Assembly (NCBI GenBank): GCA_017431005.1
Contig: JAFRLY010000057.1
Coordinates: 62,001 to 126,000, forward strand
DNA length: 64,000 bases
Reading direction: 5' to 3'
From: Clostridia bacterium
GTDB lineage: Bacteria > Bacillota > Clostridia > Christensenellales > Aristaeellaceae
The position numbers and the translations under genes are program-made. Positions 1 through 64,000 of the stretch are shown here, one piece after another (the stretch's first letter is position 1; each line of letters opens with the position of its first letter). A model generated the notes under the pieces. It was not told the DNA's origin, searched no databases, and saw only the letters and a program-made list of their open reading frames with translations.

Positions 1-1157
1 CCGAGGAACGCTGCTGGGAGACCTGCCGCCGCGTGCTTAAGGACAAGTTTGAACTGGGCCTGTTTGAGAATCCCTATTCCGACGCGGAATACGCCCTGTC
101 TCTGGCCGCTTCCGCCGAATACATTGCCGAACCCTGGGAAGTTGTTGACACCGACACCCTGATGGCCGCCCGCAACCCCGAGATCGTGGCGCTGGAGCGC
201 CAGCTGCAGGCTGAATCCGCCATCCTGTTCAAGAACGATGGCAACCTGCTGCCCCTCAGCAAGGGCATCAAGGTCTACATCGATTCCACAGCCTCCGCCA
301 TCACCCTGGAGGGCTACAGGAAGGTGCTTCCCGATTACTGTGAACTGGTGGAAGAAATGGAAGACGCTGACGTGGTGATCGCCGACTGCACCCAGAATAA
401 CGATGCTGCGGAGCTCATGATCGAAGACGCTAAAGACGCAGGAAAGAAACTGGTCATTGTGGCGAACTGCATCGATCCCGACATCAACCTCCTCCGGCAG
501 GGCGACGCCGTGCTGGGTCTCACCTTCTCCCGTCCCGCCGATCACGGCACCGGCGCCGGCGGCTTCATTACCACCACCGAACCCATCGTGTTTGCCCAGC
601 TGCTCTTCGGCGATGCCCAGCCTGCCGGTATGGTGGTCAAGGAGCTGGCCCGCGATCCCGCTATGGATAACAACCAGTGGAAAGACCTGGCCGGCGACCA
701 GGGTGCAAATCCCTGGGTGCGTATGATGCTGCTGGCCACGATGAAGACCAGTGAAAACAACGTGACGCCCAACAACTGGGGCGATCCGCTGGTTCAGTAT
801 CAGTACGGCATGAAGTACGGCGCGCAGCCCGAATTCGTCTATGACACCCTGGTGCTGCCCCGGGCTCTCCATGAAACGGTGACAGAGTCCAACGGCTCCA
901 CTATGACCAACGTGGAATCCGTGGTGGAGACAAAGGCCGGCGAACCCTTCAATGCTTACGTGCTGCTGTGGAACAACGGCGACGATGGCATCACCACCGT
1001 GCAGGCCAAATGCGACGATACTGTGATCGCTGAAAAGCTCATGGCGGTGAATGGCGGCTCCTGGCGTGTTCTGGAAATGACCCTGACTGTGGATCAGCCC
1101 GGCGAGCATACCATCACCATCGGTGATCTGAGCAAAACCATTACTATTGTGGAATAA
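1..1157 (+). CDS. Secreted GH3-family glycoside hydrolase, C-terminal part (5' end outside window)
   Basis: The reading frame is open from the first bases (first full codon at 3) and matches the C-terminal half of the gene at 1360, so the start lies left of the window. What remains is the end of the GH3 barrel, the GH3 C-terminal alpha/beta domain and a beta-rich Ig/CARDB-like tail ending in TITIVE. The family hydrolyses beta-linked glucosides or xylosides. The nucleophile Asp is not in the visible part, so activity cannot be judged. A 41-bp stretch (44-84) is identical to 2586-2626 in the next paralogue, which points to recent duplication or gene conversion. A strong terminator follows at 1176. 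Confidence 0.85.
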   Translation, partial: EERCWETCRRVLKDKFELGLFENPYSDAEYALSLAASAEYIAEPWEVVDTDTLMAARNPEIVALERQLQAESAILFKNDGNLLPLSKGIKVYIDSTASAITLEGYRKVLPDYCELVEEMEDADVVIADCTQNNDAAELMIEDAKDAGKKLVIVANCIDPDINLLRQGDAVLGLTFSRPADHGTGAGGFITTTEPIVFAQLLFGDAQPAGMVVKELARDPAMDNNQWKDLAGDQGANPWVRMMLLATMKTSENNVTPNNWGDPLVQYQYGMKYGAQPEFVYDTLVLPRALHETVTESNGSTMTNVESVVETKAGEPFNAYVLLWNNGDDGITTVQAKCDDTVIAEKLMAVNGGSWRVLEMTLTVDQPGEHTITIGDLSKTITIVE

Positions 1158-1175
1158 TTTCAGGCCAATCCCGGA

Positions 1176-1222
1176 CCGGGCAGGCGCAATGCCTGCCCGG
1201 TTTTTCCCGCTTCCAGGGCGGG
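1176..1222 (+). terminator. Rho-independent terminator of the first GH3 gene
   Basis: A perfect 10-bp stem (CCGGGCAGGC / GCCTGCCCGG, loop GCAAT) is followed by TTTTT. A second small hairpin (CCCGC / GCGGG) with ATTTT follows directly. It lies 19 bases after the stop codon. Confidence 0.9.
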
Positions 1223-1262
1223 ATTTTCCATGCGGTACAGGAAGGGAAGAATAATCCGGTTC

Positions 1263-1280
1263 TTTGTACCGATATTTCCC
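1263..1280 (+). promoter_or_regulatory. 18-base upstream motif shared with the GH3 gene at 7637
   Basis: TTTGTACCGATATTTCCC here and TTTGTACTGGATTTTCCC at 7445-7462 agree at 14 of 18 positions. Both lie upstream of paralogous GH3 genes, 80 and 175 bases from the start codons. Each is followed by a TATGCT hexamer (1304-1309 and 7536-7541) that could be a -10 element. This may be a regulatory site or simply residue of the duplication that made the genes. Confidence 0.35.
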
Positions 1281-1359
1281 AGCCGGGGCGATGACGGCAG
1301 GCGTATGCTGAAGACAATGGAGCGAAAACGCTCCCAACAGATGAAAGGCAGGTAAAACC

Positions 1360-3699
1360 ATGAGGAAACTGGCGTTATTGCTGGCTCTGCTGCTGGCGAT
1401 GACTTCCCTGAGCATCCCTGCGCTGGCCGTGGAGCAGCCGGAGATTCAGGCGACAGTCAAGAACATCATCACCGTGGACGGATTGCAATTCAAGGATCTG
1501 AACGATAATGGACAGCTGGACGTGTACGAGGACTGGCGGGCGGATATCGAGGACCGCATCACCGACCTGCTGAGCCAGATGACACTCAAGGAAAAGACCA
1601 TGCTGCTGTACCACATCTGCACCTGCAGCGACAATTCCGGCGTGGATTTCACCAACCCGGATACCTTGTATAAGCAGGATGGTCCCTATGACGGTACCCA
1701 CTATTCCATGTGGTATCACATCAACGTGTACGGCATCACCGATTACCTGGACAACTCCAACGGCACACCGGACGAACAGGTGGGCGCGCACAACGAAATG
1801 CAGTCCATGGCCGAAGGAACCAGGCTGGGCGTACCCCTCACCTTCTCCTCCGACCGTGAATTCAACGCCTGGGGTGGCTACATCGATACCCCTCACAACG
1901 CCTTCGGCCCCTCCGGCGACGCGGAGCTGTCCAAAAAGCTGTGGGAAAGCTATTCCGCCCAGACCCGCGCGGTAGGCTATCACGTGATCTTCCAGCCCTA
2001 CGGCGTGGAGCTGAGCTCCTGGAACGGCGAGGATCCGGAATACATCGCCGAAATGACCACCGCCGAGGTGGAAGCCCTGAACGCCGGCGGCGCGCTGGCG
2101 TGCGTGAAGCACTTCATCTCCCGCACCGGCTTTGGTTCCGACCACAGCGAAGCGTGGAACGTGGATAACTACATGGTGGGCTGGAAGGCCGCCATCGCCG
2201 CGGGCGCCAAGTGGATCATGACCAACAGCTACGGCAAGGGCCTGGAAGCCAACCTGACCGTGGACTACGACTACGAAACCCTGCCTTACCTGCGCAACGA
2301 GCTGGGCTATGAAGGCGTAATCCTCACCGACTGGGGCTCCCTGGGCAACGATTACGGCACCCAGACCGAGGAAATCGCCGCCCTGTCCATTCCTGAGCGC
2401 TATGCCTGGGTCATCAACAGCGAAGTGGACCAGATGGGCGCTCCCGGCGCCGGCGCTACCATTGAAGAAACCCTGGCCGCCACCGGCCCCGGCATCCTGT
2501 ATGTGGACGGCGTAAAGGAAGCCGTGGAAGCAGGCCTGATCACCGAAGAACGGCTGGAGGCCTCCTGCCGCCGCATCCTGCGCACCAAGTTTGAACTGGG
2601 CCTGTTTGAGAATCCCTATTCCGACGGTGCGAAAGCCCTGGCCCTGTCCGCCAGCGATGAATTCATCGCCGGCAAGTGGGAAATCACTGACAACGAATCC
2701 CTGGCCGCTGCCCGGAAGCCCGAGGAAGTGGAACTGGAGCGGGAGCTGATGGCCAGGAGCGCCGTGCTGGTGAAGAACGAAAACAATCTGCTGCCCCTGG
2801 AAAAAGGCATCAAGGTGTACATCGATTCCACCTCCACTGCCGCCAACCTGGACGGTTATAAGAAGTACATTGCCAATTACGCCGAAGTTGTGGACGAAAT
2901 GGAAGACGCCGACGTGGTCATCGCGGACTGCACCCAGTTCAACGACGCGGCGGAAATGATGATCGAAGACGCGCAGGACGAGGAAAAGCCTCTGGTACTT
3001 ATTGCCAACTGCGTGAATCCCAACCAGTTCGCCATGGAAAGCGGTAATGCCGTGCTGGCCCTCAACTTCTCCCGCACCGCGGACCACGGCACCGGCGTTG
3101 GCGGCATCAACACCCTGACAGAGCCGGACGTGTTCGCTGACCTGCTCTTCGGCGTGCGGGAACCCGAAGGCTTCATCGTGCAGGAAATCGCCCGGGACGA
3201 CGTGATGGACGGCGCCCAGTGGAAGGATCTGGCCGGCGATCTGGGTCTGGATTCCTACACCCGGCTCCTTCTGGAAGCCATCATGCTAACCTCTGAAAAC
3301 AATGTGACCCCCAATAACTGGAGTGACGCGCTGCTGCAATACAGGTACGGCATGCGCTACGGCCAGCAGGCGGAACTGAGCTATACTGCCCTGGTGCTGC
3401 CCAAGGTGGCAAAGGAAGTGGAAACCGAAAGCAGCGGCTCCACCTCTGTCAGTGTGGAAAATGTGGTGGAAGCCAGGGCGGGCGAGCCCTTCACCATATA
3501 CTGCCTGGTGTGGAACAAGGGAGCTGCCGGCGTGGAAACCGTGAAGGCCTATGACGGCGAAACCGTGATTGGTGAAAAGATCATGGCGGTCAACGGTGAA
3601 AGCTGGCGCGTGCTCAAAATGGACGTGACACTGGATCAGCCCGGCGTCCATACAATCACCCTGGGCAACCTGACCGGCACCATCAGCATCGTGGAATAA
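1360..3699 (+). CDS. Secreted GH3-family beta-glycosidase
   Basis: This is a 779-residue protein with a Sec signal peptide (Lys-rich start, Leu/Ala core, likely cleavage after ALA near residue 23). Residues ~45-60 hold an Asp/Asn-rich, calcium-loop-like turn (LNDNGQLDVYEDW). The GH3 barrel follows, with a KHF motif near residue 250 and a TDWG motif whose Asp324 is the expected nucleophile. The GH3 C-terminal domain and a beta-sandwich tail complete it. The lack of any anchor suggests release or loose retention at the surface. RBS-like AGGCAG precedes ATG. It is probably monocistronic, with terminators on both sides. Substrate (beta-glucoside, beta-xyloside or other) cannot be read from the sequence. 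Confidence 0.88.
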   Translation: MRKLALLLALLLAMTSLSIPALAVEQPEIQATVKNIITVDGLQFKDLNDNGQLDVYEDWRADIEDRITDLLSQMTLKEKTMLLYHICTCSDNSGVDFTNPDTLYKQDGPYDGTHYSMWYHINVYGITDYLDNSNGTPDEQVGAHNEMQSMAEGTRLGVPLTFSSDREFNAWGGYIDTPHNAFGPSGDAELSKKLWESYSAQTRAVGYHVIFQPYGVELSSWNGEDPEYIAEMTTAEVEALNAGGALACVKHFISRTGFGSDHSEAWNVDNYMVGWKAAIAAGAKWIMTNSYGKGLEANLTVDYDYETLPYLRNELGYEGVILTDWGSLGNDYGTQTEEIAALSIPERYAWVINSEVDQMGAPGAGATIEETLAATGPGILYVDGVKEAVEAGLITEERLEASCRRILRTKFELGLFENPYSDGAKALALSASDEFIAGKWEITDNESLAAARKPEEVELERELMARSAVLVKNENNLLPLEKGIKVYIDSTSTAANLDGYKKYIANYAEVVDEMEDADVVIADCTQFNDAAEMMIEDAQDEEKPLVLIANCVNPNQFAMESGNAVLALNFSRTADHGTGVGGINTLTEPDVFADLLFGVREPEGFIVQEIARDDVMDGAQWKDLAGDLGLDSYTRLLLEAIMLTSENNVTPNNWSDALLQYRYGMRYGQQAELSYTALVLPKVAKEVETESSGSTSVSVENVVEARAGEPFTIYCLVWNKGAAGVETVKAYDGETVIGEKIMAVNGESWRVLKMDVTLDQPGVHTITLGNLTGTISIVE

Positions 3700-3716
3700 A
3701 CAGTAAATCATATCGT

Positions 3717-3752
3717 CCGGCTGTCCTTTTTTCAGGACAGTCGGTTTTTTTT
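3717..3752 (+). terminator. Rho-independent terminator after the second GH3 gene
   Basis: The stem CCGGCTGTCCT / AGGACAGTCGG (one mismatch) is followed by a run of eight T residues, 17 bases after the stop codon at 3699. Confidence 0.9.
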
Positions 3753-3815
3753 ATCAATAGGAGAAGTTCATTTTATGTTCACAGGTTATTAACGCCCTGG
3801 CATTATTTTCTTACT

Positions 3816-3846
3816 GCGCGTTTGGAAATTTCCCAATTTCCGCGCG
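3816..3846. promoter_or_regulatory. Inverted repeat upstream of the VTC-DUF4956-CotH operon
   Basis: Nested inverted repeats (GCGCG ... GGAAAT-TTCCCA-ATTTCC ... CGCGC) sit just upstream of a possible -10 (TAGAAT, 3858-3863). It has no T run and is far from the preceding terminator, so a protein-binding operator is more likely than a second terminator. No regulator is assigned. Confidence 0.35.
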
Positions 3847-3899
3847 TTCACCTGCGATAGAATCAATATGCCGATAAAAAAGGGAAAGGAGGAAAGCCC

Positions 3900-4571
3900 A
3901 TGGATTACCGGCATGAAATCAAGCACATTATTTCGCCCGGGGACGCAGCGGCCATCCGGACCAATCTGAGCACCGTCGCGAAAATCGACCCCCACGCGAA
4001 GGAAAAGGGCTGCTACTGCATCCGCAGCCTGTATTTTGACGATCCTATGGATACCGCCCTTCACGAAAAGCTGGACGGGGTCAACGAACGGCGCAAATTC
4101 CGCATCCGGTATTACAACGACGACCTGACCTACATTATGCTGGAATGCAAGATGAAGCGGGACGGCGTGGGCTGCAAGCCCCAGGAAAAATTGACGCTGG
4201 AGGAAGTAAAAAAGATCCTTCGGGGAGACATTGCCTGGATGGTCACCAGCAACCGTCCCTTGCTTGTGGCGCTGTACGTGGATATGAAGGTACGTAAATT
4301 GCAGCCCAAAACAGTGGTGCAGTATAAGCGGGTGCCCTTTGTATATGGCCCCGGCAACGTACGGGTGACGATCGACTGGGATATCCGCACCGGGCAGCCC
4401 GGGGATTTTCTGGATCCCAACGGTCTGACCCTGCCCATCGAAGAGGACGTGACGCTGCTGGAGGTCAAGTGGGATGAATACCTGCCCAGCGTGATTCGCC
4501 GGGCGGCCGCCCTCAAAAGCCGCACACCCACATCCTTTTCCAAGTATGCCGCCTGCCGTGTTTATTGCTAA
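3900..4571 (+). CDS. VTC-domain protein (polyphosphate polymerase-like)
   Basis: The 223-residue protein is a single VTC domain, the triphosphate-tunnel fold of the yeast vacuolar polyphosphate polymerase Vtc4. Visible hallmarks are the basic/acidic strands EIKH, RSLYFDD, RRKFRIRYY, LECKMK, a VVQYKR strand, VRVTIDWDIR and the terminal LLEVKWDEYLP. In the family these Lys/Arg/Glu residues line the tunnel that binds nucleotide, metal and growing chain. It has no membrane segment, unlike the yeast protein; the next gene supplies one. RBS AAAGGAGG precedes ATG. It is the first gene of a three-gene operon with DUF4956 and CotH genes (22-base and 4-base gaps). Actual polyphosphate synthesis by this stand-alone form is inferred. 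Confidence 0.85.
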   Translation: MDYRHEIKHIISPGDAAAIRTNLSTVAKIDPHAKEKGCYCIRSLYFDDPMDTALHEKLDGVNERRKFRIRYYNDDLTYIMLECKMKRDGVGCKPQEKLTLEEVKKILRGDIAWMVTSNRPLLVALYVDMKVRKLQPKTVVQYKRVPFVYGPGNVRVTIDWDIRTGQPGDFLDPNGLTLPIEEDVTLLEVKWDEYLPSVIRRAAALKSRTPTSFSKYAACRVYC

Positions 4572-4593
4572 AAAATAAAGGAGATAAAAAGCC

Positions 4594-5265
4594 ATGACCT
4601 TCAACGACATTTTCAAATCCTCTTTCCTGGAAAACGTGACCGCTGTATCCATCACCGATATGGCGCTTGCGCTGGTATTATCCTTCTGCCTGGGGCTGTT
4701 CATTTTCTTCGTGTATAAAAAGACCTATTCCGGCGTCATGTTCTCTCAGGCCTTCGGCGGATCACTGATCGCCATGACGATGATCACCACCATGGTGATC
4801 CTGGCTGTCACCAGCAATGTGGTTCTGTCTCTGGGCATGGTGGGCGCCCTGTCCATCGTACGCTTCCGCACCGCCATCAAGGAGCCCATGGACATTGCGT
4901 TTCTCTTCTGGGCCATCGCCGGCGGCATCGTGCTGGCGGCGGGAATGATCCCCCTGGCTATCATCGGCAGCGTGATCATCGGCGTTATCATGATCGTGTT
5001 CTGCAACCGCAAATCCGCTCTGAAGCCCTACATCGCTGTCATTTCCTGTGACGGCGGCAGTACCGAGGAAAAGGTGGCGGCGTATCTGAAGGAGAACACC
5101 GACAAAACCGTCGTGAAATCCAAGAGTGCTCAGAAGGGCAGCATTGAGCTGACCTACGAAGTGACGCTGAAAAAGGACGACACCGATTTCATCACCAGGC
5201 TCAGTGAAATGGACGGCGTCAGCAGCGCGGTGCTGGTGAGCTACAACGGCGATTATCTGGGGTGA
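4594..5265 (+). CDS. DUF4956 membrane protein
   Basis: The 223-residue protein has four predicted transmembrane helices in residues ~20-135. It carries the DUF4956 signature loop GALSIVRFRTAIKEP followed by a hydrophobic LFWAIAGG helix. A soluble C-terminal domain of ~80 residues has an ACT-like beta-alpha pattern. Its biochemical role is unknown. The family commonly occurs beside VTC-domain and CotH-kinase genes, as here, suggesting a membrane partner for the VTC protein. RBS AAAGGAG lies before ATG; the next gene starts four bases after its stop codon. Confidence 0.87.
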   Translation: MTFNDIFKSSFLENVTAVSITDMALALVLSFCLGLFIFFVYKKTYSGVMFSQAFGGSLIAMTMITTMVILAVTSNVVLSLGMVGALSIVRFRTAIKEPMDIAFLFWAIAGGIVLAAGMIPLAIIGSVIIGVIMIVFCNRKSALKPYIAVISCDGGSTEEKVAAYLKENTDKTVVKSKSAQKGSIELTYEVTLKKDDTDFITRLSEMDGVSSAVLVSYNGDYLG

Positions 5266-5269
5266 TCCC

Positions 5270-7384
5270 ATGCTGAGAACAAAAAAAGCAGATCGCATCG
5301 TGTGCTTTGCCACGGCGGTGATGCTGCTGTGCTCTGTTTTTCTGTGGGGCATGGTGGAGCCTGTTCAGGGCGACGGCAGTCATACTGTGGGGTATGAAAA
5401 TCTGCTGTTCGATCAAAGCGCCGTGCACACCATCGACATCACCATGGACGGCTGGGACGCTTTCATTGCCAACGCTGCCGCCGAGGAATACACGGAATGC
5501 AGTATCACCGTCGACGGGGAAAAATACAACAACGTGGCCATCCGGGCCAAGGGCAACACCTCCCTGTCCTCAGTGTCAGCGCTGAACTCCACCCGGTATT
5601 CCTTCAAGGTGGAATTCAACCACTTTGTCAAAGGCATGACCTACCATGGCCTGGATAAGCTGAGCCTGAACAATCTGATCCAGGACGCCACCATGATGAA
5701 GGATTACCTGGCCTATACGCTGATGAACCGTATGGGGGTGCCCGCCTCCCTTTGCAGCTACGTTCAGATCAGCGTAAACGGGGAGCCCTGGGGCCTCTAC
5801 CTGGCGGTGGAGGGCGTGGAGGACGCCTTCATGGACCGTACGGGTATGACGAAGGGCGAATTGTATAAACCTGACAGCATGTCCTTTGGCGGCGGCCGGG
5901 GCAATGGGCGGGATTTCGATTTTGAGAAGTTTCGGGTGAAGGACGAGGATACCGCGGATACCACTGAGACACCCGCCGCAGAAGCCACGCCTGCGCAATC
6001 CGATGACGGCGCGTCCTTCGGCGGCTCCTCCGGGGAGCAGGCCCCCCAGGGAGATTTCGCCCCCTCTTCCGGCGACAGCGCCCAAATGGGGCAAACGCCC
6101 GGCGGCGATTTCGCTCCGTCCGATGGAACCAGCGCTGATAATACACCCGCTGCTTCGGCCCAGCCGGAGAGTGGAACCGATTCCCGACGGCCCGATTTCA
6201 GCAGCAACGGGCAGCAGGGCGGCCCCGGGGGCTTTGGCGGCTTCAATTTCGGCATGGGCAACGACGATGTAAAGCTGATCTACTCCGATGACGATCCCGA
6301 CAGCTACAGTAACATCTTCAATAACGCCAAAACCAATATCAAGGAGAAGGACAAGACCCGCCTGATCGAAGCCCTGAAAAAGCTGAACGCCAAAGAAGAT
6401 CTGGAGAATACCGTCAACCAGGATGAGGTGATCCGCTATCTGGCGGTACATAACTTCCTGTGCAACGGAGACAGCTACACCGGCATGATGGTGCATAACT
6501 ACTACCTCTATGAGGAAAAGGGAAAGCTGTCCATCATTCCCTGGGATTACAATCTGGGCTTCGGCGGCTTCTCGGCCTCCACCGACGCCACCTCCACCGT
6601 AAACAGCCCCATCGATTCCCCCGTCAGCGGCGGCACGACTGAAAGCCGGCCCCTGATCGCCTGGATCTTCAGCGATGAGGAAGCCCTGGCAGCGTACCAT
6701 GATGCCTATGACCGTTTTATTTCCGGGAATATCGAAAACGGCTGGCTGGACGGCGAAATCGACCGGGTGAAAGCTCTGATTACGCCGTATCTGGAGAAGG
6801 ATACTTCCGCATTCTATGATATGGAAGCCTTTGAAAAGGCCGTGCAAACGCTGAAAACCTTCTGCGATAAGCGCGGCCAGTCTGTCCGGGGACAGCTGAA
6901 CGGCACGATCCCATCCACCAGCAATGAACAGTGGGACAGCGACGCCCTGATCGACGCCAGCGATGTTTCCACCGCCGATATGGGCTCGATGAACACCGGC
7001 AGCAACCCCGGAACACCGGGCGGCAGCTTTTCCATGCCTCAGGGGATGCCCCAGGCGGGCGCAATGCCGGAAGGCACCCCGCCCGAAGGCTTTGCCATGC
7101 CCGATGGCGCAGGGCAATTCTTCTTCGGGCAGGCAGGCGATCCCTTGCCCGTGGACAGCGGGGATTCCTTATCCGCGACCTCTGCGCCTTATGCGTCCCC
7201 CGATCCCGCGGAAGTCTCGGATCAGCCGGAGGCCTCCCGGCGTCCGCAGCCCCCGGAGGGCATGAATTTTCCTGACAGATCGCAGGGAAATCAACAGAAC
7301 CCGTGGCTGACGGCAGGCTTATGCGCTTTGCTCCTGCTGGCGATGATCATCATAATCCGCAGGGTACGCGGCCATAATCAGTAA
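5270..7384 (+). CDS. CotH-kinase-family surface protein with C-terminal membrane anchor
   Basis: The 704-residue protein has an N-terminal hydrophobic signal segment (~12-30). A CotH-like atypical protein kinase domain is split by a low-complexity Gly/Ser/Pro/Asp insert (~225-335). The conserved IPWDYNLGFGG motif places the metal-binding Asp near residue 426. A second Met/Pro/Gly-rich disordered stretch precedes a C-terminal membrane helix (~680-700) ending in basic residues. In Bacillus spores CotH phosphorylates coat proteins; here the topology implies an extracytoplasmic, membrane-tethered protein, so both substrate and phosphate donor are uncertain. It closes the operon with the VTC and DUF4956 genes; a terminator follows at 7395. 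Confidence 0.85.
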   Translation: MLRTKKADRIVCFATAVMLLCSVFLWGMVEPVQGDGSHTVGYENLLFDQSAVHTIDITMDGWDAFIANAAAEEYTECSITVDGEKYNNVAIRAKGNTSLSSVSALNSTRYSFKVEFNHFVKGMTYHGLDKLSLNNLIQDATMMKDYLAYTLMNRMGVPASLCSYVQISVNGEPWGLYLAVEGVEDAFMDRTGMTKGELYKPDSMSFGGGRGNGRDFDFEKFRVKDEDTADTTETPAAEATPAQSDDGASFGGSSGEQAPQGDFAPSSGDSAQMGQTPGGDFAPSDGTSADNTPAASAQPESGTDSRRPDFSSNGQQGGPGGFGGFNFGMGNDDVKLIYSDDDPDSYSNIFNNAKTNIKEKDKTRLIEALKKLNAKEDLENTVNQDEVIRYLAVHNFLCNGDSYTGMMVHNYYLYEEKGKLSIIPWDYNLGFGGFSASTDATSTVNSPIDSPVSGGTTESRPLIAWIFSDEEALAAYHDAYDRFISGNIENGWLDGEIDRVKALITPYLEKDTSAFYDMEAFEKAVQTLKTFCDKRGQSVRGQLNGTIPSTSNEQWDSDALIDASDVSTADMGSMNTGSNPGTPGGSFSMPQGMPQAGAMPEGTPPEGFAMPDGAGQFFFGQAGDPLPVDSGDSLSATSAPYASPDPAEVSDQPEASRRPQPPEGMNFPDRSQGNQQNPWLTAGLCALLLLAMIIIIRRVRGHNQ

Positions 7385-7394
7385 CAGACATACT

Positions 7395-7425
7395 CAGCCC
7401 TTCCTTTTCCGGGAGGGCTGTTTTT
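7395..7425 (+). terminator. Rho-independent terminator of the VTC-DUF4956-CotH operon
   Basis: The stem CAGCCCT / AGGGCTG with a 12-base loop is followed by TTTTT, 11 bases after the CotH stop codon. The remaining ~210 bases before the next gene hold the motif at 7445 and no convincing gene. Confidence 0.88.
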
Positions 7426-7444
7426 GTTTTGGATATTCCGGCGG

Positions 7445-7462
7445 TTTGTACTGGATTTTCCC
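7445..7462 (+). promoter_or_regulatory. Second copy of the GH3 upstream motif
   Basis: TTTGTACTGGATTTTCCC matches 1263-1280 at 14 of 18 positions. It is followed by a repeated TTTTCCC block and, at 7536-7541, TATGCT, the same -10-like hexamer found upstream of the gene at 1360. Confidence 0.35.
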
Positions 7463-7636
7463 GGTTTTCCCGATATCCCCGCAAAGATGCTATTCCCTGT
7501 GCGGTTTTTTCCGGTTCCGGATGTTTTCTCCATGCTATGCTTTCATCAGAAAGCCCAAGGGTGGCGCATGCCCTTTTGTCGGAGGGGCATCGGCGCCCTG
7601 GAGACAATTCGGAACAATTGAAAGGAGCAAAACTGC

Positions 7637-10066
7637 ATGAAGAAACTCTCTCTGATCCTGGCCATCGTCATGTTGATGAGCTGCGTGTCCGGCGCTTTTG
7701 CGGAAGAACCCGTAGGCGCGAACCAGGTAATGGACGTGCGCGCTCAGGAAGTGGATGAGGAAGCCGCCGCGGCTGAAGAAGCACGTCTCGAGAGCGACTG
7801 CGCCTTCTCCGTCATCGAAGCGGATGAAACCACCGGCCAGAAGAAACTGTCCTACATCGAGGGCGTCACCGCCATTCTGGAGGTGGACGGCCTCAAATTC
7901 AAGGATCTGAACAAGAACGGCGCCCTGGACGTGTATGAGGACTGGCGCGTGGACACCGACACCCGCGTGGCCGACCTTATCAGCCAGATGACTCCCGAAG
8001 AAGAAGTGGGCCTGCTGTTCTGCGTGAACACCCAGCTGGCGGACGCCGCCCAGATGGTACGGGAATACGCCCTGACCTGCCAGCTGTTCAACCTGAACGG
8101 CACCCCCATCACCATCACCAACACGCTGAATAACCTGCAAGCCGATGCGGAAGCGGAGCGCCTGGGCGTGCCCATGGTGTTCACCTCCGACCGTGAGTAC
8201 AACTCCTTCGGCGGCTACATCGACAAGGCCCACGAGGGCTTCGGTACTGCCAACGACCCCGAACTGGCCTACGAGCTGGCCTGCTTCTACGGCAAAGCCA
8301 TGCGAGCCGTGGGCATCCACGTGACCTTCGAGCCCTATGCCGAGGAGATCGGCGCTCAGTACGGCGAGAACCCCGAATACCTCGCCGCCATCGCTCATGA
8401 GGAGATCCGCGGCCTGGAAGAAAACGGCCTGGCCTCCTGCACCAAGCACTGGATCGGCCGCGGCGGCGACTCCTCCTTCGGCAGCGCCCGCTCTGTGGCC
8501 CAGAACTTTGAAAACTGGATGGTGGGCTGGAAGGCCGCCCTGTCCGCCGGCTCTGAATGGGTCATGACCAACTGCGGCGGCACCGGCATCACGAACACTG
8601 TCGACGTCAAGTGGGACAAAACCACCATGGACTACCTGCGCAAGGAGATCGGCTTCCAGGGCGTAGTGGTCACCGACTGGTGGGCCCTGGGCGGCGGTCC
8701 CAACAACCCCGGCCGCATGAGCGGCATCACCCCCGAAGGCGTTGATCTGAGCCAGCAGTCCATTGCCTGGCTGTACAATGAAGCCCTGGCCAACGGCACC
8801 GACATGTTCGGCTCCGGCTCCATGATCCGCGATTACAGTAACTGGGAGCAGTCCCCCTCCTCCAACTATCCCCAGGCGATTATTGACGGTCTGGCTTCCG
8901 GCGAGGTGGACAAGGCCAACGTGGATCAGGCTGCAACCCGGATCCTCCGGTTCAAGTTCAACAAGGATCTGTTTGAGAATCCCTACTGCGACGTGAAGGC
9001 CGCGGTTGAGCTGTGCGCCAGCGCCGAGTGGGCCGCCAACCCCACCCCCATCACCAACGACGAGGAGCTGCGTGCCGCCCGGAATCCCATCGAAGTGGAA
9101 CTGACCGAGAAGCTGCAGGCCAAGAGCGCCGTGCTGGTCAAAAACGACAATAACCTGCTGCCTCTGGCGAAGGATGTCAAAGTGTATGTGGAAGCCAGCA
9201 GCAAGGACGCTGCGGAAGCCTATAAGAAGTACTTCGCCGAAAAAGGCGCGACTGTCGTGGAAGAAATGGAAGACGCCGACGTGGTGGTGGGCGACTTTGG
9301 TACCATCAACGACGCCACCGAGCTCTTCATCGAGGACGCGCAGGACGCTGAAAAGCCCATCGTGCTGAGCCTGAACGGCACCAAACCCACTCAGTATGCC
9401 ATCGAAAGCGCCGATGCGCTCCTGTACCTGAGCTACAGCCAGGGCGCTGACCACGGTTCCACCGAGGGCGGCTTCATCACCGGCACCGCTCCCTGGATCT
9501 ATGCCGATCTGATCTTCGGCGACCGCGAGCCCGGCGGCGTGATCAACAAGGAAATCGCCCGCGACACCGTGGCGGATAACGAGCAGTGGAAAGACCTGGC
9601 CGGCGATCAGGGCGCTTCTCCCTATGTGCGTCTGATGGTGCAGGCCACCATGGAAGACGATCCCAACCATGCTTCTCCCAACAACTGGGGCGATCCGCTG
9701 GTGACCTACCAGTTCGGCATGAGCTACGGCAAGGATCCTGAATTCAAGTATTCCTGCCTGATCCTGCCCATGGCCCAGGAGACCGTGGAAGTGGAATCCG
9801 GCTCCTCCACCAGCACCCAGACCACCGTGTGGAACCAGGCCAAAGCCGGCGAACCCTTCACCGTCTACTGCCTGCTGCGCAACACCGGCGCGGATGGCCT
9901 CACCACTGCCCAGGCCAGGGTGAACGGCGAAGTGGCGGCTGAAAAGATCATGACCGTTGAAGGCGGCTCCTGGCGCGTAGTACAGATGGATATCACCGTA
10001 GACGCTCCCGGCGAATACACCATCGAAATCGGCGACGCCGTCAACACCATCAAGATCGCCGAATAA
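7637..10066 (+). CDS. Secreted GH3-family beta-glycosidase
   Basis: The 809-residue protein is a paralogue of the genes at 1 and 1360. It has a signal peptide ending near AFA (residues ~20-22) and an extra ~40-residue acidic, Glu/Ala-rich segment before the barrel. The LNKNGALDVYEDW turn is shared with the paralogue. The barrel has CTKH near residue 275 and VVTDWW with the expected nucleophile Asp347. A GH3 C-terminal domain and a beta-sandwich tail ending TIKIAE follow. Ribosome binding site AAAGGAG lies before ATG. Proline and alanine codons are strongly biased to CCC and GCC, as expected of a highly expressed gene. Substrate is unknown; the several secreted paralogues suggest related but distinct linkages. 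Confidence 0.88.
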   Translation: MKKLSLILAIVMLMSCVSGAFAEEPVGANQVMDVRAQEVDEEAAAAEEARLESDCAFSVIEADETTGQKKLSYIEGVTAILEVDGLKFKDLNKNGALDVYEDWRVDTDTRVADLISQMTPEEEVGLLFCVNTQLADAAQMVREYALTCQLFNLNGTPITITNTLNNLQADAEAERLGVPMVFTSDREYNSFGGYIDKAHEGFGTANDPELAYELACFYGKAMRAVGIHVTFEPYAEEIGAQYGENPEYLAAIAHEEIRGLEENGLASCTKHWIGRGGDSSFGSARSVAQNFENWMVGWKAALSAGSEWVMTNCGGTGITNTVDVKWDKTTMDYLRKEIGFQGVVVTDWWALGGGPNNPGRMSGITPEGVDLSQQSIAWLYNEALANGTDMFGSGSMIRDYSNWEQSPSSNYPQAIIDGLASGEVDKANVDQAATRILRFKFNKDLFENPYCDVKAAVELCASAEWAANPTPITNDEELRAARNPIEVELTEKLQAKSAVLVKNDNNLLPLAKDVKVYVEASSKDAAEAYKKYFAEKGATVVEEMEDADVVVGDFGTINDATELFIEDAQDAEKPIVLSLNGTKPTQYAIESADALLYLSYSQGADHGSTEGGFITGTAPWIYADLIFGDREPGGVINKEIARDTVADNEQWKDLAGDQGASPYVRLMVQATMEDDPNHASPNNWGDPLVTYQFGMSYGKDPEFKYSCLILPMAQETVEVESGSSTSTQTTVWNQAKAGEPFTVYCLLRNTGADGLTTAQARVNGEVAAEKIMTVEGGSWRVVQMDITVDAPGEYTIEIGDAVNTIKIAE

Positions 10067-10087
10067 CCCATAAACCGCAAAACAACC

Positions 10088-10124
10088 GCCCGGCAGCAGG
10101 CCAATCCCTGCTGCCGGGCTTTTG
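10088..10124 (+). terminator. Rho-independent terminator after the third GH3 gene
   Basis: A perfect 13-bp stem (GCCCGGCAGCAGG / CCTGCTGCCGGGC, loop CCAATC) is followed by TTTT. Only 31 bases separate it from the next start codon, so that gene has little room for its own promoter and may rely on read-through. Confidence 0.92.
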
Positions 10125-10155
10125 CTGAAATGCTGCCAAAGGAGAGAATGATCCA

Positions 10156-12279
10156 ATGTTAAAAAAATGTTTGGCCCTGCTGTTCGCTGCCGTATTCCTG
10201 CTGTCGATGATGACGGCGGCATATTCCGAGGCAATTTCCCGTCCCGCCCCTGAGGTGATCGAAGGGGAAAAGTACGTGAGTGATCATCTGCCCGGGGCCT
10301 CCGCGCTGTACGTTTCCGGACAGCAGGTGACGCTGGACGGGGCTTCCTTCTATGGCGCCGGGTACGCCGATGACGAGGAAATTACCGCCCAGATTCCCAA
10401 CCAGTACGGCCTTTGCGCCGTCGTGCTGGCAGCGGGGCAGGGAACGGAAGTTACCCTGAACAGCCCCTCCATCGTTTCTGATCCCGAAAGCTACGCCAAC
10501 GGCGTCTTTTCCGCTGCCATGGCGAAGATCACGGTCAACGGAGGCACCATCGACACGGATAATTCCTCCGGCCACGGCGTGGACGCCACCTACATGGGCC
10601 GGGTGTATATCAATGATACCGTGATCCATACCCGCGGTGAAACCTCCGGGGCGCTGGCTACCGATTTCGGCGGCGGCTTCGTGATCGGCGGGCGGCTGGA
10701 CTGCACCACAGAAGGGGGCAGCTCACCGGGCATCTTCTGCGCCGGTTCTTCCATCTTCCTGCTGAAGGATTCCACCTTTAACACGGCCAAAGCCACCGGC
10801 ATCGTGGTGGCGCACGACCACGCCGCCGTGGTGCTGGATCACTGCGAAGTCAATGCCGCGGGAACGGCTGTCAATGGCTTGCAGGCTCTGCCCAACGCAG
10901 CGTCTTCCGACGGCAGCACGTTCTATGCCTTTGGCGGAAAGCTCATCAGCCGGACAGGCGCCGTAATCGGAGAATCCGGCGGCAGAACAGCGGTCAGCCT
11001 GATCGGTGCGGAATGTGCGGGCGGCAGTGAAAACGCCATTGCCTGCAAAAGCGCCGGCATTCTGACCGTCAATCTTTGGGATACAGAATTGGCAGGGAAT
11101 ATCGACTGTGCGGAGGGCTGCTCCGTCACCGTGAACCTCTATGCCGGCGGCAGGCTCAGCGGAGAAGTGACGGGCGAAGGGCAAGTGGAAATCCGTGTCT
11201 ATGACGGCGGCGAATACACCGGCAGCTTTGCAGCGGCAAAAGGAGGCACAGGCGAAGCGGCCCCTGCGTTGGGCAGCTTCGATGACTATCTGATCAGCTG
11301 CTGGGCTTCCGGCTCCTCCACCTGGACGGAAAGCAGGGCTCAGGAGTATGTCAGCAATTATGAAACTAAAATCGTCGAAAACTCTGCCGCTGCATTGGTG
11401 ACTGCCGGCGCGGCGGCGGCGCCGTACGATCCGGCGGTTTACAATCCTTCCGAAAACGGCGTGGATCTGAGCCTGCTGAACGTGGGCGGCGCTCATGGAT
11501 TTACTGTGTCGGAAATTTTTGGCGGCAGCCAGTCTGGCAAAAAAACCGGCGGGAAGTCCGGCGGCAAGCCTTCCGTGTCCGGAAAACGCCCGGAAAAAGA
11601 CAATTCCTCCTCCGTAATCGATACGATCCTGAACGTGGGTACTACCCAGGCGTTTGTGGATGATGCCGTTCCTGTTGATGATCTGAAAACCATCCTGCAG
11701 GCCGGCCTGTCTGCCGCAAGCGCCATCAATCAACAGCCCTGGTATTTCGTTGCTGTGACGAATCAGGAGCTGATGAGCGAGATCACGGGCTCCGGCACGG
11801 GCACGGTGCCCTCCGTTCCCTCCACAGAAAGTGATAACAGCAGTTTCGCTCCCAGTGAGGGCGGCAGCGCCGGGGAAGGTTTTGCTCCCAGCGAAGGAAA
11901 CAGCTTCGGCCCCAGCGAAGGCGGGCCGGCAATGCCCACGTCTGCCGGCGGAGCAAAAGCCGGATTGGGTGATTCGCCCGCCGCCATCATCATTTACCGC
12001 AATGATGGCACCAGCTCCCCCAACGCGGACTTTGACTGCGGCCTGGCGACGCAAAACATGGTGATCGCTGCCGCGTCCCTGGGTTATGGCGTCAAGATTG
12101 TTTCCTCTCCCACCATGACGCTGAATGGTGCAGATCACGATGCGCTTTGTGAGAAGATGGGTATTGATCAGTCTCTGGAGGCCGTCGCCGTTTTGCTGAT
12201 CGGCCATGCCGACACAGATGCCGTCTCCGGCGCCACTGCCAGGGAAACGCTGGAAACCCGCACCGTCATCATAGAGTAA
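10156..12279 (+). CDS. Secreted beta-helix protein with nitroreductase-like C-terminal domain and SGAT flavinylation-like motif
   Basis: This 707-residue protein has a signal peptide (cleavage near AYS, residue 23). Residues ~40-370 form repeated short beta strands typical of a right-handed parallel beta-helix. After a Lys/Gly/Ser linker, residues ~490-707 resemble the nitroreductase fold: a DAVPVDDLKTILQAG helix, NQQPWYFVAV, and LATQNMVIAAASLGYGV. A Ser/Gly/Pro low-complexity insert splits it. The Arg-Arg-Ser that normally opens the family and holds FMN phosphate reads TTQAF. The tail carries DAVSGAT (residues 688-694), which fits the Dxx[ST]GAT consensus where ApbE attaches FMN to Thr. This suggests a covalent flavin outside the cell. 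Function is unknown. Confidence 0.8.
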   Translation: MLKKCLALLFAAVFLLSMMTAAYSEAISRPAPEVIEGEKYVSDHLPGASALYVSGQQVTLDGASFYGAGYADDEEITAQIPNQYGLCAVVLAAGQGTEVTLNSPSIVSDPESYANGVFSAAMAKITVNGGTIDTDNSSGHGVDATYMGRVYINDTVIHTRGETSGALATDFGGGFVIGGRLDCTTEGGSSPGIFCAGSSIFLLKDSTFNTAKATGIVVAHDHAAVVLDHCEVNAAGTAVNGLQALPNAASSDGSTFYAFGGKLISRTGAVIGESGGRTAVSLIGAECAGGSENAIACKSAGILTVNLWDTELAGNIDCAEGCSVTVNLYAGGRLSGEVTGEGQVEIRVYDGGEYTGSFAAAKGGTGEAAPALGSFDDYLISCWASGSSTWTESRAQEYVSNYETKIVENSAAALVTAGAAAAPYDPAVYNPSENGVDLSLLNVGGAHGFTVSEIFGGSQSGKKTGGKSGGKPSVSGKRPEKDNSSSVIDTILNVGTTQAFVDDAVPVDDLKTILQAGLSAASAINQQPWYFVAVTNQELMSEITGSGTGTVPSVPSTESDNSSFAPSEGGSAGEGFAPSEGNSFGPSEGGPAMPTSAGGAKAGLGDSPAAIIIYRNDGTSSPNADFDCGLATQNMVIAAASLGYGVKIVSSPTMTLNGADHDALCEKMGIDQSLEAVAVLLIGHADTDAVSGATARETLETRTVIIE

Positions 12280-12351
12280 TAAGCTGTCATGATGAAAAGC
12301 CGCCTTCGGAGATCAGAATCCGGAAATGATGCATCCAAAGGCACGCTGAAT

Positions 12352-12393
12352 AAAAAGCCGGGCCGGAACCCTTTATCAGGTTCCGGTCCGGCT
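12352..12393. terminator. Bidirectional terminator between convergent genes
   Basis: The arms AGCCGGGCCGGAACC and GGTTCCGGTCCGGCT (one mismatch) enclose CTTTATCA. AAAAA on the left gives a T run for the minus-strand lepB operon; the plus-strand side has only a weak T tract. Confidence 0.85.
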
Positions 12394-12409
12394 CATTCTG
12401 TATCTGTGC

Positions 12410-13327
12410 TTATTGCACTCCACGGATTTTGTTGAAGGGGAACAGAACGGTCCGCACATGGCCCACGATCATATCCCGGGTGATCGGGCCCTGGGAGCGG
12501 CTGTCGTTGGAATTGTTCCGGTGGTCGCCCATCACGAAGAAATAATCCTCCTGCACCGTGAAGGTTTTCTTCGCCAGGTCCGCCAGCATCTCCTCCGCGT
12601 TGGCGGAGGTCACGGTCGTTCCGTCGTAGGTGATGCCGCCGTTTCCGGTAACCTCCATGGCTTTGCCGTCCGCGTCCTTCACGGTGATGCCGTTCCGCAT
12701 GCCCCGGAAATTCCATTCCTTATCGTTCAGGAAGAGCGCATAGCCGTTTTCGGTCTCCCGGATCGTCAGCGTGTCGCCCTTTCCGGGCACGGTGAAGGCG
12801 TCAAAGGTGTTCAGGCTGCCCGTCCGGTAATCGTCGCTGACGTAGCTTTCGGCATACTGCTCGTCGTTCACGAACAGAATGCCGTTGTTCAGCTCCAGGG
12901 TATCCCCCGGCAGGCCGATCACGCGCTTGACGAAATTGAGATCTCCCCGGCCCGGATAGCGGCAGATGACCACGTCAAAGCGGTTCGGATTCCCGCCCAG
13001 GGTGAACCGGGGCGCCTGCTCCTTGACTTCGTCGCTCTGCCAGGGGAAGCTCAGCCAGGTGGAGGAGTAATCAAACTTGGTCACAAACATGATTTCCCCA
13101 TCCGCCAGCGTATCGTTCATCGAAGCGCCGTCCACCCGTACCGGCTCAAAAATCACGGTGCGGATCACAAGCGCGGCGGCCACCGCCACCAGAATCGTCA
13201 GAATCCAGCTGAGAATTTCAAGTCCCAAAGGCCTTTTTTCCTTCTTCTTTTTATTATCCGCCGGTGTTTCCGGCTGCTGACCTGTCAGTTCTCCGGCCAG
13301 CTGTCCCTGTTTTTCCTGCTGATCCAT
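12410..13327 (-). CDS. lepB: Signal peptidase I
   Basis: This 305-residue membrane protease cleaves Sec signal peptides on the outer face of the membrane. A Lys-rich cytoplasmic tail precedes one membrane helix (~37-60). The catalytic GASMNDTL box has Ser69, and NFVKRVIGLPGD has general-base Lys134. The GDHRNNSNDSR box lies near the C-terminus. About 90 residues inserted between the Lys and GDHR boxes make it longer than the common ~180-residue Gram-positive form. It is the last gene of the minus-strand operon; it starts four bases after the TPR gene stop codon. Confidence 0.95.
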   Translation of the reverse strand: MDQQEKQGQLAGELTGQQPETPADNKKKKEKRPLGLEILSWILTILVAVAAALVIRTVIFEPVRVDGASMNDTLADGEIMFVTKFDYSSTWLSFPWQSDEVKEQAPRFTLGGNPNRFDVVICRYPGRGDLNFVKRVIGLPGDTLELNNGILFVNDEQYAESYVSDDYRTGSLNTFDAFTVPGKGDTLTIRETENGYALFLNDKEWNFRGMRNGITVKDADGKAMEVTGNGGITYDGTTVTSANAEEMLADLAKKTFTVQEDYFFVMGDHRNNSNDSRSQGPITRDMIVGHVRTVLFPFNKIRGVQ

Positions 13328-13331
13328 GTCG

Positions 13332-14225
13332 TTATACTCCCTTCAGCGCGGCGATTTCCTTCTGTATGGCTTCCTGGCCGCAGTAGTTCAGCGGAGAGAA
13401 GCGGCCCTCCGCCGCCTTCTGCAGCTTTTCCAGGGCCGCAGCCTTGTTGCCGGCCTCCAGATCGTACCGGCTCAGGAAATACAGCGTGTCAATCTGGCTG
13501 TCCTTGATGGCCAGCGCCTTCTCAAACCAGGGCTTCGCGCCTGCACGGTCTCCCAGCACCCGGTACAGGAACTGGCCGAGATTGTCGAGGCACACGGAAT
13601 CCTCATCGTCGTATTCCACGGCGCTGCGCACAAATTCCTCCGCCTTCTTTTTGCCCGCTTCCCAGGCTTCCTCCGGTGTCAGCGGCTTTTCCGCCGGATT
13701 CTCCGGCTGTTCCGTCAGCGCGGTTTCCGGCGCCGGGTTCTCCGGCTGCTCTTCCTCCGGCTGCGCCGCGTCCGTTTCCTCCGGCTGCGCCGCGTCCGTT
13801 TCCTCCGGCTGCTCAGCAGGCTTCATGGCCTCAAAATCCGGCCTGTTGGCTGCGTCATACTTCTCCACATAGAGATATCCCAGGGTCTGATAGAGCAGGC
13901 CGGTCTTCGTCTTCCGGAACTGCTGCTCCAGCACGTCAATTCCCTTGTCCAGATTGCCCAAACGGAAGCAGCAGGCCGCGTAGTCCACCAGCAGGGTGGT
14001 GCGCTGCTCCTGAGACATGGGCGCCTTCTGATGCTTGACCAGGAAGTCCTTGGCCTTCTGATACTGTCCTTCCCGGATAATCAGCAGCGCGTAGGCCAGA
14101 TTGTAGCGCGGATCGTTCACGCCCTCCTGAAAAGCCTCTTCATACAGGCGGATGGCTTCCTGCTTCTCGCCCTTCTGCTGCAGGCGGTAGGCCTTGTTCG
14201 CCTTGACCGTTGAAAAAATACCCAT
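13332..14225 (-). CDS. TPR-repeat protein with Glu/Pro-rich linker
   Basis: The 297-residue protein has no signal peptide. Residues ~1-125 and ~190-290 show helical TPR pairs (YNLAYALLIIREGQY, YFLSRYDLEAGNKAAAL). Between them is a Glu/Pro/Ala-rich low-complexity linker coded by a 24-bp tandem repeat. TPR proteins scaffold protein complexes; no partner can be named from sequence. It sits between mrfB (12-base gap) and lepB (4-base gap). Confidence 0.8.
   Translation of the reverse strand: MGIFSTVKANKAYRLQQKGEKQEAIRLYEEAFQEGVNDPRYNLAYALLIIREGQYQKAKDFLVKHQKAPMSQEQRTTLLVDYAACCFRLGNLDKGIDVLEQQFRKTKTGLLYQTLGYLYVEKYDAANRPDFEAMKPAEQPEETDAAQPEETDAAQPEEEQPENPAPETALTEQPENPAEKPLTPEEAWEAGKKKAEEFVRSAVEYDDEDSVCLDNLGQFLYRVLGDRAGAKPWFEKALAIKDSQIDTLYFLSRYDLEAGNKAAALEKLQKAAEGRFSPLNYCGQEAIQKEIAALKGV
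13753..13812. repeat. 24-bp in-frame tandem repeat in the TPR gene
   Basis: Two perfect 24-bp copies (13753-13776 and 13777-13800) and a 12-bp partial third copy encode the PEETDAAQ repeats of the linker. In-frame copy-number change would alter only linker length. Confidence 0.85.
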
Positions 14226-14237
14226 GCGTTCGTCTCC

Positions 14238-15410
14238 TTATTCCCGCGGCGCCGCGTCCTCCCGGGCTTCAAGCGCCCGGATTCTGCGCCGCAGGCGCTG
14301 ATGCCGGTATTGTAACTCTTTTTCCCATTCTTGTACAGTCTGATCCTCCCGGATCACCGGCTCGCTGAGCCGGGCGAGAGCCTTTTCCGTCCAGGCCAGC
14401 GCGGCCCGCGGGTCCTTCCGGACGTGCTCCTCATACTTGGCCAGCTCCACCAGCGGCCGGATGCCGCCCCTGCTGGTCCGCGCCATTTCCTGCCAGATGC
14501 GGGCCGCCTCCTCCCGGTTTCCGGCCCGCCGCCAGCTGCCCGCCAGCGCGGCGGAAGCCGCCGGCGCCATCTTTCCCCGGGCCGCCAGGCGGTAGCAGTC
14601 CCTCGCCCGTTCCGGATGGTTGCTTCTCTCCAGGGCCCGCCCCATGGAATAGACATCCTCGCTGAACCGGATTTTCTCCGGGTGCCGGTAAAGCTCCGCC
14701 ATATGGTTCAGCAGCACGCACAGGCTGATGATATCCTGCGCGTTGTGCTTCAGAATATCCTCCAGCAGGTACTCATTTTTCGTCTTCAGATAGTCAAAAT
14801 ACCTCTGGGGCACCAGGCTTCCCGGCAGGTCCTCCTCCCGGGGCTGCCCCAGAATCACTTCCTCCAGCCGGCTCAGGTTGCACCGGCCCAGCCGCAGCTT
14901 CCACAGCCTCCGGCTCATGTGCAGCAGGTCCAGATGCGGCAGATCCAGACATCCGCGGTCCATCCTGTTCATCAGGAACCGGCCTTCCAGCAGCGGCACG
15001 TCGAAGGTGCTCCCGTTGAAGGTGCACAGCGCGTCAAAGCGCTCCAGCCCGGCTGCCACATGCTTCAGCAGGAAGGGCTCCTCCGGATAGTCCCGCATCA
15101 GAAACTGGTGTACCTCAAACCCTTCGTCCGTCAGCCAGCCCATACCGACCAGGAACGCGACCGTTCCGCTGCCTCCCAGTCCCGTCGTTTCCGTATCCAG
15201 GTACAGAATCCTGCGGGGATCCAGATCCGCGGGGATTTCCTTGCCGCTCATCAGCGCCAGGGTCTCCCCCGTCAGCTCCAGCGCGCCGGGAAAGTCCTCC
15301 GCCGGACGGTATACCGCCAGATGGCGGCAGTCCGTCTCCGTCCGGGTGTTCTCCGGCCGCTTCGCGCCGCTGCTGCCTCCGACGGCCCGCAGCTTCTCCA
15401 TCAGATTCAT
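14238..15410 (-). CDS. mrfB: DEDD-type exonuclease MrfB (YprB-like)
   Basis: The 390-residue protein has an RNase H-like 3'-5' exonuclease domain in residues ~60-240: YLDTETTG supplies the first Asp and Glu, FNGSTFDVPLL the second Asp, and HNAQD the last His/Asp pair. The C-terminal ~150 residues are helical, TPR-like. In Bacillus subtilis MrfA and MrfB act together in repair of mitomycin C lesions. The start is set at 15410 because its ATG overlaps the mrfA TGA by four bases (ATGA); a longer in-frame extension would run 28 codons into mrfA and lacks such coupling. Confidence 0.88.
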   Translation of the reverse strand: MNLMEKLRAVGGSSGAKRPENTRTETDCRHLAVYRPAEDFPGALELTGETLALMSGKEIPADLDPRRILYLDTETTGLGGSGTVAFLVGMGWLTDEGFEVHQFLMRDYPEEPFLLKHVAAGLERFDALCTFNGSTFDVPLLEGRFLMNRMDRGCLDLPHLDLLHMSRRLWKLRLGRCNLSRLEEVILGQPREEDLPGSLVPQRYFDYLKTKNEYLLEDILKHNAQDIISLCVLLNHMAELYRHPEKIRFSEDVYSMGRALERSNHPERARDCYRLAARGKMAPAASAALAGSWRRAGNREEAARIWQEMARTSRGGIRPLVELAKYEEHVRKDPRAALAWTEKALARLSEPVIREDQTVQEWEKELQYRHQRLRRRIRALEAREDAAPRE

Positions 15411-17677
15411 TTCGTCAGCTCCCGCAGCAGCCGCATGGCTGTCCGCTTGCCGTCCTCCCCGATCTCGCCCACCGGACCGACGCAGGAGGGACACCCGTAC
15501 TCGCAGCCGCAGTCCTCCGCCACCTGCAGCGCCTTCTGCAGCAGCACGTCCCGCATGCCGAACGCCTTATGGGCCAGGCCGATGCCGCCGGGGCAGTTGT
15601 CGTAAACCAGAATTGTCGGCTTATCGGTGATCGGGCTCTTGACCTGGTAGATCACGGCGATATCCTGCTGCGCGCACATCAGGTACAGCGGGCAGACGAT
15701 CCGCAGCAGGTTCGCGATGCCCATCATGCCGTTCTTCAGCGTATCGCTGGGGAAGCTGGCCGCCAGGTCGTCCGGCAGCGTCCACCACATGGCGGTGGTA
15801 TGCATTTCCGTCTCCGGCAGGCGCACCCGCCCGAATCCGAGGGTTTCGTGGGTGTCAAACCGGATTTTCTTGAACATGGTCACCAGCGCGGTCACCTTCA
15901 CCTCGCCGAGGCCGGTGACGCCGCCCCGGGGGTTCGGCTCTTCCTTCTCGATGTCCAGCAGCCCCAGGTTGATGTTCAGGTCCGCGTCGGTGTAGTAGCC
16001 GGTATCCACCGCCCGGATGAAGGCCTTGCAGGCGTCAAAGTCCAGCTTTTCCACCTGGAACTGCCGGCCCTCGTGCATGTAGATGGCGTTCTCGTGCAGC
16101 AGCATCGGCGCTGTGAAGCGGTCCATCTCCCCGACAACCCTCGGGTTCGCCGGATCCGTGATATCCACAATGATGAAGTTTTCCTCCGCCGCGGAGCGCA
16201 GGGAGATCTGGCTGGCCGGGAAGTCCTCCGCGCTCCAGTGGTACTTGCCCTCCACGTGGCGCAGGATGCCCTCCTCGTCCAGGTAGTCCAGCAGCTGCTC
16301 CGGCGACGGCGCGTTGCCGAAGCCGTCCCCGTCCTCGAAGGGCAGCTCGAAGGCCGCGCACTTGAAGTGGCTCAGCAGGATATACAGGTTGTCCGGATTC
16401 AGCAGCGCGTTCTCCGGGCTCTGATGCAGGAAATAGTCCGGATGGTTCACAATGTACTGGTCAATCGCCGCGGAGGAGGCAATGAAGAAGACGATGCTGG
16501 CCTCCCGCCTCCGGCCCGCGCGGCCCGCCTGCTGCCAGGCGCTGGCGATCGTTCCCGGATAGCCGCAGAGCACGCATGCGTCCAGCGCGCCGATATCGAT
16601 GCCCAGCTCCAGCGCGTTGGTGGAAACCACCGCGTCCACCGTGCCGGCCCGCAGGCCCTTCTCGATGCTCCGGCGTTCCGTGGGCAGGTAGCCGCCCCGG
16701 TAGCCGCGCACCCGCCCGGCGTTGCCCAGGGGATCCCGGACCATGTCCTTCAGATAGCGGGTCAGCACCTCCACCGTCAGGCGGGAGCGCGCGAAGGTGA
16801 TCGTCTGGATGCCGTTCTTCAGCAGCATGCCGGAGATGGCCCGGGTCACGGGGATCACGCCCTCCCGGATGCCCAGCTGCCGGTTGACCACCGGCGGATT
16901 GTAGAACACGAAATGGCGTTCCCCCATCGGAGCGCCGTTGTCGTCAATCAGGGTCACCGGCCGGCCGATCAGCGTTTCCGCCAGCTCCCGGGGGTTGGCG
17001 ATGGTGGCGCTGCACAGCACGAACTGCGGATGGCTGCCGTAAAAATCGCACAGCCGCATCAGCCGCCGCAGCACGTTGGCCAGGTTGCTGCCGAAAACGC
17101 CCCGGTAGGTATGGATCTCGTCGATCACGACGTACCGCAGGTTTTCGAACAGTTTCACCCATTTGGTGTGGTGCGGCAGGATGCCGGAGTGCAGCATGTC
17201 CGGATTTGTCACTACGATATGTCCGGCCTGGCGCACGGCGCGGCGGGCCGCCGCCGGCGTGTCGCCGTCGTAGGTGTAGGTCTTGATATCCACCCCCATG
17301 GCCTCGATCATTTCATACAGCTCGCTGACCTGATCCGCCGAGAGGGCTTTTGTCGGAAAGAGATAAAGCGCCCGGGCATCGGGATCCTTCAGGATCGCAG
17401 ACAGCACAGGCAGATTGTAGCACATGGTTTTTCCGGAAGCTGTGGGCGTCACCACCGTCACGTCCTCGCCCCGGGCCGTCGCCTCCAGGCTGTGCGCCTG
17501 GTGAGTATACAGGGCGTGAATCCCCCGCTTTGCCAGCACGGGTTTCAGCCGTTCGTCCATCCAGTCCGGAAAGGGCAGCGTCCGGGCAGGCCACGGGGGA
17601 ATGACCTCCCACCGGGTCACGTCCTTCATGAAATGATTGTCCCGGCGGAGCGATTCCGCCAGCTGCGTTACATTCAT
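15407..17677 (-). CDS. mrfA: DEAD/DEAH-box helicase MrfA (YprA-like) with DUF1998 zinc domain
   Basis: The 756-residue superfamily 2 helicase has motif I TPTASGKT (~residues 79-86), motif II DEIH, motif III SATIANP, motif V TNALELGIDIG and motif VI QQAGRAGRR. The C-terminal DUF1998 region ends with a CGCEYGCPSC cysteine cluster, the metal-binding signature of MrfA. The family translocates on DNA and works with the MrfB nuclease in repair of DNA crosslinks and adducts. RBS GGGAGGGG precedes ATG. It is co-transcribed with the upstream Na/Pi transporter gene (19-base gap) and overlaps mrfB by four bases. Confidence 0.93.
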   Translation of the reverse strand: MNVTQLAESLRRDNHFMKDVTRWEVIPPWPARTLPFPDWMDERLKPVLAKRGIHALYTHQAHSLEATARGEDVTVVTPTASGKTMCYNLPVLSAILKDPDARALYLFPTKALSADQVSELYEMIEAMGVDIKTYTYDGDTPAAARRAVRQAGHIVVTNPDMLHSGILPHHTKWVKLFENLRYVVIDEIHTYRGVFGSNLANVLRRLMRLCDFYGSHPQFVLCSATIANPRELAETLIGRPVTLIDDNGAPMGERHFVFYNPPVVNRQLGIREGVIPVTRAISGMLLKNGIQTITFARSRLTVEVLTRYLKDMVRDPLGNAGRVRGYRGGYLPTERRSIEKGLRAGTVDAVVSTNALELGIDIGALDACVLCGYPGTIASAWQQAGRAGRRREASIVFFIASSAAIDQYIVNHPDYFLHQSPENALLNPDNLYILLSHFKCAAFELPFEDGDGFGNAPSPEQLLDYLDEEGILRHVEGKYHWSAEDFPASQISLRSAAEENFIIVDITDPANPRVVGEMDRFTAPMLLHENAIYMHEGRQFQVEKLDFDACKAFIRAVDTGYYTDADLNINLGLLDIEKEEPNPRGGVTGLGEVKVTALVTMFKKIRFDTHETLGFGRVRLPETEMHTTAMWWTLPDDLAASFPSDTLKNGMMGIANLLRIVCPLYLMCAQQDIAVIYQVKSPITDKPTILVYDNCPGGIGLAHKAFGMRDVLLQKALQVAEDCGCEYGCPSCVGPVGEIGEDGKRTAMRLLRELTK

Positions 17678-17696
17678 GCTGTCCCCTCCCGGCCGG

Positions 17697-19490
17697 TCAG
17701 GCTTCGCCTGTCAGGGCGTCTTCCTTTTTCCTGATATATTTTGTCTGGAATTCTTCGTAGTACTGCTCGAAATGATGCACATGCTCCTGCTTGATCGCGT
17801 CGGACATCTCATGCACGTCCATCGCGTTATCCTCCAGCTCGGCAATAACGATGCCGATATTGGAGCAGTGATCGGAAACGCGCTCCAGCTCCGCGATCAG
17901 GTCGTTGAAGATATAGCCGTTCAGGATGGTGCACTTGCCCTTCTGCAGGCGTGCGGTATGCTTTTCCCGCATCTTCCGGCAGATCCGGTCAATCACCTGC
18001 TCCAGGGGCTCCACCCGGTAGGCCAGCTCCACATCCTCGTTCTGGAAGCTGGTAAAGGCGATGCTGATGATCTCCTCCACCGCGGCAGTCAGGTTTTCCA
18101 TCTCCCGGTTGGCCTTCTCGGAGAAGGTCACGTTCTTCTCAGCCTTTTCCTCCGCCCGCTCAGCGATGTTCAGCGCATGGTCGCTGATCCGCTCCAGGTC
18201 CGTGATGGCGCGCAGATACTGGCTTACCGCCTTGTTCTGCGTTTCCGTCAGCTCGCGGCCGGTCAGCTTCATCAGGTAGCTGCCGATCTTGTCCTCATAC
18301 CGGTCGACAACGCTTTCCAGGTTCCGGACCTCCTGCAGCCCCTTCTCTGAATAGTTCTCCAGCAGGTCCAGCGCCATCGTCATGGACCGTTCCGTCAGCT
18401 CGGCCATCTTGGCCATGGTCAGCCGGGTCTGCTCCACCGCCAGGGTGGGATAGGCCAGGAAGCGTTCCTCCAGCCGGTTCATGTCCTCGGTATGCTCCTC
18501 CTCGGACGGATCGGCCGGCACCAGCCGGACCATCAGCTTCTCCAGCAGCGGGATAAAGGGCGCCAGCAGGATGACCGTGGACATACGGAACAGGGTATTC
18601 AGCAGGGCAATGCTGAACATGTTCATGATCATGCCCAGGAACTCAAAATGCACGGTGGCGTTGATGCCGTAGAACAGGCAGGCGAACAGCACCGACCGGA
18701 TGATTTCGATCACCAGGTAGGACAGGGACGCGCGCTTGCCCTCCCGCGAGGAACCGAAGCCGGAGATCAGCACCGGCACCGAGGCGCCGACGGCGATACC
18801 CAGGATGATCGGCAGCGCAATTTCAAAGGTGATTACGCCCGTGCTCGACAGGGCCTGCAGAATACCGACCGCGGCGGACGCGCTCTGCAGAATGGCGGTA
18901 AAGAGGAAACCGACCAGAATACCCAGCAGCGGGTTGCTGAAATTGGTCAGGAAGCCGATGAACGCGGGATCCTCCCGCAGGCCCCCCACAGCGCCGCTCA
19001 TGGTCTTCATGCCGAACATCAGCACGGCAAAGCCCATCAGGATATCGCCCACATGCTGGACTGTTTTCTTTTTGGAGATCATGCGCAGCAGGATGCCCGC
19101 GATGGCGATCATCGCGCTGAGCGTTTCGGTGTTCAGCAGCTGCAGCGCGACGGAAGCCCCTTCCCCGCTCATGCCGGAAAGGGCGATGATCCAGCCCGTG
19201 ATGCTGGTGCCGATCACCGCGCCCATGATGACCGCGATGGCCTGGCGCAGCCGCATCATGCCGCTGTTGACAAAGCCCACCACCATCACGCTGGTGGCGG
19301 ATGAGGACTGGATAACCGCCGTGACGCCGGTTCCCAGCAGAATACCCCGCAGAGGCGTGCTGGACAGCCGGTACAGAATCAGCTCCAGCTTGTTGCCCGC
19401 CACCTTTTTCAGCCCGTCCCCCATCAGGGACATGCCGAACAGGAACAGCGCCACGCCTCCCAGTAAAGTAATGATATCAACTAAATCCAT
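17697..19490 (-). CDS. Na/Pi cotransporter family protein with C-terminal PhoU-like domain
   Basis: The 597-residue protein has an N-terminal transporter part (~1-310) of about eight membrane helices with two inverted signature repeats, VIQSSSATS (~60) and AILQSASAA (~200), typical of NptA/PNaS phosphate symporters. Residues ~340-560 form two PhoU-like helical bundles containing acidic metal-ligand patterns, usually linked to phosphate control. It likely moves phosphate with sodium across the cytoplasmic membrane. It is the first gene of a five-gene operon. A promoter is visible at 19567-19596 and RBS GGGAGGAAA precedes ATG. Confidence 0.92.
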   Translation of the reverse strand: MDLVDIITLLGGVALFLFGMSLMGDGLKKVAGNKLELILYRLSSTPLRGILLGTGVTAVIQSSSATSVMVVGFVNSGMMRLRQAIAVIMGAVIGTSITGWIIALSGMSGEGASVALQLLNTETLSAMIAIAGILLRMISKKKTVQHVGDILMGFAVLMFGMKTMSGAVGGLREDPAFIGFLTNFSNPLLGILVGFLFTAILQSASAAVGILQALSSTGVITFEIALPIILGIAVGASVPVLISGFGSSREGKRASLSYLVIEIIRSVLFACLFYGINATVHFEFLGMIMNMFSIALLNTLFRMSTVILLAPFIPLLEKLMVRLVPADPSEEEHTEDMNRLEERFLAYPTLAVEQTRLTMAKMAELTERSMTMALDLLENYSEKGLQEVRNLESVVDRYEDKIGSYLMKLTGRELTETQNKAVSQYLRAITDLERISDHALNIAERAEEKAEKNVTFSEKANREMENLTAAVEEIISIAFTSFQNEDVELAYRVEPLEQVIDRICRKMREKHTARLQKGKCTILNGYIFNDLIAELERVSDHCSNIGIVIAELEDNAMDVHEMSDAIKQEHVHHFEQYYEEFQTKYIRKKEDALTGEA

Positions 19491-19566
19491 GTTTCCTCCC
19501 GCGCCTTCCTCACCGTTCCGCCCGGAACGCAGGCGCCTCCCTCACATAAGCATACGTACACATGTT

Positions 19567-19596
19567 ATTATAGCATATCCTCCCGAACCCCTTCAA
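19567..19596 (-). promoter_or_regulatory. Promoter of the Na/Pi-mrfAB-TPR-lepB operon
   Basis: On the minus strand TTGAAG (-35) is separated by 18 bases from a perfect TATAAT (-10). It is back to back with the GH4 promoter at 19611. Confidence 0.8.
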
Positions 19597-19610
19597 CACC
19601 CATTCCGCGG

Positions 19611-19639
19611 TTGACGCTGCTTTCTGACGGTGATAAACT
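19611..19639 (+). promoter_or_regulatory. Promoter of the GH4 alpha-galactosidase gene
   Basis: TTGACG (-35) and TAAACT (-10) are separated by 17 bases, ~30 bases before the chosen start codon. The -10 lies between a spurious upstream GTG and the real ATG, which argues against the longer frame. Confidence 0.7.
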
Positions 19640-19668
19640 GTGAAAAAAACAACAGAGGAGTGTGTGCC

Positions 19669-21147
19669 ATGGCCTTCAAGCTGACCATCATCGGCGCGGG
19701 CAGCCTGACCTTTGCCCGTACCCTGTTTTCAGACATCATGCATGTTCCGGAGCTCCGCGGTCTGGAGGTCTCCTTCACCGATATCAGCCAGCAGAACCTG
19801 GACATGGTCACGCAGCTCTGCCAGCGGGATCTGGAGGCCAACGGCATCCCCACGAAAATCCATGCCACGACGGACCGGCGGGAAGCGCTCCGGGGCGCCC
19901 GCTATATCGTCAACTGCGTCCGGATCGGCGGGCTGGAGGCCTTTGAGACGGATATCGACATCCCGCTGAAGTACGGCGTGGATCAGTGTGTGGGCGACAC
20001 GCTGTGCATCGGCGGCATCATGTACGGTCAGCGCGGCATTGCCGCTCTGCTGGATTTCTGTAAGGACATCCGGGAGGTGGCGGAGCCGGGCGCCCTGCTG
20101 CTGAACTATTCCAACCCGATGGCCATGCTGACCTGGGCCTGCATCAAGTACGGCGGCGTCCGGACCATCGGCCTGTGCCACGGGGAAATCCACGGGGAAA
20201 TGCAGATCGCCAAGGTGCTCGGGTTTAAGGACCGGCATGAGCTGGATATCATCTGCGCCGGGCTGAATCACCAGACCTGGTACCTCTCCGTGAAGCATAA
20301 CGGCGAGGAGCTGCGCGACAAGCTGCTGGAGGGCTTTGAGAAGCATGAAACCTTCCGGCAGACGGAGAAGGTGCGCATCGACGTCCTGCGCCGTTTCGGC
20401 CGCTATTCCACCGAGTCCAACGGTCACCTGTCCGAATATGTCGCCTGGTACCGCAAGCGGCCGGATGAGATTGAGAAGTGGATTGACCTGTCCTCCTGGA
20501 TCAACGGGGAAACCGGCGGCTATCTGCGGGAAACCCGTGAAAACCGGAACTGGTTTGAGACGGAATTCCCGAAGCTGCTGGCGGAGCCGCCGAAGGATTA
20601 CACAAACGGTGAGCGCAGCAGTGAGCATGGTTCCTATATCATTGAGGCCCTGGAAACCGGCAGAACCTACCGGGGGCATTTTAACGTCATGAACAGCGGC
20701 ACCATCACCAACCTGCCGGATGAATGCATTGTCGAGGTTCCCTGCTACGTCGACGGCAACGGCATTTCCGTGCCGAAGGTCGGGGATCTGCCGCTGGGCT
20801 GCGCCGCCGTCTGCAGCCAGTCCGCGTGGGTGCAGCGTCTGGCCGTGGAGGCCGCCGTTTCCGGCGACGCGGAGCTGCTGAAGCAGGCCGCGCTGATGGA
20901 TCCGCTGACCGGGGCCGTCTGCAATCCGCCGGAGATCTGGCAGATGGTGGATGAGATGCTGATCGCCCAGGCGGAATGGCTGCCCCAGTACAGGGAAGTC
21001 ATCGAAGCCGCGAAGGCACGCTTCGCGCAGGGGAATCTGATCCCCACCCGGGAGGGTTACCGCGGAGCGGTGCGCCAGCGGGTCAAAACCGCGGAGGAGG
21101 TTTCCGCGGAGCGCCGGGAGCGTGAGGAAAGGCATAAAAAAGAATGA
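19669..21147 (+). CDS. melA: GH4-family alpha-galactosidase (NAD-dependent)
   Basis: The 492-residue cytoplasmic enzyme opens with the Rossmann motif TIIGAGSLTFART. The family removes terminal alpha-galactose by an NAD+/Mn2+ redox-elimination mechanism. Likely metal ligands are Cys in GLCHGE (~residue 168) and His in GLNHQTWYL (~200), both positioned as in MelA-type members. Length is within the usual 430-490 range. The ATG at 19669 follows GAGGAG by eight bases. It has its own promoter and a bidirectional terminator at 21139. Substrate could also be a glucuronide or glucoside, since GH4 members share this scaffold, but similarity of the CHG/GLNH region favours alpha-galactosidase. Confidence 0.85.
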   Translation: MAFKLTIIGAGSLTFARTLFSDIMHVPELRGLEVSFTDISQQNLDMVTQLCQRDLEANGIPTKIHATTDRREALRGARYIVNCVRIGGLEAFETDIDIPLKYGVDQCVGDTLCIGGIMYGQRGIAALLDFCKDIREVAEPGALLLNYSNPMAMLTWACIKYGGVRTIGLCHGEIHGEMQIAKVLGFKDRHELDIICAGLNHQTWYLSVKHNGEELRDKLLEGFEKHETFRQTEKVRIDVLRRFGRYSTESNGHLSEYVAWYRKRPDEIEKWIDLSSWINGETGGYLRETRENRNWFETEFPKLLAEPPKDYTNGERSSEHGSYIIEALETGRTYRGHFNVMNSGTITNLPDECIVEVPCYVDGNGISVPKVGDLPLGCAAVCSQSAWVQRLAVEAAVSGDAELLKQAALMDPLTGAVCNPPEIWQMVDEMLIAQAEWLPQYREVIEAAKARFAQGNLIPTREGYRGAVRQRVKTAEEVSAERREREERHKKE

Positions 21148-21166
21148 GGCGCAGGCCTCATTCTTT
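21139..21166. terminator. Bidirectional terminator, GH4 gene / beta-helix gene
   Basis: A perfect 12-bp inverted repeat (AAAGAATGAGGC / GCCTCATTCTTT, loop GCAG) has A residues on its left and TTTTGTTTT on its right. It partly overlaps the 3' end of the GH4 coding sequence. Confidence 0.92.
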
Positions 21167-21170
21167 TGTT

Positions 21171-22649
21171 TTACTGAATGCCCTCCAGTGCCGTTCCGTC
21201 CACGTACAGCGTGTATCCGTTGCCGATGACATTCCCGGCCGCGCCTTCAAAGGAAGAGATCCAGGTGTCCGCGGTCAGGGTCCAGGTGCTGGTTTCATCC
21301 AGGGATACGCTCACCGTGCCGGTGTTTTCGGAAATCTGTGTGCCTTCTGCGTTCACAATCTCTCCGCTGACGGTCCCTTCAAAGCTGCTGCCTTCCGTCA
21401 GGCTCAGGGTCAGGGAAGCATTCTCCCCGACCAGGATCGTGCCCGTCAGCGCCTGCGATACCGCGTTCAGCTCCGCGATGTTTCCCGCGCCGCTCCAGCC
21501 GTCGTCGCAGACGGAGAGCAGCACGTCGCTGCCGCTGTTGACCAGCTCCACGCCGTTCAGCGTGATGACCGCGTGCGTATTGGTGACATGGAACATGTGT
21601 CCGCTCAGGCTGGTCAGGGTTCCGCCGGTCATGGTGAAGGCGGAGGTGCCGCTGTCCGCGTCGCCGGACATGGACTGGTAGATCATGATGCTGTCCAGGA
21701 ACGTCGCGTGACCGTTGCGCTGCGTATTGTCCGCGGTCAGGCTGCAGTTCTCCAGGGTGACGGAGTTCTTGCCCTCGATGCATACGCCCTCGGACAGGTT
21801 GGAGACCAGCGTCGCGTTGCTGACCGTGATATCCGCGGTGGAATAAATCACCGGGGAGCCCAGCCCGTTGGAGGTGTAGGTTCCGCCGTCCACAGTCACG
21901 GTGCCGCCGCCGCGGTCCGTACGGATCGGTGCGGAGGATCTGCCGCTGGTTTCCACCGTCAGGTTATAGGCGTAGGTGATGCCGCCGCCGGTGGTCATGA
22001 TGCCGCCGGAGCCGTCGCCGGTCGTCGTGATTGCGGTGTCGCTGATGATGACGGTCGTGCCGTCGCCTGCCGCCCCGTTGGATCCGCCGTTCCCGCCGTA
22101 GCTGAAAACGCCGTTGGCTCCGGAGGCGTCCGAGGTGATCTCACCGCCGTTGATGATGGTTGTGGTTCCGCCCATGGCCAGCACCGCCGCGTTCAGTCCG
22201 TAGAAATTGCAGCTGTCGCCGCCGTCGGAATTCCCGGTCTTGGTCACCGCGGGATTGGTAATCGTCACCGTGTCCGCGGTGTTGACGATCAGGGCGCTTT
22301 CGTCCGCTGTTTCAGAGGCGAAGGTCTGATCGGCCTGCTCCTCCGCGGCTGTGATTTCCGTTGCCGCGGTATATTCAAAGGAGGCCGCATGCCCTCCGGG
22401 AGGCGTTCCGCCGCCGAATCCGCCGCCCTCACCCGGCGCGCCGTCCGGGGGTGTGCCCGGCATGCCTTCCGGCGGTTCTCCGGGGGGTGTCCCTATCCCA
22501 CCCTCCGGCGGGTCACCGGGAGGCGTGCCCATTCCGCCGGCCGGCGGCTCTCCCGGGAAATTACCAGCTTCCCCGGCGCTTTCGTCCGCCAGGGCTGCCG
22601 TTGAAATCATCATGCAAATAGCCATCAGGATACAAAGGATCTTTTTCAT
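21171..22649 (-). CDS. Secreted beta-helix (adhesin-like) protein
   Basis: The 492-residue protein has a signal peptide cleaved near ALA (~residue 21). A Pro/Gly-rich low-complexity segment (~30-85) has repeated GTPPG-PPEG units. From ~100 to the end there are short Thr/Val/Ser-rich strands with Asn and Gly turns (TTIINGGEI, VTVDGGTY, NSVTLENCSL), the pattern of a right-handed parallel beta-helix. Such folds act in carbohydrate binding, polysaccharide lysis or adhesion; no catalytic residues are recognised. There is no LPXTG or membrane anchor. Its promoter and leader resemble those of the gene at 25304. Confidence 0.75.
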   Translation of the reverse strand: MKKILCILMAICMMISTAALADESAGEAGNFPGEPPAGGMGTPPGDPPEGGIGTPPGEPPEGMPGTPPDGAPGEGGGFGGGTPPGGHAASFEYTAATEITAAEEQADQTFASETADESALIVNTADTVTITNPAVTKTGNSDGGDSCNFYGLNAAVLAMGGTTTIINGGEITSDASGANGVFSYGGNGGSNGAAGDGTTVIISDTAITTTGDGSGGIMTTGGGITYAYNLTVETSGRSSAPIRTDRGGGTVTVDGGTYTSNGLGSPVIYSTADITVSNATLVSNLSEGVCIEGKNSVTLENCSLTADNTQRNGHATFLDSIMIYQSMSGDADSGTSAFTMTGGTLTSLSGHMFHVTNTHAVITLNGVELVNSGSDVLLSVCDDGWSGAGNIAELNAVSQALTGTILVGENASLTLSLTEGSSFEGTVSGEIVNAEGTQISENTGTVSVSLDETSTWTLTADTWISSFEGAAGNVIGNGYTLYVDGTALEGIQ

Positions 22650-22664
22650 GGGTTTCTCCTTTCC

Positions 22665-22713
22665 GCCGGACAGCGCGGGCTTCTTCCCGCGCGTCGGAGA
22701 CGCTCCGTCCGGC
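22665..22713 (-). promoter_or_regulatory. 5' leader stem-loop of the beta-helix gene
   Basis: In the transcript GCCGGAC pairs with GTCCGGC, enclosing two smaller hairpins (GGAG..CTCC and GCGCGGG..CCCGCGC). The 3' arm ends four or five bases before the AAAGGAG ribosome binding site. The gene at 25304 has a leader with the same closing arms (26545-26574). Confidence 0.6.
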
Positions 22714-22720
22714 AGAACCC

Positions 22721-22751
22721 ATTATCTCCGCAAACCTAAAATGAATTTAAA
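22721..22751 (-). promoter_or_regulatory. Promoter with 11-bp phased TTTA repeats
   Basis: On the minus strand TTTAAA and TTTAGG start 11 bases apart, then 10 bases to GATAAT (-10). The block shares TTCA-TTTAGGTT and TGCCGG with 26581-26612 at equal spacing. Repeats phased at 11 bp at a weak -35 are typical of OmpR-family response regulator sites. It overlaps the last codons of the upstream gene. Confidence 0.55.
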
Positions 22752-23532
22752 GTGCATCCCGTCCGTAAACCTCCCAGCTGCGCAGGGAGGGAAAAGCCGA
22801 CGGGTCGTCGCTCTTGACCATCCGCTCCAGCCGCAGCCAGCGGACCGTCCGTCCGCCCAGCTCCACCCACTGCCGCTCTCCGGTCTTCTGCAGGTCAAAG
22901 GCGATCTCCGCCCCGTTGGAATCCACGGCATGCCCGGAAACCCAGTAAGCGTCATGCGGGAAATCCGCACGCAGCGTCAGCGCCATGCGCCAGGCAATCA
23001 CATCCCGCCCGAAATCGATCAGGCACCAGGCGTCCTCCCGGGCGCCGATGCCCCAGCTTTCAAAGGGCCATTCCCCGTGGTACGTGTTGAACCGCAGGCC
23101 GTCAATCACGTTCCGGGCAGCAAATACGGATTCGTTCCGGGTTTCCACGTTGGCCGTGCAGTGGGGATAAAAGTCCGTGTCCCCCCGCAGATCCGCCGGG
23201 TTCCGCGCCAGGTCCCGGTCCTCCCGGATTTCCTTATCCGTCATCCGCCGCAGGGAGATGATATGCCGCTTCCCCTCAAAAGCGCCGGGAGCATAGGCCA
23301 GCCGGTGCTCCCCCATGGGAATCCGCCAGGTCATGCGGCCCTCCGGCAGATACGCCTCCGCCTCCGGCAGCGTCACATCCATCCGGGCGCGCAGATGCGC
23401 CGCGGGCTCCGTCTGTATTTCAATCCGGTCCCCTGCTTCCCATTCCCTGTCCAGGCAGAGCAGCGCCTCTTCCCCGTGGCTCCGCTCCGCGATCACCTCA
23501 TCCCGCGCGTTCAGCACCCTGATGGAAATCAT
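22747..23532 (-). CDS. Conserved-looking protein with C-terminal galactose-binding/discoidin-like domain
   Basis: I do not recognise the N-terminal half of this 261-residue protein. It has no signal peptide or membrane segment. Residues ~125-260 resemble an F5/8-type (discoidin-like) module: an N/E-rich opening, AARNVIDGLRFNTYHGEWPFESWG, then CLIDFGRDVIAWRMAL and VELGGRTVRWLRLERM, ending in a WEVYGR strand. Such modules bind sugars. The ATG at 23532 follows GGAGG by eight bases. A terminator separates it from the upstream GT39-like gene. A cytoplasmic sugar-binding role is inference. Confidence 0.6.
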   Translation of the reverse strand: MISIRVLNARDEVIAERSHGEEALLCLDREWEAGDRIEIQTEPAAHLRARMDVTLPEAEAYLPEGRMTWRIPMGEHRLAYAPGAFEGKRHIISLRRMTDKEIREDRDLARNPADLRGDTDFYPHCTANVETRNESVFAARNVIDGLRFNTYHGEWPFESWGIGAREDAWCLIDFGRDVIAWRMALTLRADFPHDAYWVSGHAVDSNGAEIAFDLQKTGERQWVELGGRTVRWLRLERMVKSDDPSAFPSLRSWEVYGRDAL

Positions 23533-23561
23533 CTGTTCATCCTCCGTTCCGACTGACGTAT

Positions 23562-23597
23562 GAAAAAAGCATCAGAGGCTTTTTCATTCTCTGACGC
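23562..23597 (-). terminator. Rho-independent terminator of the GT39-like operon
   Basis: On the minus strand GCGTCAGAG pairs with CTCTGATGC (one G-T pair), followed by TTTTTTC. It lies just after the stop codon at 23606. Confidence 0.8.
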
Positions 23598-23605
23598 CTA
23601 TTATA

Positions 23606-25117
23606 TCAGATCCCGCTCCCGGTTTCAGCATTCTCCTTCAGCCGGTAAAGATAATAGGTCCACCTCCGCCCCTCAAACATCATGGATGCCTCCCCCGCAA
23701 GCGTGTAAGGCGCTTCGCGGTCCAGCTCCCTGGACCGGGTCACCACAAACGTTGTCTCCCCCTGCCGGACGCTCCGGTTCATTGCGCTTTCCATGTCCTT
23801 CAGGCTGATGTTCAGCGTGCAGAAATACGGGCTTTCCGGCAGCACGCCCGCGGCGAAGTAAAAGCCCCCGTCAAGAAAGCCGTAGTTCAGCAGCGTGGGA
23901 TTCTCAGCCTGCCGGATAATTTCCGCGAACCGGTACTGGGGCGTGTCCTCCCGGGGAATCTTCATCATGTAGGTGTTTCCGCTCAGCATAAAGCCTGCCG
24001 CCGGGGATGCGGCCAGTGCCAGGGCCGTCAGGACTGCCCCCGTCCGGCGCAGCAGGGTTTCCCTGCCCCTCAGCATCCGTCCTGTGCCCCGGAACACCGC
24101 CGCCAGCCCCAGCGGAGCGAAGACGGACATCACCAGCGCGTAGTAGGGATACCTTCGGCCGTTCAGGTAGGTGAACACGAACAGGCCCACGGCGCCGAGC
24201 CCGGCCGCGGCAGCCTCCCAGGCACGTTTTCTTCCCGTTGCCGCCAGCCACACCAGGCCCAGCGCACCGGGCACAGACCAGGGCAGATTATTCAGCAGGT
24301 TCCGCAGCGGCGGATCGTACGGCCCGCTCCGGATGTTGCGGGAATATTCAGTCAAGTTATTCACAAAGTACGCCTGCCACAGATCGCCCGCCGCGCCCTT
24401 CAGCGCGAACCAGCCGACGATCAGCGCGCTCAGCCCCAGCGCTCCGGCCAGAAAGCAGCCGGCAAGCCGGGGAAGCTTTCCGGTATGCCCCGCGCGGATA
24501 TACCAGGCCAGCACCGCCAGCGCCAGGCCCGCGAACAGCCCGCAGAAGGTATACTTTGTCCACAGGGCAGCGGCGGTGCAGATTCCGAGCGCCGCGCCTT
24601 CCCCGTCTGTCAGGCGCCTCTTTTCGGTCAGGGCCCGCAGCACCAGCCACAGGCCCAGGGCAAGCACCGGCAGAAAAAGCTCCTCCGCGCTGCCGCCGTG
24701 GGAAAAGGCCGGTGTCACGGGCACCAGCGCCGCCGTCAGGGCTGCTCCGGGCCAGAAGGCGCCCCGCAGCCCGCTCATCGTTTCGGCAATTTTTCCGCTC
24801 AGATATACAAAGCAGGAAAAACACAGGCATTCGAGAAGCCAGACTCCGGTAAAGCTGTTCTCCGAGATCACCGCCGCAAGAGCATACAGGAAATAAACCA
24901 GCGGTCCCTTCTGTTCATACAGATCCCGGTACGGAACCAGCCCGTGCAGCAGGCCCCGTCCGACCGTGAAGAAGCAGTTCACGTCCACCCAGTCGTTCAG
25001 CGGATAGAGAAAGGAGCTTTTGGAGCAGACGGTAATGGCCGTGCCTGCCGCCAGAAGGGAAAACAGGAGGCGCAGGACGACCCCGCGCCTCCCCGTATAT
25101 TTCCTGAAAGCCGTCAT
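23606..25117 (-). CDS. GT39-like (PMT/ArnT-type) membrane glycosyltransferase
   Basis: The 503-residue protein has about eleven hydrophobic membrane helices. The first outer loop holds the acidic segment NDWVDVN and the next YRDLYEQKGPLVYFLYA, the pattern of lipid-phosphosugar-dependent GT-C transferases such as PMT_2/GT39. A soluble domain of ~100 residues follows at the C-terminus. It likely transfers a sugar from a polyprenyl-phosphate donor to an extracytoplasmic acceptor; donor and acceptor are unknown. The start is the ATG at 25117, which overlaps the stop of the small membrane protein gene by four bases (ATGA) and follows GAGGGAAAAGG. Confidence 0.75.
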   Translation of the reverse strand: MTAFRKYTGRRGVVLRLLFSLLAAGTAITVCSKSSFLYPLNDWVDVNCFFTVGRGLLHGLVPYRDLYEQKGPLVYFLYALAAVISENSFTGVWLLECLCFSCFVYLSGKIAETMSGLRGAFWPGAALTAALVPVTPAFSHGGSAEELFLPVLALGLWLVLRALTEKRRLTDGEGAALGICTAAALWTKYTFCGLFAGLALAVLAWYIRAGHTGKLPRLAGCFLAGALGLSALIVGWFALKGAAGDLWQAYFVNNLTEYSRNIRSGPYDPPLRNLLNNLPWSVPGALGLVWLAATGRKRAWEAAAAGLGAVGLFVFTYLNGRRYPYYALVMSVFAPLGLAAVFRGTGRMLRGRETLLRRTGAVLTALALAASPAAGFMLSGNTYMMKIPREDTPQYRFAEIIRQAENPTLLNYGFLDGGFYFAAGVLPESPYFCTLNISLKDMESAMNRSVRQGETTFVVTRSRELDREAPYTLAGEASMMFEGRRWTYYLYRLKENAETGSGI

Positions 25118-25311
25118 GCCTTTTCCCTCATTTTCCAGTGCAGCATGCTCTGGCCGGCTCCGCTCAGGCACAGGGCGCCCAGCAGGCACCGGGAAATTCC
25201 GTTGTCAATGAAATTCATCATCGGGTTGAACTGATCCAGAATCAGAAAAACCGCGAACATCAGGGAAAGGATCACCGTCGTGTGGCAGAGGATGCCGTGC
25301 AGCTTACTCAT
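25114..25311 (-). CDS. Small two-helix membrane protein
   Basis: The 65-residue protein has two hydrophobic helices (~10-25 and ~40-56). It overlaps the phosphodiester glycosidase gene by eight bases upstream and the GT39-like gene by four bases downstream, so it is translationally coupled to both. No family is recognised. A structural partner of the membrane transferase is a reasonable guess only. Confidence 0.65.
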   Translation of the reverse strand: MSKLHGILCHTTVILSLMFAVFLILDQFNPMMNFIDNGISRCLLGALCLSGAGQSMLHWKMREKA

Positions 25312-26530
25312 GGTCCTTCACCTCCGCGATCAGCAGCGCGTCGCTGCTCTCCCGGCCGCCGCCGGAGGGCTGGTTGATGACCTCGCTGTTCCACACCATA
25401 ACGGAGCTGTTGCCTCCGTCCAGGTTATAGGCCGCCGTGCAGCCCAGGTCGTAAAACAGCTCGCTCAGGGCCGGCAGGGTGATCCCCGCCGATTCACCCC
25501 GTCCGTCCACCACGATCATGCAGTAGTGCCCGGGCTCATAGTAGCCGATCGCCGTCCGCGGGTTGGCGGAAATGATCCGGTTCGTGCTGGCGAAGGAGGT
25601 CAGCACGCTGCCGTCGGTATCCAGCAGCGCCGGCCCGAAGGTCCAGGCCTGCCAGGCCCCGTCCGCGATTGCCTCCTCCACGCTGAAGGAGGATCCGGGC
25701 ATAACCTTCATCGTCCCGTCGTAGTACAGCACGCATACGTCGCAGTTCGTGGCGTTCGCCCGGTAGATGACGCCGTTCCGGATCACAACGCCCTCGTTCG
25801 TGTTGCCGTAATAGTCCCCGTTGACTGCCAGCAGGGCGTTGTTCAGCACGGCCATGTCTGCGATGCTGTCCCGGAAGCCGGAGCCGTAGGTATCCCACGC
25901 CAGGGCGGACTGGAAGCAGGTAATATCCCGTACATAGATATCCGCCAGGTAATAGGTGATGTTCCCGGTATTTTCCTCCGTCACGGTAATGGAAACGTCC
26001 GGGCTGGTGTAGCTGTTTTCCGTCACTACCACGGTATCCGTGTATTTGTCGGCAAACTTCTCGCTGATGGGCAGATCCTCCGCGGTGTCCGCCGTCTCCG
26101 CTTCCCCGTCGTCCGTCAGCGCGCTGCCGCCCTTGCTGTTCATGCCGGAGCCGCCGTTCTTTCCGCCGCCCCGGCCGTTGGGATTGTTGTTTTGGTTCCT
26201 GTTGCTTCTGCCGCCCCTGGCGCTGGTCTGCATGTCGCTCATGCCCGCCGAAGCGATGTATACCGCGTTCTCCGGCAGCTCCGGAGCAGCCGCTTCCTCC
26301 GCCTCTTCGGCGGCCGCGGACGCGATCAGCCAGGAGCCGATCCCGCCTGTTGCTTCCTGTGTAACCAGGGACGCGCCGTCCTGCTCCGTTTTATAGGGGT
26401 TTTCAATCACGATGCCCATGCCCTGCTGCTGTCTGGGCAGCACATGATGGAACAGGGCGAACACGCACAGCGCGATACCGGCAACGGCCAGATCGATCAG
26501 GAGATTCCGGATGGTTAAATGCTTTTTCAT
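25304..26530 (-). CDS. Phosphodiester glycosidase (NAGPA-domain) membrane-anchored protein
   Basis: The 408-residue protein has one N-terminal membrane helix (~10-30), then a Gly/Asn/Arg-rich low-complexity linker (~85-130). The NAGPA domain spans ~175-400. Family marks are LLAVNGDYYG, EGVVIRNGVIYR, TFGPALLDTDG, NPRTAIGYYEPGHYCMIVVDGR and AYNLDGGNSSVMVW. Members remove GlcNAc or other sugars from phosphodiester linkages, for example in cell-surface polymers. Here it faces outside the membrane. It leads an operon with the small membrane protein and GT39-like genes, so a role in envelope glycan modification is likely. Confidence 0.85.
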   Translation of the reverse strand: MKKHLTIRNLLIDLAVAGIALCVFALFHHVLPRQQQGMGIVIENPYKTEQDGASLVTQEATGGIGSWLIASAAAEEAEEAAAPELPENAVYIASAGMSDMQTSARGGRSNRNQNNNPNGRGGGKNGGSGMNSKGGSALTDDGEAETADTAEDLPISEKFADKYTDTVVVTENSYTSPDVSITVTEENTGNITYYLADIYVRDITCFQSALAWDTYGSGFRDSIADMAVLNNALLAVNGDYYGNTNEGVVIRNGVIYRANATNCDVCVLYYDGTMKVMPGSSFSVEEAIADGAWQAWTFGPALLDTDGSVLTSFASTNRIISANPRTAIGYYEPGHYCMIVVDGRGESAGITLPALSELFYDLGCTAAYNLDGGNSSVMVWNSEVINQPSGGGRESSDALLIAEVKDHE

Positions 26531-26544
26531 GCTGATTCCTCCTT

Positions 26545-26574
26545 GCCGGACGTTTCCTTTTTTTACGATCCGGC
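26545..26574 (-). promoter_or_regulatory. 5' leader stem-loop of the phosphodiester glycosidase operon
   Basis: In the transcript GCCGGA pairs with TCCGGC around an A-rich loop of 18 bases. The 3' arm directly abuts the AAGGAGG ribosome binding site. The same arm sequence occurs in the leader at 22665-22713. Confidence 0.55.
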
Positions 26575-26580
26575 AGGATC

Positions 26581-26612
26581 AGCATATCCGTGCAACCTAA
26601 AGTGAAAATAAA
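26581..26612 (-). promoter_or_regulatory. Promoter with 11-bp phased TTTA repeats
   Basis: On the minus strand TTTATT and TTTAGG start 11 bases apart, then 11 bases to TATGCT. The TTCA-TTTAGGTT core and the distance to a downstream TGCCGG match the promoter at 22721-22751. Confidence 0.55.
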
Positions 26613-26644
26613 ACCGTCGGAAAGATATTACCGGAAAATTCTCC

Positions 26645-28918
26645 TCAATGCAGGGAGCCGGTTTCCGGTCCTTCGCCGTCCGTTACCGTGCAGGGCTTTC
26701 CGCTGTCCGTTTCCGCCCGCAGCACATCCCCGGTCCGCGTCACGGTGTAGTGATATTCCCCGGATCCGTCCGCGGCCGGTATCTCCAGTTCATAGCTTGC
26801 GCCGTCCTTCAGGCCGTACGCGCGCAGCTCAACGCCGTCCGCAAAGTCATAATCCGTCTTGTGATCGCAGTTTCCAAGCGGCAGCACCGTTCCTCCGCGC
26901 ACCAGCAGCGGCAGGGACAGGAAGCCGTGCTTTTCCTTCCGCCAGCATCCGCCCTGAAGCTTCTCGCCCGTCACCAGGCTGAACCATTCACCCTCCGGCA
27001 GGTAGTACTGCACCTCCCCGTCCGGATCCATCACCGGGGCCACCAGCAGCCGGTCGCCCAGCATGTACTGCCGGTCCAGGTGCTCGCAGGCGGGATCCTC
27101 CGGGAATTCCATCATCATCGGCCGCATCATGGGCGTGCCCTTCTCATGGGCCTCCACGGCCATGCGGTACAGGTACGGCATCAGGCGGCATTTCAGCTTT
27201 GTGAAGGTGCGTACGACATCCACGCTTTCCTCGTCAAAGAGCCACGGCACCCGGTAGCTGGAGGAGCCGTGCAGCCGGCTGTGGCTGGACAGCAGGCCGA
27301 AGGCGACCCAGCGCTTGTATACATCCGCCGGCGCGGTGGATTCGAAGCCGGAAATATCGTGGCTCCAGTAGCCGAAACCGCTGTGGCTCATGCCAAGGCC
27401 GGCCCGGAGGGTTTCCGCCATGGAAACATAGGACGCACTGTTGTCGCCGCCCCAGTGCACCGGGAACTGCTGGCCGCCCGCGGTCGCGCTGCGGGCAAAC
27501 AGTACCGCCTCGCCCTCGCCCTTTTCCCGCTTCAGCAGCTCAAAAATCATCTGGTTGTACAGGAAGGCGTAGTAGTTGTGCATCCGCAGCGGATCCGATC
27601 CGTCATAATAGACGATATCCCGCACCGGAATCCGCTCGCCGAAGTCGGTTTTCAGGCAGTCAATTCCCTGATCCAGCACTTTTTTGATTTTGCCGCAGTA
27701 CCAATCTCTGGCGGCGGGATTTGTCACGTCGAGCACCGCCATGCCGGCCTGCCAGAAATCCGTCTGCCAGACGGAGCCGTCCTTCTTCCGGATGAAATAT
27801 CCGTTTTCCATGCCTTCCCGGAACAGCGGGGAGGCCTGGCCGACATAGGGATTGATCCAGCAGCACAGCTTCAGCCCGCGGTCATGATACCGCTTCAGCA
27901 TTCCTTCCGGATCCGGGAACACCTCGGGATCCCAGGTGAAATCGCACCAGTTGTAGCCCTGCATCCAGAAGCAGTCGAAATGGAACACGCTGAGCGGAAT
28001 ATCCCGCTGCGCCATGCCGTCAATAAAGGAGGAAACCGTTTTTTCGTCATAGTTCGTGGTGAACGAGGTGGACAGCCACAGCCCGAAGCTCCAGGGAGGC
28101 AGCAGAGCCGGGCGTCCGGTCAGGGCCGTGTACAGATTCAGGGTCTCCTTGGGCGTGCCGCCGTAGATCAGATCATAGGTCAGTGTTTCGCCGGGCACGG
28201 AGAACTGCACCCGTTCCACCTTCTCGCTGGCAACCTCGAAGGAAACGTCCGCCGCGTCCTCCACAAACACGCCGTAGCCCCGGTTGGTCATATAGATGGG
28301 GATATTCTTGTAGGCCAGCTCGCTGGCGGTGCCGCCGTCCGCGTTCCACATATCGACCGTCTGTCCGTTCTTGACGTACGCGCCGAAACGTTCTCCCAGG
28401 CCGTACACGTTTTCACCCACGCCCAGGTCCAGGGAATCCACCATATAGCTCGTCCCGTTCCGTTCAATGGAAGCGGGGCCGTCCTCCAGCCTCAGGGCCC
28501 GTCCCATGCCCCGGAAGCCGCTGCCGGTCAGTTTTTTGCCGTCACGGCCGAGGAACTCGACCCGCCATCCGGCATTGTCCCGCGGCACGCGCACCGTCAG
28601 GCCGCCGCTGCGCAGGCAGGCTTCCTCCGCAGTGATCCGGATTTCCGGATCTGTTTCTTCCGCATAGGTTTCAAAATGCGGCCCGCGGTCCGGCGTTCCG
28701 GCGAAGTGGGTAACCTTCACCCGGATAATGTTCTTCCGGGGCGCGGAGAAGCGCACCTCCAGCGTACCTCCCGCCAGCATGTCTCCCCTGTGGCGCACCG
28801 GCACGCCGGAGGCAAGGATCACCAGCTCCGCTCCCTGCTGCTCAGCCCGTACGCACTGAGTGGCATAAAGCATCCTGTATTCCGGCTTTGTCAGCCAGTA
28901 TCCGTTTGTGAATTTCAT
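26645..28918 (-). CDS. yicI: GH31 alpha-xylosidase (YicI-like)
   Basis: The 757-residue cytoplasmic enzyme has the N-terminal GH31 beta-sandwich (~1-260), a (beta/alpha)8 barrel and C-terminal beta domains. CLKTDFGERI places nucleophile Asp425, near Asp416 of E. coli YicI, with the same KTDFGE context. HWGGDNSASY supplies the expected acid/base Asp. VFHFDCFWMQGYNWCDFTWD is also YicI-like and favours alpha-xyloside over plain alpha-glucoside cleavage. The likely substrate is isoprimeverose or xyloglucan fragments. Its ATG overlaps the NUDIX stop by four bases, so the two genes are co-translated. Confidence 0.9.
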   Translation of the reverse strand: MKFTNGYWLTKPEYRMLYATQCVRAEQQGAELVILASGVPVRHRGDMLAGGTLEVRFSAPRKNIIRVKVTHFAGTPDRGPHFETYAEETDPEIRITAEEACLRSGGLTVRVPRDNAGWRVEFLGRDGKKLTGSGFRGMGRALRLEDGPASIERNGTSYMVDSLDLGVGENVYGLGERFGAYVKNGQTVDMWNADGGTASELAYKNIPIYMTNRGYGVFVEDAADVSFEVASEKVERVQFSVPGETLTYDLIYGGTPKETLNLYTALTGRPALLPPWSFGLWLSTSFTTNYDEKTVSSFIDGMAQRDIPLSVFHFDCFWMQGYNWCDFTWDPEVFPDPEGMLKRYHDRGLKLCCWINPYVGQASPLFREGMENGYFIRKKDGSVWQTDFWQAGMAVLDVTNPAARDWYCGKIKKVLDQGIDCLKTDFGERIPVRDIVYYDGSDPLRMHNYYAFLYNQMIFELLKREKGEGEAVLFARSATAGGQQFPVHWGGDNSASYVSMAETLRAGLGMSHSGFGYWSHDISGFESTAPADVYKRWVAFGLLSSHSRLHGSSSYRVPWLFDEESVDVVRTFTKLKCRLMPYLYRMAVEAHEKGTPMMRPMMMEFPEDPACEHLDRQYMLGDRLLVAPVMDPDGEVQYYLPEGEWFSLVTGEKLQGGCWRKEKHGFLSLPLLVRGGTVLPLGNCDHKTDYDFADGVELRAYGLKDGASYELEIPAADGSGEYHYTVTRTGDVLRAETDSGKPCTVTDGEGPETGSLH

Positions 28919-29328
28919 TTTTCTGCCTCCTTCAGATACTCCGCCGCCAGGGAAAGAATGTCCCTGTCCGTCGTGTAGGTCAGAATCTTCAGTGCCTGTT
29001 CAAAGGGAAGCCATTCCAGGGCGGAAACCTCGCATTCCTGGTTGATCAGCCGGTCGGAAACCGCTTCGGCGATGAAGAAAACCACGTCCTTCAGAATGCC
29101 GGACCGGGGAGAATAGGTCACGACGTGGCGGAACCCGGTATCCAGCCGGACCTCCAGATTCGTTTCCTCCCGGATTTCCCGGAGAGCTGTCTCCTCCTCC
29201 GTTTCGTTTCCCTCCACATGGCCCTTCGGCAGGGAAATATGCCCCAGTGCCATATGCTCAATCAGAAACAGGATTTTGCCATTCTCTTTTTTCCATACCA
29301 CGGCGCCGCAGGATTTCTCTTTTTTCAC
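28915..29328 (-). CDS. NUDIX hydrolase
   Basis: The 137-residue protein carries the NUDIX box in residues ~38-60: GHVEGNE, seven residues, then REIREET. The Glu residues bind the metal that cleaves nucleoside-diphosphate-X substrates. The usual Gly after REXXEE is Asn, a tolerated change. It starts with GTG at 29328 behind a weak AAGGGAAG site. The promoter at 29365-29394 serves this gene and the overlapping GH31 gene. Substrate is unknown. Confidence 0.88.
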   Translation of the reverse strand: MKKEKSCGAVVWKKENGKILFLIEHMALGHISLPKGHVEGNETEEETALREIREETNLEVRLDTGFRHVVTYSPRSGILKDVVFFIAEAVSDRLINQECEVSALEWLPFEQALKILTYTTDRDILSLAAEYLKEAEK

Positions 29329-29364
29329 TTTTCTGCTTCCCTTTCTTTTTTTGATACTGCAGGC

Positions 29365-29394
29365 ATTTTATCACAGGCTTCTCCGCCCGGGCAA
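29365..29394 (-). promoter_or_regulatory. Promoter of the NUDIX-GH31 operon
   Basis: Minus-strand TTGCCC (-35), 18-base spacer, TAAAAT (-10). It is divergent from the promoter at 29398. Confidence 0.6.
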
Positions 29395-29397
29395 GCC

Positions 29398-29426
29398 TTG
29401 ACACCCGCCTCCGCGCATGATAATTT
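29398..29426 (+). promoter_or_regulatory. Promoter of the DUF4298-phosphatase operon
   Basis: A perfect TTGACA (-35) and TAATTT (-10) are separated by 17 bases, about 60 bases before the DUF4298 start codon. Confidence 0.8.
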
Positions 29427-29484
29427 GGGAACAGCGTGTAAGCCGGTCCGCGCCCGGCATCCGGGCATGTCATGGAGGTGCGTT

Positions 29485-29781
29485 ATGGCGGATATCGAAC
29501 GGGTTCAGGAAATGGAAAAATCGCTGAATGACTGCGTCAGCGCGCTTCAGTCGCTGAACGGAGAGCTGGAGAAGTTCAACGCGCTGCGGGAGCGGATGAT
29601 CCGGCTGTTTCATTATTACGGCAGCGAAGGCTGGTATCAGGACCGGGAGGGGGAGCTTCCCGCTGACGTCCCGGCCGGCGTGCTGTCCGAGGATGCCGTG
29701 TATGATCTGATCACGGATGTCCGGGAGGCCGCCTTCCGGATGCTGGAAACCGGCACGGATATCCTGAAGAACCGGATTTAG
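29485..29781 (+). CDS. DUF4298 protein
   Basis: The 98-residue, largely helical cytoplasmic protein fits DUF4298: an N-terminal coiled coil (ERVQEMEKSLNDCVSAL), a central FHYYGSEGWYQDRE segment and a C-terminal LSEDAVYDLI-DVREAAFRML helix. Function is unknown. The start is the ATG at 29485 because GGAGGTG lies four to five bases before it; a longer in-frame reading would cross the promoter. The phosphatase gene begins ten bases downstream. Confidence 0.82.
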   Translation: MADIERVQEMEKSLNDCVSALQSLNGELEKFNALRERMIRLFHYYGSEGWYQDREGELPADVPAGVLSEDAVYDLITDVREAAFRMLETGTDILKNRI

Positions 29782-29791
29782 GAGGATTGCC

Positions 29792-30550
29792 ATGAAGATT
29801 CTGCTGCTCCGCCACGCGGAGCCTGATTATGCCATAGACGGCCTGACCCCCAGGGGCCATGTGGAGGCCGAGCTGCTCAGCCGGCGCATGGTCCGGTACA
29901 ATATCCGCGATTTCTATGTCTCTCCCCTGGGCCGCGCCCGGGACACCGCGGACTATACCCTCCGCAAACTGAATCGTGAAGCGGAGGTCATGCCCTGGCT
30001 GCAGGAGTTCCGGGGTCGTTTCCGGGATCCCATGACCGGACAGATGCGGAATTCCTGGGATCTTCCGCCGAAGCTCTGGACCGCCGAGCCCAGCTTTCTG
30101 GATCCGGAGCGCTGGGCGGACGCGCCGATGTATGCTGGCAGCAACGTCCGGCAGGTATGGGACGAAACCCGCCAGGGCGTCGATGAGCTGATGGCCCGCT
30201 ACGGCTACTTCAAGGACGGCCCGGTCTGGCGCTGCGATCATAACAACAGCGACACGATCGCCCTGTTCTGCCATTTCTGTATTTCCATGGCGGTCTGCGC
30301 CTACCTGATGAACCTGCCGCCGATGATCCTGATGCAGCGGTGTCTCACCGCCCCCTCGTCGCTCACGGAGCTGACCACCGAGGAGCGGGTGCAGGGCGAG
30401 GTCTCCTTTCGCATGCTCCGGCTGGGCGATATCTCCCATCTGGAGGCTGCCGGGGAACCCCGGTCCATGGCAGGCCTCTTCCCGGAGGTTTATACCGGGG
30501 TGGATTCCACGGACTGGACAAATAACGGCTGCATTCAGCTGTTCCCGTGA
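29792..30550 (+). CDS. Histidine phosphatase family protein
   Basis: The 252-residue protein begins MKILLLRHAEPDY, the RH(A/G)E motif whose His is phosphorylated during catalysis. A SPLGRARDTA segment gives the second conserved Arg, and ALFCHFCI near residue 165 gives the second catalytic His. The family includes phosphoglycerate mutases and broad phosphatases; the substrate is not determined. It follows DUF4298 in an operon with RBS AGGAGG. Confidence 0.85.
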   Translation: MKILLLRHAEPDYAIDGLTPRGHVEAELLSRRMVRYNIRDFYVSPLGRARDTADYTLRKLNREAEVMPWLQEFRGRFRDPMTGQMRNSWDLPPKLWTAEPSFLDPERWADAPMYAGSNVRQVWDETRQGVDELMARYGYFKDGPVWRCDHNNSDTIALFCHFCISMAVCAYLMNLPPMILMQRCLTAPSSLTELTTEERVQGEVSFRMLRLGDISHLEAAGEPRSMAGLFPEVYTGVDSTDWTNNGCIQLFP

Positions 30551-30566
30551 AAAAGTAAAAAGCACA

Positions 30567-30599
30567 ACAGGCTGAGCAAAAGCGCTCAGCCTGTGTTTC
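30567..30599. terminator. Bidirectional terminator, phosphatase gene / racemase gene
   Basis: An 11-bp perfect stem (ACAGGCTGAGC / GCTCAGCCTGT) with loop AAAAGC is followed by a T-rich stretch on plus and preceded by A residues. It overlaps the last codons of the minus-strand racemase gene. Confidence 0.85.
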
Positions 30600-31383
30600 T
30601 CTGTTCTGTTTCCCCGATGCGCACATACCCGGAAATAAAAATCTCCTCCGGCCATCCCATCCGGACGTTCGCGGTAACCCGGATCATGCCGCCCGGCTGG
30701 CGCACCTCGATCTCGCTGCGGCCCTCCCCGCGGCTCACGGCCTCCCGGGCGCCCACGGCCGCGCTCCCGCTGCCGCAGCCGGTTTCCCAGACCAGCGTCC
30801 CGCTCTTCCGGACGTATACCAGGGGCATCATGAAGCCCTTCCGCCGGTCCCACTGCAGCAGGCCCACTGCGTCGTCCGGCACCTGTGCCGCCAGCTTCAG
30901 CAGCAGCTTTTCCGCCGTTTCCCTGTGCAGCAGCGGCTCGTCCTCCAGCACCATGTGCAGAATCCCGGGCATTTTCACCGCCGCGAGTACAAAGCTGTCC
31001 TCCCGGACCATGGTCACGCTCTCAATGCCCGGCATCGGCACCGTTCCCTCGTAGCCGCCGCCCTTCTCCCTGCGCACAGTGCAGTTCAGAACGCCGGCCG
31101 CTCCGGAAATCTCCAGCGGCACCGTCTGCTCCTCCCCCGGCAGGATGCCGTCCCGCTCCGCCAGGTAGCAGGCGCCGGCCATGGCTGCGTTTCCGCAGAA
31201 CTCGCCGCCCATCAGGCGGATGCGGGCCCGGGCCTCCGGCAGGGATGGCGGATCCAGGTAGGCCACCTGCTCGCATTCCGCCATCAGCGTCCGGGTAATG
31301 GCCGCCTCGTCCGCGTCCGGCGCCTTCCGGGTCACCAGGCAGGTCAGATTGCCTGTCGGATTCAGCCTCACCATCTCAATCAT
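30586..31383 (-). CDS. DapF-fold amino-acid racemase/epimerase, CntK-like
   Basis: The 265-residue protein has the two-cysteine racemase fold of diaminopimelate epimerase, with Cys63 in GGEFCGNAAM and Cys203 in TGCGSGSAAV as the paired acid/base thiols. The opening NPTGN (residues 8-12), GEFCGN, the LVYVRKSGTLVWE strand and VRQPGG resemble the staphylococcal histidine racemase CntK as I recall it, rather than canonical DapF (which starts with a HGxGND motif). It overlaps the amino-acid ABC ATPase gene by four bases, which supports action on an imported amino acid. No nicotianamine-synthase-like cntL or cntM lies in the window, so opine metallophore synthesis is not supported here. Confidence 0.78.
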   Translation of the reverse strand: MIEMVRLNPTGNLTCLVTRKAPDADEAAITRTLMAECEQVAYLDPPSLPEARARIRLMGGEFCGNAAMAGACYLAERDGILPGEEQTVPLEISGAAGVLNCTVRREKGGGYEGTVPMPGIESVTMVREDSFVLAAVKMPGILHMVLEDEPLLHRETAEKLLLKLAAQVPDDAVGLLQWDRRKGFMMPLVYVRKSGTLVWETGCGSGSAAVGAREAVSRGEGRSEIEVRQPGGMIRVTANVRMGWPEEIFISGYVRIGETEQRNTG

Positions 31384-32144
31384 TTTTCCTGCAGCCTCCG
31401 TAAAAACTGAATCGTGCGTTCATGGGTCGGATGGTCAATGACCTCCCGCGGATCGCCCTCCTCGACGATCACGCCGTTGTTCATGAAGACCACCCAGTCG
31501 GAAACGTCACGTGCAAAAGCCATTTCGTGGGTCACGATCACCATGGTCATTTTTTTCTCCGCCAGCTTCCGGATAACCCGGAGAATTTCACCGGTCAGCT
31601 CCGGGTCCAGGGCGGAGGTCGGTTCGTCAAAGAACAGGATCTTCGGGTTCAGAGCCAGCGCCCGGGCGATGGACACCCGCTGCTGCTGGCCGCCGCTCAG
31701 CTGCCAGGGATAGGCGTCAGCCTTGTCGGACAGGCCCATCTGCTCCAGCAGCGCCAGCGCTTCCTCCCGGACCTCCTTCTCCTTCCGCTTCTGCACCAGC
31801 ATCGGCGCCTCCATGATGTTCTTCAGCACGGAATAGTGGGGAAACAGGTTGAAGTTCTGAAACACCAGCCCGAACATGCCCCGGATCTTCCTCAGCTCCT
31901 CGGGAGAGCTGTATACAGCCTTTCCGTTCACGTCCCGGGCCGCGTAATTGCCCAGGTAAATCAGGTCTCCGCCGTCCATCGTCTCCAGCAGCGTGGCGCA
32001 GCGCAGCAGCGTCGACTTCCCGCTCCCGCTGGGGCCGATAATGCTCAGCACCTGTCCCTCCGTCACGGAGAGCGACAGATCCGTCAGCACTTCCGCGTAT
32101 CCGAACTGCTTGCGGCAGTGCCGGATTTCCATCAGCTTGTTCAT
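31380..32144 (-). CDS. Amino-acid ABC transporter ATP-binding protein (GlnQ-type)
   Basis: The 254-residue ATPase has Walker [10 protein letters not shown] (~39-47), a Q-loop in [13 protein letters not shown], signature LSGGQQQR and Walker [13 protein letters not shown]. The FNLFPH and [10 protein letters not shown] segments are typical of polar amino-acid importers. It lies 15 bases after the permease gene and overlaps the racemase gene by four bases. Confidence 0.95.
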
Positions 32145-32159
32145 CTGTCCGCCCCTCCT

Positions 32160-32807
32160 TTACCGGTAATAGCTGAGCCGCTTTTCCGCCCGGCCCATGA
32201 TGAAGCCCACAACCGCGTTGAATACGAAGTAGAACACGCCGGCGATCACGAACGGCAGGAAACTGGTCTGGGAATTGGCGATCTGCTTGCCGATGGTGAA
32301 CATTTCCTGATAGGCCACGGTGAAGGCCATGGAGGTATCCTTGACCAGGGTCACCACCTCGTTGGTGACGCTGGGCAGGATCCGCTTGATGACCTGCGGC
32401 AGAATGATCCGCATGAAGCACTGGATCCTGCTGTAGCCCAGCACCTCCGCCGCCTCGTACTGGCCGCGGCTCATGCTTTCAATGCCGCCCCGGTAGATTT
32501 CCGCGAAGTACGCCGCGTAATTCAGGGAAAAGGCAATGACGACGGGGATCAGCTTCTCCCGGGCCACGCCGGACCCGAACAGATAGAACGGGCCGTAGGT
32601 CACCGCCAGCAGCTGCAGCATCAGCGGCGTGCCCCGCAGCACGGCGATGTATACCTTCGTGACGGCCGAAACCACGCGGTTTCTGCTCATCCGCAGCATG
32701 GCCACCAGCATGCCCAGCGGCAGGCTGAAAAGCAGGGTCAGGAAGAATATCGCGCAGGTTCTTCCGAGGCCTTCGCTCATCTTCGTTATCATGGTCCAGA
32801 TCGTCAT
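32160..32807 (-). CDS. Amino-acid ABC transporter permease
   Basis: The 215-residue HisMQ-type permease has four to five membrane helices. The EAA-like loop (EAAEVLGYSRIQCFMRIILPQ) contacts the ATPase, and RGTPLMLQLL is a polar amino-acid permease signature. I take the ATG at 32807, which follows GAGGAG by about 11 bases; an ATG at 32864 would place 19 extra residues over the base of the upstream hairpin. Confidence 0.9.
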   Translation of the reverse strand: MTIWTMITKMSEGLGRTCAIFFLTLLFSLPLGMLVAMLRMSRNRVVSAVTKVYIAVLRGTPLMLQLLAVTYGPFYLFGSGVAREKLIPVVIAFSLNYAAYFAEIYRGGIESMSRGQYEAAEVLGYSRIQCFMRIILPQVIKRILPSVTNEVVTLVKDTSMAFTVAYQEMFTIGKQIANSQTSFLPFVIAGVFYFVFNAVVGFIMGRAEKRLSYYR

Positions 32808-32853
32808 GGGTTCGCAGGCTCCTCTTCCGGTGAAAGTCATGGAGAACGGATTC

Positions 32854-32895
32854 TGTAAAAACAAATCGAGCCCCGAAGAACGGGGCTTCGATTTT
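32854..32895 (-). terminator. Hairpin/attenuator between binding-protein and permease genes
   Basis: Minus-strand arms AAATCGAAGCCCC and GGGGCTCGATTT (one bulged base) are followed by GTTTTT. It sits 19 bases beyond the binding-protein stop codon, within an otherwise continuous operon, and probably limits expression of the membrane components. Confidence 0.88.
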
Positions 32896-32914
32896 GTATG
32901 CGTTTCTCAGCGGT

Positions 32915-33703
32915 TTATTCCGCCTTCGGCAGCAGGCACAGCACGTTGGGATCCAGCTCGTATTTTTCAGCCAGCGCCAGATAGGTGCCGTCCTCCACCA
33001 GCTTCATGATGCCGTCCTCAACCTGCTTGCACAGCGCGTCGTCGCCGTTGCGGAAGCAGATACCGTACTGTTCGCTGCCCAGGGTTTCCTCCAGGATGGC
33101 CATACCGCCGAACTTCTTCGCCAGGGTCTCCGCCACGGGCAGGTCAATGACCACCGCGTCCACGCTGCCGGCCGCCAGCTCGGTGCCGCAGATGTTGAAG
33201 TTTTCCATCGTCATTGGCGCGCCGCCCTCAAAGGTCGCCGCGAGGGCCGCCTGGCCCTCCTCGTCCGCCAGCAGGGCTTCGCCGGAGGTACCCAGCTGCA
33301 CGGCCACCCGCTTGCCGGCCAGATCCGCCAGCGTGGTGATGCCGCTGTCCGCCTTCGTCAGCACGACCTGGGTATTGTCGTAGTAGGCAAAGCTCAGCAC
33401 ATAGCCGGCTTCCTTCATGGTGTCCAGAATCGTCATGCCGCTCCATACGCAGTCATGCTCGCCGGCATCCAGGGAGTTCAGCTTGAAGTCCCAGTTCACG
33501 GGCACGATTTCCAGGTCCCAGCCGTACATGTCGCACACGGCCTTGCACATCTCGACGTCGAAGCCGGCGTAATCGCCGTTGTCATCCAGATAGCTGAAGG
33601 GCGGATATTCCGCGTCAATGCCCATCTTGAAGGTGTCCGCCAGCGCCAGGGAAGCGCAGCAGGCCAGAATCAGAGCCAGAACCAGAGCCGTTATCTTTTT
33701 CAT
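32915..33703 (-). CDS. Amino-acid ABC transporter substrate-binding protein
   Basis: The 262-residue family 3 binding protein opens its mature part with FKMGIDAEYPPFSYLDDNGDYAGFDVEM, the ligand-cleft pattern for polar amino acids. LAGKRVAVQLGTS marks the second lobe. The signal peptide contains adjacent Cys residues (ILACC) that could be a lipobox, but also an ALA-D signal peptidase I site, so anchoring is uncertain. The ATG at 33703 follows TAAGGAGG by nine bases. Promoter at 33771. Confidence 0.9.
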   Translation of the reverse strand: MKKITALVLALILACCASLALADTFKMGIDAEYPPFSYLDDNGDYAGFDVEMCKAVCDMYGWDLEIVPVNWDFKLNSLDAGEHDCVWSGMTILDTMKEAGYVLSFAYYDNTQVVLTKADSGITTLADLAGKRVAVQLGTSGEALLADEEGQAALAATFEGGAPMTMENFNICGTELAAGSVDAVVIDLPVAETLAKKFGGMAILEETLGSEQYGICFRNGDDALCKQVEDGIMKLVEDGTYLALAEKYELDPNVLCLLPKAE

Positions 33704-33770
33704 CAGGGGTTGCCTCCTTATGTTTTTCATTTCCGTCCTTCAGGATACCTTGTCCGGAAAGAATGCCAAC

Positions 33771-33799
33771 ACATTAGCACTTTATCATGCTGAAGTCAA
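33771..33799 (-). promoter_or_regulatory. Promoter of the amino-acid transporter-racemase operon
   Basis: Minus-strand TTGACT (-35), 17-base spacer, TAATGT (-10), about 68 bases before the binding-protein start codon. Confidence 0.75.
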
Positions 33800-33835
33800 G
33801 GGCGGCAGCCGGACACATCACACAAAAGCAAAGTA

Positions 33836-33869
33836 AAAACAGAGGAACCGGTCACGGCTCCTCTGTTTT
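33836..33869 (-). terminator. Terminator of the AraC regulator gene
   Basis: Arms AAAACAGAGGA and TCCTCTGTTTT form a perfect 11-bp stem that overlaps the last codons of the AraC gene. The minus strand continues into TTTTTAC. Confidence 0.88.
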
Positions 33870-34742
33870 CGCTTTCTGGGCGGTACCGCTCTGCCGGTAG
33901 GCCGATGGACTCACCCCGAAGTGCTTTTTGAACGCGGCGGAAAAGGCCAGCTGATCGCTGTATCCGGACTGCCAGGTAATATCCTTGACCGGCAGGGAGG
34001 TCTCGCGCAGCAGGTGTGCCGCCTGGCGCATGCGTTTTTCAATCAGGTACTGCTGTACGGAGGTCCGGAACACCTTCTGAAAGGCGCGGTTCAGCCGGGC
34101 TCTGGAGATGCCGATATGCCCGGCCACGTCCTCCACACCGATCCTGTGGTGCATATACATTTCCTTTATATATCCCGCCCCGAGTTCCGCATAGGTGGCG
34201 TCCGTGGAGGAGGCAACGACGATGCCCAGGTTGCCGGTCGCCTTTTCAAATTTCTCCGTCAGCAGCGAAAACAGCCGGATCATGCTGGCTTCTCTCGCCA
34301 GGGTGTCCGACGCAGCCAGGGAGCGCCTGTTCAGAATTTCCTCAATGCAGTCAAGCGCCGCCTGCGGATCCGATAGAGGCAGGACGAGCTGGTCCTGGGT
34401 AAAGCCGCACTTCCGGAGGATGCTTTCCGTGCGCACCCCCTGAAAGCCGATCCACGCGTAGGACCACGGATTGTTGCTGTCGGATCCGTAAACAATCTTC
34501 TCGCCCGGGCGGATCAGGAACATCTGGCCGGCCTGGAGGGACCAGGTGCTGCCGTGGGCGGAGTAGAACCCCGCGCCGGAGAGGACAAAATGGATGATGT
34601 ATTCACTGCGGGGATCGGAAACAACGTGAAAGGGTTTGCACTGCTCCGTGCCGACATGCACCAGCGTCAGCTCCAGGGAAGGCTCCACAAGGCCTTCGAG
34701 CACCTTGTAGGAATTGCTGCTGAAAAAGCTCGCGTTCTGCAT
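33852..34742 (-). CDS. AraC-family transcriptional regulator with cupin sensor domain
   Basis: The 296-residue protein has an N-terminal cupin-like ligand domain (~20-150, with IHFVLSGAGFYSAHG and LIRPGEKIVYGSD). Two helix-turn-helix motifs follow at the C-terminus (VEDVAGHIGISRARLNRAF and VKDITWQSGYSDQLAFSAAF), ending in the FKKHFGVSPSAYR signature. It is divergent from the GH36-transporter-GH27 operon, so it most likely senses a galactoside-type sugar and activates that operon. The ATG at 34742 follows GGAGG by six bases; the 33 upstream codons lack a site. Confidence 0.9.
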   Translation of the reverse strand: MQNASFFSSNSYKVLEGLVEPSLELTLVHVGTEQCKPFHVVSDPRSEYIIHFVLSGAGFYSAHGSTWSLQAGQMFLIRPGEKIVYGSDSNNPWSYAWIGFQGVRTESILRKCGFTQDQLVLPLSDPQAALDCIEEILNRRSLAASDTLAREASMIRLFSLLTEKFEKATGNLGIVVASSTDATYAELGAGYIKEMYMHHRIGVEDVAGHIGISRARLNRAFQKVFRTSVQQYLIEKRMRQAAHLLRETSLPVKDITWQSGYSDQLAFSAAFKKHFGVSPSAYRQSGTAQKAKTEEP

Positions 34743-34854
34743 CTGATCCCTCCGTTCTCCCGTCGGATGATTCCCTGCAATATCATCTTTCCGCTTCGTC
34801 TGTACGATTTTAACATACATCTGTCCATTTGAACATATCATAATTTATATAAAA

Positions 34855-34881
34855 CGGATACGAATAAATATTCATTATCCG
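34855..34881. promoter_or_regulatory. Inverted repeat operator candidate for the AraC regulator
   Basis: CGGATA-c-GAATA and its mirror TATTC-at-TATCCG form a 27-base inverted repeat with a two-base centre and one-base bulge. The right half overlaps the -35 element of the divergent operon promoter. It lies in a 189-base AT-rich intergenic region. Confidence 0.5.
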
Positions 34882-34899
34882 GAACAAAATCGGCATAAT
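34871..34899 (+). promoter_or_regulatory. Promoter of the alpha-galactoside operon
   Basis: TTCATT (-35, inside the inverted repeat) and CATAAT (-10) are separated by 17 bases, 33 bases before the GH36 start codon. The poor -35 fits an activator-dependent promoter. Confidence 0.6.
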
Positions 34900-34931
34900 T
34901 AAGACAACAAATCAGTCCGGAGGAATACAGA

Positions 34932-36593
34932 ATGTTTGAAACCATTCTTCGTGTACCGGATAACGTCATGATTGACGGTCAGAATGCAGACAGAAATAAC
35001 ATATCATCAGATTGTTTCACCGCAAACGGCGTCACGGTCCGGACGCTTCCGGAGGCCGAAGGGCTGTCCGTGCTCGTTCAGGCGGACGGGACGCCGGTCA
35101 GCCGGATCAGGCTGCGCTGGCGGTTTTCGGAAAAGCTGAGAGGCCAAGTGCTGGGCGATGCCTGGGAGCGGGCCTACGCGGATCTGGAGTGGAAGAATAT
35201 CTCTCCCTGGCAGACGCTGCCGTGGTACATCCTGGTCAGCCGGGGCCCCGAAACGGTTGGATACGGCGTCATGACCCGGTCCGGTGCCATTTGCTCATGG
35301 CAGGCTGATCCCGAGGGCATCACACTGAAGCTGGATGTGCGCTGCGGCGGAACCGGCGTGGAGCTGAACGGCCGGACGCTGCGGGCCGCCGTCATGGTGT
35401 CGGAGGTTTATGAAGGCATGAGCGCCTTCGCCGCGGCCTGTGCCTTCTGCCGGCGCATGTGCCTGGATCCGGTGCTTCCGAAGCAGCCGGTTTACGGTGC
35501 CAACAACTGGTATTACGCCTACGGCCGCAGCTCCCGGGAGGATATCCTGGCGGATGCCGGATATCTCGCGAAGCTGACGGAAGGCGTCACCAACCGGCCC
35601 TTCATGGTCATCGATGACGGATGGCAGCAGGGGCGGTACAAAGCGGACGGAAGCTACGAGAACATCTACAACGGCGGTCCCTGGCTGCCCAACAGCCGGT
35701 TTGGGGATATGGGAACGCTGGCCGCGGAGATCCGGGAGCGGAACGTGCTCCCCGGCATCTGGGTGCGCCTGCTGCAGGATGACCTGAGCGGCCTGCCGGA
35801 CGCTTGGAAGCTGCCGGCGGGCGGGCTGGATCCCTCTGTTCCCGGGGTGCTGGAGCTGGTCCGTGAAACCGTCAGCCGCATCGGCGGATGGGGTTACCGC
35901 CTCCTGAAGCATGATTTCTCCACCTTTGACGTCACGGGAAAATGGGGTGTCGAAATGGGCTGGGAAATGGCGTCCGACGGATGGCATTTTGCCGACCGGA
36001 CCCGGACCACGGCAGAAATCATCACCGGTTTCTACGAAGCTGTTTTTGAGGCAGCCAGGCCCTTCGGCATGCTGATTCTGGGCTGCAACACCGTCGGCCA
36101 TCTCGGCGCCGGCCTGATGCACATGAACCGCACCGGGGATGACACCAGCGGGCTGATGTGGGAAAGGACGCTGCGCTTCGGCGTCAACACGCTGGCCTTC
36201 CGGATGCCCCAGCACGGCGCCTTCTACGATACGGATGCGGACTGCATGGGCATCACCGCTGGGATTCCCTGGGAATTCAACCGGCAGTGGGGCCGGCTGC
36301 TGAGTCTGAGCGGCACCTCGATGTTTGTCTCGGTGAAGCCCGGTTCCCTTCCTGAAAGCCAGGAAGCGGAGCTTGCCAGGATGCTTCGGGACAACGCAGT
36401 CCGCTGCCCGGCCGCGGAGCCTCTGGACTGGCAGGAAAACGGCCTGCCCCAGGAATGGCTGCTGGACGGCCGGAAGGAAAGCTTCCACTGGTATGAGCCC
36501 GGCGGCCTGCGGGTCGGCTGCGCCAACGGGCCGGTCTGGGAGCAGGTATGGCGGGAGGTTTCCGCCGTGCTGGACAAATACAACGCGGAATGA
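34932..36593 (+). CDS. GH36-type (clan GH-D) alpha-galactosidase
   Basis: The 553-residue cytoplasmic protein has an N-terminal beta-sandwich (~1-185) and a barrel beginning YGANNWYYAYG. FMVIDDGWQ is the clan GH-D strand shared with GH27 and GH36. RLLKHDFSTF puts the likely nucleophile at Asp328; the GDDTSGLMWERTLRFGVNTL region should carry the acid/base. It is shorter than typical ~720-residue GH36 enzymes and lacks a large C-terminal domain. First gene of the operon with transporter and GH27 genes; RBS GGAGG precedes ATG. It probably removes alpha-galactose from imported oligosaccharides. Confidence 0.8.
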   Translation: MFETILRVPDNVMIDGQNADRNNISSDCFTANGVTVRTLPEAEGLSVLVQADGTPVSRIRLRWRFSEKLRGQVLGDAWERAYADLEWKNISPWQTLPWYILVSRGPETVGYGVMTRSGAICSWQADPEGITLKLDVRCGGTGVELNGRTLRAAVMVSEVYEGMSAFAAACAFCRRMCLDPVLPKQPVYGANNWYYAYGRSSREDILADAGYLAKLTEGVTNRPFMVIDDGWQQGRYKADGSYENIYNGGPWLPNSRFGDMGTLAAEIRERNVLPGIWVRLLQDDLSGLPDAWKLPAGGLDPSVPGVLELVRETVSRIGGWGYRLLKHDFSTFDVTGKWGVEMGWEMASDGWHFADRTRTTAEIITGFYEAVFEAARPFGMLILGCNTVGHLGAGLMHMNRTGDDTSGLMWERTLRFGVNTLAFRMPQHGAFYDTDADCMGITAGIPWEFNRQWGRLLSLSGTSMFVSVKPGSLPESQEAELARMLRDNAVRCPAAEPLDWQENGLPQEWLLDGRKESFHWYEPGGLRVGCANGPVWEQVWREVSAVLDKYNAE

Positions 36594-36637
36594 TTTGCCG
36601 TCTGCGGCATTTCATATAAATTAAGGAGGGAAAATCC

Positions 36638-38242
36638 ATGAAGAAGTTTGTAGCCCTGATGCTGCTGGCAGTGATGCTGGCAACGAGCATGGCAGCTTTC
36701 GCGGAGCCCACGGAGAACACCATGCCCATCGTGACGGACGGCAGCGTGAAGCTGACCGTGTTCATGTCCATGGAAAGCGGATCCGAGCAGGCCATGGCGA
36801 CCTATGACGACCACCCGGCCATCCAGGCCTGGGAGGAAATCACCGGCGTCGACTTTACCTTCATTCATCCGCCGGCAGGCGACGACGGCACCTATTTCAA
36901 CACGCTGGTAGCCTCTGGTCAGTGGCCGGACATCTGGATCGGCACAGGCTTCACTGATTATTATCCCGGCGGCGTGCCCCAGGCCGTGAACGACGGCATC
37001 CTGATGAACCCCAACGAACTGGTGGACGCTTATGCCTCCAACTACATGAATGTCCGCAAGAGCTGGGACGAAGCTACCGTACGTAACTTCACCACCGACG
37101 ACGGCCTGTACCGTTTCGGCGCCGCCACCCAGGTTCCGCCCGTGGTGGACAAGCAGCACAGCGGTCTGGTCATCCGCAAGGACTGGCTGGAAAAATGGGG
37201 ACTGGAAGTGCCCGTGACCATCGAAGACTTCACCAACGTCCTGCGCGCCTTCAAGGAGCACGGTGTGGAAGTGCCCTTCGCGGGTATGCGGCTGGACAAC
37301 TGGATGTGGAGCGGCAGCAACATGCTGAGCGCCGCCTTCGGTGTCATGAACGACTCCTTCCAGCTGAATGAAGACGGCAAAACGGTAACCTACTCCGTGC
37401 TGGAGCCCGGTTACAAGGACTGGCTGAACCTGCTGCGCGGCTGGATGGCGGAAGGCCTGATCGACCGCGACATGGTCAACCGCAACGATTCCGACGCCCA
37501 GGCCCTGTTCACCAGCGGCCGCGCCGGCGCCACCTTTGCCGGCAACTGGCAGACCCAGCAGATGAATACGCTGGGCCAGGTGTCCGATCCTGATTTCGAC
37601 CTGATCGGCCTGACCTCCCTGAAGCCCGCTGACGATCCTGCCTTCATCAACGAATTCGGCGATCCGATCTACAACGGCTCCAACACCATGTGGTGGACGA
37701 TTTCCACGACCTGCAAATATCCCGAAGCCGCCATGCGCGCCCTGGACTATCTGTACAGCTACGACGGCATCGAGCTGATGGTCTTCGGTCCGAAGGAGTG
37801 GAAGGGCGAAATCATCCACACCACCGACGAGACCGGCATGCGCGTGTTCAGCGATTTCATCCTGCACAACCCCAACGTTCCCTACAACACCATCCGCTAT
37901 CAGTACACGATTCAGAACCTGAGCTCTGAGTACTGCGCTGATATGGAAATGCAGCAGTACAGCGCGCCTGTGAATGCCCAGTGCTGGGATGCCTGGACGA
38001 AGGATCTGAACAACCGCCGCAGGGTGCCGGGCTCCATCACCCTGACCTCCGACGAGTCCATCACCCAGGTGAACGCGATGAACAACGTCCGCACTTTCAT
38101 CCGTGAGCACATCAACCTGATTGTCTGCGGTGACGAGGACATTGCGAACTGGGACAACGACGTACAGTATGTCTACTCCTTCGGGATCAACGATGTTATC
38201 GCCGTGCAGCAGGCCGCCTTCGACCGCTACCTGGCCCGGTAA
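36638..38242 (+). CDS. Oligosaccharide ABC transporter substrate-binding protein
   Basis: The 534-residue protein belongs to the large sugar-binding family used with LplB/YtcP permeases. The signal peptide ends at AFA-EP (~residue 23) and has no lipobox cysteine. Two lobes are visible: PAIQAWEEITGVDFTFIHPP near the start, and TSLKPADDPAFINEFGDPIYNG later. Proline and alanine codons are heavily biased to CCC and GCC, in keeping with high expression. The gene is followed by a hairpin at 38251 and then two permease genes. Context suggests alpha-galactoside uptake. Confidence 0.9.
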   Translation: MKKFVALMLLAVMLATSMAAFAEPTENTMPIVTDGSVKLTVFMSMESGSEQAMATYDDHPAIQAWEEITGVDFTFIHPPAGDDGTYFNTLVASGQWPDIWIGTGFTDYYPGGVPQAVNDGILMNPNELVDAYASNYMNVRKSWDEATVRNFTTDDGLYRFGAATQVPPVVDKQHSGLVIRKDWLEKWGLEVPVTIEDFTNVLRAFKEHGVEVPFAGMRLDNWMWSGSNMLSAAFGVMNDSFQLNEDGKTVTYSVLEPGYKDWLNLLRGWMAEGLIDRDMVNRNDSDAQALFTSGRAGATFAGNWQTQQMNTLGQVSDPDFDLIGLTSLKPADDPAFINEFGDPIYNGSNTMWWTISTTCKYPEAAMRALDYLYSYDGIELMVFGPKEWKGEIIHTTDETGMRVFSDFILHNPNVPYNTIRYQYTIQNLSSEYCADMEMQQYSAPVNAQCWDAWTKDLNNRRRVPGSITLTSDESITQVNAMNNVRTFIREHINLIVCGDEDIANWDNDVQYVYSFGINDVIAVQQAAFDRYLAR

Positions 38243-38250
38243 CACGAACA

Positions 38251-38292
38251 GTTGAAACAGGGGCCTGGCGGCAAAGTCAGGCCCTTTTCAAC
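38251..38292 (+). terminator. Intercistronic hairpin after the binding-protein gene
   Basis: The inner stem GGGCCTG / CAGGCCC and an outer GTTGAAA / TTTCAAC pair frame a ten-base loop; TTTT follows the inner stem. It lies between co-oriented transporter genes, so partial termination or 3' mRNA protection is more likely than full termination. Confidence 0.75.
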
Positions 38293-38325
38293 CCGTATGA
38301 TCCCTTATGAGAAAGGAGTGAGCGC

Positions 38326-39264
38326 ATGAGCGCCCAGGTGAAGTACAGGAAGGAACCCTTCAGGCTCAGGCTCGTCCGGAATATCCGGCAGCATCCCTGG
38401 TTGTATATCATGATTCTTCCTGCGGTTGCCTATTTCATTATTTTCCACTATCTGCCGATGTATGGCGTCGTGATTTCGTTCCAGGACTACCATCCGGTAC
38501 GCGGCATCACCAAAAGCCCCTGGGTCGGTCTCAAGCATTTCAACAATTTTCTGAACGGGCCTTTCTTCTGGCGGCTGCTGCGGAACACGCTGTCAATCAA
38601 CATCGGCCTGCTGCTGGTCGGCTTCCCGCTGCCGATCATTTTTGCCCTGATGCTGAATGAATCCCGCTCCGGCCCCTTCAAGAAGGTGGTGCAGACCATC
38701 ACCTACATGCCGCACTTCGTTTCCTCCGTGGTCGTCTGCGGTCTGATGGTGATCTTCTGCCGGGGCGACGGCATCCTGACCTTCATTCTCTCGAAGTTCG
38801 GCATGCCCCAGTCGAACCTGCTGACCTACAAGCAGTATTTCCAGCCGCTCTATATTGCCATGAACGTCTGGCAGGAGCTCGGTTGGGATTCCATCATCTA
38901 CTTTGCCGCGCTGGCGGGTGTGGATGCCTCCCTGTATGAAGCCGCCTACGTGGACGGTGCCGGACGCTGGCGTCAGATGTGGCACATCACCCTGCCCAGC
39001 ATTCTGCCTACCATCGTGATTCTGCTGGTCATGCGGGTCGGCAATCTGCTGAGCCTCGGCTGGGACCGCATCTTCCTGCTGTACAACGACATGGTCATGG
39101 AAACCGCGGACGTCATTTCCACCTATGTCTACCGTACAGGTATGGTGCAGATGCAGTATTCCTTCGCGTCGGCTGTCGGCCTGATGAACTCTCTCGTCAA
39201 TGTGGTTCTGCTGATCGGTGCCAACGCGCTGAGCCGGAAGTTTACCGACAGCAGCCTGTGGTAA
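38326..39264 (+). CDS. Sugar ABC transporter permease (LplB/UgpA type)
   Basis: The 312-residue protein has six membrane helices and the binding-protein-dependent loop EAAYVDGAGRWRQMWHITLPSI, which contacts the ATPase. The opening HPWLYIMILPAVAYFIIFHYLPMYG is typical of LplB-type permeases. The end FTDSSLW is typical too. RBS AAAGGAG precedes ATG. No ATPase gene is in the locus, so a shared MsmK-like ATPase elsewhere is expected. Confidence 0.93.
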   Translation: MSAQVKYRKEPFRLRLVRNIRQHPWLYIMILPAVAYFIIFHYLPMYGVVISFQDYHPVRGITKSPWVGLKHFNNFLNGPFFWRLLRNTLSINIGLLLVGFPLPIIFALMLNESRSGPFKKVVQTITYMPHFVSSVVVCGLMVIFCRGDGILTFILSKFGMPQSNLLTYKQYFQPLYIAMNVWQELGWDSIIYFAALAGVDASLYEAAYVDGAGRWRQMWHITLPSILPTIVILLVMRVGNLLSLGWDRIFLLYNDMVMETADVISTYVYRTGMVQMQYSFASAVGLMNSLVNVVLLIGANALSRKFTDSSLW

Positions 39265-39276
39265 GGAGGAGCAAAG

Positions 39277-40170
39277 ATGGATATCATGAAAAGGCACAAA
39301 AGCGTCGGCGACTGGATTGCTGATATCATTATCATCGCGGTCATGGTCGCCCTCTCGCTGATCTGCGTTTATCCGATTCTGTTCACCCTGTTTGCCTCCT
39401 TCAGTGACGCCAAGGCCCTGCTGAACCGGACCGGCCTGCTGTTCGCGCCTCTGCAGCCCTACACGGTGGAAGGATACCGGCTGGCATTTTCCAACGTCAA
39501 GCTGAGCACCAGTATCTGGAACACGGTGATCTATGTGATCGGCGGTACTGCCCTGGGCACCTTCATCACGGGTATGGCAGCCTTCGTGCTTTCCCGCAAA
39601 AGCTTCCTGCTGCGCGGCTTTATCATGAAGATGATCACGGTCACCATGTTCTTCAGCGGCGGTATCATTCCCCTGTTCATTATTGTGCGGGGAATCGGCA
39701 TTTACAATACCCGCTGGGCCTTCCTGCTGCCCTGGATCATCAGCGCCTATAACCTGATCATCATGCGCACGTTCTTTGAGAGCGTTCCGGCGGCGCTGGA
39801 GGAAGCGGCTTATCTGGACGGCGCGACGGACCTGCAGATCTTCTTCCGGATCTATATTCCGCTGTCAAAAGCCATCATCGCCGTCATTGTCATGTATTAC
39901 GGCGTAGGCTGGTGGAACAGCTGGTACCAGTCCCTGGTTTTCCAGCCGGACAACAAGCTCTGGCCGCTGCAGATGATTCTCCGTGAGACGCTGATCAGCA
40001 ATGACCGCTCCGCGACCATGGACGTTACCAGCATGGCAGAGGAATCCTACACCCGTGAGCTGGTCAAGTACTGCACCGTGATTATCGCGACCGTCCCGAT
40101 TCTTGTCATTTATCCCTTCGTGCAGAAGCACTTCGTCAAAGGCGCCATGATCGGCGCCGTAAAAGGATAA
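39277..40170 (+). CDS. Sugar ABC transporter permease (YtcP type)
   Basis: The 297-residue protein has six membrane helices and the EAA loop EEAAYLDGATDLQIFFRIYIPLSKA. VYPILFTLFASFSDAKALL and the terminal VQKHFVKGAMIGAVKG are the YtcP signature. It pairs with the permease ending 12 bases upstream. RBS AAGGAGG precedes ATG. Confidence 0.93.
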   Translation: MDIMKRHKSVGDWIADIIIIAVMVALSLICVYPILFTLFASFSDAKALLNRTGLLFAPLQPYTVEGYRLAFSNVKLSTSIWNTVIYVIGGTALGTFITGMAAFVLSRKSFLLRGFIMKMITVTMFFSGGIIPLFIIVRGIGIYNTRWAFLLPWIISAYNLIIMRTFFESVPAALEEAAYLDGATDLQIFFRIYIPLSKAIIAVIVMYYGVGWWNSWYQSLVFQPDNKLWPLQMILRETLISNDRSATMDVTSMAEESYTRELVKYCTVIIATVPILVIYPFVQKHFVKGAMIGAVKG

Positions 40171-40182
40171 GGAGGATGCCAT

Positions 40183-41310
40183 ATGCTGGTCAACCGGCCG
40201 CCGATGGGTTGGAACACCTGGAATACCTTCGGACATGATATTTCGGACAGCCTGATCCGTGAAAGCACGGACGCCTTCATCAGCCTCGGGCTGAAGGATG
40301 CAGGCTACCAATATATTGTCATTGATGATTGCTGGAGCAAAAAAGTCCGGAACCCGGAAACGGACAGGCTGGAGGCGGAGCCCTCAAAATTCCCTGAAGG
40401 GATGAAATCCGTGGCCGATTATGTGCATGGCAAAGGCCTGAAGTTCGGCATGTATTCCTGTGCCGGGCAGCGTACCTGCGCGGATTATCCCGGATCCTTT
40501 GACCATGAGTTCCTCGATGCGGAAACCTTCGCCTCCTGGGGCGTGGATTACCTGAAATACGATTTCTGCTACAAGCCCAACAGTATTGACGGGCCGCTGC
40601 TTTACCGCCGCATGGGTATGGCGCTCCGGGCCTCCGGCCGCGACATTCTGTTCTCCGCCTGTAACTGGGGCAGCGATGACGTCTGGAGCTGGATCCGTTC
40701 CGCTGGTGCCCATATGTACCGTTCCACAGGGGATATTTTCGACAATCCGGAATCCTACCGGAGCATCGCCCTGAGCCAGCTGAGCAAGCTCGGAGCCTCT
40801 GCGCCGCAGTGCTTCAACGACGTCGATATGCTGACGGTCGGTATGTACGGCAAGGGGTTGGTCGGCACGACCGGCTGCAATGACGCCGATTACCGGAGCC
40901 AGTTCGCGCTCTGGTGCATGTTCAGCGCGCCGCTGATGCTGGGCTGTGATATCCGTGCAATGAATAAGCAGACGCTGAAGCTGGTCACGAACCGCGATCT
41001 GATTCGGATCGACCAGGATCAGGAAGCCCGGCCGCCCATCGCCATGTTCCACATCTGGAACGATAAGCTCCTGACGCTGATGAAGCATCTGGATGACGGC
41101 ACCTATGCCCTAGGCTTCTTCAACCTGGGCGAGGAGGACGCCGAGACCTACGCGACCTTCAGCGACTTCGGCCTGCCGGCCGCGGCCGGATACGATGTGG
41201 CTGTCCGCGGTATTCTCCATGAGGAGGAACGCATCTGCAGGGAATATATGCGGGTCGCCGTACCGGCGCACGACTGCCGGATGTATCTGGCGGAGCTGAA
41301 GAAAAGATGA
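40183..41310 (+). CDS. GH27 alpha-galactosidase
   Basis: The 375-residue cytoplasmic enzyme opens with PPMGWNTWNTFG and has DAGYQYIVIDDCW, both GH27 hallmarks. DYLKYDFCY gives nucleophile Asp127; FNDVDMLTVGMYG supplies the acid/base Asp. The ~90-residue C-terminal beta domain is present. It retains the CSAGQRTC-like active-site loop (YSCAGQRTCADYPGS). It removes terminal alpha-1,6-galactose from raffinose-type sugars or galactomannan fragments. Twelve bases after the YtcP gene, RBS AAGGAGG. Confidence 0.93.
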   Translation: MLVNRPPMGWNTWNTFGHDISDSLIRESTDAFISLGLKDAGYQYIVIDDCWSKKVRNPETDRLEAEPSKFPEGMKSVADYVHGKGLKFGMYSCAGQRTCADYPGSFDHEFLDAETFASWGVDYLKYDFCYKPNSIDGPLLYRRMGMALRASGRDILFSACNWGSDDVWSWIRSAGAHMYRSTGDIFDNPESYRSIALSQLSKLGASAPQCFNDVDMLTVGMYGKGLVGTTGCNDADYRSQFALWCMFSAPLMLGCDIRAMNKQTLKLVTNRDLIRIDQDQEARPPIAMFHIWNDKLLTLMKHLDDGTYALGFFNLGEEDAETYATFSDFGLPAAAGYDVAVRGILHEEERICREYMRVAVPAHDCRMYLAELKKR

Positions 41311-41495
41311 ACTGCACGGCATGCGGGAAAGCACTGGGCCGGGATGAAACCGGCCTTTCCAGAAAACTGATCAGCCGGGCCGCCCGGGATTGCTACTGCC
41401 TGGACTGCCTCGGAAAACGCTTTCATGTCTCCAGGGCTCAGCTGCAGGAAATGGCGGAGCATTTCCGCCGGGCCGGATGCACACTTTTTACCTGA
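41307..41495 (+). CDS. Small zinc-ribbon-like protein
   Basis: The 62-residue protein has Cys3-x2-Cys6 and Cys31-x2-Cys34 pairs, spaced as in a zinc ribbon, plus Cys29 and Cys58. A basic/hydrophobic helix (LQEMAEHFRRAG) follows. Its ATG overlaps the GH27 stop by four bases, so it is translationally coupled. Function is unknown; a regulatory or chaperone role in the operon is possible. The terminator follows at 41513. Confidence 0.75.
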   Translation: MNCTACGKALGRDETGLSRKLISRAARDCYCLDCLGKRFHVSRAQLQEMAEHFRRAGCTLFT

Positions 41496-41512
41496 GCATA
41501 TTTCTTTATAAC

Positions 41513-41560
41513 AAAACGGCGGTTTCGCTGATTGCCTCAGCGAAACCGCCGTTTTTGTGT
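41513..41560. terminator. Bidirectional terminator between the two sugar loci
   Basis: A perfect 17-bp stem (AACGGCGGTTTCGCTGA and TCAGCGAAACCGCCGTT) around TTGCC has TTTTT on plus and AAAA on its left. It ends both the alpha-galactoside operon and the convergent hydrolase operon. Confidence 0.95.
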
Positions 41561-41605
41561 CTGAACATACAGGGCGCGGCAGCCATGCTTCTCCGGGAGC
41601 CTTTT

Positions 41606-43870
41606 TTATTCCCTGAAGCACAGGCTGCCTTCGAAATCCGTCTGTTTCCCGCCGGGAGAGATGAACCGCCCGGCCGCGCCTTCCGGCAGCGTCACGGCAT
41701 ATTCCCATTTCCCGTCGCCGTCCCGCCGGTAGTCAAACCGTACCGGCCCGGCCGGCGTTACCGCCGTGCCCCGCAGGTCCGGCAGGTCCGTCAGGCAGGG
41801 AGCGATCACAACCTTCTCCCATCCGGTGCCCTCCTGCCGGATGCCTGCCACGCCCCGGATCAGCTCCGCCATCGGCTGAGCGCTCCAGGCGTGGTTTTCA
41901 CTGCGGGCGTTGACGGGGGTTTCCGGGCAGGTCCTGCAGTCCAGGGCAATCAGGTCGATCCAGGGCTGCAGGGAACGCCTGCCGTACTCCGGATACAGGC
42001 CTGTCCGTTCCAGCGCCCGGAACCATTCGTTGGAGGTGGAGAAGGTCACGGGCAGCACATCTTTTTCCTCCGCGGCGGCGCGGACACAGCGTTCGTCCCC
42101 GATGCCGCAGAGCACCGCCCAGGCCTGGGCGTTCTGGGTAAACTGGGAAAACGCCGGGCCTTCCCGGTACATCTGCCGCTGTTCATCCCAGCAGAGCATC
42201 TGAACGGCGGAACAGACCTTTTCCTTCCGTTTCCGGTATTCCTCCGCCATGCCGGGCCGGCCGCTGTGCCCGTTGATGTTCGCCGCCTGCTCCAGGGCAT
42301 ACGCATACATCAGGGAAAGAATCGTACTTTCGCCGCTCCCGAGCGCTGCCGGAACGCCGGCCGTTTCGTTCCAGGCCGGCTGCCAGTCCACGAAGGGCCA
42401 GAAGCCCGGATGCCCCATCAGGTTCCGGTCCGTCAGATGCTCCTCAAAGTAATTCAGGATCCTGTCGCAGTCCGCCCGGTAGGTGCGCAGGACGGAGGCG
42501 TCGCCCGTCTGGGCGTAGTATTCCCACACCATGAAGATGTAGTGCAGGGAGAAGGTGGAAATCACCTGCAGGTAGGCGGTCGGATATTTACTTGGCAGCA
42601 GGCCGCAGGGCAGAATGCTGCGGTGAAAGTCCTCCAGGGCTTTCCGGGGCATCTGCGTATCCCGGCTGAGCGTGAAATGGAACATCACCTGCAGCCGGGT
42701 GTCCATGATGTACTGCAGCTGCTCATAATAGGGGCAGTCCATGTAGGTGGAGAGCATGCAGTTCTGCAGCGTTTCAGCGCACATCCGCCACAGGTCATGG
42801 ACCCACGACGCCGAGGAGGAGATTTCACTGTCCTCGGTCAGGGGATACCCCGTGCGCCGGAAGGCAGGCGCGTACAGAACCGCGCCCTGCGCGTCAGTGG
42901 CCAGGCGGATCCGGACAAAGCGGAAGGTGCGCACGAAGAAGGGCTCATAGCGGATTTCTTGCCCGTTCAGCGTGACCTGATCCGCAATGCCGATGATCTC
43001 ACCGCGCTCCCAGTCGTCCCGGCGGAAGTTTTCGCCCTCCTTCTGGAATTTCTCAAAGTAGGTGATTTCCAGCCCGGCCCCGTCCCCGCCGCTGACCCGG
43101 AACACGGGATGGGTTACCTTGACCTGGCCCGCGTCCAGCACCGCTTCAAAGACGGAATGGGCCGGGATTTCAATCCTGCCCTTTTGCAGCAGTCCCGTAT
43201 CCGTCATGATTTCCCGGACAAAAGCTTCCTCCCGCTCGAAAAGCATCGGAATCGGCCGGGGCTGCAGCCTGTACCGCTTGGTGACGCCCACCCGGCTCTG
43301 AAAAGGATCCTCCTCCGCGCTCTCCAGGGAGACAGCCCGCGGCCAGGCGGAACAGTCTCCGGTTTTCCATCCGGCGGGTATTTTCCGGAAGTCCGCTTCC
43401 TCCTTATAGTCTCCTAAAAACTCAATGATCTTGTCCGTTTTCAGGCAGGTGGTTTCATCCACCCGCACCCGCCAGTCCGCTGTACCGGTGGAAAGATCCG
43501 TATCCTCCGTTTTCGCGGACAGGGCGAAGCGGTGCCGGTGATCCGGTACCATCAGCCGGAACAGGGAGGCATTCTCCCGGCTCTGGTCGACAGCCTCCGC
43601 CGGATCGATGCACAGCACCTGCGCGGCGAAGCGGTTGAGGCCGGGCTGCAGGCAGGCGCTCAGATCAATCTCATCGTAATACCATACGTGCTGATCCCCC
43701 ATGCAGGGTCCGGAGCAGACGGGCTGTCCGTTGATCCACAGGCGGTACTGGGCAGCGGCGCTGATCCGCGCCGTCAGCCGGCAGCTTTCCGGCAGCTCTG
43801 CATCCAGCCGGAAATAAGCGAATTTTCCCGCGGGCGCGGGATGTTCCGTGCCAATCCATTCACAATGCAT
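41606..43870 (-). CDS. GH78-like alpha-L-rhamnosidase-related protein
   Basis: The 754-residue protein has N-terminal beta-sandwich modules (~1-340), then an (alpha/alpha)6 barrel. MDCPYYEQLQYIMDTRLQ (~residues 395-412) corresponds to the GH78 DCPxRxE motif but reads YYEQ rather than QRDER. WPFVDWQPAW and the terminal SENHAWSAQPMAE box fit the family. It is intracellular, with no signal. RBS CAGGAGG precedes ATG. It is the last gene of the hydrolase operon. The changed motif leaves substrate less certain than for the gene at 48675. Confidence 0.8.
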   Translation of the reverse strand: MHCEWIGTEHPAPAGKFAYFRLDAELPESCRLTARISAAAQYRLWINGQPVCSGPCMGDQHVWYYDEIDLSACLQPGLNRFAAQVLCIDPAEAVDQSRENASLFRLMVPDHRHRFALSAKTEDTDLSTGTADWRVRVDETTCLKTDKIIEFLGDYKEEADFRKIPAGWKTGDCSAWPRAVSLESAEEDPFQSRVGVTKRYRLQPRPIPMLFEREEAFVREIMTDTGLLQKGRIEIPAHSVFEAVLDAGQVKVTHPVFRVSGGDGAGLEITYFEKFQKEGENFRRDDWERGEIIGIADQVTLNGQEIRYEPFFVRTFRFVRIRLATDAQGAVLYAPAFRRTGYPLTEDSEISSSASWVHDLWRMCAETLQNCMLSTYMDCPYYEQLQYIMDTRLQVMFHFTLSRDTQMPRKALEDFHRSILPCGLLPSKYPTAYLQVISTFSLHYIFMVWEYYAQTGDASVLRTYRADCDRILNYFEEHLTDRNLMGHPGFWPFVDWQPAWNETAGVPAALGSGESTILSLMYAYALEQAANINGHSGRPGMAEEYRKRKEKVCSAVQMLCWDEQRQMYREGPAFSQFTQNAQAWAVLCGIGDERCVRAAAEEKDVLPVTFSTSNEWFRALERTGLYPEYGRRSLQPWIDLIALDCRTCPETPVNARSENHAWSAQPMAELIRGVAGIRQEGTGWEKVVIAPCLTDLPDLRGTAVTPAGPVRFDYRRDGDGKWEYAVTLPEGAAGRFISPGGKQTDFEGSLCFRE

Positions 43871-43889
43871 ACAAAACCTCCTGCTCTGC

Positions 43890-46103
43890 TCAGCCCTGAC
43901 GCTTCGGAATCCGGTTCAGCCGCTGATTGATTTCAATAATGCGTTCCTTCGGCATGTCGGGAGCGCCCATGCGGATCAGCTGCAGCAGGCTGAACTGCAG
44001 GGTGATTTTCCTCCGCGCTTCCTCGCTGATGCCTTCGCCGCTTTTCTGGGTTTTCCGCCCGGCTTCCTGTTCCTTCTGCTCCGCTTTCTTCGCGCGGGCG
44101 GCTGTCATTTCGGCCAGCACGGGATTGACAAAGGCCGCGGCTTCCGCGGACTGCGTGATATCCTTCAGCAGATCCTTCACGGAGTAAAAGCCTTCCGGCG
44201 TATCGATGTCAAACCAGTTCAGCACCGTACCCTGCTGAAACCGGTAGGCAGGGTCGGGCTCGGCAGCATGGCTGAACTGCGCCTGCTCATGCAGCCCGCC
44301 CGCCGCAGCGGTGACGGTATAGGTTCCCTCCGGCTGCGGCACCGTGAAATGGAAGAAGTGATCCGGCGCCTGTCTGCGGTATTCCGTGCCGTTCACCGTC
44401 AGGATAACCTCCGGCAGATTGCTGTATACCACAAATTCCGCGGTATCGCCGTCCCGGTTCACAAATTCCCTGCCGCACAGGTGCAGCATGGGTGTGTCCG
44501 TCAGCCAGGCCTGATAGGCGTAGTAGGCGTCCTTCCGGGTTTTGCGGTCGAAGGTCACCAGGCCCTTGTTGTTCCGTCCTTTGGTGCCGCCCTCCTCCCG
44601 GGCGTCGGCGGCAAAATCGAACATGTTCCACACATGGGTGGCCCACAGATACTTCCGTGAAAACAGCTGTTTGATCAGGCTCTCATGGTAGATCATCTGG
44701 TATTCGTTGCTGTAATCGCCCGGTTCCGGGTGGGAGGCATGCCACAGGCTGTTTTCGCAGCCGTATTCAGACACGCCGACGGGCAGGTCCGGATGCAGCG
44801 CGTGGAAGCGGTCGAACCAGGGGCCGTTATCCTCCAGATGTCCGCCGTACCATCCGAAATAGTGGTTGTAGGAAAGCACGTCCGGCACGCTCAGCAGCGG
44901 ATGATCCACCGGCAGCGGAGAGATGCACGCCATGGTGGTGAGCCGGGTATCATCCATCCGGTGGCACAGCGCGTTCAGCTCCCTGTGGAAGGGCACCAGC
45001 GTTTCCTGGTCGCCGCGGGCCATGGTGATTTCGTTGCTGAGTCCCCATACCGCAATGGAGGGATGATTGTAATTCTGCTCGATCAGCTCCCGCATCTGCT
45101 GCAGGGCGTTTTCCCGGGCATTGTCCATATGCTCGCTGATATACGGGATCTCCGTCCATACAACGATCCCCTTCTGATCGCAGAGATCGTAGGTATGCTG
45201 GTCGTGCTGGTAGTGGGCCAGGCGGACGGTGGTGGCTCCCATTTCGTACACATGGCGCATGCTCTCTTCCATGTCCGCTTCTGAAACGGCGTTCCCCTTG
45301 CCCAGCCAGTCCTGATGCATGGCAGCGCCGCGCAGGGGATAGCTTTCCCCGTTCAGGATAAAGCCCTCGTCGGGATCGATCCGGAAGGAACGGATGCCGA
45401 AGGGGATTTCCAGCTTGTCCGCCGGGATATCGCCCAGCCGGAGGCAGGCCTTCAGGGTGTACAGATAAGGATCCTTGCGTCCCTGCCACAGCCTGGGGTT
45501 ATCCATATGGAAGGTCACGCTGTCCCCTTCCAGCTTCTCCCCGTTCAGCTCAAACACCGCGCACCCGCCGGTAAAGCGGGCGGAAACCTGCACGTCCGCG
45601 GAACCGTCGGGAAGCACCCTGGGCGTCACCCGCACTCCGCAGCCGCCCAGGGTATCCATGTCAAAATGCGCTTTGTTCAGCACGATGAGGCGCGCCGCCC
45701 GGTAGATGCCGCCGTAAAAGGTGAAATCCGCGTTCTGGGGATAGACCGTATCGCAGGCAGCGTTGCTGACCGCCACCGTCAGCCGGTTGACGCCGGCGTG
45801 CAGCGCCTCTGTGATATTGAAGCGGAACCGGCTGTATCCGCCGTGGTGCGCGCCGATGAACCGCCCGTTCAGCGACACCTTCGCGGAGGCTGATACGCCG
45901 TCAAACTCCAGGTAGACTTCCTCGTCGCTTTTTGTGTCCGGTGCGGGAAAGTCTTTTTCATAGATACATTCGCCCCGCCAGTAGTCTCCGCCGCCGTCCT
46001 GTCCGTCAGCGGCGTTCCAGGTATGGGGCAGCGTGACGGGCATGCGCTCTTCCCCGGGTTTGCAGAAGGTCCAGTTTTCATTGAATGGGATCAGGGTACG
46101 CAT
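43890..46103 (-). CDS. GH2 beta-galactosidase/glucuronidase-type glycoside hydrolase
   Basis: The 737-residue protein has a jelly-roll sugar-binding domain (~1-150), an Ig-like domain (~155-240) and a TIM barrel with acid/base Glu358 in VWGLSNEITMARGD and nucleophile Glu446 in PVGVSEYGCE. The C-terminal ~100 residues are helical and Lys/Glu-rich. I place the start at the ATG 46103, ten bases after AAGGAG; the in-frame GTG at 46112 directly abuts that site. It is intracellular. GH2 members cleave beta-galactosides, glucuronides or mannosides; the substrate is not resolved. Confidence 0.88.
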   Translation of the reverse strand: MRTLIPFNENWTFCKPGEERMPVTLPHTWNAADGQDGGGDYWRGECIYEKDFPAPDTKSDEEVYLEFDGVSASAKVSLNGRFIGAHHGGYSRFRFNITEALHAGVNRLTVAVSNAACDTVYPQNADFTFYGGIYRAARLIVLNKAHFDMDTLGGCGVRVTPRVLPDGSADVQVSARFTGGCAVFELNGEKLEGDSVTFHMDNPRLWQGRKDPYLYTLKACLRLGDIPADKLEIPFGIRSFRIDPDEGFILNGESYPLRGAAMHQDWLGKGNAVSEADMEESMRHVYEMGATTVRLAHYQHDQHTYDLCDQKGIVVWTEIPYISEHMDNARENALQQMRELIEQNYNHPSIAVWGLSNEITMARGDQETLVPFHRELNALCHRMDDTRLTTMACISPLPVDHPLLSVPDVLSYNHYFGWYGGHLEDNGPWFDRFHALHPDLPVGVSEYGCENSLWHASHPEPGDYSNEYQMIYHESLIKQLFSRKYLWATHVWNMFDFAADAREEGGTKGRNNKGLVTFDRKTRKDAYYAYQAWLTDTPMLHLCGREFVNRDGDTAEFVVYSNLPEVILTVNGTEYRRQAPDHFFHFTVPQPEGTYTVTAAAGGLHEQAQFSHAAEPDPAYRFQQGTVLNWFDIDTPEGFYSVKDLLKDITQSAEAAAFVNPVLAEMTAARAKKAEQKEQEAGRKTQKSGEGISEEARRKITLQFSLLQLIRMGAPDMPKERIIEINQRLNRIPKRQG

Positions 46104-46121
46104 GTCCGCCACGCTCCTTGT

Positions 46122-48638
46122 TTATTTCTGCACCGGCAGGGTGATTTCAGCGACGCCGAGGCCCTCCGCAGAAACGGTCAGCTTCGCCTCGCCCGCTTCG
46201 CATCCGGCCCGCAGCACAGCCAGGGCGGACCCGTGCCAGGCGGTGAACTGTCCCTTCGTGTAGTTCTCGTCGGTCATCGGGTTGCCGGAGCCGAAGCCCA
46301 GCAGCTCCGCGGAGCCGCTCACCGCGGCGCACAGCTTCACCGCCGCGTCAGGCACCGTGTTCCCCTCCGCGTCAACGATCTCCGCCCGGACATACGCCAG
46401 CGCGGCGCCGTCCGCGGGCAGCGCGCTTCTTTCAGGCATCAGGCGGATGGCGGCAGGCGCTCCCGTCGTTTTCAGGCAGCCGCGGGATACTTCCTTCCCG
46501 CCGCAGTAGCCGACCGCCTCCACGGTGCCGGGGGTATAGACGGTGCGGAACCGGAAGGTCAGCGGGATATCGGAGATGACCGTCTCCCCGGCCTTCTGCC
46601 GGCCGGCGCTGACGCCGTTCACGAACAGCTCCACCTCTTCCGCCTTGCTGAAGACGGCGACGTCCACGGGCTTCCCTTCCTTACCCGGCCAGTTCCAGCA
46701 GGCCTCCACGCCGGGGAAGCCCCACATGGTCAGGATCTCGGGACGGTCCGCGGCGTCCGGATCGTAGGAGAAAACAGCCGTCTTTCCGTTGTGCCAGACG
46801 ATGCTGCGGTAAGCGCCCTGGGGCCGGAGGCCGCCGGTAACGTCGAAGTCCGCATCGTTGGCGGTGCGCCAGGGATAGGGAGAGCCGAAGGACCAGGGCA
46901 TGATATCCTCGGGCTTGCGGGGATCGTCCGGCTCAAGAATCACGGACTTGCCGATACCGGCCTCGCCGATGTAGTCAAAGGCAGTCCAGGTGAAATCACC
47001 GATGATCCAGGGAGTTTTCTCGATCTTCGGCCAGTGAACGCCGATCTCCTTCGGATAGTTCTCGGAGCCCATGATCACCCGTTCCGGGAACATTTCGTGA
47101 TCCTGGTCGTACTTGCCCTCCAGGTAGTTGTAGCCCACGATGTCCAGGCCGTTGACAAAGGCTTCGGTGTACTCCTCCCAGAGCAGATCCTTCTTCCCGC
47201 CGAGGTCCGCGTTCTGCAGTCCGCCAGCCTGCTGCTGCTCCGCCCACTTGCGCATCTGCGCCTCCAGCAGCTGGCTGTCCAGTCCGTTCCAGAAGGAGCA
47301 GACAGCATTGGATACCGGACGGGAGGGATCCAGCGCGCGGATGGTTTCCGCCAGGCGGGTCGCCCACTCGTATCCGGAACCGAGGCCGGCGCGCTCAGTG
47401 ATTTCGTTGCCCGTGGACCAGATGATGACGGAAGGATGGCAGCGGTCCCGGCGGATGAAGCTCGTCAGATCCTTCTTCCAGTCCGTTTCAAAATACTGGT
47501 TGTAGTCGCCGGGCTGCTTGCCCATGCCCCAGGCGTCGAAGGCCTCGTCAAAGACGTACATGCCCAGCCGGTCGCAGGCTTCGATCAGCGCGGCGGAGGG
47601 CGGGTTGTGGGTGGTGCGGACGGCGTTGAAGCCGGCCTCCTTCAGCAGACGCACCTTCCGGGCCTCCGCGTCGAAGGTGGTCACGATGCCGATCACGCCG
47701 TTGTCGTGATGCAGGCAGCCGCCCCGCAGCTTGACCTCCTGCCCGTTGATCCGCAGGCCGCGGCGCACGTCCGCCTCGATCGTCCGGATGCCGAAGAGCA
47801 CGCATTCCGCGTCCTCCGTGCAGGCTTCCGCGGGAATGATATGGGTTTTGTAGGTGCCGGCGTCCCGCACCCGGGCCTGCAGCCGGTACAGCGCCGGCGT
47901 TTCGGTGCTCCAGAGGCGCGGCGCGTCCACCGTCAGGGTCATGTAGGCCGTGGCGGAGGACATGGGCGGGATCTGAGCAGCGGTTTTTGAGGATTTCACC
48001 GTCTCCCCGGTATCGTCGCGGATCAGGTCAAAGCAGACCTCCGCGATCCGGTTTTCGGCGTATTCGTTCCCGATCTCCGCGGATACCTTCAGGTAGGCGG
48101 TTTCCGGGGTGCCGTCCGCGGCGTATTCGATTTTGTCCGTCCAGCCGGACAGGCCGCCGAAGGCGACATGCAGCTTCGGCATATGCGCCAGCGTAACGCC
48201 CCGGAAAAGACCGGCGCCGGAATACCAGCGGGAATTGGGCTGCATGCTGGGGTTCAGGGTGATGACGATCCGGTTCTTCTGCCCGCAGTAAACAAAGCGG
48301 GTGATGTCCGCCTCAAACGGCGCGTAGCCGTAATGCTGCAGGCAGACCTTGTCGCCGTTGACCTCGATCGTGGCGTTCATCATGGCGCCGTCCAGGCGCA
48401 GAACGATCCGTTCTCCCTCCCAGTCCGCGGGAATATCGACATCCTTCAGATAGTGGGCCACGCCGGCGTTGAAATAGCCGCTGGCGGGGCCGGAGGGGGC
48501 TTCCGGATACACGTCGGATTCGATCATGTAATCATGGGGCAGCTGGACGGGGCGGCCGAATTCCCCCCGCAGGACGCTGCCGATATTGACGAGCCCGTGT
48601 TCAAAGTACCAGTCCCGGTTCAGAGAAATACTGCGCAT
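46122..48638 (-). CDS. GH2 beta-galactosidase-like hydrolase with C-terminal DUF4982 and Ig-like domains
   Basis: The 838-residue protein opens with SLNRDWYFEHG and PVQLPHDYMIESD, as in GH2 enzymes of the DUF4982 subgroup. The barrel has the acid/base Glu in IIWSTGNEITERAG (~residue 405) and a candidate nucleophile Glu in MGSENYPKE. DUF4982 and a big Ig-like end domain (DGAALAYVRAEIVDAEG) follow. The ATG at 48638 follows AAAGG by about ten bases; the ATG at 48647 sits directly on it. It is 18 bases from the next GH2 gene. Confidence 0.88.
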   Translation of the reverse strand: MRSISLNRDWYFEHGLVNIGSVLRGEFGRPVQLPHDYMIESDVYPEAPSGPASGYFNAGVAHYLKDVDIPADWEGERIVLRLDGAMMNATIEVNGDKVCLQHYGYAPFEADITRFVYCGQKNRIVITLNPSMQPNSRWYSGAGLFRGVTLAHMPKLHVAFGGLSGWTDKIEYAADGTPETAYLKVSAEIGNEYAENRIAEVCFDLIRDDTGETVKSSKTAAQIPPMSSATAYMTLTVDAPRLWSTETPALYRLQARVRDAGTYKTHIIPAEACTEDAECVLFGIRTIEADVRRGLRINGQEVKLRGGCLHHDNGVIGIVTTFDAEARKVRLLKEAGFNAVRTTHNPPSAALIEACDRLGMYVFDEAFDAWGMGKQPGDYNQYFETDWKKDLTSFIRRDRCHPSVIIWSTGNEITERAGLGSGYEWATRLAETIRALDPSRPVSNAVCSFWNGLDSQLLEAQMRKWAEQQQAGGLQNADLGGKKDLLWEEYTEAFVNGLDIVGYNYLEGKYDQDHEMFPERVIMGSENYPKEIGVHWPKIEKTPWIIGDFTWTAFDYIGEAGIGKSVILEPDDPRKPEDIMPWSFGSPYPWRTANDADFDVTGGLRPQGAYRSIVWHNGKTAVFSYDPDAADRPEILTMWGFPGVEACWNWPGKEGKPVDVAVFSKAEEVELFVNGVSAGRQKAGETVISDIPLTFRFRTVYTPGTVEAVGYCGGKEVSRGCLKTTGAPAAIRLMPERSALPADGAALAYVRAEIVDAEGNTVPDAAVKLCAAVSGSAELLGFGSGNPMTDENYTKGQFTAWHGSALAVLRAGCEAGEAKLTVSAEGLGVAEITLPVQK

Positions 48639-48674
48639 GTTTGTCATCCTTTCGTTGCAGAATCGAACTGAATT

Positions 48675-50840
48675 TCAGACGTTTTCCCAGAAAATATACC
48701 TGCCGGGATCCACCCGCCGCTCGGTCCCGTTCAGGCGGACAAGGGTTTTCACCGGGGTTTCCAGCTCACAGCGGATCTTATCCCCCTCGTATTCCCAGAG
48801 GGCGGAAACGGTTCCCTGCCGGGTGTCGAGCCTGGCGCGGAGCCAGCCGATCCGGGCGTCGGGATGCGGCGCGTAAATCAGCTCGGCAAAGCCCGGCTGA
48901 TCCTCCGCGTGCGTCAGGCCGGCGGCCTGCTCGAAGATCCAGTCCGCCACGGCGCCGTAGGCATAATGGTTGTAGGAGTTCATGTCCGCGGACCAGAACG
49001 TGCCGTCCTCATGGATGCCGTCCCAGTGCTCCCAGACCGTGGTGGCACCCTTGGAAACCGGATAGAGCCAGCCGGGATACTCCCGGCGCAGCACGAGATC
49101 CCAGGCCACGTCCGCGTGGCCCCAGGCGCTGAGCACGTGCAGGATATACGGCGTGCCCACAAAGCCGGTGCGCAGCTGCGTGCCGTCGGCCCGGACCATC
49201 GCCGCCAGGGCGTCCGCGGTCTTCTGCGGATCCTCCGCCAGGCCGAAATGAACCGCCAGCACATGCTCCGTCTGGGTTTCGTACGTCGGGAAGGTCCTCC
49301 GGAAGGCCGCAACGATTCTTTCCTTCAGGGCCTCATAGACGGAAACGTCCTGCCCCAGCAGGCGCCCGGCCTTCACCACCAGCTCCGCCGCGTGGGCGTA
49401 ATAGGCGCTGGCGATGAAGTCCTCCCGGGTGGAGCCCTTGTAGCTGCCGGAAGGCGCGTCCAGGCCCAGCCAGTCGCCGAAGTGGAAATGGTCGATCCAC
49501 AGGTCCGGCTGCTTCGTGACAGAGGTGATGAAGTCCACCCATGCCTTCATGCAGGCGAACTGGTCCGCCAGCACCTCCGGATTGCCGTAGGTTTGGTAAA
49601 TCTGCCAGGGGCAGATCACCGCCGCGTCGCCCCAGGCGGCGCTGCCGTCCGCCTCCGGCATCACGTCCGGAATCACCTGGCCGATTTCGCCGGAGGGCCG
49701 CTGATCCGCCGCCATATCGCGCAGCCACTTCCGGAAGAAGCGCTCCGTGTCAAACAGATAGGCGGCGGTTTTGATGAACACTTCCGCGTCCCCGGTCCAG
49801 CCCAGCCGCTCGTCCCGCTGGGGGCAGTCGGTGGGCACGTCCAGGAAGTTGCCCCGCTGGCCCCATACGATGTTGGAGAACAGCCTGTTCAGCATCGCGT
49901 TCCCGGACTTCAGCCAGCCGGTGCGGCGCATGCCGGAATGCACGACGACGGCGGTGAAGCTTTCCGGCTTCGGCTCCCCGGGCCAGGAAAGCAGACGGAT
50001 ATACCGGAAGCCGAAGAAGGTCAGCCGGGGATGCCAGGTCTGCCGCCCGTCGCGGCAGATATACGTCACCTGCGCCTTCGCGCTGCGGTAGTTCTCGTTG
50101 TACCAGTTGCCGTCCCTGTCCTGGACCTCGGCATGGTCGAAGAACACCTTCTCCCCCGCCTTCGCGTCCAGGGTGAATTCCACATAGCCGGTGACCTCCT
50201 GGCCGAAATCCACCACCGTGTCCCCGCCGGGTGTCCGGAAAATCCGGCAGGCGGCCACGCGCTCCGTTTCCAGGATTTCCTCCCCCTCCTGGGGGATCAG
50301 AATGTCCTTGGACCATGCCAGCGGCCTGACCGGCTGCCAGCCGTCCGGCTTGGTCCGGGCGTCGTAGATTTCCCCGTCGTAGATTTCGCTGAACCGTACG
50401 GGGCTTTCCGCCCACTGCCAGGCTTCATCCGTCGTGATCGTTTCCTCCGACCCGTCGGCGTAGCAGAGGCGCAGGGAGGCGATCAGCCCGCAGGGCTGCT
50501 GATACCGCCGCTTCTTGTCCTCGCTGTCCAGCCAGCCCGGCATGGGAGACCGGAACCAGCCCCGGCCCACGGTGACGCGGAGCTCGTTCTCCCCCTGCAG
50601 CAGGCCCGTCACGTCGTAGGTCTGCACCTGCAGGCGGTGCTCATAGCTGGTCCAGCCAGGAGCCAGCACGTAATCGCTCACCCGCCGGCCGTTGAGCTGC
50701 GCTTCATAAATGCCCAGAGCTGTGATCTCCAGTTCAGCCTTCGCAGGCTGCTTTTCCGCCGCGAACTGCCTGCGGAATACCGGGCAGACATCGCCCGGAT
50801 CCTGCGAAACGGTGATCCAGGAGCTGTTTTTGATCCTCAT
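48675..50840 (-). CDS. GH78 alpha-L-rhamnosidase
   Basis: The 721-residue cytoplasmic enzyme has N-terminal beta domains (Bac_rhamnosid_N-type, with AQLNGRRVSDYVLAPGWTSY) and the canonical barrel motif DVPTDCPQRDERLGWTGDA (~residue 335-353), which supplies acid residues. A C-terminal beta domain ends it. It releases terminal alpha-L-rhamnose from pectin, glycolipid or flavonoid glycosides. RBS AAGGAGGGG precedes ATG. Twelve bases after the GH3 gene, in the hydrolase operon. Confidence 0.92.
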   Translation of the reverse strand: MRIKNSSWITVSQDPGDVCPVFRRQFAAEKQPAKAELEITALGIYEAQLNGRRVSDYVLAPGWTSYEHRLQVQTYDVTGLLQGENELRVTVGRGWFRSPMPGWLDSEDKKRRYQQPCGLIASLRLCYADGSEETITTDEAWQWAESPVRFSEIYDGEIYDARTKPDGWQPVRPLAWSKDILIPQEGEEILETERVAACRIFRTPGGDTVVDFGQEVTGYVEFTLDAKAGEKVFFDHAEVQDRDGNWYNENYRSAKAQVTYICRDGRQTWHPRLTFFGFRYIRLLSWPGEPKPESFTAVVVHSGMRRTGWLKSGNAMLNRLFSNIVWGQRGNFLDVPTDCPQRDERLGWTGDAEVFIKTAAYLFDTERFFRKWLRDMAADQRPSGEIGQVIPDVMPEADGSAAWGDAAVICPWQIYQTYGNPEVLADQFACMKAWVDFITSVTKQPDLWIDHFHFGDWLGLDAPSGSYKGSTREDFIASAYYAHAAELVVKAGRLLGQDVSVYEALKERIVAAFRRTFPTYETQTEHVLAVHFGLAEDPQKTADALAAMVRADGTQLRTGFVGTPYILHVLSAWGHADVAWDLVLRREYPGWLYPVSKGATTVWEHWDGIHEDGTFWSADMNSYNHYAYGAVADWIFEQAAGLTHAEDQPGFAELIYAPHPDARIGWLRARLDTRQGTVSALWEYEGDKIRCELETPVKTLVRLNGTERRVDPGRYIFWENV

Positions 50841-50852
50841 GGGATCCCCTCC

Positions 50853-53252
50853 TTATCGGATATCTCCCAGGGTATAGAACGCACGGGTTTTTCCCTCTGT
50901 ATATGCATTCTCCGTCACCGTGAAGGAATCCTTTAATCGGATGTCCTCGGAGGAGGATCCGATCTGCACCTCGAACGCGCCCTTTTCTATCTTCCAGCGC
51001 ATATCCTCGTCCAGGAAAGCCGTCTGGCTGGGCTGCAGCAGGAAGCTGACCGTCTTTTCCTCACCGGGCCGCAGGGAAACCCGGGCGAAGCCCTGCAGTT
51101 CCTTTCCCGGGCGGGTCATGGAGGCGTGAACGTCCTTAACGTACATCTGTACGATTTCAGTGCCTTCGCGTTCCCCGGTGTTTTTCACCTTCAGGGAGAT
51201 GCGCACCGGCTCAAAGGGCGTGGTTTCCCGCCTGTCCAGCTCCAGGCCGCTGTAGGCGAAGGAGGTGTAGCTCAGCCCGTGCCCGAAGCAGTAGCGGGGC
51301 GCGTGGGGGCAGTCCACATAATCGTTGAAGCCGATGCTTGGGCCCTGGGTCCACATGGAGCCGTTGGGATGGTTGTAATACACGGGAATCTGGCCCGCGC
51401 GCCGGGCGGTGGTCAGGGGCATTTTTCCGGAGGGATTCAGCCTGCCGAGCAGGGCGTCCGTCACAGCTTCCGCGGTATAAACGGCGGGGTTCCAGCATTC
51501 CAGGATCGCGTTCAGGTTTTCGTCCGCCGCGTCGCTGGAAATGGGACGGCCGTCGAAATGGATGCCGATCATGGGCTTGCCCAGCTTTTTCGCCGCCCGG
51601 ATGAAGGCGTCCTGGCAGGCGGGCAGGTTGATGTCCGTGCCGTCCACGCCCTCGCCCATGGTGGCGATGGAGCCGGAGCCGTTCTTGCCGCCCAGGGTCA
51701 GCAGGATCACGTCCGCTTCCCCGGCGATCTTCAGCGCTTCCGTGAACAGGCTTTCGTCAGCGCCCGCCTTGTGATAGCCCCTGGCCCACAGGATACGGGC
51801 TCCCGGCATTTCCGCTCTCAGCGCGTCCAGCAGACTGCGGCAATTCGGCTTCAGCTTCTGCAGCACGTCATTGAAACGGTCCGTCTCGTCTTCCTCCACC
51901 TGGGTGCCGGGCACATAGGATACCTGGCTGACTTCGCCGTTGCCCTTCACGCCGGCCATGGAGTTTTTGGCCGCCCGCTGGGCTTCCACCATGGACAGAT
52001 GGGTATATCCGCCGAAATAATACCGGGCGTTGGCGGCCGCCGGGCCGATGACGGCGATGGTCTTTTCCCGTCCCGTCAGGGGCAGTATACCGTCGTTCTT
52101 CAGCAGCACCAGGGCCTCCCGGGCGCTCTGCGCGGCGGCATTCTCATCCCCGGGGCGGTGCACCGTGTTCTCCAGCTCCTCCCCGGTCAGGGCGAAGGGA
52201 TGCTCGAACAGGCCCATCCGGAACTTGGCTTCCAGCACCCGCAGCACCACCCGGTCCAGCAGGGCGGGATCCGCCTCGCCGTCCGCGAACTTCTGCTTCA
52301 GCTCATCCGCGTAGGCCTTGGGCATGGGCAGCTCGACGTCCAGGCCTGCGTTCAGGCAGCGGAGGCCCGCTTCGCCCATGGTTTCGCCGATTCCCTGATA
52401 TTCATGGGCGTTGCTGGCTCCGCCGTAGTCGGACACGGTGACGCCCTCAAAGCCCATTTCGTTCCGCAGGATGTCCGTCAGATAATGCCTCGAGGCATGG
52501 ATGGGCAGGCCGTTCACGGACCCGTAGCAGGGCATGACGCCGCGAAGGTTCGCTTCAGTGATCGCAGCCTGGAAGGGCTTGCCGTAGATTTCCATCAGCA
52601 GCCGTTCCCCCGCGTCCACATGCGCCCCGTGAATGGCCCCGGCGGAGTTGTGGAAGCCGAAGAAGTGCTTGGCGGAGGCATCCGGTGTGCGCCCGGCGGT
52701 AACCGTCTCCTGAATGCCGTGGGTATAGGCCGCGCCCATGGCGGCGGCCAGGGTGGGATCCTCTCCGTAGGGCTCGCACTGGCGTCCCATGCGGGAATCC
52801 CGGGAAATGTCCAGCACCGGCGCCAGAATCTGGGTGATGCCGAAGGCCGCCTCCTGGCGGCTCACGATCTCCCCGATCCTTCTTTCCAGTTCCGGGTCAA
52901 AGGCGGAACCCCGGCTGACGCCGGAGGGGAACGTGGTGGTATCCTGCATCAGCGGTCCGCACAGGCCCTCCATGTGAAACACGGCGGGAATATGATGCGG
53001 GCTGTTCTCCATCACGATGGTCTGCAGCTCCCGCTGCCAGTCCGCGATTTCCTCCATGCTGCCGCAGGCGCGGAACTCCAGGGTGCTGATCTGCCCGATG
53101 CCGTTCTTAAAGAAGGGGGCCATCCGGTCCTCATACCCCTTGATGGCAAACACGCCCGTAAGCTGGGCCATTTTTTCGTCCAGGGTCATTTCTTTCAGCA
53201 GCAGTTCCGCCCTCTCCTGGGGCTGCTTCTCGGCGTTCATATAATCTTTCAT
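50853..53252 (-). CDS. Intracellular GH3 beta-glycosidase (BglX/xylosidase type)
   Basis: The 799-residue enzyme lacks a signal peptide, unlike the three GH3 proteins at the window start. The barrel has SAKHFFGF (~194-201), PCYGSVNG and VTVSDYGG with nucleophile Asp275. The second domain carries LLTLGGKNGSG, and the C-terminus holds a fibronectin type III-like domain (YVKDVHASMTRPGKELQGF). RBS GGAGGG lies inside the last codons of the DUF5605 gene, one base upstream. It probably removes beta-glucose or beta-xylose from the imported oligosaccharide. Confidence 0.92.
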   Translation of the reverse strand: MKDYMNAEKQPQERAELLLKEMTLDEKMAQLTGVFAIKGYEDRMAPFFKNGIGQISTLEFRACGSMEEIADWQRELQTIVMENSPHHIPAVFHMEGLCGPLMQDTTTFPSGVSRGSAFDPELERRIGEIVSRQEAAFGITQILAPVLDISRDSRMGRQCEPYGEDPTLAAAMGAAYTHGIQETVTAGRTPDASAKHFFGFHNSAGAIHGAHVDAGERLLMEIYGKPFQAAITEANLRGVMPCYGSVNGLPIHASRHYLTDILRNEMGFEGVTVSDYGGASNAHEYQGIGETMGEAGLRCLNAGLDVELPMPKAYADELKQKFADGEADPALLDRVVLRVLEAKFRMGLFEHPFALTGEELENTVHRPGDENAAAQSAREALVLLKNDGILPLTGREKTIAVIGPAAANARYYFGGYTHLSMVEAQRAAKNSMAGVKGNGEVSQVSYVPGTQVEEDETDRFNDVLQKLKPNCRSLLDALRAEMPGARILWARGYHKAGADESLFTEALKIAGEADVILLTLGGKNGSGSIATMGEGVDGTDINLPACQDAFIRAAKKLGKPMIGIHFDGRPISSDAADENLNAILECWNPAVYTAEAVTDALLGRLNPSGKMPLTTARRAGQIPVYYNHPNGSMWTQGPSIGFNDYVDCPHAPRYCFGHGLSYTSFAYSGLELDRRETTPFEPVRISLKVKNTGEREGTEIVQMYVKDVHASMTRPGKELQGFARVSLRPGEEKTVSFLLQPSQTAFLDEDMRWKIEKGAFEVQIGSSSEDIRLKDSFTVTENAYTEGKTRAFYTLGDIR

Positions 53253-53253
53253 G

Positions 53254-54804
53254 TTATCCCTCCACCTTCATTGCCAGCACCGCCAGGTTTTCCCTGCCCG
53301 GCAGCTTGATTTTCGTTTCGCCCGATGCAGTTTCACAGATCGTTTCCCGGGTCATTTTCCAAATGTCGATGACCTCCACCCGGTATTTTTTGTCCTTGGG
53401 CAAGCGCAGGGTCTGCTCGCCATAGCACTGCAGATCGTTGAACCAAAGATAGGCGTCTTCGCTGCAGTGAGCTTCCCAGATGTGTTCCCCCGCCAGGTGC
53501 AGGGAACGGTTCTGAATATCCATCCGGTGAATGCTCTTGCCAAATAAGGTCATGGCATGGCGCATTTCCTCCGGGAGCGTGGACAGGGCCTTTTCAAGGG
53601 ATGCTTCGTCCATCTGCGCAATGGCCGTAATGCCGCCGGAGGAGGGCGTCAGGGGCCCGGGCAGGCTTTCCATGATCTGCCGCAGGAAGGCGATGCGCCG
53701 TGGGCTTTCACCCTTCAATTTCCCGCCCTTGCCCCACCAGAGAATATCATCGTCTGATAAGAAGGTTTCCCCGTGGGTGCAGTACCCGCCGGAAGCATAG
53801 CACCGCCAGAAGCGGCGCACCATCTCTTGACCGGAAATGCTGCCCCACAGATAGGGGAGGTTCCCTTCATAGCAGCATTCGTCAATGACCACCGGCTTTT
53901 GGTATTCCCTGATCCAACGGGGGATCTCCGTCAGGGCTTTGGTTTGCAGGCTGGCATGGGTGATGTTGGGGCGCGTGTGATCCCAGAAGCACATGCAGTT
54001 GTGGTTAGACAACAAATGATGATAAGGGTCGTTGTCCGCCACGTATTCCTCGATTTCCTCCCAGTCGGCCAGGGATTTAACATCCATGTTGATGTCGTAC
54101 TCGTTGGCCAGGCTCCACCAGATATACGGCTTGGCGGAAAAGCGGCGGAGCAGGTAATCCAGGTATTCCAGGTTGTTCTTCTGCGGCAGTCCGGCAAAGC
54201 CCCAGCGGTCATAGGGATGGAACAGAATCAGATCCACCTGGATTCCCATGGCGCCGATACGATCCATAATCCTTTCAAACCGCTGCCAGAAGAGGACGTT
54301 CGGCCTGCCCGTATCCCAGGAGCCGTTTTCCTTTTTTTCAAAAGCGTAGCAGGGCGGCTCGTTTTTATTGTAATCATAATCCTTGGGGAAAACGCACATG
54401 CGCACCTTGTTGAAGGGCGCATTTTTCAGGCTTTCCAGCGTTTCCTCCACCAGCGCGTCCTCCTGGGAGGCCAGGGCGTACACCGTGGTGCCGAAGGGAA
54501 TGAAGAGCGTGCCGTCCGCGTATTCAAAATGCGTGCTCACCGCCCGGACCGGGCCGTGCTGCTCCCGCGCCGCCTCGCAGACTTCCTCCCCTTCCGCTTC
54601 CACGCAGCCGGTGACCTTCCAGCGCCAGGTTCCCGCCTGTTCGGGCAGGAAGCGTATAATATAACGCCCGTCGCCGTCGTAAAATCCCTTCACGGTTCTC
54701 ACGGTATCTCCGCAGGAAAATGTCGCCTGCAGGTCAATCTGTGCCCAGGCATCCGTCAGCGGAGCGCCGGAGAAGGAGAGCTCAAAAGTTTCATATTGCC
54801 GCAC
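53254..54804 (-). CDS. DUF5060/DUF5605 glycoside hydrolase-like protein
   Basis: The 516-residue protein has an N-terminal DUF5060-like beta domain (~1-85) and a TIM barrel (~90-420). The barrel resembles DUF4038/DUF5605 hydrolases: FNKVRMCVFPKDYDYNKN, QVDLILFHPYDRWGF, WWSLANEYD with a likely acid/base Glu, and VVIDECCYEG with a likely nucleophile Glu. Activities known in neighbouring families include beta-apiosidase and glycan endo-hydrolases, so the substrate is open. The start is GTG at 54804, eight bases after AAAAGGAGG; an upstream ATG would lie across the terminator at 54823. Confidence 0.8.
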   Translation of the reverse strand: MRQYETFELSFSGAPLTDAWAQIDLQATFSCGDTVRTVKGFYDGDGRYIIRFLPEQAGTWRWKVTGCVEAEGEEVCEAAREQHGPVRAVSTHFEYADGTLFIPFGTTVYALASQEDALVEETLESLKNAPFNKVRMCVFPKDYDYNKNEPPCYAFEKKENGSWDTGRPNVLFWQRFERIMDRIGAMGIQVDLILFHPYDRWGFAGLPQKNNLEYLDYLLRRFSAKPYIWWSLANEYDINMDVKSLADWEEIEEYVADNDPYHHLLSNHNCMCFWDHTRPNITHASLQTKALTEIPRWIREYQKPVVIDECCYEGNLPYLWGSISGQEMVRRFWRCYASGGYCTHGETFLSDDDILWWGKGGKLKGESPRRIAFLRQIMESLPGPLTPSSGGITAIAQMDEASLEKALSTLPEEMRHAMTLFGKSIHRMDIQNRSLHLAGEHIWEAHCSEDAYLWFNDLQCYGEQTLRLPKDKKYRVEVIDIWKMTRETICETASGETKIKLPGRENLAVLAMKVEG

Positions 54805-54822
54805 AGGAACAACCTCCTTTTG

Positions 54823-54853
54823 TAAAAAGCCGCCGTCCGGATCGGGCGGCGGC
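54823..54853 (-). terminator. Terminator/attenuator between the secreted-protein gene and the hydrolase operon
   Basis: Minus-strand stem GCCGCCG / CGGCGGC is followed by TTTTT and then, within five bases, the AAAAGGAGG site of the DUF5605 gene. No promoter fits between it and the hydrolase genes, so those genes are probably reached by read-through. Confidence 0.85.
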
Positions 54854-54891
54854 CTGGATTGAAACATGAATCAGCCCGGCGGAGCTTTACC

Positions 54892-55965
54892 TTACTCTGT
54901 CACGAACGCCAGGGTCTGCTCGATGGCGCCGAAGGGCTGCACATCTTCAGCCTTGTAGTTAAGCACCATGTCGGCGGCATAGCCTTCGGTGGTCAGGTCG
55001 CCGGCGGTTTCAAGATGCAGCACGAAGGAATAGGTGGTCATGTCGATTTCATAGGTGCCCTTGTCGATATCCATGCGGTTGCCCATGAAGTCGGCGTAAA
55101 TCAGCGCGGTGCCGTCATCGTACAGCTCGCAGATCATGTCAGCGTTCACGCCGTCCATGCCGGGCACGGGGATCTGGCCCTTCAGCGCATAGGCCACTTC
55201 AGCCTCCTTCACCACGGTCAGCGTCACTTCGTCACCGTCGGTGGAAACATAGGTGTAGGTGCCGTCCTCGTTCTTCGTCACGGTGGCGCCGGCGTCGCTC
55301 TCATCGTTGGGGGTCAGCACGATTTCGGTCTGGTCTTCATTCATGGCGAAGGTGCCTTCCACATACATTACAACCAGATCGTCGTATTTGCCGTTGACCT
55401 TCAGGTCCAGCGTGGCGGTTTCATCCTCGGGATTGATCAGGGACAGAATGGAGACGGCCTGCTCGCCCTTGTATTCGTTGGCGAAGGCGGAATTCTCCGG
55501 ATCGGTGTCCAGATTATAGACCGCGTTGCCGCCGCCGATACCGGTCAGGGTTTCCATATCGTTGTAGATATGGGTTTCATCCATGGCGCAGCGGTCGATC
55601 TCGTTGCCGTCGAAATCGTAGAAAATCACGGTGTAGGGCGCGGTGCCGGTGGGGATTTCAGCGCCTTCTTCTGCGGCCGCGGCTGAGGCGCGGTCCGGCC
55701 AGCAGGCGTATCCCTTTTCCTCCGCCACCACCTCATAGGTGCCGGTGTAGACGATCTGGTTCAGGGCGTAGCCGGCGTAGAACACCTTGCCGAAGCCGGG
55801 CACCTCGTCATAGAAATGGAAGAAGTAATCCATCCAGAAACCCACGTCGTATCCGTAGGCAAAATAGGTGTTGGCCAGGTTGGGCACTTCATTCTCCGCA
55901 ACCGCCGCGGTCATCAGGGACAAGCTCATCATCAGGCAGAGCAGCAGGGCGATCAGCTTTTTCAT
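54892..55965 (-). CDS. Secreted protein of unknown function
   Basis: The 357-residue protein has a signal peptide cleaved near AVA-EN (~residue 23). The rest is acidic and rich in short beta strands. A Tyr/Phe-rich N-terminal part holds YFAYGYDVGFWMDYFFHFYDEVPGFG. A repeated pattern of DDLVVMYVEGTFAMNEDQT and DDGTALIYADFMGNRMDIDKGTYEI, both lipocalin/calycin-like, follows. No catalytic motif or anchor is recognised. It is the first gene after a promoter with the 21-bp direct repeats also found at the transporter operon, so it belongs to the same response and leads the hydrolase operon. A surface glycan-binding role is only a guess. Confidence 0.7.
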   Translation of the reverse strand: MKKLIALLLCLMMSLSLMTAAVAENEVPNLANTYFAYGYDVGFWMDYFFHFYDEVPGFGKVFYAGYALNQIVYTGTYEVVAEEKGYACWPDRASAAAAEEGAEIPTGTAPYTVIFYDFDGNEIDRCAMDETHIYNDMETLTGIGGGNAVYNLDTDPENSAFANEYKGEQAVSILSLINPEDETATLDLKVNGKYDDLVVMYVEGTFAMNEDQTEIVLTPNDESDAGATVTKNEDGTYTYVSTDGDEVTLTVVKEAEVAYALKGQIPVPGMDGVNADMICELYDDGTALIYADFMGNRMDIDKGTYEIDMTTYSFVLHLETAGDLTTEGYAADMVLNYKAEDVQPFGAIEQTLAFVTE

Positions 55966-56018
55966 GATTTGTATCCTCCTTCTGTTTCAGGCACGGTTAT
56001 TTCCGTGTTTCTGGGTTT

Positions 56019-56081
56019 ATTGTGCCATGGGCGGAGGAAAAAAGCTGTATGAAATCCGATAAAAAACCCCGCTAATCCGAC
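56019..56081 (-). promoter_or_regulatory. Direct-repeat operator and promoter of the secreted-protein/hydrolase operon
   Basis: On the minus strand GTCGGATTA and ATCGGATTT start exactly 21 bases apart. The second copy is followed after 27 bases by CACAAT, a candidate -10; TTTCCT lies at offset 11-16 between them. The same layout occurs at 62218-62280. Two half-sites two helical turns apart fit an AraC-type DNA-binding domain, probably the YesN-type regulator at 56088. Confidence 0.65.
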
Positions 56082-56087
56082 ATGAAT

Positions 56088-56858
56088 TCATGACCGGAAC
56101 TGCTTCTGGTATTCCCGGGGCGTCATGCCGAAGTGCTTCTTGAACTGTTCGGTAAAGTAGGAATAATTGCCGAAGCCCACCGTATTGGCAGCCATGGATA
56201 TGGTCATGTCCTCCCGCTGCAGCAGCTCACCCGCCAGGGTGATGCGCTTTTCCTGAATGTATTCCGATACGGTCATGCCGTATTTTTTCTTAAACAGCCG
56301 CGTCAGGTGATCGGCGCTCACATAGCATTGCGCCGCAAGATCACGCACGGACAGCTCGTCCGCGAGGTGTCCGTCGATATAGCTTACGGCGGTTTCCAGG
56401 GCGTTTGCGGTTTCGCTTTTGGTTTCCTTTGCCAGGGAATCGATATACTGCCGGCCGTATTGCTTGATCTGTTCGCTCTGCCGCCGCTGCGTCACGTTTT
56501 CCCTGGCCCTGTTCAGAATTTCGGTCAGCTTCTGATAGCGGACGGGCTTGAGCACGTACTCCATGCAGTTCAGGTGCACGGCGGTCCGGGCATAATCAAA
56601 TTCGTCATGGGCGGTCAGGATGATGCACTCCGTGTTCCGGCTGTGCTCGTTCATGTACTCAATCAGCTTGAGCCCGCTTTCTCCCGGCATTTCAATATCG
56701 CTGACCAGAACGTCGATATAGGTCTTTTTGATGATGCTCACAGCTTCCTGATAGCTTTCCGCCGTCAGCACCCTGTCAAAACCCAGTACGTCCCAGTTGA
56801 TTCCGTCCAGCATGCCCTGGATGACCAGCTGCTCATCATCCACGATCAGGATATTCAT
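56088..56858 (-). CDS. YesN-type response regulator
   Basis: The 256-residue protein has a receiver domain (~1-120) with acidic Asp7/Asp8 and phosphorylation site Asp54 in LVSDIEMPG, and Lys near ~103 in VLKPVRYQK. Residues ~155-256 form an AraC-type double helix-turn-helix (VRDLAAQCYVSADHLTRLFKKK, ISMAANTVGFGNYSYFTEQFKKHFG), ending TPREYQKQF. It is activated by the sensor kinase whose gene overlaps by four bases upstream. It likely binds the direct repeats at 56052-56081 and 62251-62280. Confidence 0.93.
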   Translation of the reverse strand: MNILIVDDEQLVIQGMLDGINWDVLGFDRVLTAESYQEAVSIIKKTYIDVLVSDIEMPGESGLKLIEYMNEHSRNTECIILTAHDEFDYARTAVHLNCMEYVLKPVRYQKLTEILNRARENVTQRRQSEQIKQYGRQYIDSLAKETKSETANALETAVSYIDGHLADELSVRDLAAQCYVSADHLTRLFKKKYGMTVSEYIQEKRITLAGELLQREDMTISMAANTVGFGNYSYFTEQFKKHFGMTPREYQKQFRS

Positions 56859-58276
56859 GTCTGCGCCTCCTTCGTTTCCCCCTCATCGGCTGTCATGAAG
56901 GGTACAACCAGATAAATCTGCGTGCCCAGGCCTTCGCCGCTGGAGAAATGCACATCTCCTTCCTCCCCGTAAAACAGCTCAATGCGCCGCATGCAGTTGT
57001 AGATTCCGATATGCTTATGCCCTGCCGCGTCCACATACGGCTCCCCGGCCTGCAGCTTTTCCAGCACCTCCGGCCGGATGCCGCTGCCCGTATCCGTAAT
57101 GGCGATATGCAGGACTTCCCTGCCGTTTTTGTTCCGGTCCTTCTGGACGGATACCACGATTTCGATGGCTTCCCTGGGCTCCAGGGCATACTTGATGGCG
57201 TTTTCCACAAAATTCTCAATCAGCAGCGGCGGGATCAGGGCGTCCATGCAGCTTTCCTCCGCCTGATACACGTAGGAAAACCGTCCCGGAAAACGGATGC
57301 GCTGGATACGGATGAAATTATCGACAAATTCCAGCTCCTGCCGGACGGTGACCAGCTTCTGTCCCCGGCGCAGCACATAGCGGAAATAATCCGTCAGACA
57401 CAGCGTGTAATCCTGGATCACCTCATAATTCTTTGACTGGGCCAGGGCGTAAATCATGTTGTAGGAATTGAGCAGCATATGGGGATTCACTTGCAGGCGC
57501 AGGTTTTCCATTTCGGTTTCCAGAATTCTGACATCCTTATCATAGGAAGCCTGCACCTCGTCCGCCATATCGTTAAAGCCATGGAAAAGCGACAGATAAT
57601 CGTCGCTGACCCGGTCGCCCTGTTCAGGGATGCGGTAGTTCCTGTCCTCCCCGAAGGCGCGGGTAGCTGTGTTCAGCGTTTCTATCGGGTCCAGGACGTC
57701 TTTTTGCAGCCGCTTATACAGGAACGGACACAGCAGCAGGGTGATAAAGGCTATGATCTGCGCAATCCAGAACCAGACCGGAAGCGAACGGAGAGCAAAA
57801 CTGTAGGGAAAGGTCACCAGCACGCTGAGGCCGCTGTCCGGATCCTGCCAGAAATAACGATTCCGTGTCTGCAGCAGCTTCCTGTAATCTTCCGCCGCGC
57901 CTGTTTCTCCCTCCTGTGTCAGCACCTGATAAGCTGTCTGCCCATCCAGGGATACATACAGGCTGCCCCCGTTCGGTGAAACCACCGATAACAATCCCGA
58001 AATCTTCCGGGCGAAGGAGGCGGGAAAATCCGCCGTCAGATCGATATTCTCATACCGGCATTGCAGAACAACCTTTTCCCCGTAAGCGGAAAGCCCGTTG
58101 TTACCGACCAGATAGGCCAGCTGGCTGCCCTGGACGGCGGATACAATGGAAATCACGATGCAGATCAGGCTCACCGGCAGCACCAGCACCAGCAGCATGG
58201 TCATGATTCTGTGGCGCAGCCTCCGGAACAGGGGACGGTACCAGAACCAGTCGTACAGCGCCTGACGGTTTATCAC
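56855..58276 (-). CDS. YesM-type sensor histidine kinase
   Basis: The 473-residue membrane kinase has a helix at ~25-50, an extracellular sensor region of ~120 residues, a second helix (~165-185) and a HAMP-like linker. The phospho-acceptor box is LQVNPHMLLNSYN, with His266; the usual NPHFLYN reads NPHMLLN. N-box LIENFVENAIKYA and G-box DTGSGIRPEVL complete it. The start is the GTG at 58276, eight bases after GGAGG; the ATG 15 bases upstream lacks a site. The sensor likely responds to an external sugar or loaded binding protein. Confidence 0.9.
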   Translation of the reverse strand: MINRQALYDWFWYRPLFRRLRHRIMTMLLVLVLPVSLICIVISIVSAVQGSQLAYLVGNNGLSAYGEKVVLQCRYENIDLTADFPASFARKISGLLSVVSPNGGSLYVSLDGQTAYQVLTQEGETGAAEDYRKLLQTRNRYFWQDPDSGLSVLVTFPYSFALRSLPVWFWIAQIIAFITLLLCPFLYKRLQKDVLDPIETLNTATRAFGEDRNYRIPEQGDRVSDDYLSLFHGFNDMADEVQASYDKDVRILETEMENLRLQVNPHMLLNSYNMIYALAQSKNYEVIQDYTLCLTDYFRYVLRRGQKLVTVRQELEFVDNFIRIQRIRFPGRFSYVYQAEESCMDALIPPLLIENFVENAIKYALEPREAIEIVVSVQKDRNKNGREVLHIAITDTGSGIRPEVLEKLQAGEPYVDAAGHKHIGIYNCMRRIELFYGEEGDVHFSSGEGLGTQIYLVVPFMTADEGETKEAQT

Positions 58277-58348
58277 AGTCCTATCCTCCATAGATGGTCA
58301 ATATGTTTTTCTGCTTTCCGGTATATTTTAACTGAAAAAACAATTTTT

Positions 58349-58390
58349 GAAAAGAAAAAAGCACAGCCTGCGCGTGTGCGTGGACTGTGC
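58349..58390 (-). terminator. Terminator of the oligosaccharide transporter operon
   Basis: Minus-strand arms GCACAGTCC and GGCTGTGC (one bulged base) are followed by TTTTTTCTTTTC. A possible promoter for the kinase genes (TTTCAA, 16-base spacer, TAAAAT at 58325-58330) begins within the T tract. Confidence 0.85.
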
Positions 58391-58418
58391 CTGAGTGTCA
58401 AAGGCGGGCAAAAATTTC

Positions 58419-59321
58419 TCAGCCTTTCACCCCACCCTGGATGACGCCCTTCTCCATCTTGTCCTGGAAGAAGGGGAAGGCGATGATGATGGGCGCGATG
58501 GCGGCGATGATCACCGCGAACTGAATGAGGTAACGGCTGTAATTCGGATTGGAGGAATTCAGGAAGTTGGCGTTCTCGCTTGTGATCTGCCGGATCACCA
58601 GCTGCAGAGGCCACAGGGCCTTTTTGTTGGGCACGTAGATGGAAGCCTGCAGCCAGGAGTTCCACTGGCCGATGGACAGGTTCAGAATGATGACGGAGCC
58701 CATGTTCATCGCCTGAGGCAGCGTGATTTCAAAGAGGGTGGAGATATGCCCCGCGCCGTCAATGTGGCTGGCCTCGTACATTTCCTTGGGGATGGAGTTG
58801 AAAGCGTTCATCATCATGATGCAGTACATGCTGTTGGTGCAGCCCGGAATCACCAGCGCCCATACGGTGCCAACCCAGCCCAGGGAGCGGATGACCATGT
58901 AAGTGGGCACCATGCCGCCGCCGAAGAGCATGGTAAACATCAGCGCCATGGTAACGGGCTTTTTCAGCTTCGTGTCCCGGCTGAGGGCATAGCCCGTCAC
59001 GGCGGAGAGCAGGAAGCCGATCATGGTGAAGGCAACCGTGTAAACGATCGTGTTGATATACCCGCTCACGATGCTGGCGTTCTGGAAAATCATCTGATAC
59101 CCTTCCAGGGTGAAGCCGCCCACGGGCCAGAGCACCAGCCCCACATGCGCCAGGAGGGATTTGCCGTCGGAGAAGGAGCTCATCAGCACATGCCACATAG
59201 GGATCACGCTGCAGAAAGCCACCAGCGCCACGATCAGGTACAGGATCACGTCGATGACCCGGTCGCCGACGGTTTTGGTTTCCACCATGTTATTTTCCCA
59301 TTCTTGCTTTTTCCTTGCCAT
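58419..59321 (-). CDS. Sugar ABC transporter permease (YtcP type)
   Basis: The 300-residue protein has six membrane helices and an EAA loop YEASHIDGAGHISTLFEITLPQA. FCSVIPMWHVLMSSFSDGKSLL near the start and FPFFQDKMEKGVIQGGVKG at the end are YtcP signatures. RBS AAGGAGGG lies seven bases before ATG; 17 bases separate it from the LplB-type gene. Confidence 0.93.
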   Translation of the reverse strand: MARKKQEWENNMVETKTVGDRVIDVILYLIVALVAFCSVIPMWHVLMSSFSDGKSLLAHVGLVLWPVGGFTLEGYQMIFQNASIVSGYINTIVYTVAFTMIGFLLSAVTGYALSRDTKLKKPVTMALMFTMLFGGGMVPTYMVIRSLGWVGTVWALVIPGCTNSMYCIMMMNAFNSIPKEMYEASHIDGAGHISTLFEITLPQAMNMGSVIILNLSIGQWNSWLQASIYVPNKKALWPLQLVIRQITSENANFLNSSNPNYSRYLIQFAVIIAAIAPIIIAFPFFQDKMEKGVIQGGVKG

Positions 59322-59338
59322 GTCTTTTCCCTCCTTTC

Positions 59339-60289
59339 TCAGAACAGGCTGCTGCCGCTGACCTTGCGGCTCAGCGCATTGGAGCTTACCAGCAGTACGG
59401 TGCCGACGACAGACTGGAACAGACCCGAAGCTGCGGACAGGGAATAGTTGGAGGTGCCGCCGCCGAAGGCCTGGCGGTAAGTGTAGGTATAGACCGTATC
59501 GGACACATTATAGGTGCTGGGCATATACAGCAGCAGGATGTTATCATACCCTGCCACGAACGCGGTGCCGATACCAATGACGAACATCATCATGATCATC
59601 GGCAGAATGTTGGGCAGGGTGATCCTGAACAGCCGCTGCATCCGGGTGGCGCCGTCGATGGCCGCTGCCTCATGCAGATCTCCGCTGACCTGGGAAATGG
59701 CTGCCACATACATGATGGATCCCCAGCCAACGCCCTGCCAGATACCCATCAGCGTGTAAATAATCCAGAACACAGGCGGCTTGTCATTCGCAAACCAGTT
59801 CTGGTTTTCCGCTCCGAAAACCTTTGTCAGCAGCAGGGTCAGCGGCCCGTCCTTGGCCAGGAACTGGGTGAACAGGGAGCAGACAATGACCGCGGCCACG
59901 AAATTGGGCATGTAGGACATGGTCTGAGCCGTGCGCTTGAACTTCTTGCTGTTGATCAGGCTCAGGATCAGCGCGAAGATGATGGGGGCCACAAAACCGA
60001 TGGTACACTTAAACAGGCCGATCACCACGGTGTTCCGAAGAGCCTGCAGGAAATCCTCGCCGGAGAACAGATCGATAAAGTGCTTCATGCCGACCCACGG
60101 ACTGTGGAAGTAGCCGTCCACCACATTGTAATCCTCGAAGGCCATCACGATGCCGAACATCGGCAGGTAATGCAGCACCAGTTCGTACAGGATAATCGGA
60201 ATAAACAAGAGATATACGACCCAGTCGCGTTTCAGCTCGGTTTTCCAGCTCCTGCGTGCGGAGCCGGTCAGAGCGTTTTTCTTTGCCAT
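59339..60289 (-). CDS. Sugar ABC transporter permease (LplB type)
   Basis: The 316-residue protein has six membrane helices and the EAA loop EAAAIDGATRMQRLFRITLPNI. VYLLFIPIILYELVLHYLPMFGIVMAFEDY is typical of LplB-like permeases. The start is the ATG at 60289, eight bases after GGAGG; a GTG nine bases upstream directly follows that site and cannot use it. The transporter lacks its own ATPase gene. Confidence 0.93.
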   Translation of the reverse strand: MAKKNALTGSARRSWKTELKRDWVVYLLFIPIILYELVLHYLPMFGIVMAFEDYNVVDGYFHSPWVGMKHFIDLFSGEDFLQALRNTVVIGLFKCTIGFVAPIIFALILSLINSKKFKRTAQTMSYMPNFVAAVIVCSLFTQFLAKDGPLTLLLTKVFGAENQNWFANDKPPVFWIIYTLMGIWQGVGWGSIMYVAAISQVSGDLHEAAAIDGATRMQRLFRITLPNILPMIMMMFVIGIGTAFVAGYDNILLLYMPSTYNVSDTVYTYTYRQAFGGGTSNYSLSAASGLFQSVVGTVLLVSSNALSRKVSGSSLF

Positions 60290-60319
60290 GAATTTCACCT
60301 CCTGGTTGGTCGGCTTCCG

Positions 60320-62155
60320 TCAGCGGAAGGGGTAATGATCCACATAATACTGATAGATCCCGATGGCCTGATCAATTTTATACTTGTTCAGAACCGTGCA
60401 CCACTTGGTCCAGTCCTTATCGAAGTTGGATTTACCGGTGATAAAGTTGGCGCAGTTTTTGCCCATGTATTCCAGGGTCTTGCTGTGGATATCATCGCAG
60501 ATCTTGGCGTCCGCCTGACTCATTTCACCTGTGGTACGGCTGCCCTGGAAGAAGCCGGTATTGGGATATTTGGTCCACCGGGCAAGCGAAGCCGAGTATG
60601 AAGGCGCGTAACCAAGATCCACCTTGTCTACCAGCACCAGGCCGGGGCACTTGTTAAATCCGACTGCCGTATTCAGCTGACCGCTGTCGTTTACCAGCGT
60701 ATCCACCTTCTCGTATTTGCCTTCATCGTTCAGGAAGTACGCGCCGTCCGCCAGGCCGTGATCCGCGTAGAAGGTGTTTTCCTTAAATTCCGCTACCTGT
60801 TCAGCGTTCAGGCCCAGGGTCTTGATCAGGGCGCCCTCCTCGCTGTAGAAGTAATCCAGATAGCTGCACAGGGCTGCCAGATCCTTGTCCTTCGCCGTTG
60901 GGGTGATCAGGATGCCGCCCTTAACAAGCGAGGATCCCATCACGCAGTCCGGCACCACGAACCGGCAGTCCTCCGGGCCGTAGCTGTCATTGATCGGATA
61001 GGAAGCACCGGCCACATAGATCCCCTCGGTATAGCCGCCGTCATGCATATCCAGCCGGCCGCCCAGCTCACTCTGTCCGCCGTTCCACATGCCGATCAGG
61101 CCCTGCCGCACGGAGGTGGAATCAATCTGGTAGAAAGCGTCGGAGGTGCGCTGGTTGAAATCGTGATCCAGCCATCCCTTCACATACCAGTTATGCATAC
61201 ATTCCAGATAGGTTTTGAAGGGGGTTTCATTGCCGCCGAAATGCACTTTATTGTCTGCGTCCTGATAGAACACGTTGACGCCGCCGCCGAAGCAGGAGAG
61301 CAGTCCACCGGACCAGGTGTAACCCGGGTAATAGAGGCTGACAGCATACTTCCCTTCAATACCAAGCTCAGCCTGCGCTTTGATAAAGATTTCAAACATC
61401 CATTCCCAGTCGGAAACAAAGAAGGGTTCCGTCCCGTCCCAGGCGGGGTCGATCTCCAGGGCCTTGGCTTTCTTTTCCTCATCATACCAGCTGGGGAACA
61501 GGACGTCGTCTTCCCAGGCGTCCACGTCGACAGGGTCGGTATAGCCGCCGGTAAAGGCCGCGCCGGTTTCGGGATTCGTGCCGTATTTCACAATCCAGTC
61601 CCGGCGATACTGATAGCCCTGGAAGAGGGTATCATAACCGTCCAGCACCTGATTCAGCTGGTAATAATGCTCGTTGCCGTCCTCATCGATGCTGACGCAG
61701 TTGTAGAGGTATTCCGTACTGGAATGCACCAGCGCTTTGTAATTGGGCATATACTCGTTGACCAGATCGGTCAGCTCAATGGCATAGCCCTTCTCCACCA
61801 TGTTCCGGGGCGCTTCGCTGATCACGGCGTCAATGATGTCCGGCAGATCGCCGGAGGCGATCATGGTGGTGTAGTTGTTGTCTTCGCTGCCGGGCGGCGG
61901 CTGGAGGAAGTTCAGCGCGATGGTCTTTTCCTCCGGACCCCAGCCCTTCCGCAGCGTATACTGAATCGCCGGGTTCTGGGCGTAATTATCGTAGTATTCC
62001 GAAGACGTGCCGGAATAGATCCACCAGTCGAAGGTGGTTTCCGGGGATGCGCTCTGACTGGATGTGTTCCCGATGTTGCCGTAATAAACCTGCATGCCGA
62101 CAAGCAGCAGCACCACAGCGGCCATCAGCGCAATCCACTTCGTGCGAATGGACAT
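60320..62155 (-). CDS. Membrane-anchored oligosaccharide-binding protein of the ABC transporter
   Basis: The 611-residue protein is longer than most sugar-binding proteins (~430-550). Its N-terminal hydrophobic helix (~7-24) lacks a lipobox cysteine and a clear cleavage site, so it may stay in the membrane as an uncleaved anchor. A Ser/Thr-rich spacer leads into the binding lobes (WGPEEKTIALNFLQPP; GSEDNNYTTMIASGDLPDIID). The ATG at 62155 follows AAAGGAGAG. It heads the transporter operon, ~60 bases after the promoter with the 21-bp direct repeats. Confidence 0.88.
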   Translation of the reverse strand: MSIRTKWIALMAAVVLLLVGMQVYYGNIGNTSSQSASPETTFDWWIYSGTSSEYYDNYAQNPAIQYTLRKGWGPEEKTIALNFLQPPPGSEDNNYTTMIASGDLPDIIDAVISEAPRNMVEKGYAIELTDLVNEYMPNYKALVHSSTEYLYNCVSIDEDGNEHYYQLNQVLDGYDTLFQGYQYRRDWIVKYGTNPETGAAFTGGYTDPVDVDAWEDDVLFPSWYDEEKKAKALEIDPAWDGTEPFFVSDWEWMFEIFIKAQAELGIEGKYAVSLYYPGYTWSGGLLSCFGGGVNVFYQDADNKVHFGGNETPFKTYLECMHNWYVKGWLDHDFNQRTSDAFYQIDSTSVRQGLIGMWNGGQSELGGRLDMHDGGYTEGIYVAGASYPINDSYGPEDCRFVVPDCVMGSSLVKGGILITPTAKDKDLAALCSYLDYFYSEEGALIKTLGLNAEQVAEFKENTFYADHGLADGAYFLNDEGKYEKVDTLVNDSGQLNTAVGFNKCPGLVLVDKVDLGYAPSYSASLARWTKYPNTGFFQGSRTTGEMSQADAKICDDIHSKTLEYMGKNCANFITGKSNFDKDWTKWCTVLNKYKIDQAIGIYQYYVDHYPFR

Positions 62156-62217
62156 GGTGTTTTCTCTCCTTTCCTGGTAGGGCATACGCCGATAACATAG
62201 GTTTCCTGATGGTATTC

Positions 62218-62280
62218 ATGATAGACGTTCCGTCAGGAAAACACTTTATCATTTCCGATCAAAAATACGGTATTTCCGAT
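62218..62280 (-). promoter_or_regulatory. Direct-repeat operator and promoter of the transporter operon
   Basis: On the minus strand two perfect ATCGGAAAT copies start 21 bases apart (62272-62280 and 62251-62259). After 27 bases comes TATCAT (62218-62223), a good -10. TTTCCT occupies offset 11-16. The architecture equals that at 56019-56081, and the -35 region is weak, as expected of an activator-dependent promoter. Confidence 0.7.
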
Positions 62281-62287
62281 ACAAGCC

Positions 62288-64000
62288 TCAGGATACGATC
62301 ACGCGGACCCGATCCAGATTCAGCACCTGGGTAAAGGGATCGGAGGCGTCGCCGCGGCGCTGGCTGGCGATGCGGACAGCGGCGAAATACGTGCCGGGCT
62401 TCTCATAGCTTCCCATCACTTCGGCATGGGCGGTGTGCACCGCTCCGTTCACGCCCTTTTCAAAGGGAAGCGCCTTCTCCCAGATCTCCCGTCCCATGGT
62501 CACATGGGCGGCGGCTCCGGCGTCCGTGGGCATCTGTGCCTTTTCCGCCTGGCTGAACAGGATTTCCGTCACGTCCCCGGCGTTTTCCGGCACCTCCACG
62601 TCCACTGTAAAGCGGACGCATTCACCCGCCTTCACGTGCGCGCATTTTTCCCCGTTGGCTCTCAGTGTCGGAATGGCCTGAATGCCGAAGCGTTTGCTGA
62701 CATCCTGCTCCGGATGGATCTGCCCATCCTCTCCCAGAACGTAGGCGGTGCGTTTCAGGGGCTCCTCACCCTTTTCCACCCAGGCGGACAGGTCGATCAG
62801 CGCCTGGCGCAGCGCGCCCACATAGTTGACCACCATGTAGTTGCCCAGGGCGTTCACATCCCCGTGCATGCAGCGTTCCATGAAATAGGTACGGTGATCG
62901 GCGTCGGTGCCCTTCGTTTCAATTATTTTGTTCCGCCACCAGTCGGCACACCAGGGGCAGGTGCTCTCGTCCATCAGGGCCTGAATATTGATGACCTTGC
63001 CCTGAATGTCGCCGTCCTGCCGCACGCCCACGCCGGTAAAGGGAACCGGGAAGGGCGGGCGCTGGGCGGTAACGGGTTTTCCGTTTTCATCCCGGAACTG
63101 ATCCCAGGCGTGGAAGGAAAGGTCCTCCGGCACCTGATGCCGGTAATAGCTCTGCACGGCGATATAATCGGAATTGTCCAGCAGGATTTCATCTCCGGGC
63201 TGTACCTTCGCCAGTGTCTCACCCACGTCGCTCGTGCCGTAGGCGGAACCGATGGTAACGATGCCGCCGTCTCTGCCGGCGTAATGCATCATTTTTCCCA
63301 TCAGCAGGTTCGCGCCTTTGGCCCCGCCGCTCTGAAAGACCATGGACAGGCCCTCCAGGTACAGGTTGCCGCCCTGCGGCAGCGTTTCCAGCTCCAGCCA
63401 GGCTCCGTTGCCCTCCGCCAGCTGCTTCTTCCAGGCGTCGTCCACACCGTTCAGGCCGTCCTCTGCTGCGCGTTCAGCGGACTTCTCCGGCAGATGAACG
63501 GTTTTGACATGCGTGCGGAACACGATGCGGTCCCTGGAGGAGGAGCTTTCCGGATCGGAACCGGCGTAGCCCGGCTTCGTCCAGAAGTCGGTGAAATATT
63601 CCGGATCCATGCGCTTCACGCCCGGCATCAGCACGGGCAGCGAGCCGGGATCCACGACGCCCTTTGCCTCCAGATACCAGGCCAGGGGCGGAAAGCCCAT
63701 TCCGGTCAGTTCCCGCAGCATATCCGCTTCATCCCTGCTGAGCCCGGCATAGGGATCCCCGGAGCCGCCCGCGTCCAGTGCGTCCAGAATTTTACCGAAG
63801 GCGTTGCGCAGCACCCGCTGGCCCTGCACATGCATGGTGATCGTGTTGGGCAGGCTGACGGGAGAGCCGATCACATAGGGCGCTGCCCCGTCCCAGGCCC
63901 GGGTGTTTTCAATGCAGGCCATGGATTTGTAGCCGCCGCCGCTGCCGCCGTAGACGTATCCGTACGGCCGCTGATCGGTTTCATAGATCTCCTTTGCTTT
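62288..64000 (-). CDS. Alpha/beta-hydrolase-like protein, 5' end outside window
   Basis: At least 570 residues are visible; the frame stays open through the right edge, so the start is missing. YGYVYGGSGGGYKSM, near the visible N-terminus, has the Gly-x-Ser-x-Gly nucleophile elbow of serine hydrolases. FMERCMHGDVNALG (~360 residues later) could contain the catalytic His. A C-terminal beta-sandwich (~470-570) resembles a galactose-binding or Ig domain. No signal peptide can be judged. An esterase acting on acylated plant glycans would fit the locus, but the family was not recognised. Confidence 0.6.
   Translation of the reverse strand, partial: KAKEIYETDQRPYGYVYGGSGGGYKSMACIENTRAWDGAAPYVIGSPVSLPNTITMHVQGQRVLRNAFGKILDALDAGGSGDPYAGLSRDEADMLRELTGMGFPPLAWYLEAKGVVDPGSLPVLMPGVKRMDPEYFTDFWTKPGYAGSDPESSSSRDRIVFRTHVKTVHLPEKSAERAAEDGLNGVDDAWKKQLAEGNGAWLELETLPQGGNLYLEGLSMVFQSGGAKGANLLMGKMMHYAGRDGGIVTIGSAYGTSDVGETLAKVQPGDEILLDNSDYIAVQSYYRHQVPEDLSFHAWDQFRDENGKPVTAQRPPFPVPFTGVGVRQDGDIQGKVINIQALMDESTCPWCADWWRNKIIETKGTDADHRTYFMERCMHGDVNALGNYMVVNYVGALRQALIDLSAWVEKGEEPLKRTAYVLGEDGQIHPEQDVSKRFGIQAIPTLRANGEKCAHVKAGECVRFTVDVEVPENAGDVTEILFSQAEKAQMPTDAGAAAHVTMGREIWEKALPFEKGVNGAVHTAHAEVMGSYEKPGTYFAAVRIASQRRGDASDPFTQVLNLDRVRVIVS

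Follow-up and report, generated by a model that had tools for sequence, protein, structure and literature searches.

A clade of apparently exported nitroreductase-fold proteins, mostly from Clostridia, with a putative ApbE flavinylation site in place of the phosphate grip

We put at about two in three the probability that the ORF at positions 10156–12279 of the window (the whole 64-kb stretch of DNA analyzed here) encodes an exported nitroreductase-fold protein whose FMN is linked by ApbE, through a phosphoester, to Thr694 in its C-terminal tail. This assessment is drawn from sequence comparisons. Throughout the clade to which the protein belongs, the phosphate grip of canonical nitroreductases has been lost and a C-terminal tail is conserved, a combination that supports the proposal of the first-pass annotation that a nitroreductase fold may have been converted to covalent flavin use outside the cell. 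The main rival to covalent attachment is non-covalent binding of FMN by the same tail.

The window gene, its motif, and its flanks

The gene lies on the + strand, as do all features given here for its 707-residue product, which is composed of a signal peptide, a beta-helix, a Lys/Gly-rich linker, a nitroreductase-fold domain, and a terminal motif of the ApbE type. A signal peptide had been claimed at the outset, and the N terminus (residues 1–24, positions 10156–10227) is signal-peptide-like by a simple hydropathy rule (score of 3.06), with a cleavage site placed by eye. Residues 113–236 (10492–10863) match the Beta_helix family (Pfam: PF13229). The secreted nitroreductase-like host domain that had been described corresponds to a match with PF00881 (66.7 bits) at residues 496–684 (11641–12207), and the fold match of a relative's structure model agrees with this assignment. 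Alignments place V494-G-T-T-Q498 (11635–11649) where the R-R-S-x-R phosphate grip has been lost and identify INQQPW at residues 524–529 (11725–11742) as a conserved flavin-pocket motif. Within the domain, at about residues 547–600 (11794–11955), is a low-complexity Gly/Ser/Pro insert that is modeled with low confidence; across the alignment this Gly/Pro/Met/Ser-type insert (positions 546–603) varies from 3 to 83 residues in clade members (n = 32) and from 4 to 33 residues in canonical sequences (n = 31). The putative flavinylation motif, DAVSGAT, occupies residues 688–694 (12217–12237) and ends in the predicted FMN acceptor, Thr694 (12235–12237). Beyond it lies Arg696 (12241–12243), which is invariant in the clade and aligns with a C-terminal arginine of canonical nitroreductases. 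The 707-residue protein has no Pfam match to FMN_bind (PF04205) up to an E value of 1.

The letters and location of DAVSGAT, and its agreement with Dxx[ST]GAT, are as first annotated. The string alone is no evidence, because a dinucleotide model predicts 0.58 occurrences of D..[ST]GA[ST] in a six-frame translation of a window like this one and at least one match occurs in 28 of 60 windows simulated under that model. We therefore rejected the rarity of the motif as an argument, a single match across all six frames being what chance yields; as judged from sequence, the evidential weight of the site is its conservation.

Upstream, a secreted-looking GH3-like gene (7637–10066, + strand) ends 89 bp before the ORF. 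A CotH gene (PF08757; 5270–7381, + strand), which belongs to a recurrent class of neighbors of clade genes, has a DUF4956 gene (4594–5262) upstream of it. Three GH3-like paralogues are found in the window (about 3–1154, 1345–3696, and 7622–10063), and the DUF4956 and CotH genes sit between the second and the third.

The tail and the phosphate grip across the clade

A search of genome contigs with six peptides, none of which covers the motif, returned 13 relatives, mostly from Clostridia MAGs, many of which are ruminant-gut genomes according to their titles. One of these (L002) is 74% identical and matches over its full length; the remainder match in the nitroreductase domain only. The 13 domains, tail included, formed profile A1, and a wider profile, A2, also includes the tail, so that tail-less relatives score lower in the family, order, and phylum searches. 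With that bias, A1 matches 32 of the 308 genomes searched within the window's family and, in an evenly drawn order-level sample of 297, three genomes (the window's own counted); A2 matches 91 of 398 phylum genomes. Among the 30 phylum loci listed are the window, three further tail-bearing loci (L081, L082, and L087), and 26 canonical nitroreductases; four additional phylum matches that reach the tail end of the profile (L130–L133) are all canonical. Loci L003–L012 of profile A1 are recognizable among the family-search loci by identical tails and are each counted once, and we dropped L014/L070 (a broken frame) and L080 (identical with the gene in L075).

Our joint alignment sets 32 rows from the clade against 31 canonical ones, the latter comprising 26 phylum relatives and five paralogues from the window's genome. 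In a tree built after removal of the grip and tail columns, the clade forms one side of a branch with support of 100/99 that is recovered in all 200 of 200 bootstrap trees, and these sequences therefore fit a single origin of the exchange of grip for tail.

The pattern D.....[ST].R is kept in 35 of 36 clade tails, in rows of down to 33% identity, whereas the strict D..[ST]GA[ST] occurs in 13 and a relaxed D..[STA][SG]A[ST] in 27; the strict motif thus misses 22 of the 35. These 36 tails include four half domains (L073, L076, L082, and L087) that are excluded from the 32-row counts. The tails of L002–L013, relatives found by motif-free peptides, fit D.....[ST].R in all 12 readable cases. In the joint alignment, 31 of the 32 clade rows have Asp688, 30 have Ala693, 31 have a Ser or Thr at position 694, and all 32 have Arg696, with conservation of Asp688 and Arg696 equal to that of the flavin-pocket residues. 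Position 692 is Gly in 13 rows and Ser in 14, and the residues seen there overall are G, S, A, T, Q, and H; tails without the Gly include those with SSAS (L013 and L078) and TAAT (L063). Canonical rows have an Arg at the column of Arg696 in 29 of 31 cases and a three-residue gap at positions 688–690 in 28 of 31, and none of the 31 has a D.....[ST].R tail. The sole exception among the clade tails is L074 (genome G394), which reads NDCFSVPDR and lacks the motif; its pocket motif is altered as well (PNISWW in place of INQQPW), and it is possible, judging from these residues, that this member has lost its flavin altogether.

The first-pass annotation had also noted that the Arg-Arg-Ser expected to hold the FMN phosphate is replaced by Thr/Gln-type residues, and loss of the grip is seen across the clade. 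The canonical R-R-S-x-R reads V494-G-T-T-Q498 in the window protein, residues that align with R10, S12, and K14 of NfsB; position 494 is Arg in none of 32 clade rows versus 30 of 31 canonical rows, and position 498 is Arg or Lys in one clade row (L081) versus all 31 canonical rows. The register with NfsB at the C terminus differs between methods: both MAFFT --add and hhalign with profile A2 align Arg696 to Lys205, and hhalign with the 63-row alignment puts position 694 on Lys205 and Arg696 on Arg207. The structure model of the window domain is poor (mean pLDDT of 64.8); that of L013, a relative with a short loop, has a mean pLDDT of 72.6, with residues 160–166 below 50, and the motif loop falls below 50 in both models. 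Two cysteines also recur in the domain. Cys628 is present in 28 of 32 clade rows and 24 of 31 canonical rows, and Cys665 is nearly specific to the clade (26 of 32 versus one of 31); given export, these cysteines might form a disulfide or take part in redox chemistry.

Export, apbE, and candidate redox partners

By the simple hydropathy rule, 28 of 35 clade ORFs have a signal peptide versus none of 26 canonical ORFs (L013 and L087 are in neither list). The seven misses (L059, L061, L070, L073, L076, L081, and L082) are fragments, lie at a contig end, have a broken frame, or have starts that the rule rejects.

The window's genome (3.0 Mb, 85% complete) encodes one apbE gene (G000:C16:10786–11565, E value of 3.6e-65), distant from the window ORF, which answers the question of the first-pass annotation as to whether the enzyme is present. 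Although 34 of the 36 clade genomes carry an identified apbE (the window's own, 12 of 13, and 21 of 22), this co-occurrence says little and we discount it as support, because all 23 family genomes in the order sample carry apbE regardless (the base rate in that sample being 204 of 297) and the gene is located elsewhere in the genome. The two searched clade genomes in which apbE was not found, G005 and G328, are both incomplete MAGs (G328 is 62% complete; G005 resembles G333, at 66%, which has the same tail), and both hold strict motifs: DAVSGAT in L006 (G005) and DATSGAT in L059 (G328).

Other proteins with SGAT-type sites, which the first reading had proposed to look for, are also present in the host. 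The window's genome encodes three FMN_bind proteins, whose motifs are DAAAGAT (twice), DGVSGAT, DAYSGAT, and DAISGAT. One of these proteins, encoded by L015 (G000:C24:31001–31777, reverse strand), is a secreted-looking reductase with three FMN_bind repeats (DAAAGAT, DAAAGAT, and DGVSGAT), and from these repeats it is possible that it is multiply flavinylated. None of the six other nitroreductase-like ORFs of the host (L020, L021, L023, L024, L026, and L029) contains D..[STA][SG]A[ST], and a search of the window's genome for DUF4405 found none.

In two clade members, L077 (2525–4846, − strand) and L078 (1446–3722, − strand), the nitroreductase domain is fused within a secreted-looking protein to FMN_bind and FAD_binding_2 domains. 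A gene for an FMN_bind/FAD protein adjoins the clade gene in L117 and L127, and a DUF4405 gene lies directly upstream of the clade gene in L005; DUF4405 has been described as a flavinylation-associated cytochrome (PMC11334425). These fusions and neighbors together suggest that the clade domain is a module of an extracytosolic flavin chain. The FMN_bind modules of the two fusions carry DATSGAT and DTTTGAT, and their terminal domain ends in D..S[HS]AS.R. The Gly is thus kept in the FMN_bind site and replaced by His or Ser in the nitroreductase tail of the same polypeptide, and the tail may therefore be under another constraint.

Across 34 loci, whose flanks are of unequal length, the neighbors include CotH (seven loci, the window included), GH3-like genes (four), FMN_bind/FAD reductases (four, two of them the fusions), and DUF4405 (one). 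CotH is also found near L069, outside the 34 loci, GH3-like genes also occur close to the clade gene in L005, L111, and L125, and GH3, CotH, beta-helix, and CBM9 genes are the neighbors of some clade members. There is no constant neighbor across the 34 loci, and we therefore name no substrate. The combination with a beta-helix, which the first-pass annotation regarded as undescribed, is present in the window protein but is incidental, Beta_helix being fused to the nitroreductase domain in only two of the 34 loci (the window and L002). Separate Beta_helix genes occur near a stand-alone nitroreductase gene in L111 (6566–7951, − strand) and L125 (456–1883), and the beta-helix part of the window protein does not match them. 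Proteins of 736–737 residues are encoded near the gene for the domain in L111 (3395–5602) and L124 (5925–8135, − strand), with no Pfam match up to an E value of 1e-4.

How the tail may hold FMN

We infer the bond, the occupancy of the pocket, and the electron path as follows. The protein would leave the cell flavin-free, the host ApbE (G000:C16) would recognize D688-x-x-S-G-A-T694 in the C-terminal tail and transfer FMN from FAD onto Thr694, and the tail would fold back, with the isoalloxazine occupying the normal pocket (SAINQQPW) and Arg696 still touching the FMN phosphate. The tether would substitute for the lost R-R-S-x-R and keep the flavin in place in an extracellular setting that offers little free FMN and no NAD(P)H. 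Electrons would come from other redox carriers of the envelope, for instance a DUF4405-type membrane cytochrome or flavinylated FMN_bind/FAD reductases. The protein itself would act as a terminal reductase or an electron relay.

The tails can be compared with what is reported for ApbE substrates, for which the consensus is D-x-x-[ST]-G-A-[ST], replacement of the Gly by Ala leaves about 50% flavinylation, and Ser is a poorer acceptor than Thr (PMC12052999). In a fumarate reductase from trypanosomatids, the Ser of D(g/s)x(s/t)(s/g)AS is reported to carry the flavin (PMC8065229). This reported tolerance takes in clade tails whose motif Gly is kept or replaced by S or A; it does not cover T, Q, or H.

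The alternative in which the hydroxyls of [ST]-x-A-[ST]-x-R and Arg696 hold the phosphate of a dissociable FMN, replacing Arg-Arg-Ser without ApbE, is in our judgment rather unlikely, though it has to be weighed seriously. It would account for the Gly being conserved in only 13 of 32 rows, for the interchange of Ser and Thr, and for the invariance of Arg696, and the C-terminal tail of ordinary nitroreductases is reported to contact the phosphate already (PMC10805014, PMC10722498). It does not lead one to expect Asp688 in 31 of 32 rows, an acid beside a phosphate, yet the first residue of ApbE motifs (PMC12052999), and we see no evident reason for an exported clade to abandon a cationic grip without gaining a tether. 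The argument from Asp688 is itself weakened because an Asp-to-Ala change has only minor effects in one ApbE substrate (PMC12052999), even though the motif Asp is termed essential elsewhere (PMC10722498). That result, together with the strict motifs in both genomes in which no apbE was found, slightly weakens the covalent reading and the wider clade-level proposal given below, and slightly strengthens non-covalent binding. A domain that has lost its flavin and serves a structural role, binding cell wall or polysaccharide in company with the beta-helix, GH3, and CotH proteins, would explain the loss of the grip, the GH3, CotH, beta-helix, and CBM9 genes among some neighbors, and the altered L074; we consider it very unlikely, since S522, N525, Q527, P528, and W529 are all retained in 31 of 32 clade rows (the exception being L074), which would be unexpected in a dead pocket. 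An 8-alpha-S-cysteinyl bond to Cys628, modeled on the nitroreductase-fold AlbA with its FMN on Cys115 (PMC11055893) and consistent with the 28 of 32 clade rows that have this Cys, merits hardly any credence, given that the column is about as often Cys in canonical rows (24 of 31) and that the FMN-bound structures 3ek3 and 3pxv carry the same-column Cys too.

Covalent attachment at Thr694 would place the clade beside several known systems. FMN_red and Flavodoxin_4 proteins, predominantly from Firmicutes, are likewise related to flavoproteins that bind their cofactor non-covalently and have acquired an ApbE motif at the flavin-binding site, FMN_red through a C-terminal extension (PMC11334425). 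They differ from the present clade in their folds and in the co-localization of their genes with apbE, which in the window's genome lies elsewhere; flavinylation is demonstrated for those systems, whereas the present case is known from sequence, with a loss of the grip documented across the clade. The main text of that paper does not contain the word nitroreductase, nor does the main text of PMC8238504 contain nitroreduc. The engineered nitroreductases BtNR-F1, -F2, and -F3 (PMC10722498, JACS 2023) share the fold, an ApbE motif, a Thr-phosphate-FMN linkage, and an Arg (Arg211) that still contacts the phosphate, but they are man-made and have the motif at the N-terminal grip (residues 11–17 in F3), whereas the window protein is natural, with the motif in the C-terminal tail and the N-terminal grip lost. 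The same paper states that all known nitroreductase representatives hold dissociable FMN. The cyclodipeptide oxidase AlbA (PMC11055893, Nat Commun 2024), described there as the only reported instance of a natural nitroreductase-fold protein with covalent FMN, has its 8-alpha-S-cysteinyl bond on Cys115 rather than an ApbE phosphoester, and R24, R28, and R175 remain on the phosphate. FMN_bind proteins and FMN_bind/FAD reductases are secreted and have D-x-x-[ST]-G-A-T sites, and two clade relatives are fused to such a reductase, but the window protein lacks an FMN_bind match. Canonical nitroreductases (the 26 phylum relatives within L083–L109, and NfsB) share the fold, the pocket motif, and the C-terminal Arg, but almost all of their rows read R-[RK]-[SG]-x-[RK], and they lack a D.....[ST].R tail. 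In the literature searched, we found no natural nitroreductase flavinylated by ApbE.

A wider proposal is tentative, and we place its chances just short of even: the entire exported clade would descend from one event in which electrostatic binding of FMN gave way to covalent FMN, attached by ApbE in the C-terminal tail; ApbE recognition would be looser than the consensus, admitting Ser, Ala, and others at the Gly; and in some members the domain would be a second flavin module attached to an FMN_bind/FAD reductase, giving a chain of several flavins outside the cytosol.

If covalent attachment at Thr694 is correct, the nitroreductase fold would join FMN_red and Flavodoxin_4 (PMC11334425) among the flavin folds naturally converted to covalent flavin made by ApbE, and the clade would be a natural counterpart to the covalent nitroreductase engineered in 2023 (PMC10722498). 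The ancestral grip being lost, the clade would allow this trade to be tracked residue by residue. The sequence rule for ApbE substrates would be broader than the strict motif, which misses 22 of 35 tails here, and the clade would point to a so far unstudied group of extracytosolic reductases in gut Clostridia that have not been cultured.
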